Positions 1 to 64,000 of a stretch of 64,000 nt of DNA are shown one piece after another (positions within the stretch are counted from its first letter, which is position 1; every line of letters begins with the position of its first letter). Location: assembly GCF_903772925.1 (NCBI RefSeq), contig NZ_LR812090.1:4157105-4221104 (forward strand), read 5' to 3'. The notes under the pieces are model-generated. The model made no database searches and was not told the origin of the DNA. It saw nothing but the letters and a program-made list of their open reading frames with translations. Origin of the DNA: Alteromonas macleodii (GTDB lineage Bacteria; Pseudomonadota; Gammaproteobacteria; Enterobacterales; Alteromonadaceae). A program made the translations under genes and the position numbers.

Positions 1-100
1 TAGATAAGCTTTCTTAGCGTTATCTTTGAAAGGTAGCTACATAGAAGTTCACAGATGAATGTACAATGAGTAGAAGGCCTACTTGTTGAACATACCACTG

Positions 101-137
101 AAAAACGGCATTTACTTTTAGGTAGATGCCGTTTTTT
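101..137. terminator. Intrinsic terminator downstream of the molybdopterin oxidoreductase
   Basis: A-tract, 10-bp-plus stem with ACGGCAT/ATGCCGT arms, short loop and T-tract. The symmetry allows bidirectional use. It lies just past the stop codon of the minus-strand gene. Positions 1-100 hold nothing else that I recognise. Confidence 0.75.
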
Positions 138-143
138 ATATGC

Positions 144-2411
144 TTAACTTACTTTTTCTAGCTCAACAGGCACGCCATTTAACACTGCATTACCAGACAG
201 TTCGTCTACCTGTAAATCGTCAGTAAGTATGTTGGTGTTAACCCCAGGGTGCTGACTTGCCACAGACAGTTTAATACCTTTTTTATTGTGCCCCCATCCA
301 TGGGGAATAGATACCACGCCAGGCATAATTGCATCTGTGATTTCAGCCTCTATGGTTATCTGGCCGACCCGTGATTTCACGCATACCTCATCGCCATCTG
401 CAATGCCGTATTTTGCCCCATCATCAGGATGAATCTGGAGCGTACAGCGGTTGTTGCCTTTTACCATGCGAGGGCTGTTGTGCAACCACGAATTATTGGT
501 TTTAATATGCCGACGCCCTATTAAAACGAGGGGCTGATTTTGCGCTGAAACATAGTTCGTTTGTCCAAAGAAATGCGTGTTTACCCTGCTCAAATCAGCC
601 ATGAAGTAATCAAAGTCTAAGTGGATTTTCTTATCTTCGTGGAACAGGGCATGAGGCAAAGACGGTTGTAGCGGCCCTAAATCAATTCCGTGCGGGTGTG
701 CTTTAAGCATTTCAATCGACAGTCCGCCTTTCGGAACAGCAGTTGAACTTTCACTTGAATTTGCAGCAGCACCTTCTCTTTTGCTTGCTGCTCGACCATA
801 AAGACCTGCTTGCAACAAATCATCAACCACACCTTTAGGTTGCTTGTCCCAAAGCGAAGCATAGTGAGCTGTGCTTTTCCCATTTAGCGCATCGAGCCTT
901 TCTGCCAAAGATAAATAAATTTGCCAATCGGTAAGCTGATCTTCGTCAATGTCCACCACCGCTTCAGAGTACTTAGCGAAATTTCGCACAGCGAAGTTGT
1001 GAAAAACAATGTCGTAGTGGTCGCGTTCTAGCGCAGTTACTGGAGGAAGAATTACATCAGCATGGCGGGAAGTTTCGGTAACATAAAAGTCTACGGCAAC
1101 CATGAAGTCGAGTTGTGAAAACGCCTTATCAAGCTGCTCTGCATTGGGCGTAGTAACCACGGGATTGCCAGCACCTACTACCATGGCTTTAATTTGCCCG
1201 TCTCCGGGGGTTAGAATTTCTTCGGCTAAACACGCTACCGGGTACTCACCAGCAAACGCCGGAAGCCCCCTTACGCGAGAGCTAAACCCGCCCATACTGC
1301 CCCTACCTGAAACTGGCAGTACGTCAGCAGCCGGCTGGGTAAACATCATGCCACCTCGCTTATCTAAGTTTCCGGTAAGCATGTTAAACAGCATAATAAG
1401 ATACTGAGTGAGCGTGCCAAATGCTTGTACGCTGGCCCCCATCCTGCCATAGCAAACTGCAGACTCGGCATTGCAGAAATCCAAAACAAGCTGAATTATT
1501 TGTAAATCCGAAATACCGGTAAGCTCGCTGACTTTTTGTGGCGAGTAATCGCGAACGTATTTTTCAACCTCTTTTATATCCTCTGCATAAGGTAAAATTT
1601 CATCCACTTTGTACAATTGCTTTTCAAACAATACATGCAGCATAGCCAGTAGCAATAGCGCATCACTGCCTGGGCGAATAAAGTGATGTTCGCAGCTGAT
1701 ATCAGCGGTTTCACTGCGTTTAGGATCGATAACGACGACCGTCCCACCGCGTTTTTGAATACCCTTCAAACGCTTTTTCACGTTTGGCACCGTCATAATG
1801 CTGCCGTTGGATGCCAGCGGGTTCCCGCCGATGATCATAAAATGCTGGGTATGGTCGATATCTGGAATGGGAATTTGGGAGATATGACCAAACAGCCGTC
1901 TACTAACAATATGGTGTGGCAACTGGTCAACAGATGTAGCGGAATAACGGTTATGAGACTTAAGAGCGCGATAAAAATAAGGCCCGAATAAAATAGACCC
2001 CATATTATGCGCATTGGGATTACCTAAATACACACCAACCGCATTGTTACCGTGCGTCTGCTGGATGTGGTGTAGCTTGTTAGCAACCAAGTCAAAGGCT
2101 TCATCCCACCCGATTTCTTCCCAGGTGCAGTCTTCCCAGGCGCTGTCTTCCGATGCACTCGCCTCGCCGTTAAGTCTTACCCTTTTAACCGGGCGCTTCA
2201 GGCGATCAGTGTCGTCGTACAAATCTTTTAGCGCACTGGCTTTGGGGCAGATATGGCCTTGGCTAAAGGGGTTATCTTTATCCCCTTTTATTGACAGTAT
2301 TTGACGACCTTTCGTCGCTACCTCAATACCACACATTGCTTCACATAATGTACAAGTAGAGTAATGCAATTGTTGTTCAGCGTTGCTCACGGTAATTCCT
2401 ACACAATTCAT
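144..2411 (-). CDS. Molybdopterin-dependent oxidoreductase (formate dehydrogenase/DMSO reductase superfamily)
   Basis: Predicted cytoplasmic molybdenum enzyme of 755 residues; the substrate cannot be told from sequence. The N-terminus has the 4Fe-4S ligand set C20-x2-C23-x3-C27-x27-C55. The middle resembles the molybdopterin-binding domains (GNPLASNG, GNPVVTTPNAEQL, ADVILPPVTALERD). The last ~110 residues form the dinucleotide-binding domain, including SIPHGWGH. There is no Tat signal and no adjacent electron-transfer subunit. I see no obvious Cys or Sec at the usual Mo-ligand region (around YSATSVDQLPHH). Start is uncertain: the ATG at 2411 has no clear Shine-Dalgarno, whereas a GTG seven codons later (2390) is preceded by AGGA at good spacing. 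Family placement is firm; the specific reaction is unknown. Confidence 0.85.
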   Translation of the reverse strand: MNCVGITVSNAEQQLHYSTCTLCEAMCGIEVATKGRQILSIKGDKDNPFSQGHICPKASALKDLYDDTDRLKRPVKRVRLNGEASASEDSAWEDCTWEEIGWDEAFDLVANKLHHIQQTHGNNAVGVYLGNPNAHNMGSILFGPYFYRALKSHNRYSATSVDQLPHHIVSRRLFGHISQIPIPDIDHTQHFMIIGGNPLASNGSIMTVPNVKKRLKGIQKRGGTVVVIDPKRSETADISCEHHFIRPGSDALLLLAMLHVLFEKQLYKVDEILPYAEDIKEVEKYVRDYSPQKVSELTGISDLQIIQLVLDFCNAESAVCYGRMGASVQAFGTLTQYLIMLFNMLTGNLDKRGGMMFTQPAADVLPVSGRGSMGGFSSRVRGLPAFAGEYPVACLAEEILTPGDGQIKAMVVGAGNPVVTTPNAEQLDKAFSQLDFMVAVDFYVTETSRHADVILPPVTALERDHYDIVFHNFAVRNFAKYSEAVVDIDEDQLTDWQIYLSLAERLDALNGKSTAHYASLWDKQPKGVVDDLLQAGLYGRAASKREGAAANSSESSTAVPKGGLSIEMLKAHPHGIDLGPLQPSLPHALFHEDKKIHLDFDYFMADLSRVNTHFFGQTNYVSAQNQPLVLIGRRHIKTNNSWLHNSPRMVKGNNRCTLQIHPDDGAKYGIADGDEVCVKSRVGQITIEAEITDAIMPGVVSIPHGWGHNKKGIKLSVASQHPGVNTNILTDDLQVDELSGNAVLNGVPVELEKVS

Positions 2412-2566
2412 TGTTAATGATTTGTTATGAAATTAGCGATTATTGCTGTAATAGACAAGCATCACTGAAATTAATGGGAAGTGGAACTTTGTGATAGCCC
2501 CGCGAATTGAAATGTCGGTTAAATCACTCAATAAACCTTCTCACCAATTCACCGTGCAATTAAAAA

Positions 2567-2663
2567 TGCATTATATATAGTTCATAAAAGCGTAATCAGC
2601 GCCATAAGTAGCACAAAAAACAATATTAGTTTTGACTAGCCCACCTTCGTGCACTATATATAA
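2567..2663 (+). promoter_or_regulatory. Candidate operator repeats upstream of hipBA
   Basis: The sequence TGCAYTATATATAR occurs at 2567-2580 and again at 2650-2663, the second about 27 bases before the hipB start. HipB-type repressors normally autoregulate from repeated sites in this position. The assignment as operators is inference, because the sites are AT-rich and could equally contain -10 elements. Confidence 0.3.
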
Positions 2664-2690
2664 ATCATTAACAATCCAAATGGTTCATAT

Positions 2691-3038
2691 GTGACGCAAA
2701 TGCCAAAATCTGTAATCAGAAGTTACTCCCGTTATACCGAAGATGCGCTAACATTATTGGCAAAGCTGATTCGTGCCTCAAGACTTGAAAAGAAGATGAG
2801 TGCGCAGGAAGTTGCGGACCGCGCAGGCATTTCTAGAGGAATGCTTTCTCGCATAGAAAAGGCAGATCCTAAGTGCGAAATAGGAGCAACTTTTGAGGTA
2901 GCTAGAATCGTCGGTGTAACACTGTTTGAGGCAGAGCCGAGCCGACTTTCAATGCAGCTTAGGCAAATTGAAGAAAAGCTGGCGTTGCTACCCAAGAGTG
3001 CCCGAAAATCGAGTAAGGAAGTAATAGATGACTTCTAA
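2691..3038 (+). CDS. hipB: HipB-like XRE-family antitoxin/repressor
   Basis: 115-residue DNA-binding protein. Residues ~22-75 form a helix-turn-helix of the XRE type (LIRASRLEKKMSAQEVADRA followed by ISRGMLSRIEK), as in HipB antitoxins. It begins at GTG 2691; an in-frame ATG at 2700 is equally possible, and neither has a strong Shine-Dalgarno. The 3' end overlaps the hipA-like gene by 11 bases, which implies translational coupling. The expected role is to bind the kinase toxin and repress the operon. Residues ~85-115 form a charged tail that may contact the toxin (inference). Confidence 0.8.
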   Translation: MTQMPKSVIRSYSRYTEDALTLLAKLIRASRLEKKMSAQEVADRAGISRGMLSRIEKADPKCEIGATFEVARIVGVTLFEAEPSRLSMQLRQIEEKLALLPKSARKSSKEVIDDF

Positions 3039-4281
3039 AAAGAATTATAAAGAAGCATTCGTTTGGATTTGGCTACCTGAAGAAATCGAGCCTGTCGTGG
3101 CTGGCCGTCTTGCACCTAATGGTGACAACTTGATCTTCAACTACGGTAAAAGTTATTTAGAAAGAATTAAGGGTGCAGTGCCTATCTATGAACCTGAACT
3201 CCCCCTTCGCCTTGGCGCACTTCCTTTATTAGATGGGTTAAATATGCCAGGGTGTATTCGTGATAGCGCTCCAGATGCTTGGGGCAGACGCGTTATTATC
3301 AACCGACGCCTCGGGCATAAAGGTGATGGTATTGATACTGCTCAGCTAGATGAACTTACCTATCTTATGGAGTCAGGTTCTGACCGCATTGGAGCCTTAG
3401 ATTTTCAGCTTTCTCCTACCGAATACGTGCCGCGCTCTGTGAAGAGTGTCACCATAGAAGAATTGTTAGAATCTGCAGAGCGGGTTGAAAAAGGTATCCC
3501 CCTAACACCCGAGTTAGATCAAGCCCTGTTTCATGGAAGTTCGATTGGTGGCGCTCGCCCTAAAGCCCTAATTGAAGAAAACGGAACAAAATACATTGCA
3601 AAATTTTCCGCCAGTAATGACATCTACAGCGTCGTTAAGGCCGAGTACATTGCCATGCGATTGGCTAAGTTGGTAGGGCTTGATGTTGCACCGGTCAAGT
3701 TAGTCAAATCCGCGAATAAAGATGTACTGCTGGTAGAACGATTCGATCGTGTGGCTTCAGAGAAAGGCTGGAAAAGAAAATCTGTTGTATCTGCACTTAC
3801 CTTGTTTGCACTTGATGACATGATGGCGCGGTATGCAAGTTATGAGACACTTGCAGAAATTATTAGACACAGATTTACTAAACCGAAAGAAACACTTCGG
3901 GAGCTATTTTGCCGACTCACATTTAATGTTCTTTGTGGCAATACAGATGATCATGCTCGCAACCATGCAGCGTTTTGGAATGGCCATACTCTGGCATTAA
4001 CACCGGCCTATGATATTTGTCCTCAAGGTCGTACTGGAAACGAAGCGTCTCAGGCTATGCTAATTGTAGGTAACAATAAAATGAGCCAGCTCGCGACATG
4101 CCTGCAATCTGCGCACAACTTTCTGCTATCGAAAGAGGAAGCTAAGGCTATTTTTGAACGCCAAATTCAGATAATTGAAGACAGCTACGATGCAGTCTGT
4201 GCAGAAGCTGGACTATCCGAAATCGATAAGCGGTTGTTTTGGCAGCGACAGTTTCTAAATCCTTACTCTATGACGCTTTAG
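3028..4281 (+). CDS. hipA: HipA-like serine/threonine kinase toxin
   Basis: 417 residues, full length for the family. HipA kinases phosphorylate glutamyl-tRNA synthetase or other targets and induce growth arrest. Visible landmarks are the N-terminal HipA domain (~15-125), the Gly-rich loop GSSIGGARPKA (170-180), the candidate ATP-binding lysine in YIAKF (K192), the catalytic TDDHARNHA (306-314) and the metal-binding AYDIC (D329). All are intact, so the toxin looks active. It overlaps the antitoxin gene by 11 bases. A related Fic or CtkA kinase is unlikely given the TDDHARN signature. Confidence 0.88.
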   Translation: MTSKKNYKEAFVWIWLPEEIEPVVAGRLAPNGDNLIFNYGKSYLERIKGAVPIYEPELPLRLGALPLLDGLNMPGCIRDSAPDAWGRRVIINRRLGHKGDGIDTAQLDELTYLMESGSDRIGALDFQLSPTEYVPRSVKSVTIEELLESAERVEKGIPLTPELDQALFHGSSIGGARPKALIEENGTKYIAKFSASNDIYSVVKAEYIAMRLAKLVGLDVAPVKLVKSANKDVLLVERFDRVASEKGWKRKSVVSALTLFALDDMMARYASYETLAEIIRHRFTKPKETLRELFCRLTFNVLCGNTDDHARNHAAFWNGHTLALTPAYDICPQGRTGNEASQAMLIVGNNKMSQLATCLQSAHNFLLSKEEAKAIFERQIQIIEDSYDAVCAEAGLSEIDKRLFWQRQFLNPYSMTL

Positions 4282-4626
4282 CAATTATAGCAGCGCCGCT
4301 GTATTCCATTTAGCGCTGATAGTTTAAATCAGCTTCTGAATAGCGCTTTTACAGCAAGGTGTAATCGTGGTATTCAAAGGCTCATAGCATTGCTTACATA
4401 TAACCAACTAAATGCGAAACAAGCGCGAAAAGTAACGATTTTTGAAAATAGTGTAATGAAAGTTAAACGCTAAAATCGTGCTTACAATCGCATAAGCTAA
4501 ATGAATCTCTCCTACTTTGCAGTAAGATTAACCTTAGTTTTACAATTCAAGAGTACGTAGTGTCATGTTAAGTCATGTACTCTGATGTAGACAGAAAATA
4601 AATAACAAGCACTTGGAAACACCATT
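4282..4626. other. Intergenic region, hipA to amidohydrolase
   Basis: 345 bases, AT-rich, with no convincing ORF. It holds an inverted repeat with GAGTAC/GTACTC arms at 4551-4582 (arms 6 bp, spacer 20), about 45 bases before the next start. That is a possible operator, but the regulator is unknown. Confidence 0.4.
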
Positions 4627-7600
4627 ATGATAACGACAAAGAAACGCTTACTGGCCATGACGCTAGTAAGCGCTTTGGGCTTAGGCGTCGCACCTACTTT
4701 ATACGCCCAAAACGACAGTGAAGAAAAAACAGAATCCGAGCTTGAAACGTGGGAAGTCAGCAACCCACCTTATGCATTAAACGAAGTCACTATCAAAACA
4801 AACGAAACCACGTGGTCTAGCTTAGACGTTGCACCAAACGGCGAGTTTATGGTTTTTGACATGCTGGGCGACTTGTACAAAGTGAGCATGAGTGGTGGCG
4901 ATGCGACACCGCTGACCCAAGACTTCGCATGGAATATTCACCCTTCAATTTCTCCAGACGGTAAACAGATCGCATTTATCTCGGATAAAGATGGGTTAAG
5001 TAACGTATGGGTTATGGACATTGACGGTAGTAATCTTCGTCAGGTAACCAAAGAGAAAAGCAATCTTATCCACTCTCCTAAATGGAGCCCAGACGGCGAA
5101 TACCTAGTGGTAACCAAAGGCATCATGTCTAGCCGTAGTATTCCTGCGGGCGAGATATGGATGTACCACAAATCAGGTGGTGACGGCCTACAAATTAAAG
5201 CTCGTAACAGCGGAAAGCGCGACCAACAAAACATTGCTGACCCTGTATTCTCTCATGACGGCAAGTATATTTACTTTACCGAAAATACGGTTCCGGGCGC
5301 CCGCTTTGAATATAACCGCGACCCGTTAGAAGGCATTTTTGCTATCACTCGCTACGACCGCGAAACCGGCGAAGAGAGCCGCTATATTAGCGGTACGGGC
5401 GGCGCTGTGGTTCCTACGCCTTCACCTGACGGTAAATACATCGCTTTTGTGCGTCGCGTTAAAGATAGAACCGCGCTTTTCATTAAAGACATCAAGACAG
5501 GTGTAGAAACACCACTGACGTTAGAGCTAGAGCGAGATATGCAGGAAGGCTTTGGTTCGGAAGGTTACTTTGCCTACTTCGACTGGATGCCAGACAGCAG
5601 CGAAATCGTATATTGGACAGGCGGTAAATTTCACACCATCGACGTGAAAGATAAAACCACCAGCACCATGGACGTGACCGTTGAAGGCACGGTGAAATTT
5701 GCCGATGCACTGCGCTTTGATGTAGACGTTGCACCTGATGAATTCGACGTTCGCATGATCCGCTGGTCGCAAATGTCGCCCAACGGCAAAACCGTTCTAT
5801 TTCAAGCACTGGGTAAACTTTATGTGCGCGACGTTAAATCTGGCAAAATTAAGCGATTAACGAAACAAAACGATCACGACGAATACTATCCGCGCTTTTC
5901 TAACGACGGAAAGTCGATTGTTTATACGACATGGAATGACCAAGATTTGGGCACCGTTCGCGTGGTTTCTGCTCGTGGCGGGAAAGGAAAGGTTATTACC
6001 CAGCAGCCAGGTCACTACATTGAGCCGTCGTTCTCTGCCGATGGCGAGAAAGTGGTTTTCCGCAAATTTACGGGCGGCTACTTACTAGACCCCAAATACT
6101 CGGTTGAGCCAGGTATTTACGTAGCAGATCTTGAAGAAGACACCGTAGAAAAAGTATCTGAAGGCGGCTACAACGCGCATTTCGCGGGTAACGACGACCG
6201 AGTGTATTTCACCGAATCAGCGGGCGGCGAAGCTTACTACGAAACCCAGCTTTCAAGCGTTAACCTTAAGGGTAACGACAAGCGAACTCACCTTTACGGT
6301 GCAGATAAGGTAAGTGAGTACAAACTTTCACACGATAAGAAATGGGTTGCGTTTGTTTACCAGTTCAAAACGTACGTGGCGCCGTTTGTTGAAAATGGCA
6401 AGCGCATTACCATAGGCCCGAACATGACCTCACTGCCGGTAACGCAGCTTTCAAGCCGTGCAGGTGAATACTTAACGTGGTCGCCTGACAATAAAACCCT
6501 AAGCTGGTTTAACGGCCCTACGCTATTTAGCCGTTCACTTGATGAAGCCTTTGCCTTTGTTGATGGCGCAGCGGAATCCTTACCTGAGCCAGTAGCTGAA
6601 GGTATGGATTTGTCGTTTACCACCAAAGCTGACAAACCATCTGGTTACAAAGCCTTGGTTGGCGGTAAAGTGGTAACCATGCGCGATGCCGACAACACCC
6701 AAGAGGTGATTGAAGATGGCGTTGTGCTGATTAAAGACAACCGCATTGAAGCAGTGGGTAAACGTGGCGATGTGACCATTCCTGATGACGCCATGCAAAT
6801 AGACACCTCAGGTAAAACCATTATTCCAGGGCTTGTTGATGCGCACGCTCATGGTTCGCAAGGACGTAATGAGATTATTCCCCAGCAAAACTGGAGTCAG
6901 TACTCGAATGTGTCGTTCGGTGTAACAACCATTCACGACCCCTCAAACGACACGACAGAAATCTTTGCTGCGGCAGAATTACAGCGTAAAGGCGACATTG
7001 TTGCACCGCGTATCTATTCCACCGGCACGATTTTATACGGTGCGGAAGGGCTAGGTTACAAAGCGATTATCAACAACTACGAAGATGCCTACTTTCATGT
7101 AGAGCGCCTAAAAGAAGCCGGTGCTATTTCAGTGAAAAGCTACAACCAGCCCCGTCGTGACCAGCGTCAGCAAGTGCTGTGGGCAGCAAAAAATCAAGAG
7201 ATGATGGTAGTGCCTGAAGGGGGCGGTAAGCTTCAACAGAATCTGACTATGTTGGTAGATGGCCATACGGGCCTTGAGCACAGCATTCCTGTGGAAAAAG
7301 GCTACAGCGACGTCACTCAACTGTGGAAAGCCACTGAGTTTGGCTATACGCCGACCTTTGTTGTGTCGTACGGCGGCATGATGGGTGAAGAGTACTGGTA
7401 CGACAAAACTGAAGTCTGGAAGAACCCGCGTCTTCTTCGTTATACGCCGTCGACTATTCTAGATAGCCGTGCGATCCGCAGACCTACGGCTCCAGAAAAT
7501 CAGTACAACCACCAAAACGTAGCAAGCTACGCCAAAGAGCTTCGAGATAATGGGGTCAGTGTACATATTGGCGCTCACGGTCAGCGTGAAGGCTTAGCTG

Positions 7601-7962
7601 CTCACTGGGAACTGTGGATCATGGAGCAAGGTGGCTTCACGCCTTGGGAAGCACTACGCGGCGGCACTATTGATGGCGCGAAACACCTAGGCATGGGCAA
7701 AGATCTGGGCAGTATCGAAAAAGGTAAACTTGCTGACCTAGTAGTAATTGATGGCGATGTACTAAGCGACATTAGAAAGAGTGAATTCGTAGAATACACT
7801 GTACTAAATGGACGCATATACGAGTCGGCCACCATGAACGAAGTAGGCAGTAAGACAAAACGTAAACCGTTTTTCTTTGAGCAAGACAATGCCACCTTTA
7901 TGCCGCAACAAACGGCAGATGATGTGGAAGCGAAAGCGCACCACTATCATTGGGAGCATTAA
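4627..7962 (+). CDS. Secreted PD40 beta-propeller / amidohydrolase fusion protein
   Basis: 1111 residues with an N-terminal signal peptide (cleavage near TLYAQ-N, residue ~28), so periplasmic or exported. Residues ~50-640 carry repeated TolB/PD40-type blades (SPDGKQIAFIS, SPDGEYLVVTK, SPDGKYIAFVR, SNDGKSIVYTT, SADGEKVVFR). Residues ~670-1075 are an amidohydrolase domain with the metal motif VDAHAHG, a candidate lysine in ISVKSYN, histidines in GLEHS and HIGAHGQ, and the typical C-terminal LGSIEKGKLADLVVIDGD. Family members are often peptidase- or imidazolonepropionase-like, but I cannot name the substrate. It is a single-gene unit ended by the hairpin at 7981. Confidence 0.85.
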   Translation: MITTKKRLLAMTLVSALGLGVAPTLYAQNDSEEKTESELETWEVSNPPYALNEVTIKTNETTWSSLDVAPNGEFMVFDMLGDLYKVSMSGGDATPLTQDFAWNIHPSISPDGKQIAFISDKDGLSNVWVMDIDGSNLRQVTKEKSNLIHSPKWSPDGEYLVVTKGIMSSRSIPAGEIWMYHKSGGDGLQIKARNSGKRDQQNIADPVFSHDGKYIYFTENTVPGARFEYNRDPLEGIFAITRYDRETGEESRYISGTGGAVVPTPSPDGKYIAFVRRVKDRTALFIKDIKTGVETPLTLELERDMQEGFGSEGYFAYFDWMPDSSEIVYWTGGKFHTIDVKDKTTSTMDVTVEGTVKFADALRFDVDVAPDEFDVRMIRWSQMSPNGKTVLFQALGKLYVRDVKSGKIKRLTKQNDHDEYYPRFSNDGKSIVYTTWNDQDLGTVRVVSARGGKGKVITQQPGHYIEPSFSADGEKVVFRKFTGGYLLDPKYSVEPGIYVADLEEDTVEKVSEGGYNAHFAGNDDRVYFTESAGGEAYYETQLSSVNLKGNDKRTHLYGADKVSEYKLSHDKKWVAFVYQFKTYVAPFVENGKRITIGPNMTSLPVTQLSSRAGEYLTWSPDNKTLSWFNGPTLFSRSLDEAFAFVDGAAESLPEPVAEGMDLSFTTKADKPSGYKALVGGKVVTMRDADNTQEVIEDGVVLIKDNRIEAVGKRGDVTIPDDAMQIDTSGKTIIPGLVDAHAHGSQGRNEIIPQQNWSQYSNVSFGVTTIHDPSNDTTEIFAAAELQRKGDIVAPRIYSTGTILYGAEGLGYKAIINNYEDAYFHVERLKEAGAISVKSYNQPRRDQRQQVLWAAKNQEMMVVPEGGGKLQQNLTMLVDGHTGLEHSIPVEKGYSDVTQLWKATEFGYTPTFVVSYGGMMGEEYWYDKTEVWKNPRLLRYTPSTILDSRAIRRPTAPENQYNHQNVASYAKELRDNGVSVHIGAHGQREGLAAHWELWIMEQGGFTPWEALRGGTIDGAKHLGMGKDLGSIEKGKLADLVVIDGDVLSDIRKSEFVEYTVLNGRIYESATMNEVGSKTKRKPFFFEQDNATFMPQQTADDVEAKAHHYHWEH

Positions 7963-7980
7963 TCAAGAAAGCGCTAAACA

Positions 7981-8015
7981 AAAAGGGGCTTCACATTATG
8001 TGAAGCCCCTTTTAA
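7981..8015. terminator. Bidirectional intrinsic terminator
   Basis: A perfect 15-bp stem (AAAAGGGGCTTCACA and its complement) with a 3-base loop and T-tract sits between convergent genes. It serves both the amidohydrolase (+) and the HMG-CoA reductase (-). Confidence 0.88.
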
Positions 8016-8039
8016 TTTCAGTCAGTAAATCTATTCTTT

Positions 8040-9584
8040 TTATCTGTTTCGCCCATACTGTTCGTGTGACGAGACCCAGTCTGACGAACTAATGGCTGAG
8101 GCTAGCGATATCTCACCAGCCAGCACAACCGACGCCACGATTTCTGCAAATTTATACACCCGGTCGCGCCCGTAGCAGTCGAGCAATTCTAAGCACTCTC
8201 GCTGTGTGCCAATACCGGTACCGCCGCCATAAGTAGCCACAATAAGCGATGGTATGGTGATAGACACGTATAAATCGCCGTCGTCAGTTAGCTCTGAATA
8301 CATCATGGCCGCTGATGATTCAGATACGTTGGCTACGTCTTGCCCTGTTGCTATAAACATAGCGGTAATACCGTTTGGCGAATGAAGGCCGGTGTTATTC
8401 ACACCAGATAAGAAAGACCCTACTCCAGCCACACGGCCGTGATAATCGATTTGTTTAGGGTCAACACGCATTACCTCCAATAAATGCTCTCGTTTAATAG
8501 TGGCTTCTGCCGTAACCCGTTTGCCTCGCGTGCGCATAATGTTTATTTGAGAGGCTTTTTTGTCGGTAGCAAAATTAGATTCGAGATAAAAGTTCTCTAT
8601 TCCTTCGTAATGGTCGAGTATCCACCCGCAAGCCGCAAAAGTTGCGCGCCCAACCATGTTTTGTCCAGCAGCATCGCCGGTTTTAAAGTTAAACCGCAAA
8701 AACGCAAATTTATTCGATAGGAAGTGGTCGATATAAGTTAGCTTAGCCACGCTTGAGGTCGCTTCAGCTTCTTCTTTAATCTTTTCAAAGTTTGTTTTTA
8801 TCCACTTTACAAAGTCCCGTGCGCCACGGGCATTTTCAAAGATAAAAACTGGGGCTCGTTGCATGGCATCATCAACTACCGTAGCCGTCACGCCACCACT
8901 CATGTTAAGTAACTTCATACCTCGGTTGTAAGACGCCACAAGGGTGCCTTCAGTAGTTGCAAGTGGCACGACAAAATCACCTTGAGCGTGTTCGCCTTTT
9001 ATAGTCAACGGCCCAGCAATACCAATAGGAACCTGCGCCACGCCAATAAAATGCTCGATGTTGCCTTTAAGCGCTTGCGGGTCAATTGAGTACTTACCTA
9101 GGTGGTCAATTTTCTTTCCCGTCGCGCTTTCAAAATATTCTTGGCGTGTTTTTATAATGCTTTCGCCATAGTCATCCATATCGTCACGTGGAATAAAAGC
9201 ACTGCGTTGACCGGGCGCAGTAATATTATCTTCTACTTCAAATTTAAGCTTTCCAAATGGTGAAGCGGAAAAACAGATACCCAGCTTTCGTTTTTCAGGG
9301 CAAGGCGCTTCATCAATATCCAAGTGCACGGTAATAGTTTGACGCAAGCCAAACGGCTCGCCGTCCGAGTTGTTTAATGCATCCACGGAAATACAGGAAT
9401 CAGGCGTAAGCTGGAGTGAAATTTTGTCTTCAGGAATTTTTTCTCCATCAAGAGAAATCCACTTTACTTCCTTGATTGTCGCGTCTTTTAACCTGTTTTT
9501 AAGAGAAAAAGATAAGCCTTTATTTGTCTTAGTGAGGCTTGCACGCGTGTAAAGTTGCTTTAAAAGTATGCTGGGTACAAACAT
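8040..9584 (-). CDS. Hydroxymethylglutaryl-CoA reductase, class I-like
   Basis: 514 residues. HMG-CoA reductase interconverts HMG-CoA and mevalonate. Catalytic residues can be placed against class I enzymes: Glu212 in ATTEGTLVAS, Lys342 in TDKKASQIN, Asp416 in GQDVAN and His507 in SSHEQYGRNR. The C-terminal His-containing tail is typical of class I. Residues ~1-125 form an extra beta-rich domain outside the catalytic fold, with no membrane segments. The start has a good Shine-Dalgarno (AAGGACG). No other mevalonate-pathway gene is nearby. Gammaproteobacteria normally use the MEP route, so its metabolic role here is unclear. Confidence 0.9.
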   Translation of the reverse strand: MFVPSILLKQLYTRASLTKTNKGLSFSLKNRLKDATIKEVKWISLDGEKIPEDKISLQLTPDSCISVDALNNSDGEPFGLRQTITVHLDIDEAPCPEKRKLGICFSASPFGKLKFEVEDNITAPGQRSAFIPRDDMDDYGESIIKTRQEYFESATGKKIDHLGKYSIDPQALKGNIEHFIGVAQVPIGIAGPLTIKGEHAQGDFVVPLATTEGTLVASYNRGMKLLNMSGGVTATVVDDAMQRAPVFIFENARGARDFVKWIKTNFEKIKEEAEATSSVAKLTYIDHFLSNKFAFLRFNFKTGDAAGQNMVGRATFAACGWILDHYEGIENFYLESNFATDKKASQINIMRTRGKRVTAEATIKREHLLEVMRVDPKQIDYHGRVAGVGSFLSGVNNTGLHSPNGITAMFIATGQDVANVSESSAAMMYSELTDDGDLYVSITIPSLIVATYGGGTGIGTQRECLELLDCYGRDRVYKFAEIVASVVLAGEISLASAISSSDWVSSHEQYGRNR

Positions 9585-10008
9585 GTGGCGTCCTTCTACG
9601 TATTCTTACCGTGTTGTTTTCATATTTCTTTGTTTTTTATAGCACATTCTTTATACACTTCTATGACTTCTTTATATTTCTTCACCTTTTTCTTGCGCAA
9701 TATCAACTTTCAAATTTAGGCCAAGCGCTTTCAAAAATGCGCCAAGCCCAAAGAGGGTGCTTGTTACCGAAAAGTAGACCTTAAGCACTCTTCATTCGCT
9801 TCTCACTCCGCCTAAAGTAAACACCGTCACCGCAGTAACGTTGACCACAAGGTATCTGGTGTTAACAAAAGGAGGCGTCATGGATCGCGATGCCAAGGAT
9901 TAATCGCCGGTATGGAAGCGGCAGCCAGATACTCTTTATGTGCAAACTAGCACCTAGAAAAGGGGTTGCTTCAACAGGACCTAAGCGCAAGTAGCGGATT
10001 ATATAGGG
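9585..10008. other. Intergenic region, HMG-CoA reductase to RiPP locus
   Basis: 424 bases between divergent genes. The left ~120 bases are T-rich and probably hold the HMG-CoA reductase promoter. The right part holds a very strong Shine-Dalgarno (AGGAGG, 9870-9875) that does not belong to the next annotated gene (see the mini-ORF entry). I could not define a convincing sigma-70 promoter for the RiPP operon. Confidence 0.5.
9880..9903 (+). CDS. Candidate 7-codon leader peptide
   Basis: AGGAGG at 9870-9875 is followed four bases later by ATG and six sense codons (M-D-R-D-A-K-D), then TAA. A second ATG at 9890 opens a 34-residue basic ORF ending at 9994, but its spacing from the Shine-Dalgarno is too long. 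Because the ribosome site is unusually strong and lies ~130 bases ahead of the HlyD-like gene, it may be a regulatory leader. Nothing else supports translation. Confidence 0.25.
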   Translation: MDRDAKD

Positions 10009-11268
10009 ATGAAGATGAGAACAGGGTTGTTTAGAAAAGAAGCTATTGATGAGCAATCAAACGCAGTAGAGGGCAGATTTTTAATGACGCCTAAACCTGC
10101 CTATTCAGCGATAGCTGGGCTACTTGTCGTGTGGATTGTGGCAGTTGCTGTTTACCTAAACATGGAAAGTTATGCACGAAAAGCTTCGGTAACTGGATGG
10201 TTAGAACCAAGCCATGGTGTTTACAAGCTTTATTCAGACGCAAGGCGAGGAAAAGTGCTCGACGTTATAGCCAGTGAAGGTCAATTAGTTGAAAAAGGCG
10301 CACCGCTAATAAAAATTAGTTACAGCAGCAAGGATGCGTTAGGCCATAGAGTCAGTACACAGTTACTTGCCGAACTAGAGTCGAAACAAAACCGAACTCA
10401 TCAAAGTATTAAGCGCCTGCGCACTTTGCACCTAGCACAGCAACAGCGCTTGGAAGAGCAGCTTTCCCAGGCTAAACATACTTCAGCAACGTTGAAAGAC
10501 ATTATTGCTTTAACCCGATCACAGTGGCTTTTAGCATCTAAACAATGGGCAAAAGCACAAACCTTACTTGAACAGGGACATATTAGCCGTGCCGACTTTG
10601 AAACCCATTCGCTTAATCGCTTAAATGCAGAGCAGAAACTTGCTTTAGCGAAAAAGGATTGGAATAACGAGCAAGCCAACATAGCAGCAATAAGTCATGA
10701 GCTAGCTACCTTGCCTGAACAACAAGCCAATGAGTTGGCAAATATAGAGAACACATATAGCGATCTCACTCAACAAATTGTAAGTCACAAAAGTAATGCT
10801 GAAGAGATAATTTATGCGCCCCGCAGCGGCGTAATTTCAGGCCTGCATGTTAGGACCGGTTATACGGTAGATAGCTCTCGACCTCTACTCACACTGCTCC
10901 CTCAAAATGCTGACATTCAAGCGCGAATTGCGGTCCCCGTGCGCTCAGCAGGATTTTTGCGAGAAGGACAAGCCCTACATATACGATATGACGCCTTCCC
11001 TTATCAAAAGTTTGGTGTGCAGTTAGGCGAGATAGTCAATATTTCCTCGTCGCTTGTCTTACCGGAAGAACTTGCCGATGTACCTATTTCAATTAGCGAG
11101 CCAGCCTACTTGGTTACTGCCACCTTAGATACAAACGAAGTATTGGCTTACGGCAACAGTATTTCATTGAAAGCAGGCATGACATTTTCGGCAGATGTTC
11201 AATTAAGTCAACGCACGCTTATGGAATGGTTAATGGAACCGCTTTATAGCATTAAAGGGAAGCTGTAA
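10009..11268 (+). CDS. HlyD-family membrane fusion protein (peptide export adaptor)
   Basis: 419 residues. It would bridge the inner-membrane exporter encoded next to it and an outer-membrane TolC-type channel encoded elsewhere. One N-terminal membrane segment (~residues 30-50, AIAGLLVVWIVAVAVYL) is followed by a split biotinyl-lipoyl-like domain (VLDVIASEGQLVEKGAPLIK, then APRSGVISGLHVRTGYTV), a long coiled coil (~120-255) and a beta-barrel region. This layout matches adaptors paired with bacteriocin exporters. ATG 10009 touches its GGG. The in-frame ATG at 10015 has AGGG six bases upstream and is the better start. The gene is 2 bases from the exporter gene. Confidence 0.85.
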   Translation: MKMRTGLFRKEAIDEQSNAVEGRFLMTPKPAYSAIAGLLVVWIVAVAVYLNMESYARKASVTGWLEPSHGVYKLYSDARRGKVLDVIASEGQLVEKGAPLIKISYSSKDALGHRVSTQLLAELESKQNRTHQSIKRLRTLHLAQQQRLEEQLSQAKHTSATLKDIIALTRSQWLLASKQWAKAQTLLEQGHISRADFETHSLNRLNAEQKLALAKKDWNNEQANIAAISHELATLPEQQANELANIENTYSDLTQQIVSHKSNAEEIIYAPRSGVISGLHVRTGYTVDSSRPLLTLLPQNADIQARIAVPVRSAGFLREGQALHIRYDAFPYQKFGVQLGEIVNISSSLVLPEELADVPISISEPAYLVTATLDTNEVLAYGNSISLKAGMTFSADVQLSQRTLMEWLMEPLYSIKGKL

Positions 11269-11270
11269 TC

Positions 11271-13547
11271 ATGATGAGTTCAACACACCCTCTTTCGGTA
11301 CAACTATTTCATACAACAAGCAGGGTACCGGTTATTTTGCAAAGCGAAGCGGCTGAGTGCGGGCTTGCTTGTATGGCAATGATTGCACAGTACTACTCTG
11401 ACAAGCGAGATCTCAATACTTTGCGTCAAAGCATATCCGTGTCATTGCGAGGAACAACTCTAAAAGACGTAATGCGAATTGCCAGTGACTTAGGCTTTCA
11501 AACCCGAGCGGTAAAGATAGAAATGGAGCATCTTGCTCAGCTATCTTGTCCAGCTATTTTGCACTGGGATATGAATCACTTTGTTGTTTTGACAAAAGTA
11601 AGAGGGAAGCATATTTTCGTTAATGATCCCGCGCTAGGAAAAAGAAAGCTCAATTTTGCAGAAGCCTCAAAATACGTCACGGGGATCGCGCTTGAGGTCT
11701 CACCAAGTGACACATTTAGCCCAAAAAAATCTGCGCCCCAACTTGGGCTTACTCAGTTTTTCTCCCGCGCCATTGGCTTTAAACGTAACCTCCTAACCCT
11801 TTTCGCCTTATCGGTAGTGCTGCAGATTTTTGCCCTTGCTGCACCCTACTACATGCAAACAGTGGTAGACGATGTATTAATTTACAACAACGATGCTTTG
11901 CTCAAAGCTCTCGCTATTGGCTTTACTTTATTACTGGTTATAGAAACCTTTACAAGCGGTATAAGAAAGTTCGTTATCTTGTCCGTTTCATCCAGCCTAC
12001 AGCTACAAATGTCTGCCTCTGTATTTAAACATCTTTTAGCTCTTCCCTTGGACTATTTTGATAAACGCCATATTGGTGATGTGGTATCGCGCTTTGGTTC
12101 CTTGGCTAGCATTCGGGAGTTTTTAACAACAGGGGTCGTTACCGCCATGCTAGATGGAATAATGGCAGTCGTTACCTTGGCGGTGATGAGTTTATATTCG
12201 TTCAAACTCACTTTGGTTGTCGTGGTAATCATGCTTATCTATCTGGCCATTCGTTTGGGACTCCTGCCATTTATAAAAAGGCATACCACAGAGCGCATTG
12301 CCTTGGCAGCATCTGAGCAAAGCCACTTTATGGAAAGTGTACGGGCAATTTTACCTATTCGCGTGTATGGACAAGAAATACAGCGTCACGGCATTTGGCA
12401 AAACAAGCTAGTTGCAACGCTTAATAAAGACATCACCTTAGGGAAATTTAATATAGGTAGCGCACTTGCAAACCAATTGCTATTCGGTGTTGAAAACTTG
12501 GTCGTTGTTTATATTGGCGCGAACCTTGTCATGCAAGGTTCCCTTTCAATAGGCATGTTGCTAGCTTTTATGGCATATAAGACAAGGTTTGTAGGTGCTA
12601 TCGACGGTATAGTTAACAAGCTTATTGAGCTTAATATGCTAGGCGTTCATTTCAACCGCTTAAGCGATATTTTACTTACACCAGTAGAGCAAAAAACTAA
12701 AGTTCAGCCGCTATATAACACTGAGCGTTCGCTCGGCGTACACAGTACACATACGCGTAACCGCTCGGCTCCTACCTCAGATTCACTTAACTCTCCCCTA
12801 TTCCACCAGCCCAATGCTGACTTGCTGGAAAGTAGCACATTCGACGGTAGCGCTATGACAAGTGCTACCGCGCTTAGGGTGAAGTCACTTAGCTACCGCT
12901 ATGGGGAAAATAGCGAGTGGGTATTTAAAAACCTGACACTTTCAGTAAAAACCGGTGAAATCGTAGCCATTATAGGTGGCAGCGGCTGTGGTAAAAGCAC
13001 GCTGCTGAAGTGCTTAATGGGCCTGTATCCAGCCTCGCAAGGTAGCTTAGAACACCCTAGTACTGTAAACCCTGTCATCGCTTCTGTGCTTCAAGAGGAC
13101 GCCTGCTTAAGCGGCACTATAGGCCAAAATATCTGTTGTTTTGAAGAAGTCCCCAACCTCAAGAAAATGGTTTATGTTGCACAACTTGCCTGTATCCATC
13201 ACGACATTATGCACATGCCTATGCAATATCACTCGCTGGTAGGCGATATGGGTAGCAGCTTAAGCGGTGGACAAAAGCAGCGCTTGCTTTTAGCGAGAGC
13301 GCTATATCAAGAGCCCGACATTTTGTTCTTAGACGAAGCAAGTAGCCATTTAGATATGGCCAATGAGGCGCAGATAAATCACCACCTCAAATCCTTGAAT
13401 ATGACCCGAATTATTGTGGCTCACCGCCCCCAATCTATCGCCATGGCAGACAAAGTTTATCGCCTAGAACAAGGCACATTACAACCATGCTCTCCCTCTG
13501 AAGTAACAGGAAGCGCAACATCTGGTAAACACGGAGAAACACTATGA
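11271..13547 (+). CDS. C39 peptidase-containing ABC exporter (double-glycine bacteriocin type)
   Basis: 758 residues. This exporter type cuts leader peptides after Gly-Gly and exports the core peptide. The N-terminal C39 peptidase has Cys30 (AAECGLACM), His103 (DMNHFVVL) and Asp119 (VNDPALG). A membrane domain of ~6 helices follows (~165-440). The ATPase has Walker A GGSGCGKST (569-577), signature LSGGQKQR, Walker B ILFLDEAS and the switch His in IVAHRP. A poorly conserved Ser/Thr-rich linker of about 60 residues separates the two halves. It lies 2 bases after the adaptor gene and overlaps the regulator gene by 4 bases. All catalytic residues are intact. Confidence 0.92.
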   Translation: MMSSTHPLSVQLFHTTSRVPVILQSEAAECGLACMAMIAQYYSDKRDLNTLRQSISVSLRGTTLKDVMRIASDLGFQTRAVKIEMEHLAQLSCPAILHWDMNHFVVLTKVRGKHIFVNDPALGKRKLNFAEASKYVTGIALEVSPSDTFSPKKSAPQLGLTQFFSRAIGFKRNLLTLFALSVVLQIFALAAPYYMQTVVDDVLIYNNDALLKALAIGFTLLLVIETFTSGIRKFVILSVSSSLQLQMSASVFKHLLALPLDYFDKRHIGDVVSRFGSLASIREFLTTGVVTAMLDGIMAVVTLAVMSLYSFKLTLVVVVIMLIYLAIRLGLLPFIKRHTTERIALAASEQSHFMESVRAILPIRVYGQEIQRHGIWQNKLVATLNKDITLGKFNIGSALANQLLFGVENLVVVYIGANLVMQGSLSIGMLLAFMAYKTRFVGAIDGIVNKLIELNMLGVHFNRLSDILLTPVEQKTKVQPLYNTERSLGVHSTHTRNRSAPTSDSLNSPLFHQPNADLLESSTFDGSAMTSATALRVKSLSYRYGENSEWVFKNLTLSVKTGEIVAIIGGSGCGKSTLLKCLMGLYPASQGSLEHPSTVNPVIASVLQEDACLSGTIGQNICCFEEVPNLKKMVYVAQLACIHHDIMHMPMQYHSLVGDMGSSLSGGQKQRLLLARALYQEPDILFLDEASSHLDMANEAQINHHLKSLNMTRIIVAHRPQSIAMADKVYRLEQGTLQPCSPSEVTGSATSGKHGETL

Positions 13548-13855
13548 AAAACCATGAAGTAAGAGAACCCGCAGTATTGATGACAGCTGCTGAGCGTATG
13601 CAAATAGATGCGAGTGGCATTACCGCTCGTGACACCGTTATTCCCATGGACTGTCTATCGAAACGTGAGCTACAGGTAGTACACAAAATAATGGAAGGCC
13701 GCTCTAACAAAGTGATCGCCTCTGAGCTATTTATCAGCGAGCGAACCGTTAAGTTTCACTGCGCCAACATTTATAAAAAACTCAATATCAGTAGCCGTTC
13801 AGCACTTATCGCCTGCTGCTTTAGAACCCTTTACCGAGAAGTGGTTTCGCTTTAA
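13544..13855 (+). CDS. Small LuxR/GerE-type transcriptional regulator
   Basis: 103 residues. Residues ~38-98 form a LuxR-type helix-turn-helix (LSKRELQVVHKIMEG, then SNKVIASELFISERTVKFH and LNISSRSA). There is no receiver or ligand-binding domain, only ~35 N-terminal residues. Its start overlaps the exporter stop (ATGA), so it belongs to the same transcript. It probably regulates the peptide locus, but its signal cannot be inferred. Confidence 0.8.
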   Translation: MKNHEVREPAVLMTAAERMQIDASGITARDTVIPMDCLSKRELQVVHKIMEGRSNKVIASELFISERTVKFHCANIYKKLNISSRSALIACCFRTLYREVVSL

Positions 13856-13902
13856 GCGCATCCACTTTTTAACTCAACACGCCACTACAAGGAGCGTACT
13901 TT

Positions 13903-14124
13903 ATGAAACACCATCAACCAAATAACAACCAACTAAATCTAAACCAACCAGAAAGCACCGAGCCCGTTGCTTTAGCGGAAGCTCAGCTGTTTGAGGTATC
14001 CGGCGGTCTACGCATTCGTTTAAGCGATACCGTACCGGTAGTCGGCCCTAGCCCCAAAGAGCCGGTTTATATAACCATGGCTATTGGTGAAGGCGGCGGC
14101 AAACTACCGGATATTTTGTCATAG
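13903..14124 (+). CDS. Putative RiPP precursor peptide with double-glycine leader
   Basis: 73 residues with a strong ribosome site (AAGGAG). The leader ends at residue 35 in LAEAQLFEVSGG, which fits the classic pattern with Leu -12, Leu -7, Val -4 and Gly-Gly -2/-1, the substrate signature of the C39 exporter next door. The 38-residue core starts LRIRLSDTVP and ends GEGGGKLPDILS. It has no Cys and mixes Asp/Glu with Ser/Thr/Lys, as needed for ATP-grasp ester or amide crosslinks. It lacks the microviridin TxKYPSD motif. The N-terminus is rich in Asn and Gln. It sits between the exporter/regulator genes and the ATP-grasp gene. Export is well supported; the modification is inferred. Confidence 0.72.
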   Translation: MKHHQPNNNQLNLNQPESTEPVALAEAQLFEVSGGLRIRLSDTVPVVGPSPKEPVYITMAIGEGGGKLPDILS

Positions 14125-14236
14125 CTCTAACCCCTTAGCGTCAGCATATGGATAGCCAGTGTTTACGATCTGTCCATGTGTTGCGCTTTTGACAAACAGA
14201 TGTACTTAATCGATAACCCATTAGCAAGGAGCGCGA

Positions 14237-15235
14237 ATGCACGTTGCACTTTTAGGAAGTGAGCAAGACCCACAAATTCAACACGTAGCGAAGGCGCTTA
14301 GTCAAACAGCTACCCCTTTTTATATCGCTAATACGCAACAATTCGGTTCAGCCTGGAGTATTAGCTATGACCCTGATTTTGATGACGGATTGGTTCATTT
14401 CAATTCAACGACACTATGTGACCAACCCAGAGTGACTTTTTCGAACACCAAAGCAGCCTATTGGCATGAATATTTGCCGGGGACTTCGTTGACAGCATCA
14501 GGTGAGAAGAGTCGTCCCGATCACGCTTTGGATAACAAAATTGAGCCCGAAAAGCCTTATGATAATCCACCTAAACTGCTAGAAAATGCTACTTGGACCG
14601 AGCAAGAACGGGCAAGCACTTTACTTTGTTGGTTTAGCTATAGCGACATCAAATGGGTCAATTCTATCGATGCCGTGAGAAGCCACCAATGTAAGCCTTA
14701 TCAATCACGCATTGCTGGCAAGTTAGGTGCACATATACCCTACACCTTTGTTGGCAATGCCCCCGAAGTCGCCTCTCAGTTTTGCAACAACATGCGAGAA
14801 GTTATTTATAAGCCGGTGCGCGGGGGGCGCACGGTACAATTTGTAAACAAACAACCTAATATGCGCCCGCTCCTAAATACACTTTTAAATGAGCGCCCTG
14901 TGACCTTTCAAAAATACATTATGGGCGAAAATGTACGTAGCTATGTGCTTGGCAATGATGTGCTAAGCGTACAAATCGACTCAAGCGAACTAGATTATAG
15001 AAACGACGACAATGCCAGTGTGTCTGTGACTATTATCCCAAACGAGGTGCAGCGTATGGCTATTAAAATTTGCCAAGCGTTAGGCATGCATTGGTGCGCA
15101 ATCGACTGGCGTAGAAGTGCGAAGGGAAAGTACTTTTTTCTAGAGGCAAACCCCAGTCCTTATTTCCTTAAAGTAGAGAACGATACCGGCCTGAATATAA
15201 CAGACAAATTGGTGGCACTGCTTTTAAAACATTAG
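14237..15235 (+). CDS. ATP-grasp peptide ligase (RimK/graspetide-synthetase-like)
   Basis: 332 residues. The likely reaction is ATP-dependent activation of an Asp/Glu side chain in the precursor and ligation to Ser/Thr/Lys. Features are the pre-ATP-grasp segment WVNSIDAVRSHQCKPYQS, substrate-style IPYTFVGNAPE, the nucleotide lysine in VIYKPVRGG (K192), FQKYIMGENVRSYVLG, and metal-binding E303/N305 in FLEANPSPYF. This order resembles MvdD/MdnC-type maturases more than glutathione synthetase. It has AAGGAG upstream and is last in the locus. A plain RimK-like amino-acid ligase is the alternative, but the adjacent leader peptide argues for RiPP maturation. Confidence 0.78.
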   Translation: MHVALLGSEQDPQIQHVAKALSQTATPFYIANTQQFGSAWSISYDPDFDDGLVHFNSTTLCDQPRVTFSNTKAAYWHEYLPGTSLTASGEKSRPDHALDNKIEPEKPYDNPPKLLENATWTEQERASTLLCWFSYSDIKWVNSIDAVRSHQCKPYQSRIAGKLGAHIPYTFVGNAPEVASQFCNNMREVIYKPVRGGRTVQFVNKQPNMRPLLNTLLNERPVTFQKYIMGENVRSYVLGNDVLSVQIDSSELDYRNDDNASVSVTIIPNEVQRMAIKICQALGMHWCAIDWRRSAKGKYFFLEANPSPYFLKVENDTGLNITDKLVALLLKH

Positions 15236-15444
15236 GGTTAGATTAATTCTAAGTGCCTAACTCTTTCGGGTTGTTTCAGGCTTCAAAATTAAAAGAGCTT
15301 ATGCGGGATTGTACTATGAAGTTCCTCTATACATTAGAAGCCGAAATGCGCGATGTCCTGAGGCACAGAGGTAATGCATTTGCATTACTTTTGTTGTCGT
15401 ACTAAAATTTGAAGTAACCCGATTTGTATATTTTAGAGATTGTT

Positions 15445-15774
15445 ATGACACGCGTTGCTTTAGAAACGGAATCAACACTTACCGAACGTTTTCAAACTAC
15501 AGTGCCTAGTTCTGTTCGACAGGCATTACGTTTAAGCAAAAAAGACAAAATTAAATATGCCATTCAGGCTGACGGTAGCGTTGTTATATCGCGTGTAGAA
15601 ACACAAAAAAGCGATCCCATAATTGGTGAGTTTTTGGCGTTCATTGCTCGTGATATCCAGGCTAATCCAGAAAAGGTAGAACCGTTATCTACAAGCATGC
15701 GTGAGAGCGTGAGTGAATTGATTCAAGGTGTTGAGGTTGACCTAGACGCTCCTTTGTTGGATGAGGACGAGTAA
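15445..15774 (+). CDS. prlF: PrlF-family antitoxin (AbrB/SpoVT fold)
   Basis: 109 residues from ATG 15445; an upstream TTG at 15424 is in frame but less likely, since PrlF is ~111 residues. The N-terminal swapped-hairpin AbrB-like domain is visible (ESTLTERFQTTVPSSVRQAL, then KDKIKYAIQADGSVVISRV). The acidic tail (VDLDAPLLDEDE) is typical of PrlF. It binds and neutralises the RNase toxin YhaV and represses the operon. Two bases separate it from yhaV, in the same order as in E. coli. Confidence 0.88.
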   Translation: MTRVALETESTLTERFQTTVPSSVRQALRLSKKDKIKYAIQADGSVVISRVETQKSDPIIGEFLAFIARDIQANPEKVEPLSTSMRESVSELIQGVEVDLDAPLLDEDE

Positions 15775-15776
15775 GT

Positions 15777-16250
15777 TTGGAAAAAGCGATACCAATGGTC
15801 ATAAACGGTTGGACACTCTATGCTCATCCACTATTTAAAGATCAGTATCTCAGTCTTAAAGTTCAGGTTGAAGCTTTACGGGAAAAAGATCCGCAAAATT
15901 ACAAAAAGAAAAATGTAACTAAGCGATTAGCTGCTATCCAAAGACTGGCCTTTGAACTCATACCCCATGATCCTACTCACGCAAATTTCCGCCAAGTGAA
16001 TACATTAGGCGATGACAATAAACACTGGTTTCGAGCAAAGTTTTTTCAACAGTATCGACTTTTTTTTCGTTTCCACCTTGAATCAAAGGTTATTGTATAT
16101 GCATGGGTGAATGACGACACAAACAAGCGAGCCTATGGAAGTAAAACAGATGCTTATAAAGTTTTTGAAAAGATGGTGAAATCTGGTCACCCACCAAAAG
16201 AATGGAAGGATCTTTTAAAAGCAGCTAAGAATGAACTTCTCCCACTTTAA
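15777..16250 (+). CDS. yhaV: YhaV-family RNase toxin
   Basis: 157 residues (E. coli YhaV is 154). YhaV is a ribosome-dependent endoribonuclease of the RelE-like superfamily. Family landmarks are NGWTLYAHPLFKDQY, KDPQNYKKKNVTKRL, QQYRLFFRFHLESKVIVYAW, the NDD and RAYGSKTDAY segment, and SGHPPKEW. It begins at TTG 15777 just after the antitoxin stop; an in-frame ATG at 15795 is the alternative. No truncation is seen, so the module appears functional. Confidence 0.9.
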   Translation: MEKAIPMVINGWTLYAHPLFKDQYLSLKVQVEALREKDPQNYKKKNVTKRLAAIQRLAFELIPHDPTHANFRQVNTLGDDNKHWFRAKFFQQYRLFFRFHLESKVIVYAWVNDDTNKRAYGSKTDAYKVFEKMVKSGHPPKEWKDLLKAAKNELLPL

Positions 16251-16390
16251 ACCGCCTGCTTATTTTCTTTTAGCTAATAGTCTCACTATTGCTTTGAGTT
16301 TAGGCACATTCATGCATTGCCATCCATGACACCTAACAGTATACAATTTCTGATTTACAAATTGACGACTTGGTTTGCTTAAAAAATAAT

Positions 16391-16439
16391 GAAGCCTCCC
16401 CTATAGTTGGGCAATGACCCAACTATAGGAAGAGGCTTC
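16391..16439 (-). terminator. Intrinsic terminator of hslVU
   Basis: A long stem (GAAGCCTC and CCTATAGTTGGG arms) with a 6-base loop, followed on the minus strand by ATTATTTTTT. It is immediately downstream of the hslU stop. Confidence 0.88.
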
Positions 16440-16453
16440 TACTTAGCGATTAA

Positions 16454-17782
16454 TTATAGGATGAAACGCGATAGGTCTTCGTTGTCCACCAAGGTTTCTA
16501 GGTGGCTGTTAACGTAATCTGCATCAATCACGAAGCTCTCACCGCTTTTTTCAGAAGCATCAAACGAAATATCTTCCATTAGGCGTTCAAGCACCGTGTG
16601 CAAGCGACGTGCGCCAATGTTTTCGGTGCGCTCGTTCACCTGCCATGCTGCTTCTGCAATACGCTGAATGCCCGAATCATCGAAGCTGATATCAACTCCT
16701 TCCGTTTTCATTAACGCAACATACTGCTGAGTTAATGATGCATTTGGCTCGGTAAGAATACGTTTAAAGTCACCTACTTTCAGCGCAGCAAGCTCAACAC
16801 GAATAGGCAGTCGACCCTGAAGTTCTGGGATAAGGTCAGACGGCTTGCTCATTTGGAATGCACCTGAAGCAATAAACAAGATATGGTCGGTTTTAACCAT
16901 ACCGTGTTTCGTCGATACTGTAGAGCCTTCTACAAGTGGAAGCAGGTCACGCTGTACGCCTTCACGAGACACATCGCCTGACGTATTGCCTTCACGCTTA
17001 CAAATTTTGTCAATTTCATCGACAAACACAATACCGTGCTGTTCTACTGACTCAATTGCTTTTTCTTTCAAATCTTCTTGATTTACAAGGCGTGCTGCCT
17101 CTTCTTCAATAAGCAGTTTGAACGCTTCTTTAATTTTCAGCTTCTTCTTTTTCTTTTGCGAACCCGACAAGTTTTGGAACATGCCTTGAAGCTGATTAGT
17201 CATTTCTTCCATACCAGGAGGCGCCATAATTTCTACGCCCATCTGTGGAAGTGCTACGTCAATTTCAATTTCTTTGTCGTCTAAATCGCCCTGACGTAGC
17301 TTCTTGCGAAATGCTTGGCGTGTGCCGCGATCTTCGACGTCTTCTTTGTTGCCCCACGCGTCTTCTGGTGGAGGAAGCAAAACGTCTAAAATGCGCTCTT
17401 CCGCGGCTTCTTCAGCACGGAATTTCACTTTCTTCATTTCGTTTTCTTTCGTCATTTTTACCGCGATGTCGGCTAAATCACGAATGATAGTTTCAACTTC
17501 TTTACCTACATAGCCCACCTCGGTGAACTTTGTCGCTTCAACTTTAATGAAAGGTGCGTTAGCAAGTTTAGCTAGACGGCGAGCGATTTCAGTTTTACCC
17601 ACCCCCGTTGGACCAATCATCAAAATATTTTTTGGCGTAACTTCTTGGCGCAGCTCAGGCTCAAGCTGCATACGACGCCAGCGGTTTCTAAGTGCAATAG
17701 ATACGGCGCGCTTGGCATCTTGTTGACCGATAATGTGTCGGTCTAACTCGTGAACAATTTCTCTTGGTGTCATCTCAGACAT
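16454..17782 (-). CDS. hslU: HslU, ATPase subunit of the HslUV (ClpYQ) protease
   Basis: 442 residues from ATG 17782, which has AAGGG upstream and matches the E. coli length of 443. A longer frame reaches 17803. This AAA+ unfoldase feeds substrates to HslV in the cytoplasm. Start motif [17 protein letters not shown], Walker [10 protein letters not shown], pore loop around [10 protein letters not shown], Walker [12 protein letters not shown], sensor/arginine region and the conserved C-terminal DLSRFIL that activates HslV are all present. The I-domain (~110-240) is highly charged. Second gene of the hslVU operon, 82 bases after hslV. Confidence 0.97.
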
Positions 17783-17864
17783 GAATAAACCCTTTTCTAA
17801 CAATACTTGTTGTACTTGCTACGCAGACGAGCGACAACAAGCCAATAATAGCTTTCGCTATTAC

Positions 17865-18389
17865 TTAGTAATCTAGTACATCAACCGTTTGGCTATGGTT
17901 AGTGAATACGCAAATATCACCGGCAATGGTCAGCGACTTTTCAGCAATTTCCTTAGCGCTTAACTCGGTATTATCTAAAAGTGCAGTAGCCGCTGCTTGG
18001 GCGTAGTTACCGCCAGAGCCGATAGCGATAAGGTCTTGCTCTGGCTGCACTACGTCACCATTACCGGTAATGATAAATGACGCCGTTTCATCGGCTACGG
18101 CAAGCAGGGCTTCGAGTTTGCGTAGCGCCCTGTCAGTCCGCCAGTCTTTGGCAAGTTCAACCGCCGCTTTGGTTAAATGGCCTTGGTGCGCTTCAAGCTT
18201 CGCTTCAAAGCGCTCAAATAGCGTAAACGCGTCGGCCGTGCCGCCCGCAAATCCCGCTAGAATTTTGTCGTGGTACAAACGGCGCACCTTGCGCGCATTC
18301 CCTTTCATTACTGTGTTGCCCAGTGATACCTGTCCGTCACCGGCCATTACCACTTGATTCCCACGTCGTACAGATACAATCGTTGTCAC
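17865..18389 (-). CDS. hslV: HslV, peptidase subunit of the HslUV protease
   Basis: 174 residues starting at GTG 18389 with GGGG 7 bases upstream. A longer frame to 18476 exists, but it would bury the catalytic N-terminal Thr. After Met removal, Thr1 of [11 protein letters not shown] is the nucleophile. [20 protein letters not shown] and [16 protein letters not shown] are typical of the family. It forms the dodecameric core for HslU. Expression is probably heat-induced from the sigma-32 promoter at 18479-18506. Confidence 0.97.
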
Positions 18390-18745
18390 GTTATTTCCCC
18401 GTTTAGCTGGGCGCTGCTGCGTTTTATACGTACCTTTTAGCGGAACTAGGGCAGCAGCGTAATAATTCAATAACAAATAAGTGGGGGAAGGCTTTTTAAT
18501 TTCAAGGGTAGGATAGAATTATGTGCGCTCAGCGCTGCTTACTATATGGGCTTAGCGCTGACGGTGCTTATTGAATATGTCATTTATCGAGCGCATACTT
18601 TCGCCAATACAGCCTATGGCCAATTGAAATAATGCCTAAGAAATAGAGCACAGATAAAGTAGCAACATTGAAGTCGCTACATAAATGTTGCTCGCCTAGA
18701 AGCGAGCTCGTTCTTTGCTGTCTGATAGCGCTCTGGAAAGAGCTG
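18390..18745. other. Intergenic region, hslV to ftsN
   Basis: 356 bases. It holds the sigma-32 promoter near hslV. Closer to ftsN are two hairpins, AGCAACATT/AATGTTGCT (18661-18692) and GCTCGC/GCGAGC (18690-18707), without a T-tract. I see no gene in it. Confidence 0.5.
18479..18506 (-). promoter_or_regulatory. Sigma-32 heat-shock promoter for hslVU
   Basis: On the minus strand, -35 CTTGAA (18506-18501), 14-base spacer, -10 CCCCACTT (18486-18479). The -35 is a perfect match and the -10 is 7 of 8 to the sigma-32 consensus CCCCATNT. The 5' leader to the GTG start would be ~85 bases. Confidence 0.78.
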
Positions 18746-19336
18746 CTACAAATTCCAGTACCAAATTTGGCATGTGGCGATGTTCACCTTACGCAGGCTG
18801 TGCTTGGCTTTCTCCGCATCGCGCTTAGACTCATAAGGGCCAAGAATAACGCGGAACCAATCACCATTGCTGCCGGTGCTGTGTCTGATAAGAGCTTCTA
18901 AACCCTGGAATGCAATTTTGGCTTTCATCTCTTCAGCTTGGGCGCGGGTTCTAAACGAGGCGCACTGCATTAAATAGCGTTTATCCGACTTTTCCTGCTC
19001 TCTTACTTCAACTTCTACTTCGTATCCTGGCAGAGTCTTGATGTATTCCCACTCTTCCTCAGGCAGTTCAGGTAAAGACTCTTCTGTTGGGGCAACAGGT
19101 CGTGAAGCCTGAGTATCTACGTCATCCTCTACATTGTCTTTTATCGACCACAAAAATACACCGAAGCCAATCACTAGAGCGAAAATGCCTATAAGGCGAA
19201 CGATAGGAAGCTTCCCAGAAACTGGGCCGTTAGATTGTGCGTTTGATCGCGTATTTGTGGCCGGTTTTCTACCTTTACCAGCAGCCTTCTTTTTTTGAGG
19301 AGAGCGTCCACGAGAGACATAATCGCGTTGAGCCAT
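18746..19336 (-). CDS. ftsN: FtsN-like SPOR-domain cell division protein
   Basis: 196 residues from ATG 19336. The frame extends three codons further to a TTG. FtsN activates septal peptidoglycan synthesis. The cytoplasmic N-terminus is basic (YVSRGRSPQKKKAAGKGRK). One membrane segment lies at ~residues 47-66 (VRLIGIFALVIGFGVFLWSI). A periplasmic linker follows, then a C-terminal SPOR domain (~115-196: RYLMQCASFRTRAQAEEMKA, VILGPYESKRDAEKAKHSL). The position beside hslVU and priA matches the E. coli neighbourhood. It is shorter than E. coli FtsN (319), as in many marine relatives. Confidence 0.9.
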   Translation of the reverse strand: MAQRDYVSRGRSPQKKKAAGKGRKPATNTRSNAQSNGPVSGKLPIVRLIGIFALVIGFGVFLWSIKDNVEDDVDTQASRPVAPTEESLPELPEEEWEYIKTLPGYEVEVEVREQEKSDKRYLMQCASFRTRAQAEEMKAKIAFQGLEALIRHSTGSNGDWFRVILGPYESKRDAEKAKHSLRKVNIATCQIWYWNL

Positions 19337-19468
19337 AGTCGGCAATATTCCTACTTGTTATCGTTGTTTGTATGCGTAAGAAAACGTCATATACCAAGTC
19401 TATTAGAAGGGCTAGTGTTTCAGCCTCTTCAATCTTGTTAAAATTTTAACGTATTGCTATCCAACAAG

Positions 19469-21658
19469 CTAACTGAAATCGGTAGGATCGATATCTATCG
19501 ACCACCTTACTTTCATAGCCTGCGGTAACGCCTGTAAAAATGGCAGCGCCAAACGCAGCGCGTTATGAAGCGGCGCACGCTTTTCATGGCTACATACCAG
19601 CATAAACCGAAACCTGCCTTGCCGTTTTTCAATTAAGCAAGGAAACGGACCGTTTATATCAATGGCGTGCTGTTGATTAAACACCTGCTTACTTTCCTGT
19701 AGAAAGCGATAAGCCAAACTGCTATCGGTAGCCTCTGCGCGAATAACAAACTGGCTAATAAAAGGGGGTAACCCTGCTGCCTTACGCTCCATTAAAGCGT
19801 GCCGTGCGAAATGCCCATAGCCATTGTGCACTAAATCTTGTAGCAAAGGGTGATGGGGGTTGTGGGTTTGAAGCCGCATTTCACCAGGTTTGCTGGCGCG
19901 CCCTGCTCTTCCAGCAAGCTGAGTAACAAGCTGGGCAAGCTTTTCTGGCGCTCTGAAATCCGCGCTAAAAAGTGCACCATCACAATCTAGCACTGCTACT
20001 AGGGTGACATGAGGAAAGTGATGACCCTTTGATAGTATCTGGGTGCCTACCAGAAGCTGGTACTCTTGGCGATTAATAGCATCAAGGGTTTGGTGAAGCT
20101 TGTCTTTGCCCCGCACGGTGTCACTGTCAATACGTACTTGTTTAATGCCTGGGAATAAACTTGCAAGCCCTTGCTCCACTTGCTCGGTCCCCGTACCTGC
20201 CGTTACTAATTCATTGTGATGGCACGCTTCGCAGTTCGATGGCATTGAGCGCATGCCACCGCAGTGGTGGCACTGTAGCCGGTTTTGGGCTTTGTGTACG
20301 GTATAAGGGCGGTCACAGCGCTTACACGTTACGGTTTCACCACAGCGATGACAAAGTAGCGCTGGCGCATAACCTCTCCGATTCACAAACACCAATACCT
20401 GATTTCCTGCGCTAATGTGCTGGCGCATTATGGTTAGCAAGCCTTGCGAAATGCCGTAATGAATAGGTTGGTCGCGCGCATCCAGCACATGCTGATGTGT
20501 GCTTTTCGCACCTCCCGCTCGCTTAGTTAACTGTAAATGAGCATAGCGGCCGCTTAGTGCATTGTTGAGTGTTTCAAGCGCGGGCGTGGCACTGCCTAGT
20601 AAAAGAGGAATATTGTGCTGCTTGGCACGCATGGCTGCTAAGTCACGGGCGTGGTAGCGAAGCCCATCTTGCTGTTTAAAAGACTCGTCATGCTCTTCAT
20701 CCACAATTAACATGCCGGGGTTATGCAGCGGCGTGAAAATAGCCGAACGAGTACCAATGATAATACCGAGTTCACCGGCTTTAGCACGCTGCCAAACATG
20801 TAAACGTTCTTTATCAGAAATCTGAGAATGCAAAACGCCCACCGCAATGCCAAAGCGCTTCTCAAAACGAGATACCGTCTGAGGTGTAAGCCCAATTTCT
20901 GGCACAAGAATAAGCACTTGTTTTCCGTCGCGCAGTAAAGGTTCAATGGCTTGAAGGTACACTTCCGTTTTACCGCTACCGGTAACCCCTTCAAGTAAAC
21001 TTACCGCGAAGTTACCTTGCTGACGATTAAGCGCAGCAATGGCAACTGACTGTTCAGTGTCTGGAATTGGCTTTTCAGAAAGCGATAACGAGGAAAGCCA
21101 ACTACCTGGCTTAAATTCAGGTGCTATTTCTTCGATACGTACCAAAGACTTTTCAACAAGCGCTTTAACTGCAGGTGCACCATACTGTTTTCGCGCTTGC
21201 GACGCTAATAAAGCTCCACCAGCCAGCGCGGAAAAACAAGCTTGTTGCTTCGGCGCTCGCGATAGCGTTTCTGCAGCCGTTTGCTCACCATCTTCGGTAA
21301 ACATTAGCATGTCTTGTGGCGTGGGGGCCGCCGACTCGCCTTTGCGTAATAAAACAGGCAACATGGCGTGCAGTACTTCACCTGGCGCATGATGGTAATA
21401 CTGCCAAAGCCACTGAGCCATTTTCAGCAACACATCATCTATAATGGGGCTATCGTCAAGTACCGACTCGATAGCTTTTAACTTATCGACGTTGTCAATT
21501 TCACTTTCAGTTTTTTGTAGAGTTTCGACGACCACACCCACCAATTTGCGTGGGCCAAAAGGCACAACCACTCTTACACCCGCACTGAGTGCGTTGTCGT
21601 GGGTATATGTGAAAAGTTGGCGCAGTGGCACTGGCACGGCAACTTGGATAAAGGCCAT
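19469..21658 (-). CDS. priA: PriA, primosomal replication restart helicase
   Basis: 729 residues, normal length. PriA binds stalled forks and reloads the replisome. The N-terminal 3'-DNA-binding domain begins IQVAVPVPLRQLFTY. The helicase core has Walker A GVTGSGKTEVY, DEEHDESF and GSATPALET. A zinc-binding insert with eight Cys runs from CHRCGETVTCKRC to CEACHHN. GTQILSKGHHFPHV and QLAGRAGRA complete the SF2 motifs. It is divergent from rpmE, as in E. coli. Confidence 0.97.
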   Translation of the reverse strand: MAFIQVAVPVPLRQLFTYTHDNALSAGVRVVVPFGPRKLVGVVVETLQKTESEIDNVDKLKAIESVLDDSPIIDDVLLKMAQWLWQYYHHAPGEVLHAMLPVLLRKGESAAPTPQDMLMFTEDGEQTAAETLSRAPKQQACFSALAGGALLASQARKQYGAPAVKALVEKSLVRIEEIAPEFKPGSWLSSLSLSEKPIPDTEQSVAIAALNRQQGNFAVSLLEGVTGSGKTEVYLQAIEPLLRDGKQVLILVPEIGLTPQTVSRFEKRFGIAVGVLHSQISDKERLHVWQRAKAGELGIIIGTRSAIFTPLHNPGMLIVDEEHDESFKQQDGLRYHARDLAAMRAKQHNIPLLLGSATPALETLNNALSGRYAHLQLTKRAGGAKSTHQHVLDARDQPIHYGISQGLLTIMRQHISAGNQVLVFVNRRGYAPALLCHRCGETVTCKRCDRPYTVHKAQNRLQCHHCGGMRSMPSNCEACHHNELVTAGTGTEQVEQGLASLFPGIKQVRIDSDTVRGKDKLHQTLDAINRQEYQLLVGTQILSKGHHFPHVTLVAVLDCDGALFSADFRAPEKLAQLVTQLAGRAGRASKPGEMRLQTHNPHHPLLQDLVHNGYGHFARHALMERKAAGLPPFISQFVIRAEATDSSLAYRFLQESKQVFNQQHAIDINGPFPCLIEKRQGRFRFMLVCSHEKRAPLHNALRLALPFLQALPQAMKVRWSIDIDPTDFS

Positions 21659-22110
21659 TGCGAACGTTCTACCTTATTTGATGACTTTTACAGCGCGCAA
21701 ATTGCTTGCTGAGCGTCTTACACTGAAACTATTTATTTAGAGGCTACATGCATACCTGTAGGTTACAGCAATGTGCGCTGCTAGCAGCTAGCTACACCCC
21801 TAGCTATACCTTTTGCTATTACCGCACAATTTTGCCATTAGCGCACATGGGCCTAGCCTTGAAAGACAAATATTTAAACATATTTTACTGGTAAGCATGA
21901 AAGGAATGTTGTTTGTTTAGGCGTCTTGTTGAGTTCTCTTGTTTAACATTTGGACAAAAACCGCTTGATCAAGCCACTTCCATCCTATATTATGCGCCGC
22001 TCTTTTTGCGATGGGTTGTTCGTTGAACGACTTATCATTTGAATTAAGTAACGTATGGTGTGCGACTTCGGGTTGTATAGCGATACGGCCTTATTATTTG
22101 AGGTAACCCA
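21659..22110. other. Intergenic region, priA to rpmE
   Basis: 452 bases without a gene. The left part presumably contains the priA promoter. The right part contains the rpmE promoter (21965-21993) and a ~110-base leader with a small GTTCGTTGAACGAC palindrome. This leader could carry translational control of L31. Confidence 0.5.
21965..21993 (+). promoter_or_regulatory. Sigma-70 promoter of rpmE
   Basis: -35 TTGATC (21965-21970), 17-base spacer, -10 TATTAT (21988-21993). The GCGCCGC just downstream is compatible with a stringent-type discriminator. Confidence 0.55.
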
Positions 22111-22323
22111 ATGAAACAAGATATCCACCCTAAATACGAAGAAATCAAAGCAACTTGCTCATGCGGTAACGTATTGAACATCCGCTCTACGCTTGGTAAA
22201 GACATCAACCTAGACGTATGTTCTTCATGCCACCCATTCTACACTGGTAAGCAACGTAACGTTGATACTGGTGGTCGTGTTGACCGCTTCAAGAAGCGTT
22301 TCGGTGCATTGGGCAAAAAGTAA
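22111..22323 (+). CDS. rpmE: 50S ribosomal protein L31
   Basis: 70 residues, standard length. Cys16 and Cys18 (CSCGN) with Cys37 and Cys40 (CSSCHPF) form the zinc ribbon, so this is the zinc-containing (C+) form. [12 protein letters not shown] and [18 protein letters not shown] are signature segments. The Shine-Dalgarno is GAGGT. It is a single-gene unit with its own promoter and terminator. Confidence 0.98.
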
Positions 22324-22340
22324 GCCTGATATCGAGTTCG

Positions 22341-22367
22341 AAAAAAGCGCCTATATGGCGCTTTTTT
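22341..22367. terminator. rpmE intrinsic terminator
   Basis: Perfect hairpin, AAAAAAGCGCC / GGCGCTTTTTT with a 5-base loop, 17 bases after the stop codon. Confidence 0.9.
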
Positions 22368-22497
22368 ATTGCCTGAAGGTTACTATTCATGTCAGAAACT
22401 ACTGTTGAATAGCTTCCACTTATGCAAGCGCCTCTAATTAAAAGCTAATTGATCATATCAATAACGCTTACACTTAAAATCAAAACACTCATTATAC

Positions 22498-22815
22498 TTA
22501 ATGAAATTTTTTGATTCCTGACAGATGTTTATCCCAGTTTCCTCTACTTTGTTTTTTACACGCCTCTTCACTGTCAAAATAAATACCAACAGGAATAGAC
22601 TTTATAGATTCAAGGGCTATATTCACCTGGTTTATGAAGTCCATATCCCAACCGCTTATCAATGCTTGCTGTTTCTCCCGCTCCGTATTAAAGATGGCAA
22701 TAACTTTAGGCGCTTTCCAAGGCCCTAGATGTGTAAGCCATACAAAACCATTATGGTCAGATTTTACGTTTTCACACACGTCAGTTAGCACTGCGACTAG
22801 TTTTCTTTCTGTCAT
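22498..22815 (-). CDS. Conserved hypothetical protein
   Basis: 105 residues with no membrane segment or signal peptide. The pattern VLTDVCE...GFVWLTHLG...VIAIFNTE...FDSEEACKK...GNWDKHL reminds me of a small gammaproteobacterial family sometimes labelled Fis-like, but I cannot confirm this and see no helix-turn-helix. It is a lone gene in an AT-rich stretch between rpmE and the malic enzyme gene. Function unknown. Confidence 0.6.
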   Translation of the reverse strand: MTERKLVAVLTDVCENVKSDHNGFVWLTHLGPWKAPKVIAIFNTEREKQQALISGWDMDFINQVNIALESIKSIPVGIYFDSEEACKKQSRGNWDKHLSGIKKFH

Positions 22816-23461
22816 ATTCTTTGTTTCAAAAGCTAGCTTGAAAGGTTTCTTGTCGTATTTTACCAGATAAATGAAAGCGAAATTAAAGAGGTTTATCTTT
22901 GTGCAATATTATCTAGCACTGTTTTTAAGAATATAAATTGATAAGTATTTTAGCCGTTAAAGCACCCGCATCTACAATACCATTACAATACACCCTCAAA
23001 ATATTAAGCGGATTAACAATAAATTTTATGAATGACAATTATAGGCTTATTTTACTGGTCTAATTAGTATGCCTAACCTACATTGATAATTGAGAATTCT
23101 GATCAGATATGTACACAGTGATTGGCTGTGTTAGAGTTGCGATCGGCACCTTGATAGTGAGCATTAATTTTATGAATAATGCTTTACTATAAAGGCTCGT
23201 GGCGCTTTTGGATATAAATGTAGGTCTAAATGTTAGTCCTAATATCAACAGCGATATGTGAGGAAAATCAGAAAGCGTTAACGCTAGGTCTGCAGTTTCC
23301 AACGTACCACACCAGTGCTCACAACTATTTATAATCACTTTTGTCATTAGTTGGTTGTAACGCGCTTATGTTTATCTACCTATAACTACAACGATAATAA
23401 AATAGCTACAGAGCGTGAACGAAAACACCGATGAACCCTACATCTAAGGATACTTTTTTAC
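22816..23461. other. Gene-poor AT-rich region before the malic enzyme gene
   Basis: 646 bases. A minus-strand 89-codon frame (23078-23347) exists, but its composition looks non-coding and it has no clear ribosome site. I see no terminator hairpin or repeat. It may be decayed sequence plus the malic enzyme promoter. Confidence 0.4.
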
Positions 23462-24697
23462 ATGTCAGATTTTAGACAACGCGCACTTGACTATCACGCC
23501 AAACCCACGCCTGGAAAAATTCGCGTAGAGCTATCTAAGCCTGCCGATAGTGTTGACGATCTTGCTCTTGCTTATAGCCCGGGCGTTGCCGAACCGGTGA
23601 GAGAAATCGCCGAAGATGCAGATAATGCCTATAAATATACGGGTAAAGGCAACCTTATTGCTGTTATTAGTAACGGAACGGCAATTTTAGGATTAGGCAA
23701 TTTAGGCCCATTAGCTTCAAAACCTGTCATGGAAGGTAAAGCGCTTCTATTTAAACGCTTTGCTGGTTTAGATGCCATTGATATTGAAGTGAAACATCGT
23801 ACGACGGAAGAATTCATCAATACTGTAGCCAATATTGCTGATACGTTTGGCGGTATTAACCTAGAAGATATCAAAGCGCCGGAATGCTTTGAAATTGAGC
23901 AAGAGCTTATTAAGCGCTGTAGAATCCCAGTATTCCATGATGATCAGCACGGCACCGCTATTGTAACCGCCGCAGGTATGCTTAACGCTTTAGAGATTCA
24001 GGGCAAAAATATAGAGAACGCTAAAATTGTTTGCATGGGCGCTGGCGCAGCAGCGGTTGCCTGTATGGAGCTACTGATTAAGTGTGGTGCCCAGCGTGAG
24101 CGTATCTACATGTTAGATAGGAAAGGCGTTATCCACACTCGTCGCGAAGATTTAACTGAGCACAAGAAGCTGTTTGCTAACAACACTGATAAGCGCACCC
24201 TTGAAGATGTAATGGAAGGCGCAGATATCTTTGTCGGTGTATCAGGCCCTGATGTTTTACCGCCAGAAGCGCTTTCTTTGATGGCTGAAAATCCAATTGT
24301 ATTTGCATGCTCTAACCCTGACCCAGAGATAAAGCCTGAACTCGCTCACGAAGTACGTAAAGACCTAATTATGGCTACTGGACGCTCAGACTACCCTAAT
24401 CAGGTAAACAACGTGCTGTGCTTTCCATTTATTTTCCGTGGCGCTCTAGACGTTCGCGCTACAGCTATTAATGACGAGATGAAAGTGGCGGCAGTTGAAG
24501 CCCTTCGTGCTATTACAAAAGAACCCGTCCCAGAGGAAGTATTAGCCGCAAGTAAAAGTGACAGCCTAACGTTTGGTAAGGATTATATTATTCCCAAGCC
24601 TATGGACCCACGTCTGTGCGAGCGTATTGCTACCGCTGTATCTAAGGCGGCTATTGAGTCGGGCGTTGCACGAGTGCCTGAAAACCCGGAAGAATAA
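23462..24697 (+). CDS. Malic enzyme (malate dehydrogenase, oxaloacetate-decarboxylating), short form
   Basis: 411 residues. It oxidatively decarboxylates malate to pyruvate, making NAD(P)H. Landmarks are LAYSPGVAEP, FKRFAGLDAIDIEV, the metal-binding VFHDDQHGTAIV and the Rossmann loop CMGAGAAAVACMELL. It stops after the catalytic part and lacks the phosphotransacetylase-like domain of the ~750-residue E. coli MaeB. The cofactor (NAD or NADP) is not determined. Single gene, with a clear ribosome site (AAGGATAC). Confidence 0.93.
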   Translation: MSDFRQRALDYHAKPTPGKIRVELSKPADSVDDLALAYSPGVAEPVREIAEDADNAYKYTGKGNLIAVISNGTAILGLGNLGPLASKPVMEGKALLFKRFAGLDAIDIEVKHRTTEEFINTVANIADTFGGINLEDIKAPECFEIEQELIKRCRIPVFHDDQHGTAIVTAAGMLNALEIQGKNIENAKIVCMGAGAAAVACMELLIKCGAQRERIYMLDRKGVIHTRREDLTEHKKLFANNTDKRTLEDVMEGADIFVGVSGPDVLPPEALSLMAENPIVFACSNPDPEIKPELAHEVRKDLIMATGRSDYPNQVNNVLCFPFIFRGALDVRATAINDEMKVAAVEALRAITKEPVPEEVLAASKSDSLTFGKDYIIPKPMDPRLCERIATAVSKAAIESGVARVPENPEE

Positions 24698-24784
24698 AGA
24701 TACAAAAAAACGGCGCTGTGTTGTAGGTAATTACTTACATCCGCTAACATACAATACAGGGCCGTGTCTCTTAAATGCTAGATA

Positions 24785-25117
24785 TCAGTCGTCTTCAGAC
24801 ACATCATTTTCGAAGCTTGGATCAATACCCATTTCTTCCATAATGCGCCTAGCTTCAGCCGGCACGCGATTAGGGTTGTCTTTACGCAGGTCATCGTCGT
24901 TAGGCAAAGGTTGTCCGGTAAACGCGTGTAAAAACGCTTCACACAACAGTTCCGAATTAGTGGCGTGGCGCAAATTATTGATTTGGCGGCGGGTACGCTC
25001 ATCAGTAAGTGCTTTAAGCACATTAATAGGTATAGAGACAGTGACTTTCTTTACCTGCTCGCTCTTTTTCCCATGCTCTGCGTAGGGGTGAATATATTTA
25101 CCGTTCCATTCTGCCAT
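24785..25117 (-). CDS. metJ: MetJ, methionine regulon repressor
   Basis: 110 residues from ATG 25117. The frame runs on upstream, but [20 protein letters not shown] is the conserved start and E. coli MetJ has 105 residues. This ribbon-helix-helix repressor uses S-adenosylmethionine as corepressor. The DNA-contacting strand [20 protein letters not shown] and [20 protein letters not shown] are intact. It is divergent from metF with Met boxes between, so both are probably controlled together. Confidence 0.97.
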
Positions 25118-25204
25118 TGTACTAACTCGGTCTACTCTTTTTATATTATGAAGAGAAATTCTAAACAAGTTCACGAAAAGGTCAATTGAGCAGTGTAAAC
25201 CTCT

Positions 25205-25248
25205 TGACGTCTAGACATATATTCTTTAATTTAGACGTCTAAACGTCT
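25205..25248. promoter_or_regulatory. Met boxes (MetJ operator)
   Basis: Four 8-base boxes in two tandem pairs relate to the consensus AGACGTCT: TGACGTCT (25205-25212), AGACATAT (25213-25220), AGACGTCT (25233-25240, perfect) and AAACGTCT (25241-25248). They lie between metJ and metF. Cooperative MetJ dimer binding to such adjacent boxes is the established mechanism. Confidence 0.9.
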
Positions 25249-25274
25249 ATAAGATTAAATTTTTGAGAGTATAA

Positions 25275-26165
<891 letters not shown>

Positions 26166-26204
26166 TTTTGTGTAGCGGTAACAAAGCTATACAAGTAGAT
26201 AACT

Positions 26205-26230
26205 AAAGGCGCATTCCATGCGCCTTTGTT
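26205..26230. terminator. metF intrinsic terminator
   Basis: Perfect 10-bp stem AAAGGCGCAT/ATGCGCCTTT with a 3-base loop, 40 bases after metF. Confidence 0.82.
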
Positions 26231-26376
26231 GTATAAAGTATTGATTAACCTTTTGCCACTGAAGCCTACGCCAGTTACCATTTGCTGTATTATGAATTGA
26301 ACTATTGATACCGTAAGGTCTCCCATCAAAAGATCACGCTGTTTATCTGCCAGAGGGTATCGCCAGGAGAAGTCGA

Positions 26377-27261
26377 GTGGATTTAGACAAGGTTAAAACC
26401 TTATATAACAATGTTACTCCTCAGCTAAGAGAGCTCTTCAGCATCTTTATAAAGCGCTGTAGAGAAGACAATATTACTATTTCTGCTGGGCACTTGGCTT
26501 ATGTAACTTTGTTATCTTTAGTACCCTTTATTATGGTGACCTTTACCATAATGTCGGCCTTTCCTGCCTTCGCATCGGTAAGAAGCAAACTTGAGCATTT
26601 TGTTTTTAGTAACTTTGTGCCTACCGCCAGCGATGTGGTACACAAGTACATGACTGATTTTGTTGGCAATGCCTCCCAAATGAGCGCTATTGGTATTTTG
26701 TCACTGCTGGTCGTAGCGCTAATGCTCATATCAAACGTAGATAAAACCCTTAATAGAATTTGGCGCACGCAAAGTGACAGACCCATAGTGTACACTTTTG
26801 CTATCTATTGGATGGTGATCACCTTAGGGCCCATGCTAATTGGCTCTAGCGTAGTAGTAAGTTCCTATTTAACTGGCCTCGCTGCTTTTACCGAAGAGTA
26901 CACGCCTGGATTGGGAACCTTCTTACTCAGTCTCGTGCCAAGCGGTGCTGCCATGCTCGCATTCACCATCTTGTACATGGTAGTGCCAAATAGAAGAGTG
27001 TTTGCCCGCCATGCTTTCATAGGCGCAATTGTTGCCACCATAGCTTTTGAAATTACTAAATCGGGCTTTGCCTTGTATGTAACGAACTTTCCTTCTTACG
27101 AATTAATTTATGGCGCCCTAGCGGTGGTACCTATCCTGTTTTTATGGGTGTATTTGTCGTGGATAATTGTGCTGTTTGGGGCAGAATTCACGTGCAGTTT
27201 AGGCGAAGCTTTTGAAAACCGTAAAGCAGAGAACGAGCCGCGCAAAGTTCCAAAGGAGTAG
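26377..27261 (+). CDS. yihY: YihY/BrkB-family inner membrane protein
   Basis: 294 residues with about six membrane segments. Family motifs include ISAGHLAYVTLLSLVPFIMV near the N-terminus, LLVVALMLISNVDKTLNRIW, and YGALAVVPILFLWVYLSWII near the C-terminus. It starts at GTG 26377 with AGGAG seven bases upstream. The family was once called RNase BN in error; its function is unsettled. In E. coli yihY precedes dtd and yiiD, and here dtd and the yiiD-like gene follow within 4 kb. Confidence 0.9.
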   Translation: MDLDKVKTLYNNVTPQLRELFSIFIKRCREDNITISAGHLAYVTLLSLVPFIMVTFTIMSAFPAFASVRSKLEHFVFSNFVPTASDVVHKYMTDFVGNASQMSAIGILSLLVVALMLISNVDKTLNRIWRTQSDRPIVYTFAIYWMVITLGPMLIGSSVVVSSYLTGLAAFTEEYTPGLGTFLLSLVPSGAAMLAFTILYMVVPNRRVFARHAFIGAIVATIAFEITKSGFALYVTNFPSYELIYGALAVVPILFLWVYLSWIIVLFGAEFTCSLGEAFENRKAENEPRKVPKE

Positions 27262-27327
27262 CCGACCTAAAACGGGCGTAATGATGATTAGCCTTACGCC
27301 TCGGCTCTATAAAAAATGTATGAAACG

Positions 27328-27356
27328 AAAGAAGGGAGCTACAAGCTCCCTTCTTT
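27328..27356. terminator. Bidirectional terminator between yihY and the DUF2959 gene
   Basis: Perfect 13-bp stem AAAGAAGGGAGCT / AGCTCCCTTCTTT with an ACA loop between convergent genes. Confidence 0.88.
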
Positions 27357-27378
27357 ATAATTAATGCCTAACTAATGA

Positions 27379-28017
27379 CTAGTTTTTCATCGAAGATATA
27401 AAAGCGTCAGACTCAGCGATAGCTGAATTCATTTGTCTGATAAGCTGAGCAACATTGTTTTCAATAGTAGAAAGTTCGCCCTGCAGTGCACCAATGGCGC
27501 TGGCATTTAGGTTGTGCTTCAAGTACAACACATTATCTTGAAGCGCGCTTAATACTGGTGGCATTTTGCTTTCAGCTTTACGCATAGCTGTCATTAATGA
27601 AGAGTAGCGACGCTTGGTCTCGCGAAGCTTCGCCGCGCTATCCCGTTTCAACGACGCATTCTCATACTTTTCAAGCTCTTCTGCCCACTCGTCAAACAAA
27701 GCCTCAGCAACGCTTTCCACTTTATCTATGCGTGAACTCACTTCTTCTGAAGCAGCAACGCTGTCTTCGTACTGACCATTCAAGCGATTGTAAACGTCTT
27801 CTAGCTCTCCACCATCGAACGCAACAGCAGCACTGAATGCTTCTAACGCAGAGTTAAACTGCTCTTGTGCGTCTTCCTGTGATTCTTTTGCGTTTTCAAC
27901 GCGGTCAACTAAGATATCGCGCTTTTCAACGCCTACTTTTTCCCATGCTGCATAATATGCAGACTGACACCCACTCAGGGCAAGCATAGCAACAAATGCT
28001 GATGCGATTAACTTCAT
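27379..28017 (-). CDS. DUF2959-family lipoprotein
   Basis: 212 residues. The signal peptide with lipobox LALSGCQS gives lipidation at Cys16. The rest is almost wholly helical and coiled coil, rich in Glu and Ala (KESQEDAQEQFNSALEAF, LREKRR-like segments), and matches the DUF2959 type, whose function is unknown. It overlaps the upstream small membrane protein gene by 4 bases (ATGA), so the two are co-translated. Confidence 0.82.
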   Translation of the reverse strand: MKLIASAFVAMLALSGCQSAYYAAWEKVGVEKRDILVDRVENAKESQEDAQEQFNSALEAFSAAVAFDGGELEDVYNRLNGQYEDSVAASEEVSSRIDKVESVAEALFDEWAEELEKYENASLKRDSAAKLRETKRRYSSLMTAMRKAESKMPPVLSALQDNVLYLKHNLNASAIGALQGELSTIENNVAQLIRQMNSAIAESDAFISSMKN

Positions 28018-28256
28018 GCGGTTACTCCACCTCTAAAACGTGCTGCGCTTATAATACAAATCAAATGCAAAAGGGCACCTAAAGGCCAAAAGACAATGGC
28101 AAGTACCACAGTTGCAGCTAAGGCATAACATACGCCTACTGTGATGAAAAAGAACAATGCACCTAAAATTCTTCCCTGTACCAGGTGACCTAACCCAGGA
28201 ATAAAGAAGTTACAAATTGCGGCGATAACGTTACCGCCCGATCCTTGACCTGCCAT
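28014..28256 (-). CDS. Small two-helix membrane protein (TM2/YqaE-like)
   Basis: 80 residues. Two hydrophobic segments (~9-45 and ~48-70) include NFFIPGLGHLVQGRILGAL, a Gly-rich turn typical of TM2 or similar small membrane domains. First gene of a two-gene unit with the DUF2959 lipoprotein. Function unknown. Confidence 0.75.
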   Translation of the reverse strand: MAGQGSGGNVIAAICNFFIPGLGHLVQGRILGALFFFITVGVCYALAATVVLAIVFWPLGALLHLICIISAARFRGGVTA

Positions 28257-28444
28257 ATCAACATCCTCGCATTTATGACTATAATATGATTAGCTAGCAC
28301 GTAATGACACTTGTTCTATAGTATAGACTTAGCGTTCATTGCTTAATTTACAAGCAAAAACGGCGTTGAAGCAGTCAGCACGCAAACGTTTGAATAACAA
28401 TAAACTAAACTAAAACAGGCACTCACACAACGCGCAGAAACAAA

Positions 28445-29422
28445 ATGAAACGACTTTACCCCGATGTTACCTACTATGAAAACGGATTTATCGAAGTGGG
28501 AAGTGGGCATTCGCTTTACTTCGAGCAAAGTGGCAATCCAAACGGTATCCCCGTACTTTTTATTCACGGCGGACCTGGCGCAGGCTTACCCCCTAACTAC
28601 AAATGCTTTTTTGATAGCAACAAATATCGCATTATAGGTTATGAGCAACGTGGTTGCGGCCGCTCTACCCCCCTCGCTGATACGATAAACAACGACACTT
28701 GGTCTAATGTTGAAGATATAGAAGCACTACGAACTCACCTTTCTATACCAAAATTTTTACTATTCGGCGGCTCATGGGGCTCTACACTCGCCTTACTTTA
28801 TGCGCTCAAGTATACCTCGCGAGTAACAGGTCTCATTCTTCGCGGCGTATTTTTAGCCCGGCAAGAAGACAGAGATTGGTTTTTATCGCCAAATGGATGC
28901 GCAGCTCAGTTATTTCCTGAGTACTACCGCAAATTCACCAAGGATGTGCCTACACCGGTGACCTCAAGTGCAGTCTGCAGTTTTTATAGCGCAATGGTAC
29001 GCTCTAGCAATGATGTACTGCGCCACGCAGCCTTAAAACGCTGGTATCAATGGGAAGAGCGATTATCGCGCATTACTTTACCACCCGGCGTAGGTGACTC
29101 TACTGACAATTACCCCATGCAATTGGTCACTTGCCTAGCAACTTTGGAGTGCCACTTCCTTTCTAACAAGTGTTTTTTAGATGAAAACTACATCCTTGAA
29201 AACATTGATAAAATAAGTCATATTCCGGGCACTATTATTCACGGTCGCTACGATATGATATGTAAAACGGAAGCTGCTGAAGCACTTCACAAAGCATGGC
29301 CACAGAGCCAGTTACAAATCATCCCGGATGCGGGGCACAGCACATCCGAGCCCAGTATAGGATATGCTCTTTGCCGCGCTACTCGCGACATGTCACGCTT
29401 TATTCAGGAGTCATCAAAGTGA
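28445..29422 (+). CDS. pip: Proline iminopeptidase
   Basis: 325 residues, alpha/beta hydrolase of peptidase family S33, which removes N-terminal proline from peptides. Signature FIHGGPGAG (oxyanion), YEQRGCGRSTP, nucleophile elbow GGSWGSTLAL, and C-terminal acid/base in HGRYDMICK and PDAGHS. Length is typical. Its stop overlaps the dtd GTG start, so the two are translationally coupled. Confidence 0.95.
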   Translation: MKRLYPDVTYYENGFIEVGSGHSLYFEQSGNPNGIPVLFIHGGPGAGLPPNYKCFFDSNKYRIIGYEQRGCGRSTPLADTINNDTWSNVEDIEALRTHLSIPKFLLFGGSWGSTLALLYALKYTSRVTGLILRGVFLARQEDRDWFLSPNGCAAQLFPEYYRKFTKDVPTPVTSSAVCSFYSAMVRSSNDVLRHAALKRWYQWEERLSRITLPPGVGDSTDNYPMQLVTCLATLECHFLSNKCFLDENYILENIDKISHIPGTIIHGRYDMICKTEAAEALHKAWPQSQLQIIPDAGHSTSEPSIGYALCRATRDMSRFIQESSK

Positions 29423-29856
29423 TAGGACTTATCCAACGGGTATCAGAAGCTAATGTAGCTGTAGACGGTAACGTTATTGGTGAGATTGGCAAAGGCATGT
29501 TAGTGCTGTTAGGTGTTGAAAAGGAAGACAGCGAAGCGCAAATAGAGAAGCTTGCAAATAAACTGTGTCGGTATCGCATGTTTAGCGATGAAGATGGCAA
29601 AATGAATTTAAATATTGAGCAAGTCGATGGCGAAATACTGGTGGTATCTCAGTTCACGCTTGTTGCAGACACTCAAAAAGGGAACCGTCCAGGCTTCTCT
29701 CGCGGTGCATCCCCAGAGCATGGTCAAGCTATCTATGAACAATTTGTGCAGGCCCTTAAAAATAAAGGCATGAAAGTAGCCACAGGCGAGTTCGGTGCAG
29801 ATATGCAAGTTGGCCTTATTAACGACGGGCCAGTTACTTTTCAGTTCAATGTCTAA
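29419..29856 (+). CDS. dtd: D-aminoacyl-tRNA deacylase
   Basis: 145 residues from GTG 29419, the same length as E. coli Dtd. It removes D-amino acids from mischarged tRNA. The start IGLIQRVSEANVAVDGNVIG, the SQFTL motif (VVSQFTLVADTQKGNRPGFS) and the GAxMQV/NDGPVT segment (GADMQVGLINDGPVTFQF) are diagnostic. It overlaps pip by 4 bases. Confidence 0.97.
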   Translation: MIGLIQRVSEANVAVDGNVIGEIGKGMLVLLGVEKEDSEAQIEKLANKLCRYRMFSDEDGKMNLNIEQVDGEILVVSQFTLVADTQKGNRPGFSRGASPEHGQAIYEQFVQALKNKGMKVATGEFGADMQVGLINDGPVTFQFNV

Positions 29857-30103
29857 GAGCTCACGGGGCGCGCCTCGCTGCGCTAGGCGGCTGAACCTTT
29901 ATTTTTACCAGCTAGGCGAAGGCGATAAGGGCAATCCTCGCTTTTTAGTCCGTAACTGTTAGGTCCGCAACTGTTAGGTCCATCAGTTTACAGGTAACTG
30001 TGTACTTCTTCGGCATTCCAAGTTTGCTTACACAATTAAACTTGTACCTCATGGGTTCTTACGTTTAAATACTCCTTCATTCATTTAAGAAGGTCGGTTT
30101 ATT

Positions 30104-31018
30104 GTGTACAAGGTAGTTACGCCAAAAAGCGACGCCGAATTTGAAGCCTATTTTCATTTTCGATGGGAGCACTTACGCCAACCATGGAATTTCCCTCCCG
30201 GCTCTGAGAAAGACGAATATGAACAGGTCGCAGAGCATCGTATTATTACCAACCGTAAGAACGAAATTGTAGCCTGTGGTCGTGTTCATTTAAACACTGC
30301 TGAGGAAGCACAAATTCGTCATATCGCGGTACATCAGGACCATCAACGCAAAGGCTTAGGTCAGATGATAATGGCAGCGCTGGAAAACGTTGCCAAAGAC
30401 TTAGGTGCTGAGCGAGCAGTGACAAATAGCCGCGAAATATCTATCGACTTTTTTAGTGCGTGTGGTTTTGAAATTGAGCGTGAAGCCCCTAACGAATTAG
30501 GTATGCTTAAACGCCAGCAAATGGTTAAGAAATTCACTGAAAACAATTCCTTAATACTACACCCTAAATGGTGTAAATCGCTGCAGGAAACGTGGTCAGA
30601 GACCATACCTATTACTGAGCACATGGGTATAAAACTATACCAGTATACCGGGCGCACCCTTGAAACCCGCGCTTCGCTGAATAAAAATATTAATATTCAC
30701 GGCACCATGTTTGCGGGCAGTATTTTCTCTTTAGCTACACTTACCGGCTGGGGCATGATTTACTTGCAGCTTAAAGAGCGTGGATTAGACGGTGACATTG
30801 TATTAGGCGATGGTGATATCCATTACCACAAGCCGATCACTATGAAGCCAAGGGCCATCTGTAATATCGAAACCTTATCGGGTAAGTTTAAGCCGCTAGA
30901 AAACGACAACAAAGCGCGGTTTGAATTGAGTGTGGCTATTTTAGATGGCGATACGCCGGTAGCCGAGTTTGACGGTGTCTTCTACGTTCTTCCCCCCTCT
31001 AAAAACGAAGAAGAGTAG
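30104..31018 (+). CDS. fabY: FabY/YiiD-like GNAT plus hotdog-thioesterase fusion
   Basis: 304 residues in two domains. Residues 1-~145 are a GNAT acetyltransferase fold (CoA-binding region AVHQDHQRKGLGQMIMAAL). Residues ~155-300 are a YiiD C-terminal hotdog domain (NINIHGTMFAGSIFSLATL). The E. coli relative YiiD/FabY acts at initiation of fatty acid synthesis. It starts at GTG 30104 with AGGT upstream. The location downstream of dtd matches E. coli gene order. A partly repeated 15-base sequence related to TTAGGTCCGCAACTG lies upstream (~29945-29986) without known role. Confidence 0.88.
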   Translation: MYKVVTPKSDAEFEAYFHFRWEHLRQPWNFPPGSEKDEYEQVAEHRIITNRKNEIVACGRVHLNTAEEAQIRHIAVHQDHQRKGLGQMIMAALENVAKDLGAERAVTNSREISIDFFSACGFEIEREAPNELGMLKRQQMVKKFTENNSLILHPKWCKSLQETWSETIPITEHMGIKLYQYTGRTLETRASLNKNINIHGTMFAGSIFSLATLTGWGMIYLQLKERGLDGDIVLGDGDIHYHKPITMKPRAICNIETLSGKFKPLENDNKARFELSVAILDGDTPVAEFDGVFYVLPPSKNEEE

Positions 31019-31063
31019 CGTTGCGGGCTCTCGCTTTGCCACTAGCGATAAAAATCTACACAT

Positions 31064-31092
31064 AAAAAAAGCGCCTTGAAGGCGCTTTTTTC
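31064..31092. terminator. Intrinsic terminator after fabY
   Basis: A-tract, GCGCCTT/AAGGCGC stem, T-tract. It lies just outside the left end of the IS element. Confidence 0.88.
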
Positions 31093-31152
31093 AAAGTTTA
31101 TGACCCATCCTAAATAACGTTGACACTTTTCAAACTTAATTTGGAGAGTGTA

Positions 31153-31542
31153 ATGAAATCAAATAGCAAAAGAACTCAACGCGATTATTCCCTCGCTTTT
31201 AAACTGGCCGTTGTAGACCAAGTTGAAAAAGGCGAATTCACATATAAACAAGCACAAGACCACTACGGAATTCAGGGGTGTTCAACGGTTTTAGTTTGGC
31301 TTCGTAAGCATGGTCGTCTAAATTGGACGGATGGTACACCTAAGCTTCTTAAACGAGGTAACTGCGTGGATAAGTCCAAAATAGAGCTCACTCCAGAACA
31401 GCGTATTAAAGCTCTGGAGAAAGAGCTTGCTGATACGAAAATGAAAGCTGATTTCTTTGAAGCCGTCGTGAATGTTCTTGAAACTGATTATGGAGTAAGC
31501 GTTGTAAAAAAGCGCAAAAGAAAGTCATCCAGGAAAAAGTGA
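31153..31542 (+). CDS. IS3-family transposase OrfA (helix-turn-helix)
   Basis: 129 residues from ATG 31153 with GGAGAG upstream. The N-terminal helix-turn-helix binds the element ends (RDYSLAFKLAVVDQVEKGEF, then YGIQGCSTVLVWLRKHG). A leucine-zipper-like coiled coil follows (LTPEQRIKALEKELADTKMK). The slippery A AAA AAG sits near its 3' end, so some ribosomes should continue into orfB. Confidence 0.92.
   Translation: MKSNSKRTQRDYSLAFKLAVVDQVEKGEFTYKQAQDHYGIQGCSTVLVWLRKHGRLNWTDGTPKLLKRGNCVDKSKIELTPEQRIKALEKELADTKMKADFFEAVVNVLETDYGVSVVKKRKRKSSRKK
31506..31512 (+). promoter_or_regulatory. -1 ribosomal frameshift site (A AAA AAG)
   Basis: The heptamer is in the correct phase of the orfA frame (GTA AAA AAG), and the -1 frame is open from here into orfB. 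This is the canonical way IS3 elements make the OrfAB transposase. Confidence 0.75.
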
Positions 31543-32357
31543 TAGACGGGGTTTCCGTAGCCAAAGCTTGTCGTTATCTGAAGATTTCTCGTCAGGCTTA
31601 CTACCAACACTGCGCTCGCTCACTCAAGCGCGAAGCGCATGAGGCTAGGGTCATTCAATTCGTACGTCAGGAGCGAATGATTCAGCCTCGTATCGGTACT
31701 AGGAAACTACAGTATCTTCTTGCGCTCGTAAAAATAGATATTGGTAGGGATCATCTCTTTAATTTACTAAGAGAAAGGCGTCTACTGGTCCCGACAAAGC
31801 GTGCCTATCACAAAACAACGAATAGTCATCATCGGTTCCGCTGTCATCCCAACCTCATTAAAGCGGGGTTAAAAGCCGATAAACCCAATCAGCTATGGGT
31901 AGCGGATATCACGTACTTACCGACGCGAAGTGGAGAGAGTTATGTGAGTCTCATTACAGATGCTTACTCAAGGAAGATTGTGGGCTATCAGGTTGACGAT
32001 AACATGCGAACGCAGTCAGTAAAGCAAGCATTTACTCAAGCGCTTAAACAAAAAAGTACGAACGAAAAGCTCGTACATCATTCTGACAGAGGTATACAGT
32101 ATTGCTCAGAAGAGTATCAAAAACTCCATAGAAAACATGATGTACAGTGCTCAATGACAGATGGCTACGACTGCTATCAAAACGCCCTTGCAGAACGGAT
32201 AAACGGTATCCTTAAAAATGAATACTTACTCCATAAGCCAAGAGATTTAGAAGAAGCGAGAAAAATGGTTGCAGAGTCAGTAGCAATCTATAATGGTAGG
32301 CGGCCACATCTGGCCCTTAAATACAAAACGCCCGATGAAATACATCGGGCGTTTTAA
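31539..32357 (+). CDS. IS3-family transposase OrfB (DDE integrase domain)
   Basis: 272 residues as read from GTG 31539, but probably made mainly as the C-terminal part of an OrfAB frameshift fusion. Catalytic triad is visible: D in LWVADITYLPT, D in VHHSDRGIQY and E in NALAERINGILKNEYL. The overlap with orfA is 4 bases. The 3' end doubles as a terminator hairpin. The element looks competent for transposition. Confidence 0.93.
   Translation: MIDGVSVAKACRYLKISRQAYYQHCARSLKREAHEARVIQFVRQERMIQPRIGTRKLQYLLALVKIDIGRDHLFNLLRERRLLVPTKRAYHKTTNSHHRFRCHPNLIKAGLKADKPNQLWVADITYLPTRSGESYVSLITDAYSRKIVGYQVDDNMRTQSVKQAFTQALKQKSTNEKLVHHSDRGIQYCSEEYQKLHRKHDVQCSMTDGYDCYQNALAERINGILKNEYLLHKPRDLEEARKMVAESVAIYNGRRPHLALKYKTPDEIHRAF
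32326..32355 (+). terminator. Hairpin at the 3' end of the IS transposase
   Basis: AAAACGCCCGATG / CATCGGGCGTTTT with a 5-base loop overlaps the end of orfB and could stop transcription leaving the element in either direction. Confidence 0.65.
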
Positions 32358-32424
32358 CCGAAATAAGTGTCAACCTATTTCAGGACTAGTCATTAGCTTT
32401 TGTGCAAGCTATTTACTGTGCGTA

Positions 32425-33279
32425 CTACGCAACCATAGCAGCTTGAAGTTTTTTCATCGCGTTCTTTTCAATTTGACGAACACGTTCTGCAGACACCTGG
32501 TATTTATCAGCTAAATCTTGCAGCGTAATCTTATTGTCTGCTAACCAACGGGTTTCGATGATGTCTTGGCTACGCTCGTCTAGCGTTTTAATTGCTGAAT
32601 ACAAACGCTTGCTCGCCGCTGTATCCCAATCATTGTTAATCACATCAGTTTCAACGTCTGAAGACTTGTCCTCTAGGTATTGAACTGGTGCGAAATTACC
32701 TGTTTCATCTTCATCTGCAGTTAAGTCAAACGCTTGGTCCTGAGAACTCATACGTGCTTCCATTTGAAGCACTTCTTTCGTACTCACACCTAATTCATCT
32801 GCAACGGTTTGCACTTCAGCATGAGTAAACCAACCAAGACGCTTTTTCGCCTTACGAAGGTTAAAGAACAGTTTACGCTGCGCTTTAGTTGTCGCAACTT
32901 TAACTATTCTCCAGTTTTTAAGTACAAACTCGTGAATTTCTGCCTTGATCCAATGAACCGCGAAAGAAACCAAACGCACGCCCACTGTAGGGTCGAAACG
33001 CTTAACGGCTTTCATCAGACCGATGTTACCTTCTTGAATTAAGTCGGCTTGTGGTAAGCCATAACCTGAGTAAGATTTTGCAATGTGCACTACAAAACGA
33101 AGGTGTGACATTACTAGCTTACGAGCGGCTTGTAAGTCTTCGTCTTCGCGAAGGCGCACTGCCAACTCGCGCTCTTCCTCAGCGCTAAGCATATCAATGC
33201 TGCTTACAGCTTGAATGTAGCCTTCAATGCTACCGCTGTGTGGCACTGACAGGGCCATAGATTGCAAATTGTTGCTCAT
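32425..33279 (-). CDS. rpoH: RpoH, heat-shock sigma factor sigma-32
   Basis: 284 residues (E. coli 284). It directs RNA polymerase to heat-shock promoters such as that of hslVU at 18.5 kb. Region 2 ([35 protein letters not shown]), the RpoH box QRKLFFNLR and region 4.2 ([20 protein letters not shown]) are clear. In E. coli it directly follows ftsYEX; here two EAL-HDOD genes lie between. Its 3' flank carries the IS element. Confidence 0.97.
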
Positions 33280-33953
33280 TGTTCACCTCATTTATTGCCG
33301 CTTCATATTAGCAAAGTAACTGAAGCTGCGCGAGACCTAATTAAGATATGAAGTCTAACCGATATGTAGGTATAGTGACTATTTCTACAATATCAAGACC
33401 TAGAATAAGAAAAAAAGTTCAACTTTAAGAAAGAACTATTCATTTAGCGCTCTTTCAGCCAAAACCTCTCACCATTCCTTATGAGCGCAAGCTCTTTTAA
33501 CTTCATACTCCACTAACGCCACATCCGTTCAATGATTGGCCTGCATTTAGTGGTAGTCGGGTAGGTCATCTAACCACAACGACATTGTACTTTAATTACA
33601 TAGCAAGAATTAAAAGCTAATCTCACTGGTATGAATTCTAACGTTTATACGCTACCTACATCGGCGATAACGTAAATATTAGCAATCAGCTTTCTTAGCG
33701 TTCTTTTAAACGCTTGCTGTAGTGCCATACCTTGATTAGCTGTAGTGCCATACCTTGATTAGCTGTAGTGCCATACCTTGATTATATGAGCATTTTAAAC
33801 CTTGCTTTTCTCTTCGGAAATTGAAAATATTAGATTGTATTAATCGATTTTGCACTACGACCGCTGCATGGCATTTTCCAGACAACAACAATAAAAAACT
33901 GGAAGGGAAATACTTAAGGAAGGAGTAAGGCAAGTAAAGCAAAGAGGAACTTA
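33280..33953. other. Intergenic region, rpoH to EAL-HDOD gene
   Basis: 674 bases between divergent genes, no convincing ORF. The rpoH side should hold rpoH promoters. The centre-right holds three 23-base tandem repeats (33716-33784). Confidence 0.5.
33716..33784 (+). repeat. Three perfect 23-base tandem repeats
   Basis: Unit GCTGTAGTGCCATACCTTGATTA, contiguous copies at 33716-33738, 33739-33761 and 33762-33784 with no visible mismatches. They sit 170 bases upstream of the EAL-HDOD start. No spacers, so not CRISPR. A regulator array or recent slippage product are both possible. Confidence 0.95.
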
Positions 33954-35180
33954 ATGTTTGCTTACGTCGCTAGACAACCCATATTTGATGTAAATCGAGA
34001 GGTTTACGCTTACGAACTGCTTTTTCGCGTGGGCGAGGAAAATTGCTTTCCAGATATCCCTCCCGATGAAGCTACCTCGAAAATTCTCACTTCTACTCAC
34101 TTAAGCTTAGGCATTGAAGAAATTACCGGTGACAAAAAAGCGTTCATCAATTTTCATCGAGATACGCTAATGTTTCGCTTTCCCACGTCGTTAGATGCTG
34201 ACAAAGTTGTAATCGAAATCGTCGAAACGGTAGAGGTAGATGACGCCTTAGTTGCAGCGTGTAAACATATCCGAGGATTGGGTTACCCGATTGCGCTAGA
34301 TGATTATGACATGAAGGGAAAATGGGAAGCCTTCATTCCATTCACCAGTGTGGTGAAAATTGATATCACCGAAATTTCTCACGATAAAATCCCCGCCTTG
34401 GTAGCGCGTTTCAAAGCAAACAGAATCAAACTAGTGGCCGAAAAGATTGAAACCTATGAAGAATTCCATAAGTTCAAAGAAATGGGGTTTGATTATTTTC
34501 AAGGCTATTTTCTTGCTAAGCCGGAAATCGTTAGGCATAGGAAGTTGGGGCCAAGCAGCTTAACTATGATGGAGCTGCTCACCTTAAGCAGCCAACCTAA
34601 GCTTAATTTCGATGACGTGAATAAGATTATTGAAAGAGATCCATCGCTTACCTACCTGCTGCTGCGCTTTATCAATAACCCGATGGTAAATAAGCGCCAT
34701 AAGATAACGTCACTTAAGCATGCGCTAACCTTTATGGGTGAAGTAGAAGTGAAGAAATTTATATCTTTACTCGCTCTTGCCAACTTAAGCGATGGTCAAC
34801 CCACCGAATTGATGCAGATGGCACTGGTTCGTGCGAAATTTTGTGAGTTAGTGTTTACCCAACTCGAGACGTCTGACAATACGCTGAAAGGCTTCCTTAC
34901 TGGACTATTGTCTTTGCTTGACGCCATGATGGAGCAACGTATTGATGATCTGGTAAGCAAGGTACCAATCAGTGATGATGTTAAGGGCGCGCTTTGCGGT
35001 ACTCCCGGTATGCTGCGTAATTGCTTGACGCTTGTTCAATATTTTGAACGAGCTAAGTGGGCTGGAGTTAAGCAATTTGCGACAAAATATGAAATGAAAC
35101 AAAGCCAATTACACAGCTACTACAATGAAGCAATAAAGTGGGCAAAACACATTCATAACGCGGCATTGAAAGATGATTAA
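33954..35180 (+). CDS. EAL-HDOD signalling protein
   Basis: 408 residues. EAL domain (~1-200) keeps most c-di-GMP phosphodiesterase landmarks: YELLFR (Glu), INFHRDTL (Asn), VIEIVET (Glu), ALDDYDMKG (Asp-Asp), VVKIDI (Lys/Asp), VAEKIE (Glu) and FQGYFLAKP. The HDOD domain (~205-400, LRFINNPMVNKRHKITSLKHAL) lacks HD-hydrolase metal ligands and usually mediates protein interactions. Such proteins are YuxH-like and regulate motility or biofilm in relatives. First of two adjacent paralogues between rpoH and ftsX. Confidence 0.9.
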   Translation: MFAYVARQPIFDVNREVYAYELLFRVGEENCFPDIPPDEATSKILTSTHLSLGIEEITGDKKAFINFHRDTLMFRFPTSLDADKVVIEIVETVEVDDALVAACKHIRGLGYPIALDDYDMKGKWEAFIPFTSVVKIDITEISHDKIPALVARFKANRIKLVAEKIETYEEFHKFKEMGFDYFQGYFLAKPEIVRHRKLGPSSLTMMELLTLSSQPKLNFDDVNKIIERDPSLTYLLLRFINNPMVNKRHKITSLKHALTFMGEVEVKKFISLLALANLSDGQPTELMQMALVRAKFCELVFTQLETSDNTLKGFLTGLLSLLDAMMEQRIDDLVSKVPISDDVKGALCGTPGMLRNCLTLVQYFERAKWAGVKQFATKYEMKQSQLHSYYNEAIKWAKHIHNAALKDD

Positions 35181-35334
35181 CCAGCTTAATAAAAGAATGG
35201 TTTTTTAAAATAATCATTGATTTGTTGTTAGATTATACCTACATATCATAGACTAGGGTGTGGGATTAATTTTTTCTAAGCCCATTTGATACCAACAAAA
35301 ACCTCGTCAAACCATGTTGCCTCAGGATTAGTTT

Positions 35335-36570
35335 ATGTTTGCGTTCATAGCTCGCCAGCCTATTTTAGACAAAAGCAAAAACGTATTTGCCTATGAACTC
35401 TTGTTCAGGGATGGTAAGTCTGGCGCATACCCAGAACACAGCGACCAAAAAGCTAAGTATATTTCTGAACATTTTCATCCGCTAGGGCTTGACGATATAA
35501 GCGGTGAGAAAACATCCTTTATCACATTCTCATCTGATACCATTATTTCGCGCTTTCCAACTTCGCTCAATCCAGAGTCGGTCGTTGTTGAACTTGCCGA
35601 CCCTACCGATAACGCGAACGGTCTGTATGAAGCTTGTCAGCACATCAAACAGCTTGGCTTTAAGCTCGCCATCGACGACCCTATGATGGTAGGCGCAACC
35701 CATGATGTCTTCCCTCTTATCGACATAGTAAAAGTAGACGTCACTAAAACTCGCTTTGAAACCATCGAAAAGCACATCCCCCGCTATCATGATGCTAACG
35801 TGAAACTTGTTGCTGAGCAGGTTGATACCCAAGATAACTTCGCTACTTGTGTAGACTTAGGCTTCGACTTCTTCCAAGGCTATTTCTTTTCACAGCCTGA
35901 AGCGCGCATACTTAAGCAGCTTCCAGCCTCTAAAATGAATATCGTAGATTTGATGGGAGAGAGTTCAAGTACTAGCTTTGATGTTGAGCGCATTAGCCAA
36001 ATTATTGAACGCGACGCCACGCTTAGTTTCTTATTGCTAAAGTTTATTAATAACCCAACCATCAATAAGCGTTACAAAATTACTTCGTTGAAGCATGCCC
36101 TAAATTACATGGGTGAAGTTGAAATTAAGAAATTCATCGCGTTATTAAGTTTGACTAATTTAGGCGATGAAAAGCCCTTAGAAATCATTCATATGTCACT
36201 CGTACGCGCCAAGTTTTTTGATTTACTGGCCGAGCGCAGGGGCATTAAAAATAACCCGCCGATATCTTTCTTAGTTGGGCTATTTTCGTTACTTGAAGGT
36301 TTACTCGACCAGTCTATGACTGACATTGTTAAACAGCTTCCGCTGTCTGAAGAGGTGAACGACGCCTTGTTGGGCAAAAACCTAGAAATGAACAACTACA
36401 TGACGTTAGTTCGCGCCTTTGAGAGTGCTCTTTGGATGAACGTGATCAAGCAAGCAAAGTTGCTGAACATTGATCAAAAGCAACTACATATGCTGTACAA
36501 CCAAGCTATTACGTGGGGCAACGGTGTACGCAGTGCTATTTCTGCACACTACCCGCGCGCTACTGCTTAA
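35335..36570 (+). CDS. EAL-HDOD signalling protein, second paralogue
   Basis: 411 residues, clearly homologous along its whole length to the gene 154 bases upstream, hence a tandem duplication. The EAL part is more degraded: the Asn position reads FITFSSDTI and the ELxE position reads VVELADP. YELLFR, AIDDPMMVG and VKVDVT remain. So hydrolysis is doubtful and it may bind without cutting (inference). HDOD region ~205-405 (LKFINNPTINKRYKITSLKHAL) is well kept. Confidence 0.88.
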   Translation: MFAFIARQPILDKSKNVFAYELLFRDGKSGAYPEHSDQKAKYISEHFHPLGLDDISGEKTSFITFSSDTIISRFPTSLNPESVVVELADPTDNANGLYEACQHIKQLGFKLAIDDPMMVGATHDVFPLIDIVKVDVTKTRFETIEKHIPRYHDANVKLVAEQVDTQDNFATCVDLGFDFFQGYFFSQPEARILKQLPASKMNIVDLMGESSSTSFDVERISQIIERDATLSFLLLKFINNPTINKRYKITSLKHALNYMGEVEIKKFIALLSLTNLGDEKPLEIIHMSLVRAKFFDLLAERRGIKNNPPISFLVGLFSLLEGLLDQSMTDIVKQLPLSEEVNDALLGKNLEMNNYMTLVRAFESALWMNVIKQAKLLNIDQKQLHMLYNQAITWGNGVRSAISAHYPRATA

Positions 36571-36653
36571 CTATTAAAGATGCAAGGCGTTAGCCATTAG
36601 CTAGTTAGCACATACTGGTAAGCACAATAGCTAGAGATTTAATTTCATCACGT

Positions 36654-37640
36654 TTATTTGGGCTCAATCTCTTTGACGTGACGTTGCACTGAGATAAGGG
36701 AACCGAGCAAGCCTAATAGTACTGAAAGCCCTAGCATGGTTAGCAACGCTGAACCGGTCAGCCCAGTAATATTAAAATCTTTCTGATACATGGCAGCAAA
36801 TGTGGTTATGCTGCTATCCATCCACCACAAAATAATAATTACGGCAAACCACGCCATTAATCCGCCTAGTAAGCCATACCAAAAACCCGTGTATAAAAAA
36901 GGGCGGTGAATAAACGCATCGGTAGCTCCCACCAGCTTCATTACTACAATTTCATCGTATTTGTTGAGTATGTTCAGTCGGATAGTGTTACCAATAATGA
37001 GCACCACAGCGATAAACAAGAGCAACCCAATTAAAGTAACTAAGTCTCTTGCGATATCAATAACTGCGTACAAGCGCTCTAACCACTCAATATCGAGCTT
37101 GCCAATGTCTACTTCTCGCTGCTGGCGCAGCTTGTCTAACAGCGCTTTAGCAGCAGTAGGTGATGCATGTTTTTCACCAGGCGTAACCAGTACAACATCC
37201 GGCAGCGGATTTTTCTCCAGATACGCGATAGCATCGCCTAACCCAGATAAGTGCTGAAATTCCTTAAGTGCGTCATCGGCAGGAATGTAAACCACACTGT
37301 CTATTTCCGACCAGGTATTCAGTCTGGCGACTAGCTGTTGTGAGCTTGCAGCATTGATATTAGGCTTTAGAAAAAGAGAAATTTCTGATGCCTGGTCCCA
37401 GCCCGCGGTAATTTTCTCAGTGTTTTTTACCATGATATAAAGGGTGCTTGGCAAGGTTATGCTCAAACCCAGTACGCCAATTGTCATTAACGAGGCTAAG
37501 GGCTGTCGCCAAAGCTCACCAAGGCTAGACAAGGCTTGTCGCACATGGCTAACAAAGAACATGACGATAGTTTGTACCATGCCCACTTTTGCTGCAGATG
37601 CGCCTTGGGCGCGACCTTTAAATAAAATACTCAAGACCAC
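36654..37640 (-). CDS. ftsX: FtsX, cell division ABC transporter-like permease
   Basis: 328 residues. With FtsE it activates septal peptidoglycan amidases through EnvC-type partners. Four membrane segments: one near residue 55 (LASLMTIGVLGLSITLP) and three in the C-terminal half (LVTLIGLLLFIAVVLIIGNT and two more), enclosing a periplasmic domain. NKYDEIVVMKLVGATDAFI is the family signature. It overlaps ftsE by 10 bases. Confidence 0.96.
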   Translation of the reverse strand: MVLSILFKGRAQGASAAKVGMVQTIVMFFVSHVRQALSSLGELWRQPLASLMTIGVLGLSITLPSTLYIMVKNTEKITAGWDQASEISLFLKPNINAASSQQLVARLNTWSEIDSVVYIPADDALKEFQHLSGLGDAIAYLEKNPLPDVVLVTPGEKHASPTAAKALLDKLRQQREVDIGKLDIEWLERLYAVIDIARDLVTLIGLLLFIAVVLIIGNTIRLNILNKYDEIVVMKLVGATDAFIHRPFLYTGFWYGLLGGLMAWFAVIIILWWMDSSITTFAAMYQKDFNITGLTGSALLTMLGLSVLLGLLGSLISVQRHVKEIEPK

Positions 37641-38344
37641 TCTCCTTCGCCATTACCTGAACCTGTGCCACCCATATCGTCGGTTAGGCCATCAGTAATC
37701 ATTTGCCCGTTTTTAAGAGTGAGCGTGCGATAGCGCATACGAGCAATTAACCCTAAGTCGTGAGTCGCAATCAGCACGGATACTCCCGCTTGGTTAAAAT
37801 CTTCGAACAAGCGGATAATTTCCATTGAAAGTTTAGGGTCGAGGTTACCGGTTGGCTCATCGGCTAGCAGTAAAGGAGGTTTATTTACCACTGCTCGCGC
37901 GATACCCACCCGTTGTTGCTCACCTCCAGATAACGTAATGGGCAAGCAGCGGGCTTTGTCTCTAAGCCCTACCATTTCGAGGGCGGCATCTACACGTTTG
38001 CGAATTTCTTTGTGCGTATACCCTTCAATTACTAGCGGCAAAGCGACGTTGTCAAAAACTGATTTATCCATTAACAGCTGATGACTTTGAAAGATCATAC
38101 CAATATCGCGGCGAATGTAGGCAATATCTCGACGGGTAATGGTGTTAAGGTCGTGACCATTAATAAGAACGCGCCCTACTGTAGGGCGCTCCATTAGGCT
38201 GATAAGTTTAAGTAGTGTACTTTTTCCTGCACCCGAGTGCCCTGTTAAAAAGGCCATTTCACCCGGGGCAATATGAAAATTCACCTTACTAAGCGCACGT
38301 TGCCCGCCTGGATAGGTTTTGCTTACCTGCTCAAACTTTATCAT
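37631..38344 (-). CDS. ftsE: FtsE, cell division ATP-binding protein
   Basis: 237 residues. Walker A GHSGAGKSTLLK, Q-loop in MIFQSHQLL, signature LSGGEQQRVGIARA, Walker B LLADEPTGNLD and switch His in IATHDLGL are intact. It starts 26 bases after ftsY and overlaps ftsX, as in the standard ftsYEX operon. The C-terminal ~20 residues are Gly-rich and longer than in E. coli. Confidence 0.97.
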   Translation of the reverse strand: MIKFEQVSKTYPGGQRALSKVNFHIAPGEMAFLTGHSGAGKSTLLKLISLMERPTVGRVLINGHDLNTITRRDIAYIRRDIGMIFQSHQLLMDKSVFDNVALPLVIEGYTHKEIRKRVDAALEMVGLRDKARCLPITLSGGEQQRVGIARAVVNKPPLLLADEPTGNLDPKLSMEIIRLFEDFNQAGVSVLIATHDLGLIARMRYRTLTLKNGQMITDGLTDDMGGTGSGNGEGEWS

Positions 38345-38370
38345 TATTTTTCCCTACCGCTTTGCTGGTT

Positions 38371-39996
38371 TTAGCTTTCAGGTGTGTCCATTTCGCTAAA
38401 CAAGGCGTCAATAAATTCTTGGCCGTCGAACTGGCGTAAATCGTCGATACTTTCGCCAACACCTATATACCTTATAGGAATTTTAAACTTATCGGCAATA
38501 GAGAATATAACACCGCCTTTTGCTGTACCGTCTAATTTGGTAAGGGTGATACCCGTTAAGCCCACGGCTTCGTTAAACAACTTAGCTTGGCTAATAGCGT
38601 TTTGCCCGGTACCAGCGTCTAATGTAAGCATCACTTCGTGAGGCGCATTGGGGTTGATCTTCTTCATAACGCGAACCACTTTCTTTAGCTCTTCCATCAA
38701 GTTGTTCTTGTTCTGCAAACGCCCTGCGGTGTCAGCAATAAGAATATCAGTGCCGCGCGATTTGGCCGCTTCTAGAGCATCATAAAGTACCGATGCACTG
38801 TCAGCACCAGTATGTTGCGCGATAACGGGAATGTCGTTGCGCTCGCCCCATACTTGAAGCTGTTCAACGGCAGCAGCTCTAAAAGTATCACCGGCGGCAA
38901 GCATTACTTTCTTACCTTCTTGCTGAAACTGCTTAGCAAGTTTACCAATAGTGGTGGTTTTACCAACACCGTTAACACCTACCATCAAAATAACAAATGG
39001 GCCTTCACTTGAATCGTGCGCTTTCATAACCTTCGAAAGCGGCTGGTTAACTTCAGACAGCATACCCGACATTTGTTGCTTCATGATTTCCAGTAAAGCT
39101 TCCGCGTCTTTCAAATCTTTACGAGAAGCACTGTCAGTCAAATGGTCAATAATTTTCTGTGTGGTATCCATACCTACGTCAGCTACTAAAAGCTGCGTTT
39201 CAAGATCTTCGTACAGCTCGTCGTCAATGGTTTTGCCTTTAAATAGGCTAACGATACCGCTGCCTAAATTCTCTTTTGTGCGAGATAGGCTGGCTTTTAA
39301 GCGTGCAAATAGCGACTTTTTCTCTTTCGGCTTTTCTTCCGCTTGAGCTTTAGCCTGTGCTTCGGCTTCTGCCTTTGCGCGAGCCTCCTCTTCCGCTTGG
39401 GCTTTAGCCTGTGCTTCAGCTTCTGCCTTTAAGCGAGCCTCTTCTTCCGCTTGGGCTTTAGCCTGAGCTTCGGCTTCCGCCTTTGCGCGAGCCTCTTCTT
39501 CGGCTTGCGCTTTAGCCTGTGCTTCGGCTTCCGCCTTTGCGCGAGCTTCTTCTTCCGCTTGGGCTTTCGCCTGTGCTTCGGCTTCTGCTTTTAAGCGAGC
39601 TTCTTCTTCCGCTTGCGCTTTAGCCTGTGCTTCAGCTTCTGCCTTTGCGCGGGCCTCTTCTTCCGCTTTAGCCTTCGCCTGTGCTTCAGCTTCTGCCTTT
39701 GCGCGAGCTTCTTCTTCCGCTTGGGCTTTCGCCTGTGCTTCAGCTTCTGCCTTTACGCGAGCCTCTTCTTCCGCTTGCGCTTTCGCCTGTGCTTCAGCTT
39801 CCGCCTTTGCGCGAGCTTCTTCTTCCGCTTTAGCCTTCGCCTGTGCTTCAGCTTCTGCCTTTGCGCGAGCCTCTTCTTCCGCTTGCGCTTTAGCCTGTGC
39901 TTCGGCTTCTGCCTTTAAGCGAGCTTCTTCTTCCGCTTGGGCTTTTTGTTTCTCTGCTTTCTTGTTCTTACTGAACCAGCCAAAAAGTTTCGACAT
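38371..39996 (-). CDS. ftsY: FtsY, signal recognition particle receptor with expanded repeat domain
   Basis: 541 residues. SRP-receptor GTPase that docks ribosome-SRP complexes at the membrane. After MSKLFGWFSKNKK come eleven 18-residue repeats (AEEEAR[A/L/V]KAEAEAQAKA[Q/K], residues 21-218), replacing the usual acidic A domain. The NG domain (~235-541) has GVNGVGKTTT, DTAGRLQNK and TKLDGTAKGG, all normal. First gene of ftsYEX; divergent from rsmD, as in E. coli. The highly charged repeat should be one long helix. Confidence 0.97.
   Translation of the reverse strand: MSKLFGWFSKNKKAEKQKAQAEEEARLKAEAEAQAKAQAEEEARAKAEAEAQAKAKAEEEARAKAEAEAQAKAQAEEEARVKAEAEAQAKAQAEEEARAKAEAEAQAKAKAEEEARAKAEAEAQAKAQAEEEARLKAEAEAQAKAQAEEEARAKAEAEAQAKAQAEEEARAKAEAEAQAKAQAEEEARLKAEAEAQAKAQAEEEARAKAEAEAQAKAQAEEKPKEKKSLFARLKASLSRTKENLGSGIVSLFKGKTIDDELYEDLETQLLVADVGMDTTQKIIDHLTDSASRKDLKDAEALLEIMKQQMSGMLSEVNQPLSKVMKAHDSSEGPFVILMVGVNGVGKTTTIGKLAKQFQQEGKKVMLAAGDTFRAAAVEQLQVWGERNDIPVIAQHTGADSASVLYDALEAAKSRGTDILIADTAGRLQNKNNLMEELKKVVRVMKKINPNAPHEVMLTLDAGTGQNAISQAKLFNEAVGLTGITLTKLDGTAKGGVIFSIADKFKIPIRYIGVGESIDDLRQFDGQEFIDALFSEMDTPES
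39343..39936 (-). repeat. Eleven 54-base in-frame repeats within ftsY
   Basis: Each unit encodes 18 residues of the AEEEARxKAEAEAQAKAx type. Copies differ mainly at one residue (Ala, Leu or Val), at the last (Gln or Lys), and at silent positions. The period of 54 keeps frame, so copy number can change without breaking FtsY. Confidence 0.95.
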
Positions 39997-40050
39997 CGTT
40001 AGGACAAATCCTTATAAATTCTTAGCAATTTCGGCTACACTTGCCGCCTA

Positions 40051-40749
40051 ATGTATGAACGCATGATACCATTGTCGGCCACTATGAAGCGAGTTTCTCG
40101 CCCCACTCGGGCACCATCTTCTGCAAAAAAACCTCATTCACCAAAAAATGGTAGAGCCCACCGTGCAAATAGCACTGGGCAGATACGTATTATTGGTGGT
40201 CAATGGCGCGGTAGGAAGCTACCTGTATTAAACGCAGAAGGGTTAAGGCCTACTACCGACAGAAATAAAGAGACCTTATTTAACTGGCTAATGCCTTATG
40301 TTAACGACGCACGCTGTCTAGATGTATTTGCGGGCTCGGGTGGACTGGGTTTAGAAGCATTATCGCGCTATGCGGCACATTGCGATTTTATTGAATTAGA
40401 TAATCAGGCTGTGTCACAGCTAGAAAGTAACCTTTCTTTACTTAAAGTAAATGAGGTTGCATCAGCCAACGTCTACCAAGGTAATGCGCTAAACATATTG
40501 AAGGGGCTAAACGCTTCAACGCCTACCGAATTACCTTACGATGTAGTATTTGTTGACCCGCCGTTCGGCAAAGATTTGGTAGCACCTGCGCTTATATCGC
40601 TTGCAGAGAATAACCTAGTGCAAAGCGGCAGTGTAGTTTACTTAGAGCATGAGAGTGCACTCACAACACCTTCTTTACCTACCCACTGGCAAGTTATTAA
40701 AGAAAAACACACCAGCGCACTGCGCTACATGTTAATAGAAGTGAGCTAA
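40051..40749 (+). CDS. rsmD: RsmD, 16S rRNA (guanine966-N2)-methyltransferase
   Basis: 232 residues. It methylates G966 of 16S rRNA using S-adenosylmethionine. Motifs: IRIIGGQWRGRKLPV, RPTTDRNKETLFNWL, SAM-binding CLDVFAGSGGLGLEAL and catalytic VFVDPPFGKD. The N-terminal ~40 residues are basic and poorly conserved. The start is uncertain among ATGs at 40051, 40063 and 40084, none with a clear Shine-Dalgarno. It is divergent from ftsY, as in E. coli. Confidence 0.93.
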   Translation: MYERMIPLSATMKRVSRPTRAPSSAKKPHSPKNGRAHRANSTGQIRIIGGQWRGRKLPVLNAEGLRPTTDRNKETLFNWLMPYVNDARCLDVFAGSGGLGLEALSRYAAHCDFIELDNQAVSQLESNLSLLKVNEVASANVYQGNALNILKGLNASTPTELPYDVVFVDPPFGKDLVAPALISLAENNLVQSGSVVYLEHESALTTPSLPTHWQVIKEKHTSALRYMLIEVS

Positions 40750-40817
40750 CTAAAACGTACGTGCGCTTAGCGTAGCGCAAAGCCGTGAACCTACCTAGAG
40801 TGCACGGCCTAGCTACT

Positions 40818-41396
40818 TTAAAGTTCAAGACCTATATTTGAGATACCCGCTTCCAGCGCGAGAGCTTTCATTTCGTCTGCTGCCTTTGCAGGGTACTTAG
40901 CCTGCTCAACGTAATCGAGCAGTTCGTTTTGTACCTCTACTTCAAATTCCATAAGTGGATGAGCTTTCACGGTCTCATCATCAGCTTCTTCGCTTTCTAA
41001 TAAATAAGCTTCAACGCTACCTTGAGATAGTTTGCTGATTACCACAGCACCTTGGGGGTCGTCACCGGCTATTAGATTAAGTAGGCCAGCTAATCCGATA
41101 GCTGCATCAATAGCAGGGTACACGCCATAGTTATCGTGTTCGCTGGTATCCGGGGTGGCAACTTCCACTTTTTCAAGCTGCACTGCGATATTAAATTTAC
41201 TTTTAGGAGACTTAAGTGTTTCCCAGACCAAGTTTAAGCAGTTGCGTAAGGCATTCGCATCACCACTTTCTGTCAGCTCACAAAAAAGCGTGTAGTTAGG
41301 CAGCATACGCTCCAGTAACGCAGCGCCGAATGCAACGGATTTCCAGCCTTCCAAGGCGCGAACACGCCCAAAGGTATTAAGTTTTTGCTTTGCCAT
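40818..41396 (-). CDS. DUF416 family protein (YjaG-like)
   Basis: 192 residues (E. coli YjaG 196). Soluble and mostly helical, with VRALEGWKSVAFGAALLERM near the N-terminus and YPAIDAAIGLAGLLNLI in the middle. The family is conserved in gammaproteobacteria without known function. Its ATG directly follows the stop of the MarC-like gene (TAAATG), implying co-translation. Confidence 0.88.
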   Translation of the reverse strand: MAKQKLNTFGRVRALEGWKSVAFGAALLERMLPNYTLFCELTESGDANALRNCLNLVWETLKSPKSKFNIAVQLEKVEVATPDTSEHDNYGVYPAIDAAIGLAGLLNLIAGDDPQGAVVISKLSQGSVEAYLLESEEADDETVKAHPLMEFEVEVQNELLDYVEQAKYPAKAADEMKALALEAGISNIGLEL

Positions 41397-41999
41397 TTAA
41401 AGGGCTCCAGTGGCATGCATGAAATATTTGGTAACGCCATCTAACAACATTTGGATAGCGATCATAACGAGGATCATACCCATTAATCGCTCCATCGCAA
41501 CTAGGCCGCGCTCCCCTAAAATTTTATGAAACACGTTTGAAAATAATAAGATGACGGCGCTAATCGACCAGGAAGCAGCAAGCGCTAGTGACCAATCCAC
41601 CATTCTATCCGGTGCTTGATTAGCAAGGAGTATTAACGCCGCTAAGGTTGAGGGGCCTGCGATCATAGGGATAGCAAGAGGCACCAAGAAAGGCTCTTCA
41701 CCCACTGCAAGTCCACTTGGATTGCCGGACGACGGAAATATCATCTTAAGCGCGATAAGAAATAGAATGATACCACCGGCAATACTTACAGTTTCTTGCT
41801 CTACATTCAAAAAGTTAAGAACCGACTGACCGCTGAACAGAAATAAGAATAAAATACCAAGCGCAAACAATAGTTCTCGTATAAGAATAAATTGACGTCT
41901 TTTAGGCTCAATGGATTTAAGCACCGACATAAAAACCGGCAGATTACCGAGCGGATCCATGATCAAGAAAAGCATGACGGCAGCGGACCAGGTATCCAT
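41397..41999 (-). CDS. MarC/YhgN-family membrane protein
   Basis: 200 residues with about six membrane helices. LFLIMDPLGNLPVFMSVL at the N-terminus and VPLAIPMIAGPSTLAALI in the centre are the two inverted-repeat MarC signatures. Closest by feel to YhgN. The transported substrate, if any, is unknown; older claims of multidrug resistance for the family are not well supported. Confidence 0.9.
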   Translation of the reverse strand: MDTWSAAVMLFLIMDPLGNLPVFMSVLKSIEPKRRQFILIRELLFALGILFLFLFSGQSVLNFLNVEQETVSIAGGIILFLIALKMIFPSSGNPSGLAVGEEPFLVPLAIPMIAGPSTLAALILLANQAPDRMVDWSLALAASWSISAVILLFSNVFHKILGERGLVAMERLMGMILVMIAIQMLLDGVTKYFMHATGAL

Positions 42000-42495
42000 T
42001 TTTTATTGTCTCCGATTGAGAGCGTAAGCCCAATTTAAGCGTGAATCGTAAAGTATAACTCAATATTCATGCAGATAGATGGTTATGGCGCGCAATGGTA
42101 AACCAAGCAGAGTGAGTAAAAAACACCTTTTAACACTCGACTGCTGCTCTTTATATCTATCTAACTCCGATTTTTAAGCAAAAAGCGCGTGCCCATCATT
42201 AGCGATCATTAAAAGAATCGGTAAAAAAGACTCGAAAAATAACAAAAATGGGCTTAACTAAAACAATAGGAAGCAGTATGCAACAGGCGTAGCAACGATA
42301 ACCTTATCTAGCCTTTGGTTTATGCAATGCGTAAATAGGCACGCTCACCATAGCTGGATGTTTAGTATTTTATTCGCCTTTTAGGTAATGTCTTGTACAA
42401 AGCGCTTCTGATGTAATGACAAGATCACACAGCCTTGACCGAAGTAGAGGCTTGGTTAAAACCTAACAAAAACAACCACAATAGGAAAAATTGTA
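42000..42495. other. Intergenic region, marC-like to small HTH gene
   Basis: 496 bases between divergent genes. Only a loose GAGTG...CACTC inverted repeat (~42110-42140) stands out. No ORF, RNA gene or terminator recognised. Confidence 0.4.
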
Positions 42496-42678
42496 ATGAG
42501 TTTGATGACGGTAAAAGAAGTGGCGGCATTTCTGGGTGTGCAAGAAGTACGCGTAGAGCGTCTAGAGCGCGAAAGCCTTTTAGTATCAAAAGACAAAGAT
42601 ACCGACGGTAACCCACTTTTTGATAGCGGTGACGTTGAGCGTTATAAGAAACTAGCTGAACGCTTGGGCGGGATCTAG
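42496..42678 (+). CDS. Small MerR/excisionase-like helix-turn-helix protein
   Basis: 60 residues. LMTVKEVAAFLGVQEVRVERLERESLL looks like a winged helix-turn-helix of the excisionase/MerR-like type, followed by PLFDSGDVERYKKL, the usual end of such domains. Shine-Dalgarno AGGA lies 11 bases upstream. No phage or integrase genes are nearby, so it is probably a chromosomal regulator rather than a recombination factor. Confidence 0.72.
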   Translation: MSLMTVKEVAAFLGVQEVRVERLERESLLVSKDKDTDGNPLFDSGDVERYKKLAERLGGI

Positions 42679-42686
42679 TTAACGAA

Positions 42687-42722
42687 AAGGGGCGACACTC
42701 TGTGAAGCCCCCTCTGTTTTTT
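42687..42722. terminator. Probable terminator between HTH gene and pepB
   Basis: Stem GGGGC/GCCCC with a 13-base loop followed by CTCTGTTTTTT, between convergent genes. Weaker than the others in this window. Confidence 0.5.
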
Positions 42723-42724
42723 AT

Positions 42725-44008
42725 TTATGCAGTGAAATCTTTCAGCATTCTGGCAATTGAACGAATGCCTTTTGCTGTTGCACCTACTGGCATTTCAGCG
42801 GTTGCACCACCGTGATAGGCCGCAGCCAAATCTAAATGCACCCAGCCTTCTGCTTTAACAAAGCGCGATAAGAAGCCAGCAGCGTTTGACGCACCGCCAC
42901 CACCGCCACCTTTCATCGGGCGGCTGTTCGCCGTGTCAGCAAACGCTGAAGGGCAACGGTCTGCGTGAAAGTCTTCAAGGGGTAATGGCCAAAAGCGTTC
43001 ATTCTCTGCTTTTGCGGCTTTAAGCATTTGATCGCGTGCATTATCATCTAGCGAGAATACACCATGATAATCAGAGCCCAAGGCAACCATTGCCGCACCC
43101 GTTAACGTTGCTGCGTCGATAATAAGCGGTGCGCCAGTTTCCGTTGCGGCCATCAAACCATCAGCCAGTACTAAACGCCCTTCTGCATCAGTGTTAACAA
43201 CTTCAACGGTTACCCCATTTTTGTAGGTAAGTACATCGCCCAGTTTATAAGCGTGACCACTTATCAGGTTTTCCGCACAGCACAATATTAGCTGGATACG
43301 CTTTTCGCTGCCTTGAGAAATAGATAAGCCTAGCGCGCCAGTTACCGTTGCCGCGCCCCCCATGTCACACTTCATATCTAACATACCTTCGCTAGATTTA
43401 ATGCTGTAACCGCCGCTGTCGAAGGTAATTCCTTTCCCTACTAGCACAGCATCGACCGGGGCATCTTCGTTGCCTGTGGGATTGTAATCAAGGACTAGCA
43501 TTGCAGGCGGGCGTTCACTACCACGACCTACGTTATAAATACCTATCCAGCCTTGCTCTTTAAGGTCTTCACCTACTGTCATTGAGTAAGAGACTTTGTC
43601 TCCACCCAGCGATTTAAGCCACTGCGCAGCACGTGTCGCGAGGGTTTCAGGGCTAAGGTCTTCAGGAGTTTCGTTTACCAGCTGACGAGTAAATAATAAT
43701 GCCGCATACTCCTGCTCTAGCGCAGCTTTGTCAGCCGTATCCGCCCATTGGATAGAGGCAGGCTTAAGAGCACGTGTAAAGCTAAGTGCAAAGGCCCACT
43801 GCTGCTCTTTATGCCAATCACCCTTAAGCGCAACGGCAGGCAACCCTAGACCATCTAACTTTCTCGCTGCTTGCTGAATTAATCGCTCGTTAAGCTTGTC
43901 ATCAGGTAGGTGAATAACTGCGCCTGTTTCAGTGAAAGAAAGCTTAGCGCTTTCGCCCCATACAGCTTCAGCACTATTGGTTGAAAGGCTTACGGTAAAT
44001 TCTGCCAT
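42725..44008 (-). CDS. pepB: PepB-like M17 leucyl aminopeptidase
   Basis: 427 residues (E. coli PepB 427). Cytosolic di-metal aminopeptidase of family M17. The metal and catalytic segments VGKGITFDSGGYSIK, MKCDMGGAATV and NTDAEGRLVLADGL are intact. The N-terminal domain is the short PepB type rather than the longer PepA type. Single gene, divergent from sfsA. Confidence 0.93.
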   Translation of the reverse strand: MAEFTVSLSTNSAEAVWGESAKLSFTETGAVIHLPDDKLNERLIQQAARKLDGLGLPAVALKGDWHKEQQWAFALSFTRALKPASIQWADTADKAALEQEYAALLFTRQLVNETPEDLSPETLATRAAQWLKSLGGDKVSYSMTVGEDLKEQGWIGIYNVGRGSERPPAMLVLDYNPTGNEDAPVDAVLVGKGITFDSGGYSIKSSEGMLDMKCDMGGAATVTGALGLSISQGSEKRIQLILCCAENLISGHAYKLGDVLTYKNGVTVEVVNTDAEGRLVLADGLMAATETGAPLIIDAATLTGAAMVALGSDYHGVFSLDDNARDQMLKAAKAENERFWPLPLEDFHADRCPSAFADTANSRPMKGGGGGGASNAAGFLSRFVKAEGWVHLDLAAAYHGGATAEMPVGATAKGIRSIARMLKDFTA

Positions 44009-44199
44009 CGCGTTTTATTCCTTATACATCGTTATGTTTTCGATAAGCGCTTTTTGCGCTTGCTCAAATCTTTGTTACTCTCTTTTGCCTGCATACCGCG
44101 AACATATTGTGCGTTCCCTATAAACCCTATGCCATAGCACACGAGTACCAGCAGGGAACGTCTCCGCGGTGAACCTAATTTTTATAAAAAAGGCGATAC

Positions 44200-44916
44200 A
44201 TGAAGTTTTCACCTTCGTTATTACGCGGCACCTTGATTAAAAGGTACAAGCGATTTCTTGCCGACGTTGAGCTAGACGACGGTTCAATCGTTACTGCTCA
44301 TTGTCCAAATACTGGCGCAATGACCGGCTGCGCTGAACCGGGATATACGGTTTTTTTAAGTGAGTCGACGAACCCAAAGCGAAAGCTCAAGTATACATGG
44401 GAACTTGCCCAAACGTTTGATGGTCACTTCATCGGTATTAACACACACAATGCTAATAAGCTGGTGGCAGAAGCACTAGATAACAAGGTGCTAGGTGAAT
44501 TTTCCGATATCGGCGGTTGGAAAGCAGAAGTAACACCACCAACTGCCAACAGCCGATTCGACTTCGCGTTAACCAGGGAAAACGCGCAGCGTCATAAACT
44601 TACAGAATACATGGAAGTAAAATCCGTCACTTTAGCGGAAAATGATAAAGGCTACTTTCCCGATGCGGTAACCCAGCGAGGTGCAAAACACTGCTTGGAA
44701 CTGGCTCGCCTAGCGCAAGGCGGTATAAAGACCAGCTTGTTGTTCTGTGTGCAACATACCGCTATTGAAAGTGTTCAAGTTGCAAAGCATATTGATCCAA
44801 CTTATGCCGAAAGCGTACAGATTGCCGCTAATGCAGGCGTAACTGTGCTTGCCGCAGACTGTATAATTGATGAACAAAAAATCCTATTAAATCAATCACT
44901 CCCTGTGATTTTATAA
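44200..44916 (+). CDS. sfsA: SfsA, sugar fermentation stimulation protein
   Basis: 238 residues (E. coli 234). N-terminal OB-like part (LIKRYKRFLADVELDDG, HCPNTGAMTGC) and C-terminal nuclease-like fold (RFDFAL, YMEVKSVTLAE, FPDAVTQRGAKH). Described as a DNA-binding regulator of maltose genes, though the fold suggests a nuclease. The position before dksA is as in E. coli. Confidence 0.95.
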   Translation: MKFSPSLLRGTLIKRYKRFLADVELDDGSIVTAHCPNTGAMTGCAEPGYTVFLSESTNPKRKLKYTWELAQTFDGHFIGINTHNANKLVAEALDNKVLGEFSDIGGWKAEVTPPTANSRFDFALTRENAQRHKLTEYMEVKSVTLAENDKGYFPDAVTQRGAKHCLELARLAQGGIKTSLLFCVQHTAIESVQVAKHIDPTYAESVQIAANAGVTVLAADCIIDEQKILLNQSLPVIL

Positions 44917-45156
44917 AAAATAGGTTGATTTTTTTCATTTCGCCTTCATATTTGCGCCTTGTTTTAGTGGGAGAACGCACTAATGCGTTTGCTGGTAGCC
45001 AGTCGTATAAATGATTAAACATCTGGCAAATGTTAGAAACAACACACCAGCATAATAATTACATAGACACGATCGATTGCCTGAAGCTGTCGAGTCTGAT
45101 ATAGATATCGGTCCAATCAGGACAAGATGGATGTCGTAGTGTAGGAGATGTGGCAG

Positions 45157-45606
45157 ATGCCAACAGGAAAAGAAACAAAATCCCTAGGACTATTAGCGCT
45201 GGCAGGTTTGCAGCCGTATGAGCCAAAAGCTGACGAAGAGTACATGGGCGAGCCCCAACTTGAGCACTTTCGTCTATTGCTTAAAGCGTGGCGCAATCAA
45301 CTTCGTGAAGAGGTTGACCGTACGGTAACGCACATGAAGGATGAAGCAGCAAACTTCCCTGATCCTGTAGACCGTGCAGCTCAAGAAGAAGAGTTCAGCC
45401 TTGAGTTACGTACACGTGACCGTGAGCGTAAGCTAATAAAGAAAATTGAAAAAACGCTTAAGCGCATTGAAGAAGACGATTTCGGCTTCTGCGATTCTTG
45501 TGGTATCGAAATTGGTATCCGTCGCTTAGAAGCGCGTCCTACAGCTGATTTGTGTATCGACTGTAAGACCATGGCTGAAATCAAAGAAAAACAACTTCAA
45601 GGTTAA
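45157..45606 (+). CDS. dksA: DksA, RNA polymerase-binding transcription factor
   Basis: 149 residues from ATG 45157. An ATG at 45148 abuts its AGGAG, whereas 45157 has correct spacing. DksA enters the polymerase secondary channel and works with ppGpp. The coiled-coil tip carries the conserved acidic pair in [12 protein letters not shown]. The four zinc Cys are in CDSCG and CIDC. Followed by a terminator and then gluQ. Confidence 0.97.
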
Positions 45607-45634
45607 GCTAATAACCGCGTGTATGTTGATATAG

Positions 45635-45667
45635 AAAGCCTCATCCCAAAAAGATGGGGCTTTTTGT
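45635..45667 (+). terminator. dksA intrinsic terminator
   Basis: AAAGCCTCATC / GATGGGGCTTT stem with one G-T pair, loop CCAAAAA and a T-tract. It ends 13 bases before the gluQ start. Confidence 0.85.
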
Positions 45668-45679
45668 TAAACCTTAATT

Positions 45680-46603
45680 ATGCATAACCACTATGTAGGG
45701 CGCTTTGCTCCCTCACCCTCCGGCCAATTACATTTCGGTTCACTCGTTACTGCTGTTGCCAGCTACCTAGACGCGAAAAGCCACAACGGCACGTGGTTGC
45801 TTCGCATGGAAGACATCGACGAACCACGCTGCATAGCAGGCGTCGACAAGGACATCCTTACCACACTAGAAGCCCATGGTTTGTATTGGGATGGCGATGT
45901 CATTTACCAAAGTCAGCAACATCCTCGTTATCAAGAACTTCTCGATGACTTACTTACACAAGAAAAAGCCTATTTTTGCACCTGTACACGTAAGCAAATT
46001 AAAGCTATGGGCGGTATCTATAACGGCAATTGTCGGGGCAAGACAGTGTGTTCAGCCACCCAAGACTGTGCACTGCGCCTAAAAGTAGATACGCCACTTG
46101 AAGCTTTTGAAGATGTGCTCATGGGTAAGTTTACGCCTTCTAGTTCAAACGCCAGCTTAAACGCCGAAGATGTAGTACTTAAACGACGTGACGGTTTGTT
46201 TTCTTACAATCTAGTTGTTATTTTGGACGATGTATTTCAGCAAGTTAACTGTGTAATCAGAGGGTGCGACCTTATTGATGTAACGCCATTGCAGCGCGCG
46301 GTGTATAAAACACTCGGTTACACCGCCCCTCAATACGGGCATGTGCCGGTAGCGGCTGTCGCGCCAGGCAGAAAACTGAGTAAACAAAACCGAGCAGCCC
46401 CCGTTAACAACGATACAGCGCTAAATAATATTGTGCGTGTAATGGACTTTTTAGGCTTTTCCTTTCCAAATGCATCAGAATTTGATGATATTGATGCAGC
46501 GCTTAAAGCGGCTATTTCGATGTGGGATAGGAAAAAAGTAGTGAAAACACCCGAAATTATTGTTCCACAGCATGAATCCACTTATTATAGCGAACCTTTA
46601 TAG
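45680..46603 (+). CDS. gluQ: GluQ, glutamyl-queuosine tRNA(Asp) synthetase
   Basis: 307 residues. A truncated glutamyl-tRNA synthetase paralogue that attaches glutamate to queuosine in tRNA-Asp. The HIGH-equivalent RFAPSPSGQLHFGSL, zinc-binding CTCTRKQI with NCRG, and KMSKS-like KLSKQNRAAPV are present. It lacks an anticodon-binding domain. The order dksA-gluQ-pcnB matches E. coli. Confidence 0.95.
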   Translation: MHNHYVGRFAPSPSGQLHFGSLVTAVASYLDAKSHNGTWLLRMEDIDEPRCIAGVDKDILTTLEAHGLYWDGDVIYQSQQHPRYQELLDDLLTQEKAYFCTCTRKQIKAMGGIYNGNCRGKTVCSATQDCALRLKVDTPLEAFEDVLMGKFTPSSSNASLNAEDVVLKRRDGLFSYNLVVILDDVFQQVNCVIRGCDLIDVTPLQRAVYKTLGYTAPQYGHVPVAAVAPGRKLSKQNRAAPVNNDTALNNIVRVMDFLGFSFPNASEFDDIDAALKAAISMWDRKKVVKTPEIIVPQHESTYYSEPL

Positions 46604-46620
46604 TCTGCGGAGATACCATC

Positions 46621-48024
46621 ATCATTCATCGTGTTTTTAAATCTGTTAAGCGCGCTTTTTCAAAAGAGAGCTCGTCCTCTGACGCTTTGAAGCCAAGGAC
46701 AATGACCCGTGGAGAACACGGTATTTCTCGTGAAGATGTAAGCGCAAATGCATTGAAAGTAATGTATCGCCTTAATGGAGCTGGCTTCGAATCCTATTTG
46801 GTCGGAGGCTGTGTACGCGATATTTTGATGGGGCACGAACCAAAAGACTTCGATGTGGTGACTAACGCTACACCTGAACAGATTAAAGGTTTATTCAGAA
46901 ACTGCCGCCTGATAGGCAGGCGCTTTCGCTTAGCTCATATTGTTTTTGGTCGAGAAATTATTGAAGTTGCCACATTTCGTGGTCACCACCAAGAGTCCGA
47001 CGAAGACGAAAACTTGCCGAAGGGCAAAGCTATTGCAAAGCGTGACGCACATGGTCAGTTAGTCCGCGATAACGTATTTGGCTCTATCGAAGAAGATGCT
47101 GAGCGCCGTGATTTTACCTTCAACGCCATGTATTACAGCGTGGCCGACTTTACGGTAAAAGACTTCGCTAACGGCTTAGCCGCCATAGAAAAGCGTGAAG
47201 TTGAGCTAATTGGCGACCCAGAAACACGCTACCGTGAAGACCCGGTGCGAATGCTACGCGCGGTACGTTTTGCCGTTAAACTTGGCATGAGCATCGAAGA
47301 GAAAACCGCGGCACCGATGAAATCTCTGGCGAATCTTCTCCAGAACATACCACCAGCACGTTTGTTTGAAGAAACCCTTAAATTGTTTTTATCGGGTAAA
47401 GGGGAAGAAACCTTCTTGATGCTGCACGAATACGGTTTAATTGAGCCTTTATTCCCTCAGCTTACGCCATTTTTAAAAGATGAAAACAGCCGCGAAATGC
47501 AGTTTGTGCGCCGCGTACTTGCCAATACCGATGAACGCATTAACAACGATCAGCGTGTGACACCCGCTTTCCTTTATGCAGCACTACTATGGTATCCGGT
47601 TGAAGAGCAGTCTCAACGCTTGCAAAGCGAGTCTGGCTTAAACGCACACGATGCATTTAACATTGCATCAGGCGAAGTTATTGCCCGTCAGACGCAACGC
47701 ATTATGATCCCTAAGCGTTTCTCTACCGTGGTACGTGACATCTGGATTTTACAGCAGCGTCTTCCTAAACGCTTTGGTCGTCGCGCGTTTCAATTGCTTA
47801 CTCACCCGAAATTCAGAGCTGGCTATGACTTTTTATTGGCTCGAGGCCAAATAGAAGGCGGCGATTTGCTTGAGCTAGCTCAGTGGTGGACGCACTTCCA
47901 GCACGCTGACAATGGTAAACAAAAAGGTATGCTTAACGCGCTTCGCAAAAGCGAGGGTGGCGGAAAAGGTGCACCGCGAAAACGCAAGCGTAAACCCGCA
48001 GCGAAACGAGGTCCAGATGCATAA
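46621..48024 (+). CDS. pcnB: PcnB, poly(A) polymerase I, probable non-canonical start
   Basis: About 467 residues if started at ATC 46621. It adds 3' poly(A) tails that promote RNA decay. The nucleotidyltransferase core has LVGGCVRDILMG and KDFDVVTNATPEQIK; RMLRAVRFAVKLG and PPARLFEE follow. The C-terminal tail is strongly basic (PRKRKRKPAAKRG). There is no ATG ahead of the conserved part; the first candidates are TTG 46687 and ATG 46702. GGAG at 46609-46612 precedes ATC-ATC-ATT, and reading from 46621 gives MIHRVFKSVKRAFSKESS, which lines up with E. coli MFTRVANFCRKVLSREES. E. coli pcnB itself starts at AUU. Confidence 0.9.
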   Translation: MIHRVFKSVKRAFSKESSSSDALKPRTMTRGEHGISREDVSANALKVMYRLNGAGFESYLVGGCVRDILMGHEPKDFDVVTNATPEQIKGLFRNCRLIGRRFRLAHIVFGREIIEVATFRGHHQESDEDENLPKGKAIAKRDAHGQLVRDNVFGSIEEDAERRDFTFNAMYYSVADFTVKDFANGLAAIEKREVELIGDPETRYREDPVRMLRAVRFAVKLGMSIEEKTAAPMKSLANLLQNIPPARLFEETLKLFLSGKGEETFLMLHEYGLIEPLFPQLTPFLKDENSREMQFVRRVLANTDERINNDQRVTPAFLYAALLWYPVEEQSQRLQSESGLNAHDAFNIASGEVIARQTQRIMIPKRFSTVVRDIWILQQRLPKRFGRRAFQLLTHPKFRAGYDFLLARGQIEGGDLLELAQWWTHFQHADNGKQKGMLNALRKSEGGGKGAPRKRKRKPAAKRGPDA

Positions 48025-48532
48025 AGAGCATGTTTACATTGGCGTAGGTAGCAACCTTGGTAATAGCCAGGAAAAAGCGCAGCGTGCGTTTGATGCCATT
48101 AGCCAATTAGAAGATACTCGCGTACTTAAAACCTCTTCGCTTTATTCCAGTAAGCCGATGGGGCCGCAAGACCAACCTGACTATATTAATGCAGTATGCT
48201 TAATAGAAACGTCGCTTAAACCTCACGGACTGTTAAAACAACTTCAGCGGATAGAGCTAGAAGAAGGTCGCGAGCGTAAGGGTGAACGCTGGGGCCCGCG
48301 CACGCTAGACTTAGATATATTGCTATACGGCAGTGAAACTATCGATACTGCAGATTTGATTATTCCTCACTACGGTATGGCAGAGCGTGAGTTCGTTATG
48401 GTCCCCTTGTTTGAAATTGCCCCTAATATGGTAATGCACGACGGTAAGCCTATTTCAGCGTGGGTTGCTAACTGCTCGCTAGACGGACTTAGTCGCCTGC
48501 GAGACTTCCAATTAGCGACAAAATCCGTATAG
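48017..48532 (+). CDS. folK: FolK, 6-hydroxymethyl-7,8-dihydropterin pyrophosphokinase
   Basis: 171 residues from ATG 48017, overlapping the pcnB end by 8 bases; the frame continues upstream, but [15 protein letters not shown] is the family start. It makes the activated pterin for folate. [12 protein letters not shown] and the [15 protein letters not shown] loop are diagnostic. Part of the pcnB-folK-panB-panC series. Confidence 0.96.
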
Positions 48533-48573
48533 TTCGCCACACGATATCAACAAATATCAATCCGAGACATGTC

Positions 48574-49368
48574 ATGAAGAAAGTAACAGTATCTGGCTTG
48601 CTTAAGAAAAAGCAGGCCGGGGAAAAGATCACCTCTTTAACCGCTTACGACGCCAGCTTCGCCAAAATGTTCGACGAACAAGGCGTGGACGCCCTGCTTA
48701 TCGGCGACTCTTTAGGCATGGTTCTTCAAGGTGAAGACGACACCCTACCGGTAACTATCGACGATATTGCTTATCACACAAAAAGTGTACGACGTGGTAC
48801 TGAGCGCGCTTTCGTTTTAGCTGATATGCCATTCATGTCTTACGCTACACCAGAGCAGACCTATACTAATGCAGCAAAGCTAATGGCTGCCGGTGCTAGC
48901 ATGGTAAAGATGGAAGGCGGAAGCTGGTTATGCGACACCATTAAAGGCTTAAACCTTCGCGGCGTGCCCGTGTGCGGGCATCTAGGCTTAACACCCCAGT
49001 CAGTTCACGTATTCGGTGGATTTAAAGTACAAGGTCGTGAAGCAAGCCAAGCAGAAAAGCTGCTTAGCGAAGCAAAAGCATTAGAAGAAGCCGGTATTCA
49101 GCTACTAGTACTTGAGTGCGTACCTTCATCATTAGGAAAAGCAGTCAGCGAAGCCTTAACTATACCAGTAATAGGCATAGGCGCAGGTAAAGATACCGAC
49201 GGCCAAATTCTAGTAATGCACGATATGTTTGGTATCAGCGCCAACTACATGCCCAAGTTCTCCAAGAACTACCTTGTAGAAACCGGTGATATGCGTAAAG
49301 CAGTGTCAAAATACATTGAAGATGTGCAAAGTGGTGCGTTTCCTTCTGCTGAACACAGCTTCGAATAA
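48574..49368 (+). CDS. panB: PanB, ketopantoate hydroxymethyltransferase
   Basis: 264 residues (E. coli 264). Transfers a hydroxymethyl group to alpha-ketoisovalerate, first step to pantothenate. [20 protein letters not shown], metal-binding [18 protein letters not shown] and [11 protein letters not shown] are conserved. It lies 11 bases before panC. Confidence 0.97.
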
Positions 49369-49379
49369 CGGGGTAAAAT

Positions 49380-50231
49380 ATGAAGGTGCTTGATAGTATT
49401 TCAGCATTGCGCGACACCGTAAATACGTGGCGTCGAAATGGTGAAACCGTAGGCTTTGTTCCCACGATGGGCAACCTGCACGACGGTCATCTTAAACTAG
49501 TCAAAAAAGCAAAAGCACACAACGATAAAGTGGTGGTAAGCATTTTTGTAAACCCCATGCAGTTTGGTGCGAATGAAGATTTAGATGCCTACCCACGTAC
49601 CATAGAAGAAGATAAAGCTAAGCTTATTTCTGTGGGTGCTGATGCTGTATTTTTGCCTAGCGTCGCTGAGATGTACCCAGCAGGACTAGACGCGCAAACC
49701 TTTGTTGAAGTGCCTGGTATATCAGACTCTCACTGTGGCGCCAGTCGTCCAGGACATTTTCGCGGTGTGGCAACCGTGGTTACTAAGCTGTTTAACATGG
49801 TACAGCCAGACGATGCTTTCTTTGGCGAGAAAGATTTCCAGCAGCTACAAGTGATCCGCGCTTTAGCGCGCGACTTGTCAATGGCGGTAAAAGTTCATGG
49901 CGTACCTACCGAGCGCGAGGCGTCAGGTCTGGCAATGAGCTCTAGAAATGGGTACTTGACTGAGTCTGAAAAAGCCACAGCAAGCGCTATTTTTGAAGAG
50001 ATGCAGCGTATTAAAGCGAGCATCGAAAATGGTAATACTAACTTTGCTGAGCTTGAAAATATTATGGTTGCTAACCTTGAAGCGAAAGGCTTTAAGAAAG
50101 ACTACTGCCAGGTAGTTAACGCAGCTACGTTTGAAGCGGCTAGCGATAGCGACAAAGAGCTAGTATTACTAGTTGCTATGTTTATGGGTAAAACCCGTTT
50201 AATCGACAACATGCAAATTACACGACGTTAA
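49380..50231 (+). CDS. panC: PanC, pantothenate synthetase
   Basis: 283 residues (E. coli 283). Condenses pantoate and beta-alanine using ATP. HxGH-type motif in VPTMGNLHDGHLKLV, PMQFGANEDLDAYP, FFGEKDFQQLQVI and the KMSKS-like AMSSRNGYL are present. No panD follows; the beta-alanine source is probably the convergent panP. Confidence 0.97.
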   Translation: MKVLDSISALRDTVNTWRRNGETVGFVPTMGNLHDGHLKLVKKAKAHNDKVVVSIFVNPMQFGANEDLDAYPRTIEEDKAKLISVGADAVFLPSVAEMYPAGLDAQTFVEVPGISDSHCGASRPGHFRGVATVVTKLFNMVQPDDAFFGEKDFQQLQVIRALARDLSMAVKVHGVPTEREASGLAMSSRNGYLTESEKATASAIFEEMQRIKASIENGNTNFAELENIMVANLEAKGFKKDYCQVVNAATFEAASDSDKELVLLVAMFMGKTRLIDNMQITRR

Positions 50232-50251
50232 GCGAAAGCCAGTTATAAACG

Positions 50252-50305
50252 AAAAAACGCCCGATGCAACACTCTTAAACAGAGCCAGCACCGGGCGTTT
50301 TTGTT
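50252..50305. terminator. Terminator between panC and panP
   Basis: AAAACGCCCG / CGGGCGTTTT stem enclosing a 28-base loop, with T-tract. Convergent genes on both sides. Confidence 0.7.
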
Positions 50306-50399
50306 TGTTCGTTTTGAAACGTTAGCTTTTTCGTTAGCCTAGAAACTACTCGAATTTAAAAAGCTAACATCTTAGAGGCTAGCACTTAAGATGCTTCAC

Positions 50400-52034
50400 C
50401 TAAGAAGCTAGAGTTTCTGTTTCGCTAACAAACTCCATAAGGTCCTTCCACGCTTGTGTTTCTTTCGCAATAAGATGCTGCTCAGCCAAAATAGCGGCCA
50501 AATCATTATGGCTCGTTAACGGGTTGGCTAACACCACCCGAAATACGGTAATACACTGAGACGGGTAATCTGGCGCTTCTAAACGAGTACGAGATACGAA
50601 TGACTTACCAGCTTCACGCTGTTGCTTTTGTACTGCGACAACAAGCGCGTCAACTTTCTGGTTAATCGCATTGCGCGTTTGGGCGTTAGCGTGCTTTAAC
50701 TTTTCTTGTACCTCTTCAGGGCACACTCGATACGTTAATAGCGATAACGTTGGCGTAGTAGTTAATTCAAAGTCACTCGCCTTATCTATCATTTGTGAAA
50801 AGTCTTTGGCTTTATCGATACTGCGATCAATAAGGAGTTCGTAACCTTTGCGACCAAATATATGCAGCGCCGAGTACACCATCATAGCCATACCGTTACG
50901 GGAGCCCTCTAGCGTGGTAGCGCCTAAATCTTTAGAGCCTGCACGCAGTATATACTGAGCATGGTGTCTAACCGCGTTGGCATTTTGTGGGTCTTTAAAA
51001 AGTGCCATGCCCGCGCCCATCGGCACGTACATTTGCTTGTGGGCATCAATGGTGACTGAGTCTGCACGCTCAATACCCTTTAATCGGTCGCGATAACGCG
51101 CTGAAAATAGGGTAGCGCCGCCCCAAGCTGCGTCTACGTGGAACCAGCAGCCCAGCTCTTTTGCAACGTCAGCAAGTTCATCCAGCGGGTCGACGTGACC
51201 GGTCTCAGTGGTACCGCCCACACCAACGATAGCAAGAAGCTTATTCCCCTCTTCTTGATAACGTTTACCAATGCGAAGGGCTTTCGCTGGATCTAAGGTT
51301 TGTTTCGGCGCAGCTACCGTTAACAGCTGCTCGCGACCTAAACCTAGTACGTCTACTGCTTTTGATAATGAGTAGTGGCCGCGTTTACTGCACATCACCC
51401 CTAAGTTATTAATATCGTAGTGACGATAAGCAGCGGCGAGACCAGCTTTAGCTACGCCTGAAAAGCCTTTTTGTGGGCCGAGCAATTTATTACGAGCTAC
51501 CCACAAAGCAGTGATATTAGCGATAGTACCGCCTGAACAGAATGCGCCTAATGAGTGAGCTGCACTATGCAAGTGCTCATCATAAAAACCTTGAGGCTGG
51601 TCGTAGACAAGGTTGTGCATCATACCCAGCACTTGACGTTCTAGGGGCGTAAACGCTTTAGAGGTCTCTATTTTAACTAGGTTCTGGTTAAGCCCTACCA
51701 TTAGCTTAGAAAGCGGTAGATGGAAATAAGGCAGCGCAGAGGTCATGTGACCAATAAAAGTAGGCGAGTAAGTATTTACAGAGTGCGCAACGAGCTTATC
51801 AAGTAAGCTTTCAGCGTGAGTGGACACAAACTCAGGTGACTCAGGCACTTTGGAGTCTGAAAAATCTTTTTCAATTTCTTCTAACGACGTTTTTTTTGTC
51901 ACTACATGCTGTGACAAAAAATCTAAGATATTGTCAGATAAATGCTGCTCTATTTGAGCCAGCTTTGAGTCTTTGTGTTCAGGTTTGGTAAAGACCCTAA
52001 ACAGGTGCTCTAAACTAACTTGCGCTTCACCCAC
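50400..52034 (-). CDS. panP: PanP, PLP-dependent aspartate 1-decarboxylase
   Basis: 544 residues, group II PLP decarboxylase. It makes beta-alanine from aspartate in bacteria lacking PanD. Cofactor-site segments include FCSGGTIANITALWVARNK, VGVGGTTETGHVDPLDELA, WFHVDAAWGGATLF and the Schiff-base lysine in SVTIDAHKQMYVPMGAG. The N-terminal ~90 residues are helical. Facing panBC supports the PanP assignment over glutamate or diaminobutyrate decarboxylases of the same fold. The nearby absence of panD agrees. Confidence 0.9.
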   Translation of the reverse strand: MGEAQVSLEHLFRVFTKPEHKDSKLAQIEQHLSDNILDFLSQHVVTKKTSLEEIEKDFSDSKVPESPEFVSTHAESLLDKLVAHSVNTYSPTFIGHMTSALPYFHLPLSKLMVGLNQNLVKIETSKAFTPLERQVLGMMHNLVYDQPQGFYDEHLHSAAHSLGAFCSGGTIANITALWVARNKLLGPQKGFSGVAKAGLAAAYRHYDINNLGVMCSKRGHYSLSKAVDVLGLGREQLLTVAAPKQTLDPAKALRIGKRYQEEGNKLLAIVGVGGTTETGHVDPLDELADVAKELGCWFHVDAAWGGATLFSARYRDRLKGIERADSVTIDAHKQMYVPMGAGMALFKDPQNANAVRHHAQYILRAGSKDLGATTLEGSRNGMAMMVYSALHIFGRKGYELLIDRSIDKAKDFSQMIDKASDFELTTTPTLSLLTYRVCPEEVQEKLKHANAQTRNAINQKVDALVVAVQKQQREAGKSFVSRTRLEAPDYPSQCITVFRVVLANPLTSHNDLAAILAEQHLIAKETQAWKDLMEFVSETETLAS

Positions 52035-52594
52035 TCAACACACCTCATACTTTAAACAATCACACATTTCGCTTACATTTATTGGGCGAAATAAACAGGC
52101 GGTTTTGTAGGATACCGGCCTGACACTTACTTTTCCTTTTAGCCATTTAGCATGCTTCTTAAACAGCAGCTATTTAACCCCTATACCTCGTTGCTACATA
52201 AAAACGAGATATCGGCTAGGCTAATGCGCGTTGACGCGGTCCATTCGTTGCCAAACCTGAAACTTATCACAATACTTTCAGGGTGTGGCACTTTACATCA
52301 GTTTGCAATGCTCGCCAAGAGGTAGAGACCGCCAATTCACTGTCTTATGTGAAACATTCAGACTAGTTAGTCAATTTTCATGGACATGACGGACACACTA
52401 TACCTTTAGCTGCCTAGTGATGTGACCTGCAAGGATAAACCATACTTCTTTCAAATTAGTACCGCAAAATTTTGCACTCTCAACTATATTTAATTTATGA
52501 ATAGTGCGGATGTGCAGTCTGCTATAGCTGTTAAGTGCAGGTGTCAGCGACGTATCAGTCACTATTAGATACATTATTGCAAGGAGGTCGGTTT
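52035..52594. other. Intergenic region, panP to EAL gene
   Basis: 560 bases between divergent genes. No clear ORF or RNA gene. The coding frame of the EAL gene extends upstream to a GTG at 52535, but the ribosome site places the start at 52595. Confidence 0.45.
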
Positions 52595-53326
52595 ATGCCC
52601 ATACGCGAAATATCCGAGGATTTCTCCATAGAAGATATTGTCCCCTACTTTCAACCCATCGTTGACTTAAATAGCCAAGGAGTGTGGCGATACGAATGCT
52701 TGGCACGCCTAATTACGCGAGGGGATAAAACATTTCTGCCCAGCGAATTTCTTTATCTTATCGAACGTGACCAGCATGTAAATTCACTTGCAGCAAGTAT
52801 GTTCGTGCAATGTGCGAGTTACTTTCACGATGTGAATATTCCTTGGAATATTAATATTAGTGCCAAAGATTTATATAACCAGGAGCTCACCAACACACTT
52901 ATAACCCATTTAGCGAGTTACCCTGCGCCCGAGCGAGTGAGCATTGAAGTTAGTGCGTCTACAGCACTGTCCAACCCTAAAAACTTAACCGCCTTTATAG
53001 AAAAAAGTATGCATGCCGGGCTTGGCGTTTTCATTGACAATGTAGGCTCTTGCCCTGGAAATATCCGGGCTTTGATGAACCTGCCAGTTCGAGGCATAAA
53101 GCTAGCAGGCGGGCTAATCAAACATTACGATGAACAAGAGGCGGTAAGAGAGTATGTGGACTATTTATTGTCGCTGTGTGAACGACATAGCGTAAGCACG
53201 ATAGCTGAACACGTTGAAGATGAAGCGCATTTAGAACGCGTAAAGCGCCTGCCCATTCGCTATGCACAGGGCTATGTATTCAGCCCGCCTTTAGCGAACG
53301 TGCGCTCTGCCACAGCACGGCATTAA
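52595..53326 (+). CDS. Degenerate EAL-domain protein
   Basis: 243 residues from ATG 52595, which has AGGAGG seven bases upstream; the frame itself runs back to GTG 52535. It is a single EAL domain. Kept: the Glu in YECLARL, Asn in WNINISAKDL, Glu in VSIEVSAS, AEHVED and QGYVFSPP. Lost: the Asp-Asp pair (FIDNVGSCPG) and the Asp of KxD (IKLAGG). c-di-GMP hydrolysis is therefore unlikely; a binding or scaffolding role is inferred. Confidence 0.88.
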   Translation: MPIREISEDFSIEDIVPYFQPIVDLNSQGVWRYECLARLITRGDKTFLPSEFLYLIERDQHVNSLAASMFVQCASYFHDVNIPWNINISAKDLYNQELTNTLITHLASYPAPERVSIEVSASTALSNPKNLTAFIEKSMHAGLGVFIDNVGSCPGNIRALMNLPVRGIKLAGGLIKHYDEQEAVREYVDYLLSLCERHSVSTIAEHVEDEAHLERVKRLPIRYAQGYVFSPPLANVRSATARH

Positions 53327-53367
53327 TAGGCTAGCCATTTGGCATTTTAGAAGAAGAAGGGCAAACG

Positions 53368-53407
53368 AAAAAGGGCGAGGTATTAAAGTAAGCTCCCCGC
53401 CCTTTTA
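53368..53407. terminator. Terminator between EAL gene and TrmB-like gene
   Basis: AAAAGGGCG / CGCCCTTTT stem with T-tract between convergent genes. Confidence 0.75.
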
Positions 53408-53444
53408 TTCAAAGTAAGCTGCCGCTCAGATATTCAAAGCCTTA

Positions 53445-54122
53445 TTAACTTTCTTCGCTGCGACAATTTAGCTTCCAACAGGACTGTCCACTACCTCGGT
53501 ACTTTCGTTCAAACGGCGTCATGTGATTGTCGCCGGTGACTTCAGATAAGTCTGACACCATGCCGTAGTGTTTAGCCGCTTGCGCAAATTCCATTAGGTA
53601 GATAAGCCAGTTGCTTCGCACCTCTATGTTAGGGGTGATCGCCATCAAATCCACCATGGCCGCGCTGCCGTGCCAACGCTTTTGAACTTGGGTCTTTTTG
53701 GGGTACGGGTTAGGGTAAAGCAAAAAGTGCTGCGTCACCTTCCAATTAGACTGTTTTACCAAGCGCCAAAAGTCATTCACATCAGCACGGATCACCCGAT
53801 AGTTGTCCTGCTGCGCGCTGTAATGCTCATGCTTGTCGACCCGCAGGGCCGATTTATCAATGCCGATAACACGGGCATCGGGGTTAGCTCGTGCTATGTT
53901 GGCCGTACTTTCGCCTACACCACAGCAAGAGTCTAAAATAACCTCTCCATTGAAGCCATTATCGGCATCAAGCCAGGCACTTACTTCATCAAAGGCGGCT
54001 TGCGTATGCTCGCTAATCGGTCGCTTGTTTTCACTGACTTGGTACTTTTTTACTAAGTCGTCTAACTTATCGTGAATACCCACCTGCGAGGTGGTGATTT
54101 CTCTAGAGTTACCGCTTGCCAT
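53445..54122 (-). CDS. TrmB-like SAM-dependent methyltransferase
   Basis: 225 residues. SAM-binding motif VILDSCCGVGESTANIA, motif II VIGIDKS, and LLYPNPYPKKTQVQKRWHG, which corresponds to the TrmB motif of the FPDPW-KKRH type. The resemblance is to tRNA (guanine46-N7) methyltransferases, but the motif deviates and it may be a divergent paralogue. Its start overlaps the permease stop by one base (TAATG), so it is the last gene of an ABC transporter operon. Confidence 0.8.
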   Translation of the reverse strand: MASGNSREITTSQVGIHDKLDDLVKKYQVSENKRPISEHTQAAFDEVSAWLDADNGFNGEVILDSCCGVGESTANIARANPDARVIGIDKSALRVDKHEHYSAQQDNYRVIRADVNDFWRLVKQSNWKVTQHFLLYPNPYPKKTQVQKRWHGSAAMVDLMAITPNIEVRSNWLIYLMEFAQAAKHYGMVSDLSEVTGDNHMTPFERKYRGSGQSCWKLNCRSEES

Positions 54123-54937
54123 TAGCTACGAATACCTTGACCGGTTTTAAGTAAGTAGTACGCCACGCTAAACAGCAACGCGTTGAAGCCCACTAACAAA
54201 GTCAGCGACAGTGTCACGTTTACGTCAGATACACCTAAGAAGCCGTATCGAAACCCGTTCACCATATATACAACAGGGTTCGCTTTACTCACCCATTGCC
54301 AGAATTCAGGCAATAGCGTAAGTGAATAAAACACGCCGCCTAGATAAGTTAACGGCGTTAAAACAAACGTTGGCACCACGCTGATATCATCAAAGGTTTT
54401 GGCAAACACTGCGTTAATCAGGCCTGCTGTAGCAAACAACGTAGAGGTGAGCAATAACGTCAGCGCAATAATGCCTAAATTATGTATTTGTACGTCAACG
54501 AAAAATAGCGACACCAAGGTAACGATTATTCCTATGAGAATAGCGCGTGCTACACCGCCGCCCACATAGCCAAGAATGATGACCGAGGTGGGTACAGGCG
54601 ATACCAATAGCTCTTCGATATTACGCTGGAACTTTGCGCTAAAAAATGAAGACGACACATTGGCGTAAGAGTTTGTGATCACCGACATCATAATGAGACC
54701 CGGTACAATAAACTCCATGTAGGTAAAGCCCCCCATTTCGCCAATACGGTTACCGATAAGGCTACCGAATATAACGAAATAAAGGCTCATTGTAATAGCA
54801 GGTGGCACTAGGGTTTGTACCCATATGCGCAAAAAGCGCGTGCATTCTTTTATCCAAATCGTGGTTAGCGCTACATAGTTTTGTTTAAACCAACCCACGT
54901 TTTCTTCTGTGTTCATTTGTGTACTTTCAGTTTTCAT
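54122..54937 (-). CDS. yadH: ABC-2 type permease (YadH-like)
   Basis: 271 residues with six membrane segments. FMEFIVPGLIMMSVI-type core (YMEFIVPGLIMMSVITNSYA), the ABC-2 segment FQRNIEELLVSPVPTSVIILGYVGGGVARA, and LTPLTYLGGVFYSLTLLPEFWQ are typical. Partner of the ATPase 26 bases upstream. The substrate is unknown. Confidence 0.88.
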   Translation of the reverse strand: MKTESTQMNTEENVGWFKQNYVALTTIWIKECTRFLRIWVQTLVPPAITMSLYFVIFGSLIGNRIGEMGGFTYMEFIVPGLIMMSVITNSYANVSSSFFSAKFQRNIEELLVSPVPTSVIILGYVGGGVARAILIGIIVTLVSLFFVDVQIHNLGIIALTLLLTSTLFATAGLINAVFAKTFDDISVVPTFVLTPLTYLGGVFYSLTLLPEFWQWVSKANPVVYMVNGFRYGFLGVSDVNVTLSLTLLVGFNALLFSVAYYLLKTGQGIRS

Positions 54938-54963
54938 GTTCTTAACCTTTACCTGCTATGGGT

Positions 54964-55896
54964 TTAGCTAGCTTGTTTCGCTGATTCAACTAAACGCACA
55001 AACAATTCTTCCAGGCGATTTGATTTGTTGCGCATACTCATTACTTGAACGCCCTTTTCACTGAGTTGCGTGAAAACTGGGTTTAGTCCTTCGGTCTTCT
55101 CTACATCAACTTCAAGGGTGTGGTCGTCAATCAAGCGGTGCTCGAAACCGGTTAGCAAGTTGTCTGTGGTCGATACGCCATTTGCGGCTTTAATATCTAA
55201 CACAAAGGTTTCTACATTAAGCTTAGACAGCAGCGCCTTCATGCTGGTGTTCTCTACAATGGTGCCCTTGTTAATAATGGCGATATTGCGGCACAGCATC
55301 TCTGCTTCTTCAAGGTAGTGGGTGGTGAGGATAATGGTAATACCCTGACGATTTATTTCTTCTAAAAAGCCCCACATAGAGCGGCGAATTTCAATATCTA
55401 CGCCTGCAGTTGGTTCATCTAGAATAAGTAGCTTTGGTTCATGCATTAACGCACGAGCAATCATTAAGCGGCGTTTCATACCACCTGATAACTCGCGGGC
55501 GCGGGCATCGCGCTTTTCCCATAGATCCAGTTGAGCAAGGTATTTTTTAGCGCGTTCTTTCGCAACACTACGCGGTACGCCATAGTACCCAGCTTGGTTA
55601 AGCACAATTTGTAGTACGGTCTCAAACTGGTTGAAGTTGAACTCTTGTGGTACCAGACCAATGCAGGCTTTAGCTTGTTCTTTTTGCGTTGTGAGATCAT
55701 AACCAAACACCGAAACGCTACCGTTAGTTTGATTAACAAGTGAGCTTATAATGCCAATGGTGGTAGATTTACCCGCCCCATTAGGGCCAAGTAATGCAAA
55801 GAAGTCTCCTTCTTGTACTGTAAGGTCGACGCCTTTTAGTGCCTGTACGCCACCTTTGTAGGTTTTGGTTAACCCTTTAATGTCCAACGCTTTCAT
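54964..55896 (-). CDS. yadG: ABC transporter ATP-binding protein (YadG-like)
   Basis: 310 residues. Walker A LLGPNGAGKSTT, Q-loop LVPQEFNF, signature ELSGGMKRRLMIARAL, Walker B LLILDEPTAGVD and switch His TTHYLEEAE are intact; a C-terminal ~90-residue accessory domain follows. First gene of the yadG-yadH-methyltransferase operon. The gene symbol follows E. coli YadGH by length and motifs. Confidence 0.9.
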   Translation of the reverse strand: MKALDIKGLTKTYKGGVQALKGVDLTVQEGDFFALLGPNGAGKSTTIGIISSLVNQTNGSVSVFGYDLTTQKEQAKACIGLVPQEFNFNQFETVLQIVLNQAGYYGVPRSVAKERAKKYLAQLDLWEKRDARARELSGGMKRRLMIARALMHEPKLLILDEPTAGVDIEIRRSMWGFLEEINRQGITIILTTHYLEEAEMLCRNIAIINKGTIVENTSMKALLSKLNVETFVLDIKAANGVSTTDNLLTGFEHRLIDDHTLEVDVEKTEGLNPVFTQLSEKGVQVMSMRNKSNRLEELFVRLVESAKQAS

Positions 55897-56628
55897 GATT
55901 TGCCCGTAGTGAGAGTGTGACTACTAAGACATACTGACCTTTGATAAAAGCTAAAGGTCAGTACGCCCTAACCAACTTTAGTGAGATGTAGTTATCTGTC
56001 GCTAACAATATATAGCCAACGAAGTGTAACCTAGTTCATGCTATTAAATGAATACACTCGCGTTTAGTGGTTGCTTTAAACAGTTAGAAAATGAGTGCGA
56101 AAAGACCTTTTTTCAACCCTAATAAAAAAGCGCTGCGTACCGTTGGGAGAGCACGCAACGCAAAGGGTAGCTATAAGCCAATAGAAATATTTACGTAGAA
56201 GTTCAGCCTTACCGCTTCCACGGTACTGTTTGCCACTCTCTTGAGAATAAAAGAGACGTCAACAGCACAGTCTGCTTTAACCACATTGCAATTGCTAAAA
56301 CAGACTAGGTATAGAAGCCTTTTTTGAAGCGATGCGCACTGTGTTCGACAGACGATATTTATTTAACACGGTACAAATGGCAGAAAAGGCGCCTAATTGT
56401 GGAAATGTAATGATGGTTTAATACCAGTCCATACAGACAGTACAATAGAACGCTAAGCCAGATAGAAACTCGCGTTGTAGAATGCTCTATTAATAAAAAT
56501 TTCGCTCAACGCTTCTCAAATATGGCGCAAATGAGGCAAGTTTGAGGATTTTATGTCGAACTTAGGCAATAGCTTTTGTTCATAGGTATAGTGTGCGTTC
56601 TATTAGAATTATAATTGTGGGTTAATGT
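55897..56628. other. Intergenic region, yadG to pdsR
   Basis: 732 bases without a protein gene. A strong minus-strand terminator at 56123-56163 has no gene upstream of it on that strand (see finding). The right end should carry the pdsR promoter. Confidence 0.5.
56123..56163 (-). terminator. Orphan minus-strand intrinsic terminator
   Basis: Read on the minus strand: GCGTTGCGT, 15-base loop, ACGCAGCGC (one mismatch), then TTTTTTATT. No annotated gene ends here, so it may close a small RNA transcribed from ~56.2-56.4 kb. Confidence 0.55.
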
Positions 56629-57318
56629 ATGCCAAAGACAATTGCATTAGTGGAAGATGATGCGGCCATTCGCGAAAACTACATTATGGCGCTTAAAGCG
56701 CAGGGCTATAGCGTAAATGCCTATGAAGACAGACCATCTGCGGCCGAAGCGTTTAACCACACCCTACCCGACTTAGCCATTATTGATATTGGTTTGAAAG
56801 ATGAAATAGAAGGTGGCTTTATGCTGTGCCAGCAACTGCGAGGTCTTTCTCAAACCCTTCCCATTATCTTTTTTACTGCGCGGGATAACGATGTCGATAC
56901 TATTAGTGGCCTTAGAATGGGCGCGGATGATTACCTAACTAAAGATATCAGCATGGCCCATCTGCTAGCCCGAATTGCCGCACTGTTTAGACGTACTGAT
57001 TTACTTGCTGCCCCCACAGAGCAAAAAGATGAACTAAAAGTAGGTGACTTGAAAGTAGACGTATCGAGAATGACGGTAAGCTGGCAAAACCAACCTGTTT
57101 TACTGACGGTAACAGAGTTCTGGATGCTGCACGCACTCATCAAGCGACCAGGTCATGTAAAAAGCCGTCAACAGCTTATGGATGAGTCGAGAATGGTAGT
57201 AGACGACACCACCATTACGTCTCACATAAAACGTATGCGCAAGAAATTTGTGCAGCTTGACGCAAACTTTGATCATATCGATACCGTGTACGGTATGGGG
57301 TATCGCTGGCAGCTTTAA
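56629..57318 (+). CDS. pdsR: Response regulator, dedicated sortase system type (PdsR-like)
   Basis: 229 residues. Receiver domain (1-~120) with acidic pocket EDD (9-11), phospho-acceptor Asp in LAIIDIGL and Lys in YLTKD. The winged-helix OmpR/PhoB domain (~130-228) ends in IDTVYGMGYRW. Overall it resembles the 'proteobacterial dedicated sortase system' regulators. It lies 59 bases before its kinase gene. Confidence 0.85.
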   Translation: MPKTIALVEDDAAIRENYIMALKAQGYSVNAYEDRPSAAEAFNHTLPDLAIIDIGLKDEIEGGFMLCQQLRGLSQTLPIIFFTARDNDVDTISGLRMGADDYLTKDISMAHLLARIAALFRRTDLLAAPTEQKDELKVGDLKVDVSRMTVSWQNQPVLLTVTEFWMLHALIKRPGHVKSRQQLMDESRMVVDDTTITSHIKRMRKKFVQLDANFDHIDTVYGMGYRWQL

Positions 57319-57377
57319 AGTACGTAGGTTTAACGCTGTGTATCATCAGTAAAAAATAGAGGCAACCGACTACACAC

Positions 57378-59546
57378 ATGGGATTTCGCTTTTCTATCCG
57401 CCTTCAGCTTATGGTGCTGTCGTTGTTCCTATTCACCATTCCCTACTTGGGCTATAACTACGTGTGGGAGCTTGAGCAATACCTTAGAAATGGTCAAGAG
57501 CAAACCATGATAGGTACGGCGCGAGCCGTTGCCACTGCACTTCACGAACGACCCGCTTTATTTGATAGTCAATCAGCTTATCTTCAAGACGTACGCCCTG
57601 GTACAGACCTTTACGCACCGCCTATTCCTTATCCTATTCAGCTAGATGGCGAACTTAACGACTGGCAGCAAGTTAGCGAATTAATGAGCGAGTATGGCAG
57701 TGATGAAGTCATTGAGTATTACAACGACTTTGCCGGCGAGCCCACTAGCCTGTCGTTTAAACATATGGTGGGACGCTACGGTCAATTTCTGTATGCCATG
57801 TTTGAAGTCAATGATGACGCGCTGTTATGGCGGCAACCCAATAGCTTAAGCGTAGAAACGGGCGACCATTTACTTATCGGCATGGAAACCCCACAAGGCG
57901 AACTAGCAAGATACGTTGTTGCGCCCTATGAAAGTGGTTGGGTAAACGCGTACAAACTTGCTAGCAATACGTCTACAACACGGGCAATAGAGAACGCCCT
58001 TTCAATTCAGGGTCGCTGGCAGGAAACTGCCACTGGCTACAATGTTGAATTGCGCTTTCCGCTGTCTATGACCACAGGCGGTTTAGCATTTTCACTCGTC
58101 GATGTTGATGATGAGAACAGCAGGTTGAAGCAATACGCGTTAGGCACAGCAAATACAAAAGAGCTCGCTGAGTTGGGCACTGTCATAACACCCTCCCCTG
58201 AAATTGAGCGTATTTTGGCGGGATTGAAATATGCCGATTCAAGGGTGTGGGTTGTGGACAAGCACAAACGCGTGCTCGCTCGCGCTGGTGATATTCAATC
58301 AGCTACAGGCATTAAAGTCGATAAAAAAGAAGCCCCATCCAATGCGGTTTGGCATTGGATAGAAAGTGAGTGGTTACTTCCGCTTTATTACCAAATTCTT
58401 ACCCGTCCACCTTCCGACTTTATCGACGAGTTAGACGATGCCTATGCACTCGTGGGGCAGGATTTAGGTACGGCGTTAAATGGTCAGCCTGAATCACTTT
58501 GGCGCTTGTCACCCGATAACAAAGCTATTGTACTTTCTGCTGCCTACCCTATTTTTATTGAAGGTAATGTAATGGGGGCGGTAATTGTAGAACAAACTAC
58601 TAATGGCATTCGCACATTGCGAAACCGAGCCCTAGAGCAACTTTTCCACGTTATTTTAGCAGTAATGACCATAGGTACATTAGGACTACTGCTATTCGCT
58701 ACGCGAATCTCAAATCGTATCCGTTCTCTTCGTGATAACACCGAAGCTGTCATTGATGACAATGGTAAAATTATTGGCGCACTGCCGGTATCTAACCAAC
58801 GTGATGAAATTGGCGATTTATCCCGTTCATTTGCCGACGTCCTTTCACGCTTACAGCAATACAACTCTTATCTAGAGAACATGGCCTCTCGTTTGTCTCA
58901 TGAGCTAAGAACACCTATCGCTGTGGTGAAGTCATCGTTAGACATGCTTTCTCACGTTAATGATGCTGACCAACAAGCGGTGTTTGTAGAAAGAGCTCAG
59001 TCAGGCGTAAATCGTCTAAGCACAATATTAAACAGTATGAGCGAGGCTACGCGATTAGAGCAAGCGATTGAGCAGGAAGACTTAGAAACCTTTGATATTA
59101 TCAAGGTGATTGACGGATGTGTTCAGGGCTATCGGCACGCGTATGCGCAAAGAAAATGGACCTTTAGTTCCACTGACAATAGTTTGCTTATTAAGGGGTC
59201 ACCCGAACTTATTGCTCAACTTTTCGATAAAATTGTGTCAAACGCTGTGGACTTCAGCAAAGACAATGATGAAATCACCGTTAAACTAGAAAAGAACGAC
59301 AAATCTGTTCGGTTGTCGGTAAGTAACCCTGGGCCTCTACTTCCCAAAGGAATGAAGAGTCAGCTTACTCAATCCATGGTGTCGGTAAGAAAAGAAAATG
59401 ACGTACAAAACGCGACTAACTCTCCTCACTTAGGGCTAGGACTTTATATCGCGAACATGATAGCCACTTTTCATAAAGGTCAGCTCTTCTTAAATGACAG
59501 GGAAGATGGCACGGGCGTCATTGTTACCGTAAGTTTGCCTCTCTAG
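57378..59546 (+). CDS. pdsS: Sensor histidine kinase, dedicated sortase system type (PdsS-like)
   Basis: 722 residues. Membrane segment 1 at ~10-27; large periplasmic sensor ~30-420 beginning YLRNGQEQTMIGTARAVATA, a hallmark of this kinase family; membrane segment 2 at ~425-445; HAMP; dimerisation His508 in SRLSHELRTP; ATPase N box DKIVSNAVDFS and G box GLGLYIANM. All catalytic motifs are kept. The sortase and its target protein, usually adjacent in this family, are not in the window. Confidence 0.87.
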   Translation: MGFRFSIRLQLMVLSLFLFTIPYLGYNYVWELEQYLRNGQEQTMIGTARAVATALHERPALFDSQSAYLQDVRPGTDLYAPPIPYPIQLDGELNDWQQVSELMSEYGSDEVIEYYNDFAGEPTSLSFKHMVGRYGQFLYAMFEVNDDALLWRQPNSLSVETGDHLLIGMETPQGELARYVVAPYESGWVNAYKLASNTSTTRAIENALSIQGRWQETATGYNVELRFPLSMTTGGLAFSLVDVDDENSRLKQYALGTANTKELAELGTVITPSPEIERILAGLKYADSRVWVVDKHKRVLARAGDIQSATGIKVDKKEAPSNAVWHWIESEWLLPLYYQILTRPPSDFIDELDDAYALVGQDLGTALNGQPESLWRLSPDNKAIVLSAAYPIFIEGNVMGAVIVEQTTNGIRTLRNRALEQLFHVILAVMTIGTLGLLLFATRISNRIRSLRDNTEAVIDDNGKIIGALPVSNQRDEIGDLSRSFADVLSRLQQYNSYLENMASRLSHELRTPIAVVKSSLDMLSHVNDADQQAVFVERAQSGVNRLSTILNSMSEATRLEQAIEQEDLETFDIIKVIDGCVQGYRHAYAQRKWTFSSTDNSLLIKGSPELIAQLFDKIVSNAVDFSKDNDEITVKLEKNDKSVRLSVSNPGPLLPKGMKSQLTQSMVSVRKENDVQNATNSPHLGLGLYIANMIATFHKGQLFLNDREDGTGVIVTVSLPL

Positions 59547-59731
59547 CTCTCTTGTAAATTGATAAGGCAAAGCTATCTGTTATCAGGACCTTTATGTGCG
59601 AAGCGTCAGCTTTTCCTCTTTCTTAAACTGTTTTCATTTATCAATAGATATGCAATCTAATAATACAACTAACAGAAATATAAGGAATATTTAAATTAAG
59701 CGTTACTAAAAACTTATTTAAATATATTAAA

Positions 59732-59746
59732 TGAGAATGTTTATCA
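59732..59746 (+). promoter_or_regulatory. Fur box upstream of the TonB receptor
   Basis: TGAGAAT-G-TTTATCA matches the 7-1-7 Fur consensus TGATAAT-G-ATTATCA at 13 of 15 positions. It lies ~70 bases before the receptor start, within an AT-rich promoter region. Confidence 0.78.
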
Positions 59747-59814
59747 TTTATATTTACAAACATTTACATATTTCATAGACTTCGTCCTCCTTACACACAC
59801 TCAAGGGAAACAGG

Positions 59815-62109
59815 ATGAAAAACACTAAATTAACTATGGGCGCACAGACCATTGCAGCGGCACTTGCATTTGGTAGTGGCGCAGTAATGGCTCAGGAAGA
59901 AGTAGAATCGTGTAGTGATGCAACTTCGACAGAATGTGAAGCCGTCTCTGACGAAGCAATAGAACTGATTAAAATTCACGGCGTACAGCAATCTATCTAC
60001 CGCTACAATAAATCTGGCGATCCTCGTCGCTTAGCAGACCTTGTTGATACACCACAAACCATTAGCGTTCTTACTCAAGACCAAATTCAAGAAAGCGGAA
60101 GAACAGATCTTAGAGATATCTTGCAAGCACAGGCAGGTGTAACTTTAGGTACGGGTGAGAATGGTAATGCTTTTGGTGACCGCTATATTATTCGTGGTCA
60201 TGAAGCACGTAGCGACGTATTCGTTGATGGGCTTCGCGATCCAGGCATGACAACCCGCGAAAGCTTCGCAACTGAGCGTGTTGAAATTACAAAAGGCCCT
60301 AGCTCTACTTTTGCCGGTCGCGGTTCTTCAGGTGGTGCGGTTAACTCTATCACCAAAAAGGCGTCTACCGCTTATAACTTCGGCCGTGTTGATGCCGCAG
60401 TTGGTACCGATGAGCACACGCGTTTAACCGTTGATCTAAACAAAACGCTTAGTGAAACCAGCGCGGTGCGCCTAAACGGACTTTACTCGTCAGAAGATAA
60501 ACCTGGACGTGAGGGTATCGAGCGCGACCGCGAAGGTGTGCAGCTTTCTTATGTGAATCAGCCTACTGACCGCTTGTCGTTCACCGGCGACTTGTATTAC
60601 CTCAATGCAGAAGACATTCCTGACTTAGGTAGCTATTACGATCGTGATGCAGGCTATCCGCTTGAAGATATTCCTGTGTACGCACAAGATGAAGACTTCC
60701 AAAACTCGGAAGTAACCACATTCACCTTGCGAACTGAATATGATATTAGCGATAACGTGCGTTTTTATAACGCAACCCGTGTAGGTAAAACGGAAAACGA
60801 ATATATTACCACAGGGATGCGAGGCACTAACCGTGACGCGACAGACCCTACTGCGCCAGGCGCTTACACCCTATCGCTTAGCAACCACCAAGGTTGGCAG
60901 GAAGTTGACTACGTGACTACACAGTTCAACCTTTTCTGGGATACGGCTTTCGCAGGCGTTGATCACCGCTTTGTATTCGGTTTTGAATATACAGACGAGT
61001 CGGTAGACAACGGCGTGTTCAATATGGACTACACCAATCCATCGAACTGTTTAACCAGCGGCCGCCGCGGTGTATCTGAAAGCTATTGCTTGTTAGATGG
61101 CGAAGGTAACATGGTTGATAATATCAACTCGCTAATGGGTAAAGCTTATACCCGTGGCGATGCTGATGCCCTATTCGACATTGAAACTTACTCGCTATAC
61201 GTAATGGACACCTTTGAGCTTACCGATAACTTTAATGTTTTCGCTGGTCTTCGCGTAGATAGCTATGACTATAGCAACCAAACCTCTAGCGACCTTTACG
61301 AGTTCTCAGATGAACTGTACAACGGTCATTTAGGGCTAGTTTATGATGTGACCGAAAACGGAAACATCTACGCTTCGTATAGCACGGCAACGAACATAAA
61401 CGGCGGTGAATCAGATCTAGGTGCTAACTGTGGTTATGGTGGTATTTGTGGTACGCCAGAGCAAGCGTCTCAAGCTGATCCAGAGCAGGTTGAAAACATT
61501 GAGTTAGGTACTAAGTGGTCACTGTTCAATGAAAAGCTTGTAGCAAACGCAGCACTATTCCGCATCACTAAGAGCGACGTACACGAAAGTGTCGGTGATG
61601 CTTACTCAACGCTCGGTACATTGAACACAGGTGAAAACCGTGTAGAAGGTATTGAGTTTGGTTTAAGCGGTGATATCACAGATAAGCTTAGCATCCAGGC
61701 GTCTGCTGCATTTATGGATTCTGAAATTCTTGAGTCTTACAGCGAAGACAATATCGGTCTTGCGCTAAGCAACTTCGCTGACGAAAGCTTCTACATTCAA
61801 ATGCGCTATCAGCCTAATGAGAAGTTTGCCTTTGGTGGAGACTACAGCTACCAGTCGGAAATGTATGGCGGTCAACCAGATACCGCAGCGGGCTATAGTG
61901 CTGAAACCGGTGAGTACTCTATCGTAGTTCCTGACTATCAAGTGGTTAACCTATTCGCTAACTACTATCACTCAGACTCACTGACTTTCCGTGTTAATAT
62001 TGGAAATTTATTTGATGAAGAATACTGGACGGCAGCCTACCGTTCTGGCGCCTTCATGTATATCGGTGATGGTCGCAACATTACAGGTACCGTTAGCTAC
62101 GAATTTTAA
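59815..62109 (+). CDS. TonB-dependent siderophore receptor (Fiu-like)
   Basis: 764 residues. Signal peptide cleaved near AVMAQ-E (residue ~27). The plug domain (~65-175) has PQTISVLTQDQIQESG, RGHEARSDVFVDGLRD and VEITKGPSSTFAGRGSSGG, typical of catecholate-type receptors. The C-terminal barrel closes with GNLFDEEYWTAAYRSG...GTVSYEF, ending in Phe. Iron regulation via the Fur box, with a PiuC-like gene downstream, as in Fiu-YbiX and PiuA-PiuC pairs. The exact siderophore is unknown. Confidence 0.92.
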   Translation: MKNTKLTMGAQTIAAALAFGSGAVMAQEEVESCSDATSTECEAVSDEAIELIKIHGVQQSIYRYNKSGDPRRLADLVDTPQTISVLTQDQIQESGRTDLRDILQAQAGVTLGTGENGNAFGDRYIIRGHEARSDVFVDGLRDPGMTTRESFATERVEITKGPSSTFAGRGSSGGAVNSITKKASTAYNFGRVDAAVGTDEHTRLTVDLNKTLSETSAVRLNGLYSSEDKPGREGIERDREGVQLSYVNQPTDRLSFTGDLYYLNAEDIPDLGSYYDRDAGYPLEDIPVYAQDEDFQNSEVTTFTLRTEYDISDNVRFYNATRVGKTENEYITTGMRGTNRDATDPTAPGAYTLSLSNHQGWQEVDYVTTQFNLFWDTAFAGVDHRFVFGFEYTDESVDNGVFNMDYTNPSNCLTSGRRGVSESYCLLDGEGNMVDNINSLMGKAYTRGDADALFDIETYSLYVMDTFELTDNFNVFAGLRVDSYDYSNQTSSDLYEFSDELYNGHLGLVYDVTENGNIYASYSTATNINGGESDLGANCGYGGICGTPEQASQADPEQVENIELGTKWSLFNEKLVANAALFRITKSDVHESVGDAYSTLGTLNTGENRVEGIEFGLSGDITDKLSIQASAAFMDSEILESYSEDNIGLALSNFADESFYIQMRYQPNEKFAFGGDYSYQSEMYGGQPDTAAGYSAETGEYSIVVPDYQVVNLFANYYHSDSLTFRVNIGNLFDEEYWTAAYRSGAFMYIGDGRNITGTVSYEF

Positions 62110-62181
62110 TGCTAGCATGACCTAGGCAGGCAACTGCCTAGGTCTTTTTATATTAAAAACACTCTAAAAAGCACTGAAAAC

Positions 62182-62862
62182 ATGATTATTATTGATGACT
62201 TATTGACGAAGAGCGATGTTGCGCAGTTTCGTCAGCAGCTTAACGACGTTCCCTTTGTTGATGGCAAAAATACGGCGATGGGTATGGCTGCAGGCGTCAA
62301 AAATAACGGTCAGGCAGATGCACAGGACAAACGTGTTCAGCAGCTGGCTAACCAATTGCTAAGCAAATTAGGTAACCACCCCAAAGTTATCTCCGCCGCC
62401 CTTCCTCAACGTATTTTCCCGCCGTGCTTTAACCGCTACAGCGAATCGCAAACCTATGGCTATCACGTAGACGCCGCCATTATGCGTATTCCGAATACGC
62501 CCGATGTCTTACGCAGCGATATGTCGATGACGATTTTTCTTACAGATAAAGATGACTACGAAGGCGGTGAACTTGTTATTCAGACAGGATTTGGCGAGCA
62601 AAAAGTTAAATGCGATGCCGGAAGCGCCATACTCTATCCATCTTCAAGTCTACACAAGGTCACGCCTGTCACTAAAGGCGAACGTATTGCCGCTATCACC
62701 TGGCTGCAAAGTATGGTGAGCGACCAGCAAATGCGTGAAACGCTTTTTCAGCTTGACCAAAGTATACAGTCACTGGTCAACGCCGGCACCGCTGAACGAG
62801 GGCAGCTTGATGGACTTCATCATGTTTACCATAACTTGGTAAGAAAGTTTTCTCAGCTTTAA
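62182..62862 (+). CDS. PiuC/YbiX-family Fe(II)/2-oxoglutarate-dependent dioxygenase
   Basis: 226 residues (YbiX 225). Metal ligands: His and Asp in GYHVDAAIM, and the distal His in SSSLHKVTPV, with Arg in KGERIAAITW for 2-oxoglutarate. Such enzymes accompany Fiu-like receptors and may act on siderophores, although their substrate is not established. It is 72 bases after the receptor gene and likely co-regulated. Confidence 0.92.
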   Translation: MIIIDDLLTKSDVAQFRQQLNDVPFVDGKNTAMGMAAGVKNNGQADAQDKRVQQLANQLLSKLGNHPKVISAALPQRIFPPCFNRYSESQTYGYHVDAAIMRIPNTPDVLRSDMSMTIFLTDKDDYEGGELVIQTGFGEQKVKCDAGSAILYPSSSLHKVTPVTKGERIAAITWLQSMVSDQQMRETLFQLDQSIQSLVNAGTAERGQLDGLHHVYHNLVRKFSQL

Positions 62863-63049
62863 CCGCGATTAAAATCAAGCACAATCTGACACAAGTACTA
62901 TCGCAAAAGTTTTCTTAAGAGCGAACGAAATAAACACCTAGTCAACAAGGTCTTATACTAAAGGTGTAGCGCAGTTGTATATTGCTGGGTTTATTCTATG
63001 GTTAAGTCAATTGACGCTTTCTTTTTATGCTTTGTGCTCTGGTACTTGA

Positions 63050-63706
63050 ATGAAATATAAAACACTTTTTACCGCCCTTTTTCTTATGGCTTGTTCAAGT
63101 ATGGCCTTAGGACAAAATGCTCAAACCGCTAGCTTTTCTATCACGCTGAATGATAGCGATGGTGAGCCTGTCGATAACGGCGTATTTCTATTTGAGCCCC
63201 AGTTTGAGGTGGATGAGCATCAAATGCCACACCAAAAGCCAGCCGTAATGAATCAAATAGATAAACAGTTTGAACCTCACGTGCTTGTAGTAAAAGCGGG
63301 TACTGAAGTGACTTTCCCTAATGCGGATAATTTGTTTCACCACGTCTATTCATTTTCACCTACGAAACAATTCGAACTAAAGCTCTATAAAGAGTTTACG
63401 GCAGAGCCTTTACGATTTGAAAATGCAGGTATTGTGGATATTGGCTGTAATATTCATGATTGGATGCTGGGCTACATTGTAGTCTCAGACTCTCCTTATT
63501 TTGGTAAAACTGATAATGAGGGGCAGTCTTCAATTTCACTTCCTCATGGTGAGTACACTGTCCGTTTTTGGCACCCGCAGGTGGAAGGTGAAAAAGCGCT
63601 ACCTGCACAGTCCATTTCTGTGTCTGCCGATACACAAGTAACATGGGCACTTAATACAAACATAATTAGGGATGACGGATTCGATTCTGGTTTCGGCGAC
63701 TATTGA
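63050..63706 (+). CDS. Secreted cupredoxin-like protein (methylamine utilisation protein-like)
   Basis: 218 residues. Signal peptide ends near MALGQ-N (residue ~22). Residues ~65-140 form a cupredoxin-like domain with type I copper ligands: His in NLFHHVYSF, then Cys, His and Met in GCNIHDWMLGYIVV. The last ~70 residues look like a beta-sandwich (DNEGQSSISLPHGEYTVRFW). The next gene starts inside its stop codon (TGATG), so the two form an operon. Confidence 0.82.
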   Translation: MKYKTLFTALFLMACSSMALGQNAQTASFSITLNDSDGEPVDNGVFLFEPQFEVDEHQMPHQKPAVMNQIDKQFEPHVLVVKAGTEVTFPNADNLFHHVYSFSPTKQFELKLYKEFTAEPLRFENAGIVDIGCNIHDWMLGYIVVSDSPYFGKTDNEGQSSISLPHGEYTVRFWHPQVEGEKALPAQSISVSADTQVTWALNTNIIRDDGFDSGFGDY

Positions 63707-64000
63707 TGCGGTTTGTCACTCAATCATTAGCCCTATTGTCGTTAGTTTTCTCTATCGCAAGCTACGCAGAAACAGACTTTTTGTTGCGCGGAACCTGGGC
63801 GCTGAAAGAAAACACACAAAGCTTTCAAGACTTTGGCCAAAACCACCAGCGATTCGAAGGTGATGGCTTACACCTTTCTCAAGCAGTTATCTCAACCAAC
63901 CAGCGTCTGTTTGACGATTGGACATTATCTGGTGCTTTAAACGCTTACAGTGACGGCGAAGAACGGCTCAACGTTTCTCAGCTTTACATAAAATATCGGC
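63706..64000 (+). CDS. Exported protein, truncated by the window end
   Basis: 98 residues visible, open at the right edge. Signal peptide (MRFVTQSLALLSLVFSIASYA) then a mature part with alternating polar/hydrophobic strands (TDFLLRGTWALKE, LSQAVISTNQRLFDDWTLSG, NVSQLYIKYR), compatible with an outer-membrane beta-barrel. It is translationally coupled to the cupredoxin-like gene. Identity unknown. Confidence 0.7.
   Translation, partial: MRFVTQSLALLSLVFSIASYAETDFLLRGTWALKENTQSFQDFGQNHQRFEGDGLHLSQAVISTNQRLFDDWTLSGALNAYSDGEERLNVSQLYIKYR

Follow-up and report, generated by a model that had tools for sequence, protein, structure and literature searches.

Gene content and genomic setting of the locus

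The window studied here is a stretch of 64,000 nucleotides from Alteromonas macleodii, and between its positions 10009 and 15235 lie five open reading frames, all on the + strand and separated by short gaps or overlaps. An earlier note on this DNA had read these five same-strand genes as a complete RiPP locus; the reading frames are all found in that place, and the ATP-grasp ligase, C39 exporter, adaptor and LuxR regulator that it named are matched by Pfam domains above their cut-offs. The genes, and the features within and between them, are as follows:

10009..11268, + strand, HlyD-type membrane fusion protein (exporter adaptor), 419 amino acids (PF13437 HlyD_3, 55.9 bits; cut-off 22.2)
11271..13547, + strand, C39 peptidase/ABC exporter, 758 amino acids, C39 domain at residues 19-147 (PF03412, PF00664 and PF00005 above cut-offs)
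13544..13855, + strand, LuxR/GerE DNA-binding protein, 103 amino acids (PF00196, 76.9 bits)
13903..14124, + strand, precursor peptide, 73 amino acids (open reading frame with a GG leader)
14053..14121, + strand, conserved C-terminal motif PKEPVYITMAIGEGGGKLPDILS, precursor residues 51-73 (dN/dS 0.020)
14074..14091, + strand, predicted ring Thr58-Met-Ala-Ile-Gly-Glu63 (i, i+5 ester), suggested by conservation and the plesiocin-type position
14137..14187, + strand, RNA hairpin with a short run of U after it (fold z −2.49; equalled in stability by 2 of 200 shuffles)
14237..15235, + strand, ATP-grasp ligase, 332 amino acids, predicted graspetide synthetase (RimK-like ATP-grasp in Pfam, above cut-off)

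The residues Cys30, His103 and Asp119, which the earlier note had considered intact in the C39 domain, are all present, and the ABC part of the exporter carries Walker A and LSGGQ motifs. Transporters of the NHLM type are described as often co-occurring with group 2 graspetides (PMC13097080). The best NCBIfam model for the exporter is TIGR03796 (NHLM_micro_ABC1); its score of 441 bits lies below the cut-off of 853 for this type of peptidase exporter, and the protein is recognized by its C39 and ABC Pfam domains. Likewise, the adaptor scores 125.9 bits with TIGR01843 (type_I_hlyD), under the cut-off of 208.65. In the LuxR protein only the helix-turn-helix domain is matched, and no receiver or sensor domain. 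Its reading frame overlaps that of the exporter by 4 bases, while the sequence AAGGAG stands just 5' of the start codons of both the precursor and the ligase genes.

An HMG-CoA reductase gene (Pfam) lies upstream of the locus on the opposite strand; downstream, also on the opposite strand, are two genes that we take from their sequence to be hslU and hslV. Directly 3' of the locus is a PrlF-YhaV toxin-antitoxin pair (15424-16250; Pfam), probably a lineage-specific insertion since its match adjoins only some of the related loci. A defense system was considered and rejected: PADLOC matched the ATPase part of the exporter only, leaving ligase and toxin-antitoxin pair without a match. Scans for promoters and terminators were uninformative: promoter-like sites numbered 10, with 9.8 expected, and terminator-like sites four, with 6.2 expected. 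The hairpin between the precursor and ligase genes is not among the terminator-like sites listed. This hairpin has 16 pairs, nine of which show changes on both sides among 11 relatives; the relatives L043-L046 do not align over it. It is possibly an attenuator or a 3' stabilizer and might let the precursor mRNA exceed the ligase mRNA.

We searched 59 genomes of the genus with the ligase. At E ≤ 1e-5, 49 of them matched; six of these, with E no better than 1.4e-7 and 20-28% identity in the C-terminal part, were set aside as weak and taken for RimK-type proteins. The ligase locus is thus present in 43 of the 59 genomes, from which 44 loci were taken, as genome G037 contributes two. Matches to HlyD and C39 adjoin the ligase in 39 of the 43 orthologous loci (one, L055, ends at a contig end), and a LuxR match does so in 42 (one, L069, truncated). 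The linked precursor on which the earlier note had staked its reading is borne out, a core-bearing precursor being encoded in 42 of the 43 ligase-bearing genomes. In the one exception, G007, ligase and exporter are present and a GG-leader open reading frame without the conserved core motif precedes the ligase (L056:8801-8995). When run over all 59 genomes at E ≤ 1e-10, a profile of the 42 precursors finds these same 42 again, by construction, and none in the 16 ligase-less genomes; nine of the latter are without a match at E ≤ 0.5, and seven give weak matches only (E 0.002-0.18). The association of precursor with ligase over the 59 genomes has a Fisher value of 1.5e-13, for a profile that was built from the 42. 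Downstream of the locus, hslU recurs in 40 of 43 cases; on the upstream side, 32 of the 43 have HMG-CoA reductase within the stretch that was fetched. These recurring neighbors show a locus inherited in place, and with hslU next to it in 40 of 43 loci a mobile island is not supported. Family-wide, a ligase profile matched 78 of 395 genomes, in 24 of 52 genera, at E ≤ 1e-20; the nearest named relatives are Alteromonas.

Kinship of the ligase

Among 12 NCBIfam models, the ligase scores best with TIGR04187 (GRASP_SAV_5884), at 101.7 bits versus 78.8 bits for rimK_fam, although this score is far under the curated cut-off of 350. The microviridin models TIGR04185 and TIGR04184 (MvdC/MvdD) give 62.3 and 59.3 bits against cut-offs of 425 and 475. 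In a search of PDB sequences, the best match is the plesiocin synthetase PsnB (7drm_A, E 2.2e-18). The AlphaFold2 model (pLDDT 89.6) was compared with known structures by Foldseek and VIA. Scores for sequence and fold together place the protein with graspetide synthetases rather than with RimK or glutathione synthetase, the comparison that the earlier note had proposed as a check on its RiPP locus with a graspetide-type ligase; the exception is the microviridin enzyme MdnC (5ig9), which ranks below RimK by sequence. Residues K153, K192, R234, D290, E303 and N305 are invariant in 43 aligned rows, window included.

That ranking of MdnC, the RimK-like ATP-grasp match in Pfam and the common fold of the RimK structures can all be cited for a different enzyme, which would add amino acids to the C-terminus of a peptide or protein or form an ordinary amide, with the GG peptide being unrelated to it. 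We regard this as highly improbable: a RimK or glutathione synthetase identity is disfavored by the best scores falling on graspetide synthetases in NCBIfam, the PDB and the structure comparison.

Graspetide synthetases phosphorylate a carboxylate with ATP, whereupon Ser, Thr or Lys attacks (PMC13097080). Microviridin and marinostatin synthetases (MvdC, MvdD, MdnB, MdnC) share the graspetide synthetase fold with the Alteromonas ligase; the models of this group give it lower scores, and microviridin pathways use two ligases (PMC8939145). The plesiocin system (PsnB; PDB 7drm-7drp), like the present one, has a single ligase (PMC8939145), to which the Alteromonas enzyme is akin in family and fold, and plesiocin itself is described as tetravalent, each repeat bearing two ester links (PMC12291112). 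The cores of the two systems share T-x-A-I-G-E with GG before it, but the Alteromonas precursor has one repeat only and has its outer Thr and outer Glu replaced.

Relatives of the ligase beyond the genus were gathered by a contig scan, which gave 161 stretches encoding one. We kept the best 80 of the 161 and used 53, the other 27 being omitted as belonging to the same Alteromonas clade. Outside that clade, the best 80 come from Cellvibrio, Rheinheimera, Aliiglaciecola, Pseudoalteromonas, Janthinobacterium, Massilia and many cyanobacteria, at about 29-36% ligase identity. HlyD and C39 matches lie within the fetched stretch in 23 of the 53 loci, several of the 53 being cut short. A LuxR match is found in 10 of them, all Alteromonadaceae by name except for one Thalassolituus MAG. 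In a ligase tree of 103 rows (computed without PsnB by a quick method, with many weak inner branches; L177 was omitted because of a stop in the stretch), the Alteromonas ligase groups with the synthetases of TTxAxGEE precursors.

The precursor core and its outer pair

Plesiocin and its kin form group 2 of the graspetides, labeled TTxxxxEE. The Alteromonas precursor has the Gly-Gly leader that the earlier note had pointed out; it comprises residues 1-35 (13903-14007), ends in SGG and leaves residues 36-73 (14008-14121) as the mature part. The junction reads ..LAEAQLFEVSGG/LRIRL.., the slash marking the end of the leader. Across 42 aligned precursors, M1, T58, A60, G62, E63, G65, G66 and P69 are invariant, T58 and E63 occupying the place of the inner Thr and inner Glu of plesiocin-type units. 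Hence, a conserved donor and a conserved acceptor stand in a ligase-linked precursor, as is characteristic of graspetides. Pooled dN/dS values from the 11 closest relatives, which are rough because synonymous distances are 0.8-2.2, are 0.38 and 0.14 over the first and second parts of the leader, 0.19 in the spacer that follows GG, 0.020 in the C-terminal 23-codon motif, 0.084 in the ligase and 0.064-0.069 in the other three genes. The recurrence of the gene order in relatives and the very low dN/dS of the motif mark the locus as more than a chance arrangement.

The earlier note had inferred that the core belongs to none of the motif families known to it. No precursor family in Pfam or NCBIfam was matched above cut-off by the 42 members, and the matches listed are weak and, by name, unrelated or bacteriocin-like. 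Against PDB sequences, the 42-precursor profile gives three weak matches, and the plesiocin precursor PsnA2 (...GGKGGPYTTLAIGEE, E 0.74) is among them. Not significant alone, the match to PsnA2 is backed by the TTxAxGEEGG precursors of relatives. That motif occurs in many of them, with five units in Cellvibrio mixtus, whose five-unit precursor has PsnA2 as its sole PDB match (E 0.07). The core is thus a reduced plesiocin motif, and a wholly new core is ruled out by the cores of the relatives.

The TTxAxGEEGG precursors (Cellvibrio, Rheinheimera, Aliiglaciecola, Janthinobacterium, Massilia, cyanobacteria) go with homologous ligases of about 30-36% identity. They differ from the Alteromonas precursors in that each unit has two ring-forming pairs and a precursor may hold as many as five units, and in a leader that begins with HPF in 12 aligned sequences, as against two of the 42 precursors of the Alteromonas clade. 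In this clade, the ring Thr is preceded by I (26), F (8), Y (7) or T (1), and the ring Glu is followed by G (21), D (16), N (3), T (1) or H (1). The doubled pattern TTxxxxEE of the plesiocin type is found in none of its 42 cores (one has TT with Glu-Asp). All 42 precursors carry one core each and no tandem repeats; single-unit canonical relatives exist as well. In the other loci, including L071, 35 precursors have one core, 13 have two, four have three, three have four and two have five. Both states occur in genome G037, where the reduced locus L035 is accompanied by the canonical locus L071 with two precursors (TTMA[LI]GEEGG). Between exporter and ligase of L071 lies a further GG-leader open reading frame of unrelated sequence (L071:7924-8058).

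Are the outer donor and the outer acceptor absent together? Over 97 loci, 81 contain 137 counted cores and 16 contain none; two pattern matches judged to be chance (L133, L146) were removed before counting, and variant units that escape the pattern were noticed by eye (L128, L158, L167, L175). Among 44 distinct 8-residue cores, 18 have an outer Thr or Ser together with an outer Glu, 25 have neither and one is mismatched, namely TTQAIGED (L059), whose Asp is still a carboxylate. Distinct 15-residue windows, 107 in number, likewise divide into 63 with both, 43 with neither and one mismatch. The variant unit YHTLALYEEGG of L158, found by eye, would be a second mismatch with Glu but without an outer donor. 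The outer pair has the highest normalized mutual information (0.401, the next pair having 0.393), and shifted-pair controls give p values of 0.27-1, those at +7 and +8 being empty as no Glu occurs there. On the ligase tree there are four independent contrasts, three in the same direction and one unchanged (p 0.25), in a test that leaves out the four loci (Rheinheimera, Janthinobacterium, Massilia) with canonical and reduced units together in the same or neighboring precursors.

The reduced state requires four changes on the quick tree; it marks the Alteromonas clade, L119/L120 and, separately, Pseudoalteromonas. The Pseudoalteromonas precursors, of the type YVTMAIPEDG, also lack the outer Thr and Glu and belong to a separate branch of the tree, but differ in that most loci have several precursor genes and that Pro replaces Gly before the ring Glu. 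At L144, L149, L159 and L168, cores such as YVTMAIPEDG and YVTQAIPEDG are without the outer pair, and three of these four loci have several precursor genes.

In six divergent loci an extra small protein gene, hydrophobic by eye, lies between the LuxR and precursor genes (L060:4412-4717, L062:4224-4532, L063:8299-8523, L064:4232-4450, L065:4272-4547, L070:4244-4552); four of the six products were searched against Pfam and gave no family above cut-off.

Proposed product and its export

The graspetide kinship of the locus is well supported, and we consider the locus to be probably one for the biosynthesis and export of a graspetide that descends from the plesiocin kind and has a reduced core. The sequences themselves show the order of the genes, their intact motifs, their conservation and phylogeny, the kinship to plesiocin-type systems and the shared absence of outer Thr and outer Glu; that there is an ester, and a single one, and how cleavage, export, target and regulation may be envisaged, is suggested by known graspetide chemistry. 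The ligase would bind the leader and use ATP to phosphorylate Glu63 on its side chain; Thr58 would then attack the activated Glu63, giving one six-residue ester ring (T-M-A-I-G-E) with the loss of one water (18 Da), so that the calculated mass of the 38-residue mature part would fall from 3974.19 to 3956.18 Da. From their domains, the C39 peptidase would cut after Gly34-Gly35 and the ABC/HlyD pair would export the 38-residue product, with the LuxR protein as the probable regulator of the operon. One ring is predicted because T58 and E63 are the only invariant donor and acceptor and are spaced like the inner pair of plesiocin.

The main rival is a remodeled outer ring, in which a wide Lys52-Asp70 amide would be formed besides the Thr58-Glu63 ester, making the product bicyclic at the cost of two waters. 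Such a pair would be nested as in plesiocin; position 52 is Lys, Ser or Thr in 33 of the 42 precursors (Lys in 31), position 70 is Asp or Glu in 38, and donor and acceptor coincide in 32, a weak association (Fisher 0.026, uncorrected for kinship). Nevertheless, neither position is invariant, unlike T58 and E63, and Lys52 sits within a KPP/KEP stretch that also occurs in some canonical relatives (Aliiglaciecola, L155) without an acidic residue after the unit. We therefore judge this second ring to be unlikely.

Returning to the single ester, we give about even chances to the fuller proposal of a naturally monocyclic graspetide that is carried by most of the genus, contains one Thr-Glu ester in one copy and has been inherited in place at a single chromosomal site, its outer pair having been lost together, and again separately in Pseudoalteromonas; the product would then be a fixed secreted trait and not a sporadic natural product. 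Monocyclic microviridin products are on record (PMC9826346). The novelty lies not in an unknown core but in a reduced, genus-wide and probably one-ring variant of the plesiocin kind. The word undescribed in the earlier note holds in a limited sense: none of the papers searched mentions Alteromonas together with graspetides, but a table of more than 20,000 predicted graspetides (PMC13097080) may list this locus.

Plesiocin and microviridins are described as potent serine protease inhibitors (PMC13097080), and all graspetides characterized by 2022 have been called protease inhibitors (PMC8939145). With these as precedent, a serine protease inhibitor by descent is the most likely function of the product and serves as a default guess. 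As a rule, a characterized graspetide synthetase makes several links in each precursor, and the potency of plesiocin is reported to rise with the number of cyclized motifs (PMC13097080). A natural series of one-pair, two-pair and many-repeat substrates within one enzyme family could therefore be used to ask how the number of rings is specified and what purpose a single ring has. That outer donor and outer acceptor have gone together, though in few independent events, is also support, drawn purely from sequence, for a nested pairing in cores of the plesiocin type. What microviridins and plesiocin do ecologically, and what their native targets are, has been called elusive (PMC9826346); a locus present in 43 of 59 genomes and adjoining hslU in 40 of 43 is a tractable place to seek answers.

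The exporter and regulator genes also occur by themselves. At the same site, between HMG-CoA reductase and hslU, 13 of the 16 ligase-less genomes (L215, L218-L229) retain the HlyD, C39 and LuxR genes with neither precursor nor ligase; two others keep LuxR only and one keeps none of the three. This persistence makes the trio the more durable part of the locus, with precursor and ligase as an end module, and the trio may serve other peptides. It also favors another reading, in which LuxR protein and exporter would be the core of a peptide-signaling system that secretes an unmodified or partly modified double-glycine peptide, the ligase being accessory; the position of the LuxR gene inside the operon and the unlinked peptides described below fit this as well. 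We hold it to be quite improbable, as ligase and motif are both under strong purifying selection and the 16 ligase-less genomes contain no precursor at E 1e-10, their best match being a degenerate relic. This relic (L216:2332-2505, genome G038) has an intact leader and a decayed core and stands beside a lone LuxR gene; G038 has no ligase, and no exporter at this site.

Six of the 13 genomes that keep the trio encode, at unlinked sites, a small peptide in which a GG or GA leader is combined with a proline-rich tail (L260:2428-2604, L261:2291-2479, L262:2322-2486, L263:2184-2372, L264:2312-2500, L265:2339-2509). These peptides are possibly other cargo of the exporter; they were found through weak leader matches (E 0.007-0.18), and their genes adjoin similar-looking neighbors.
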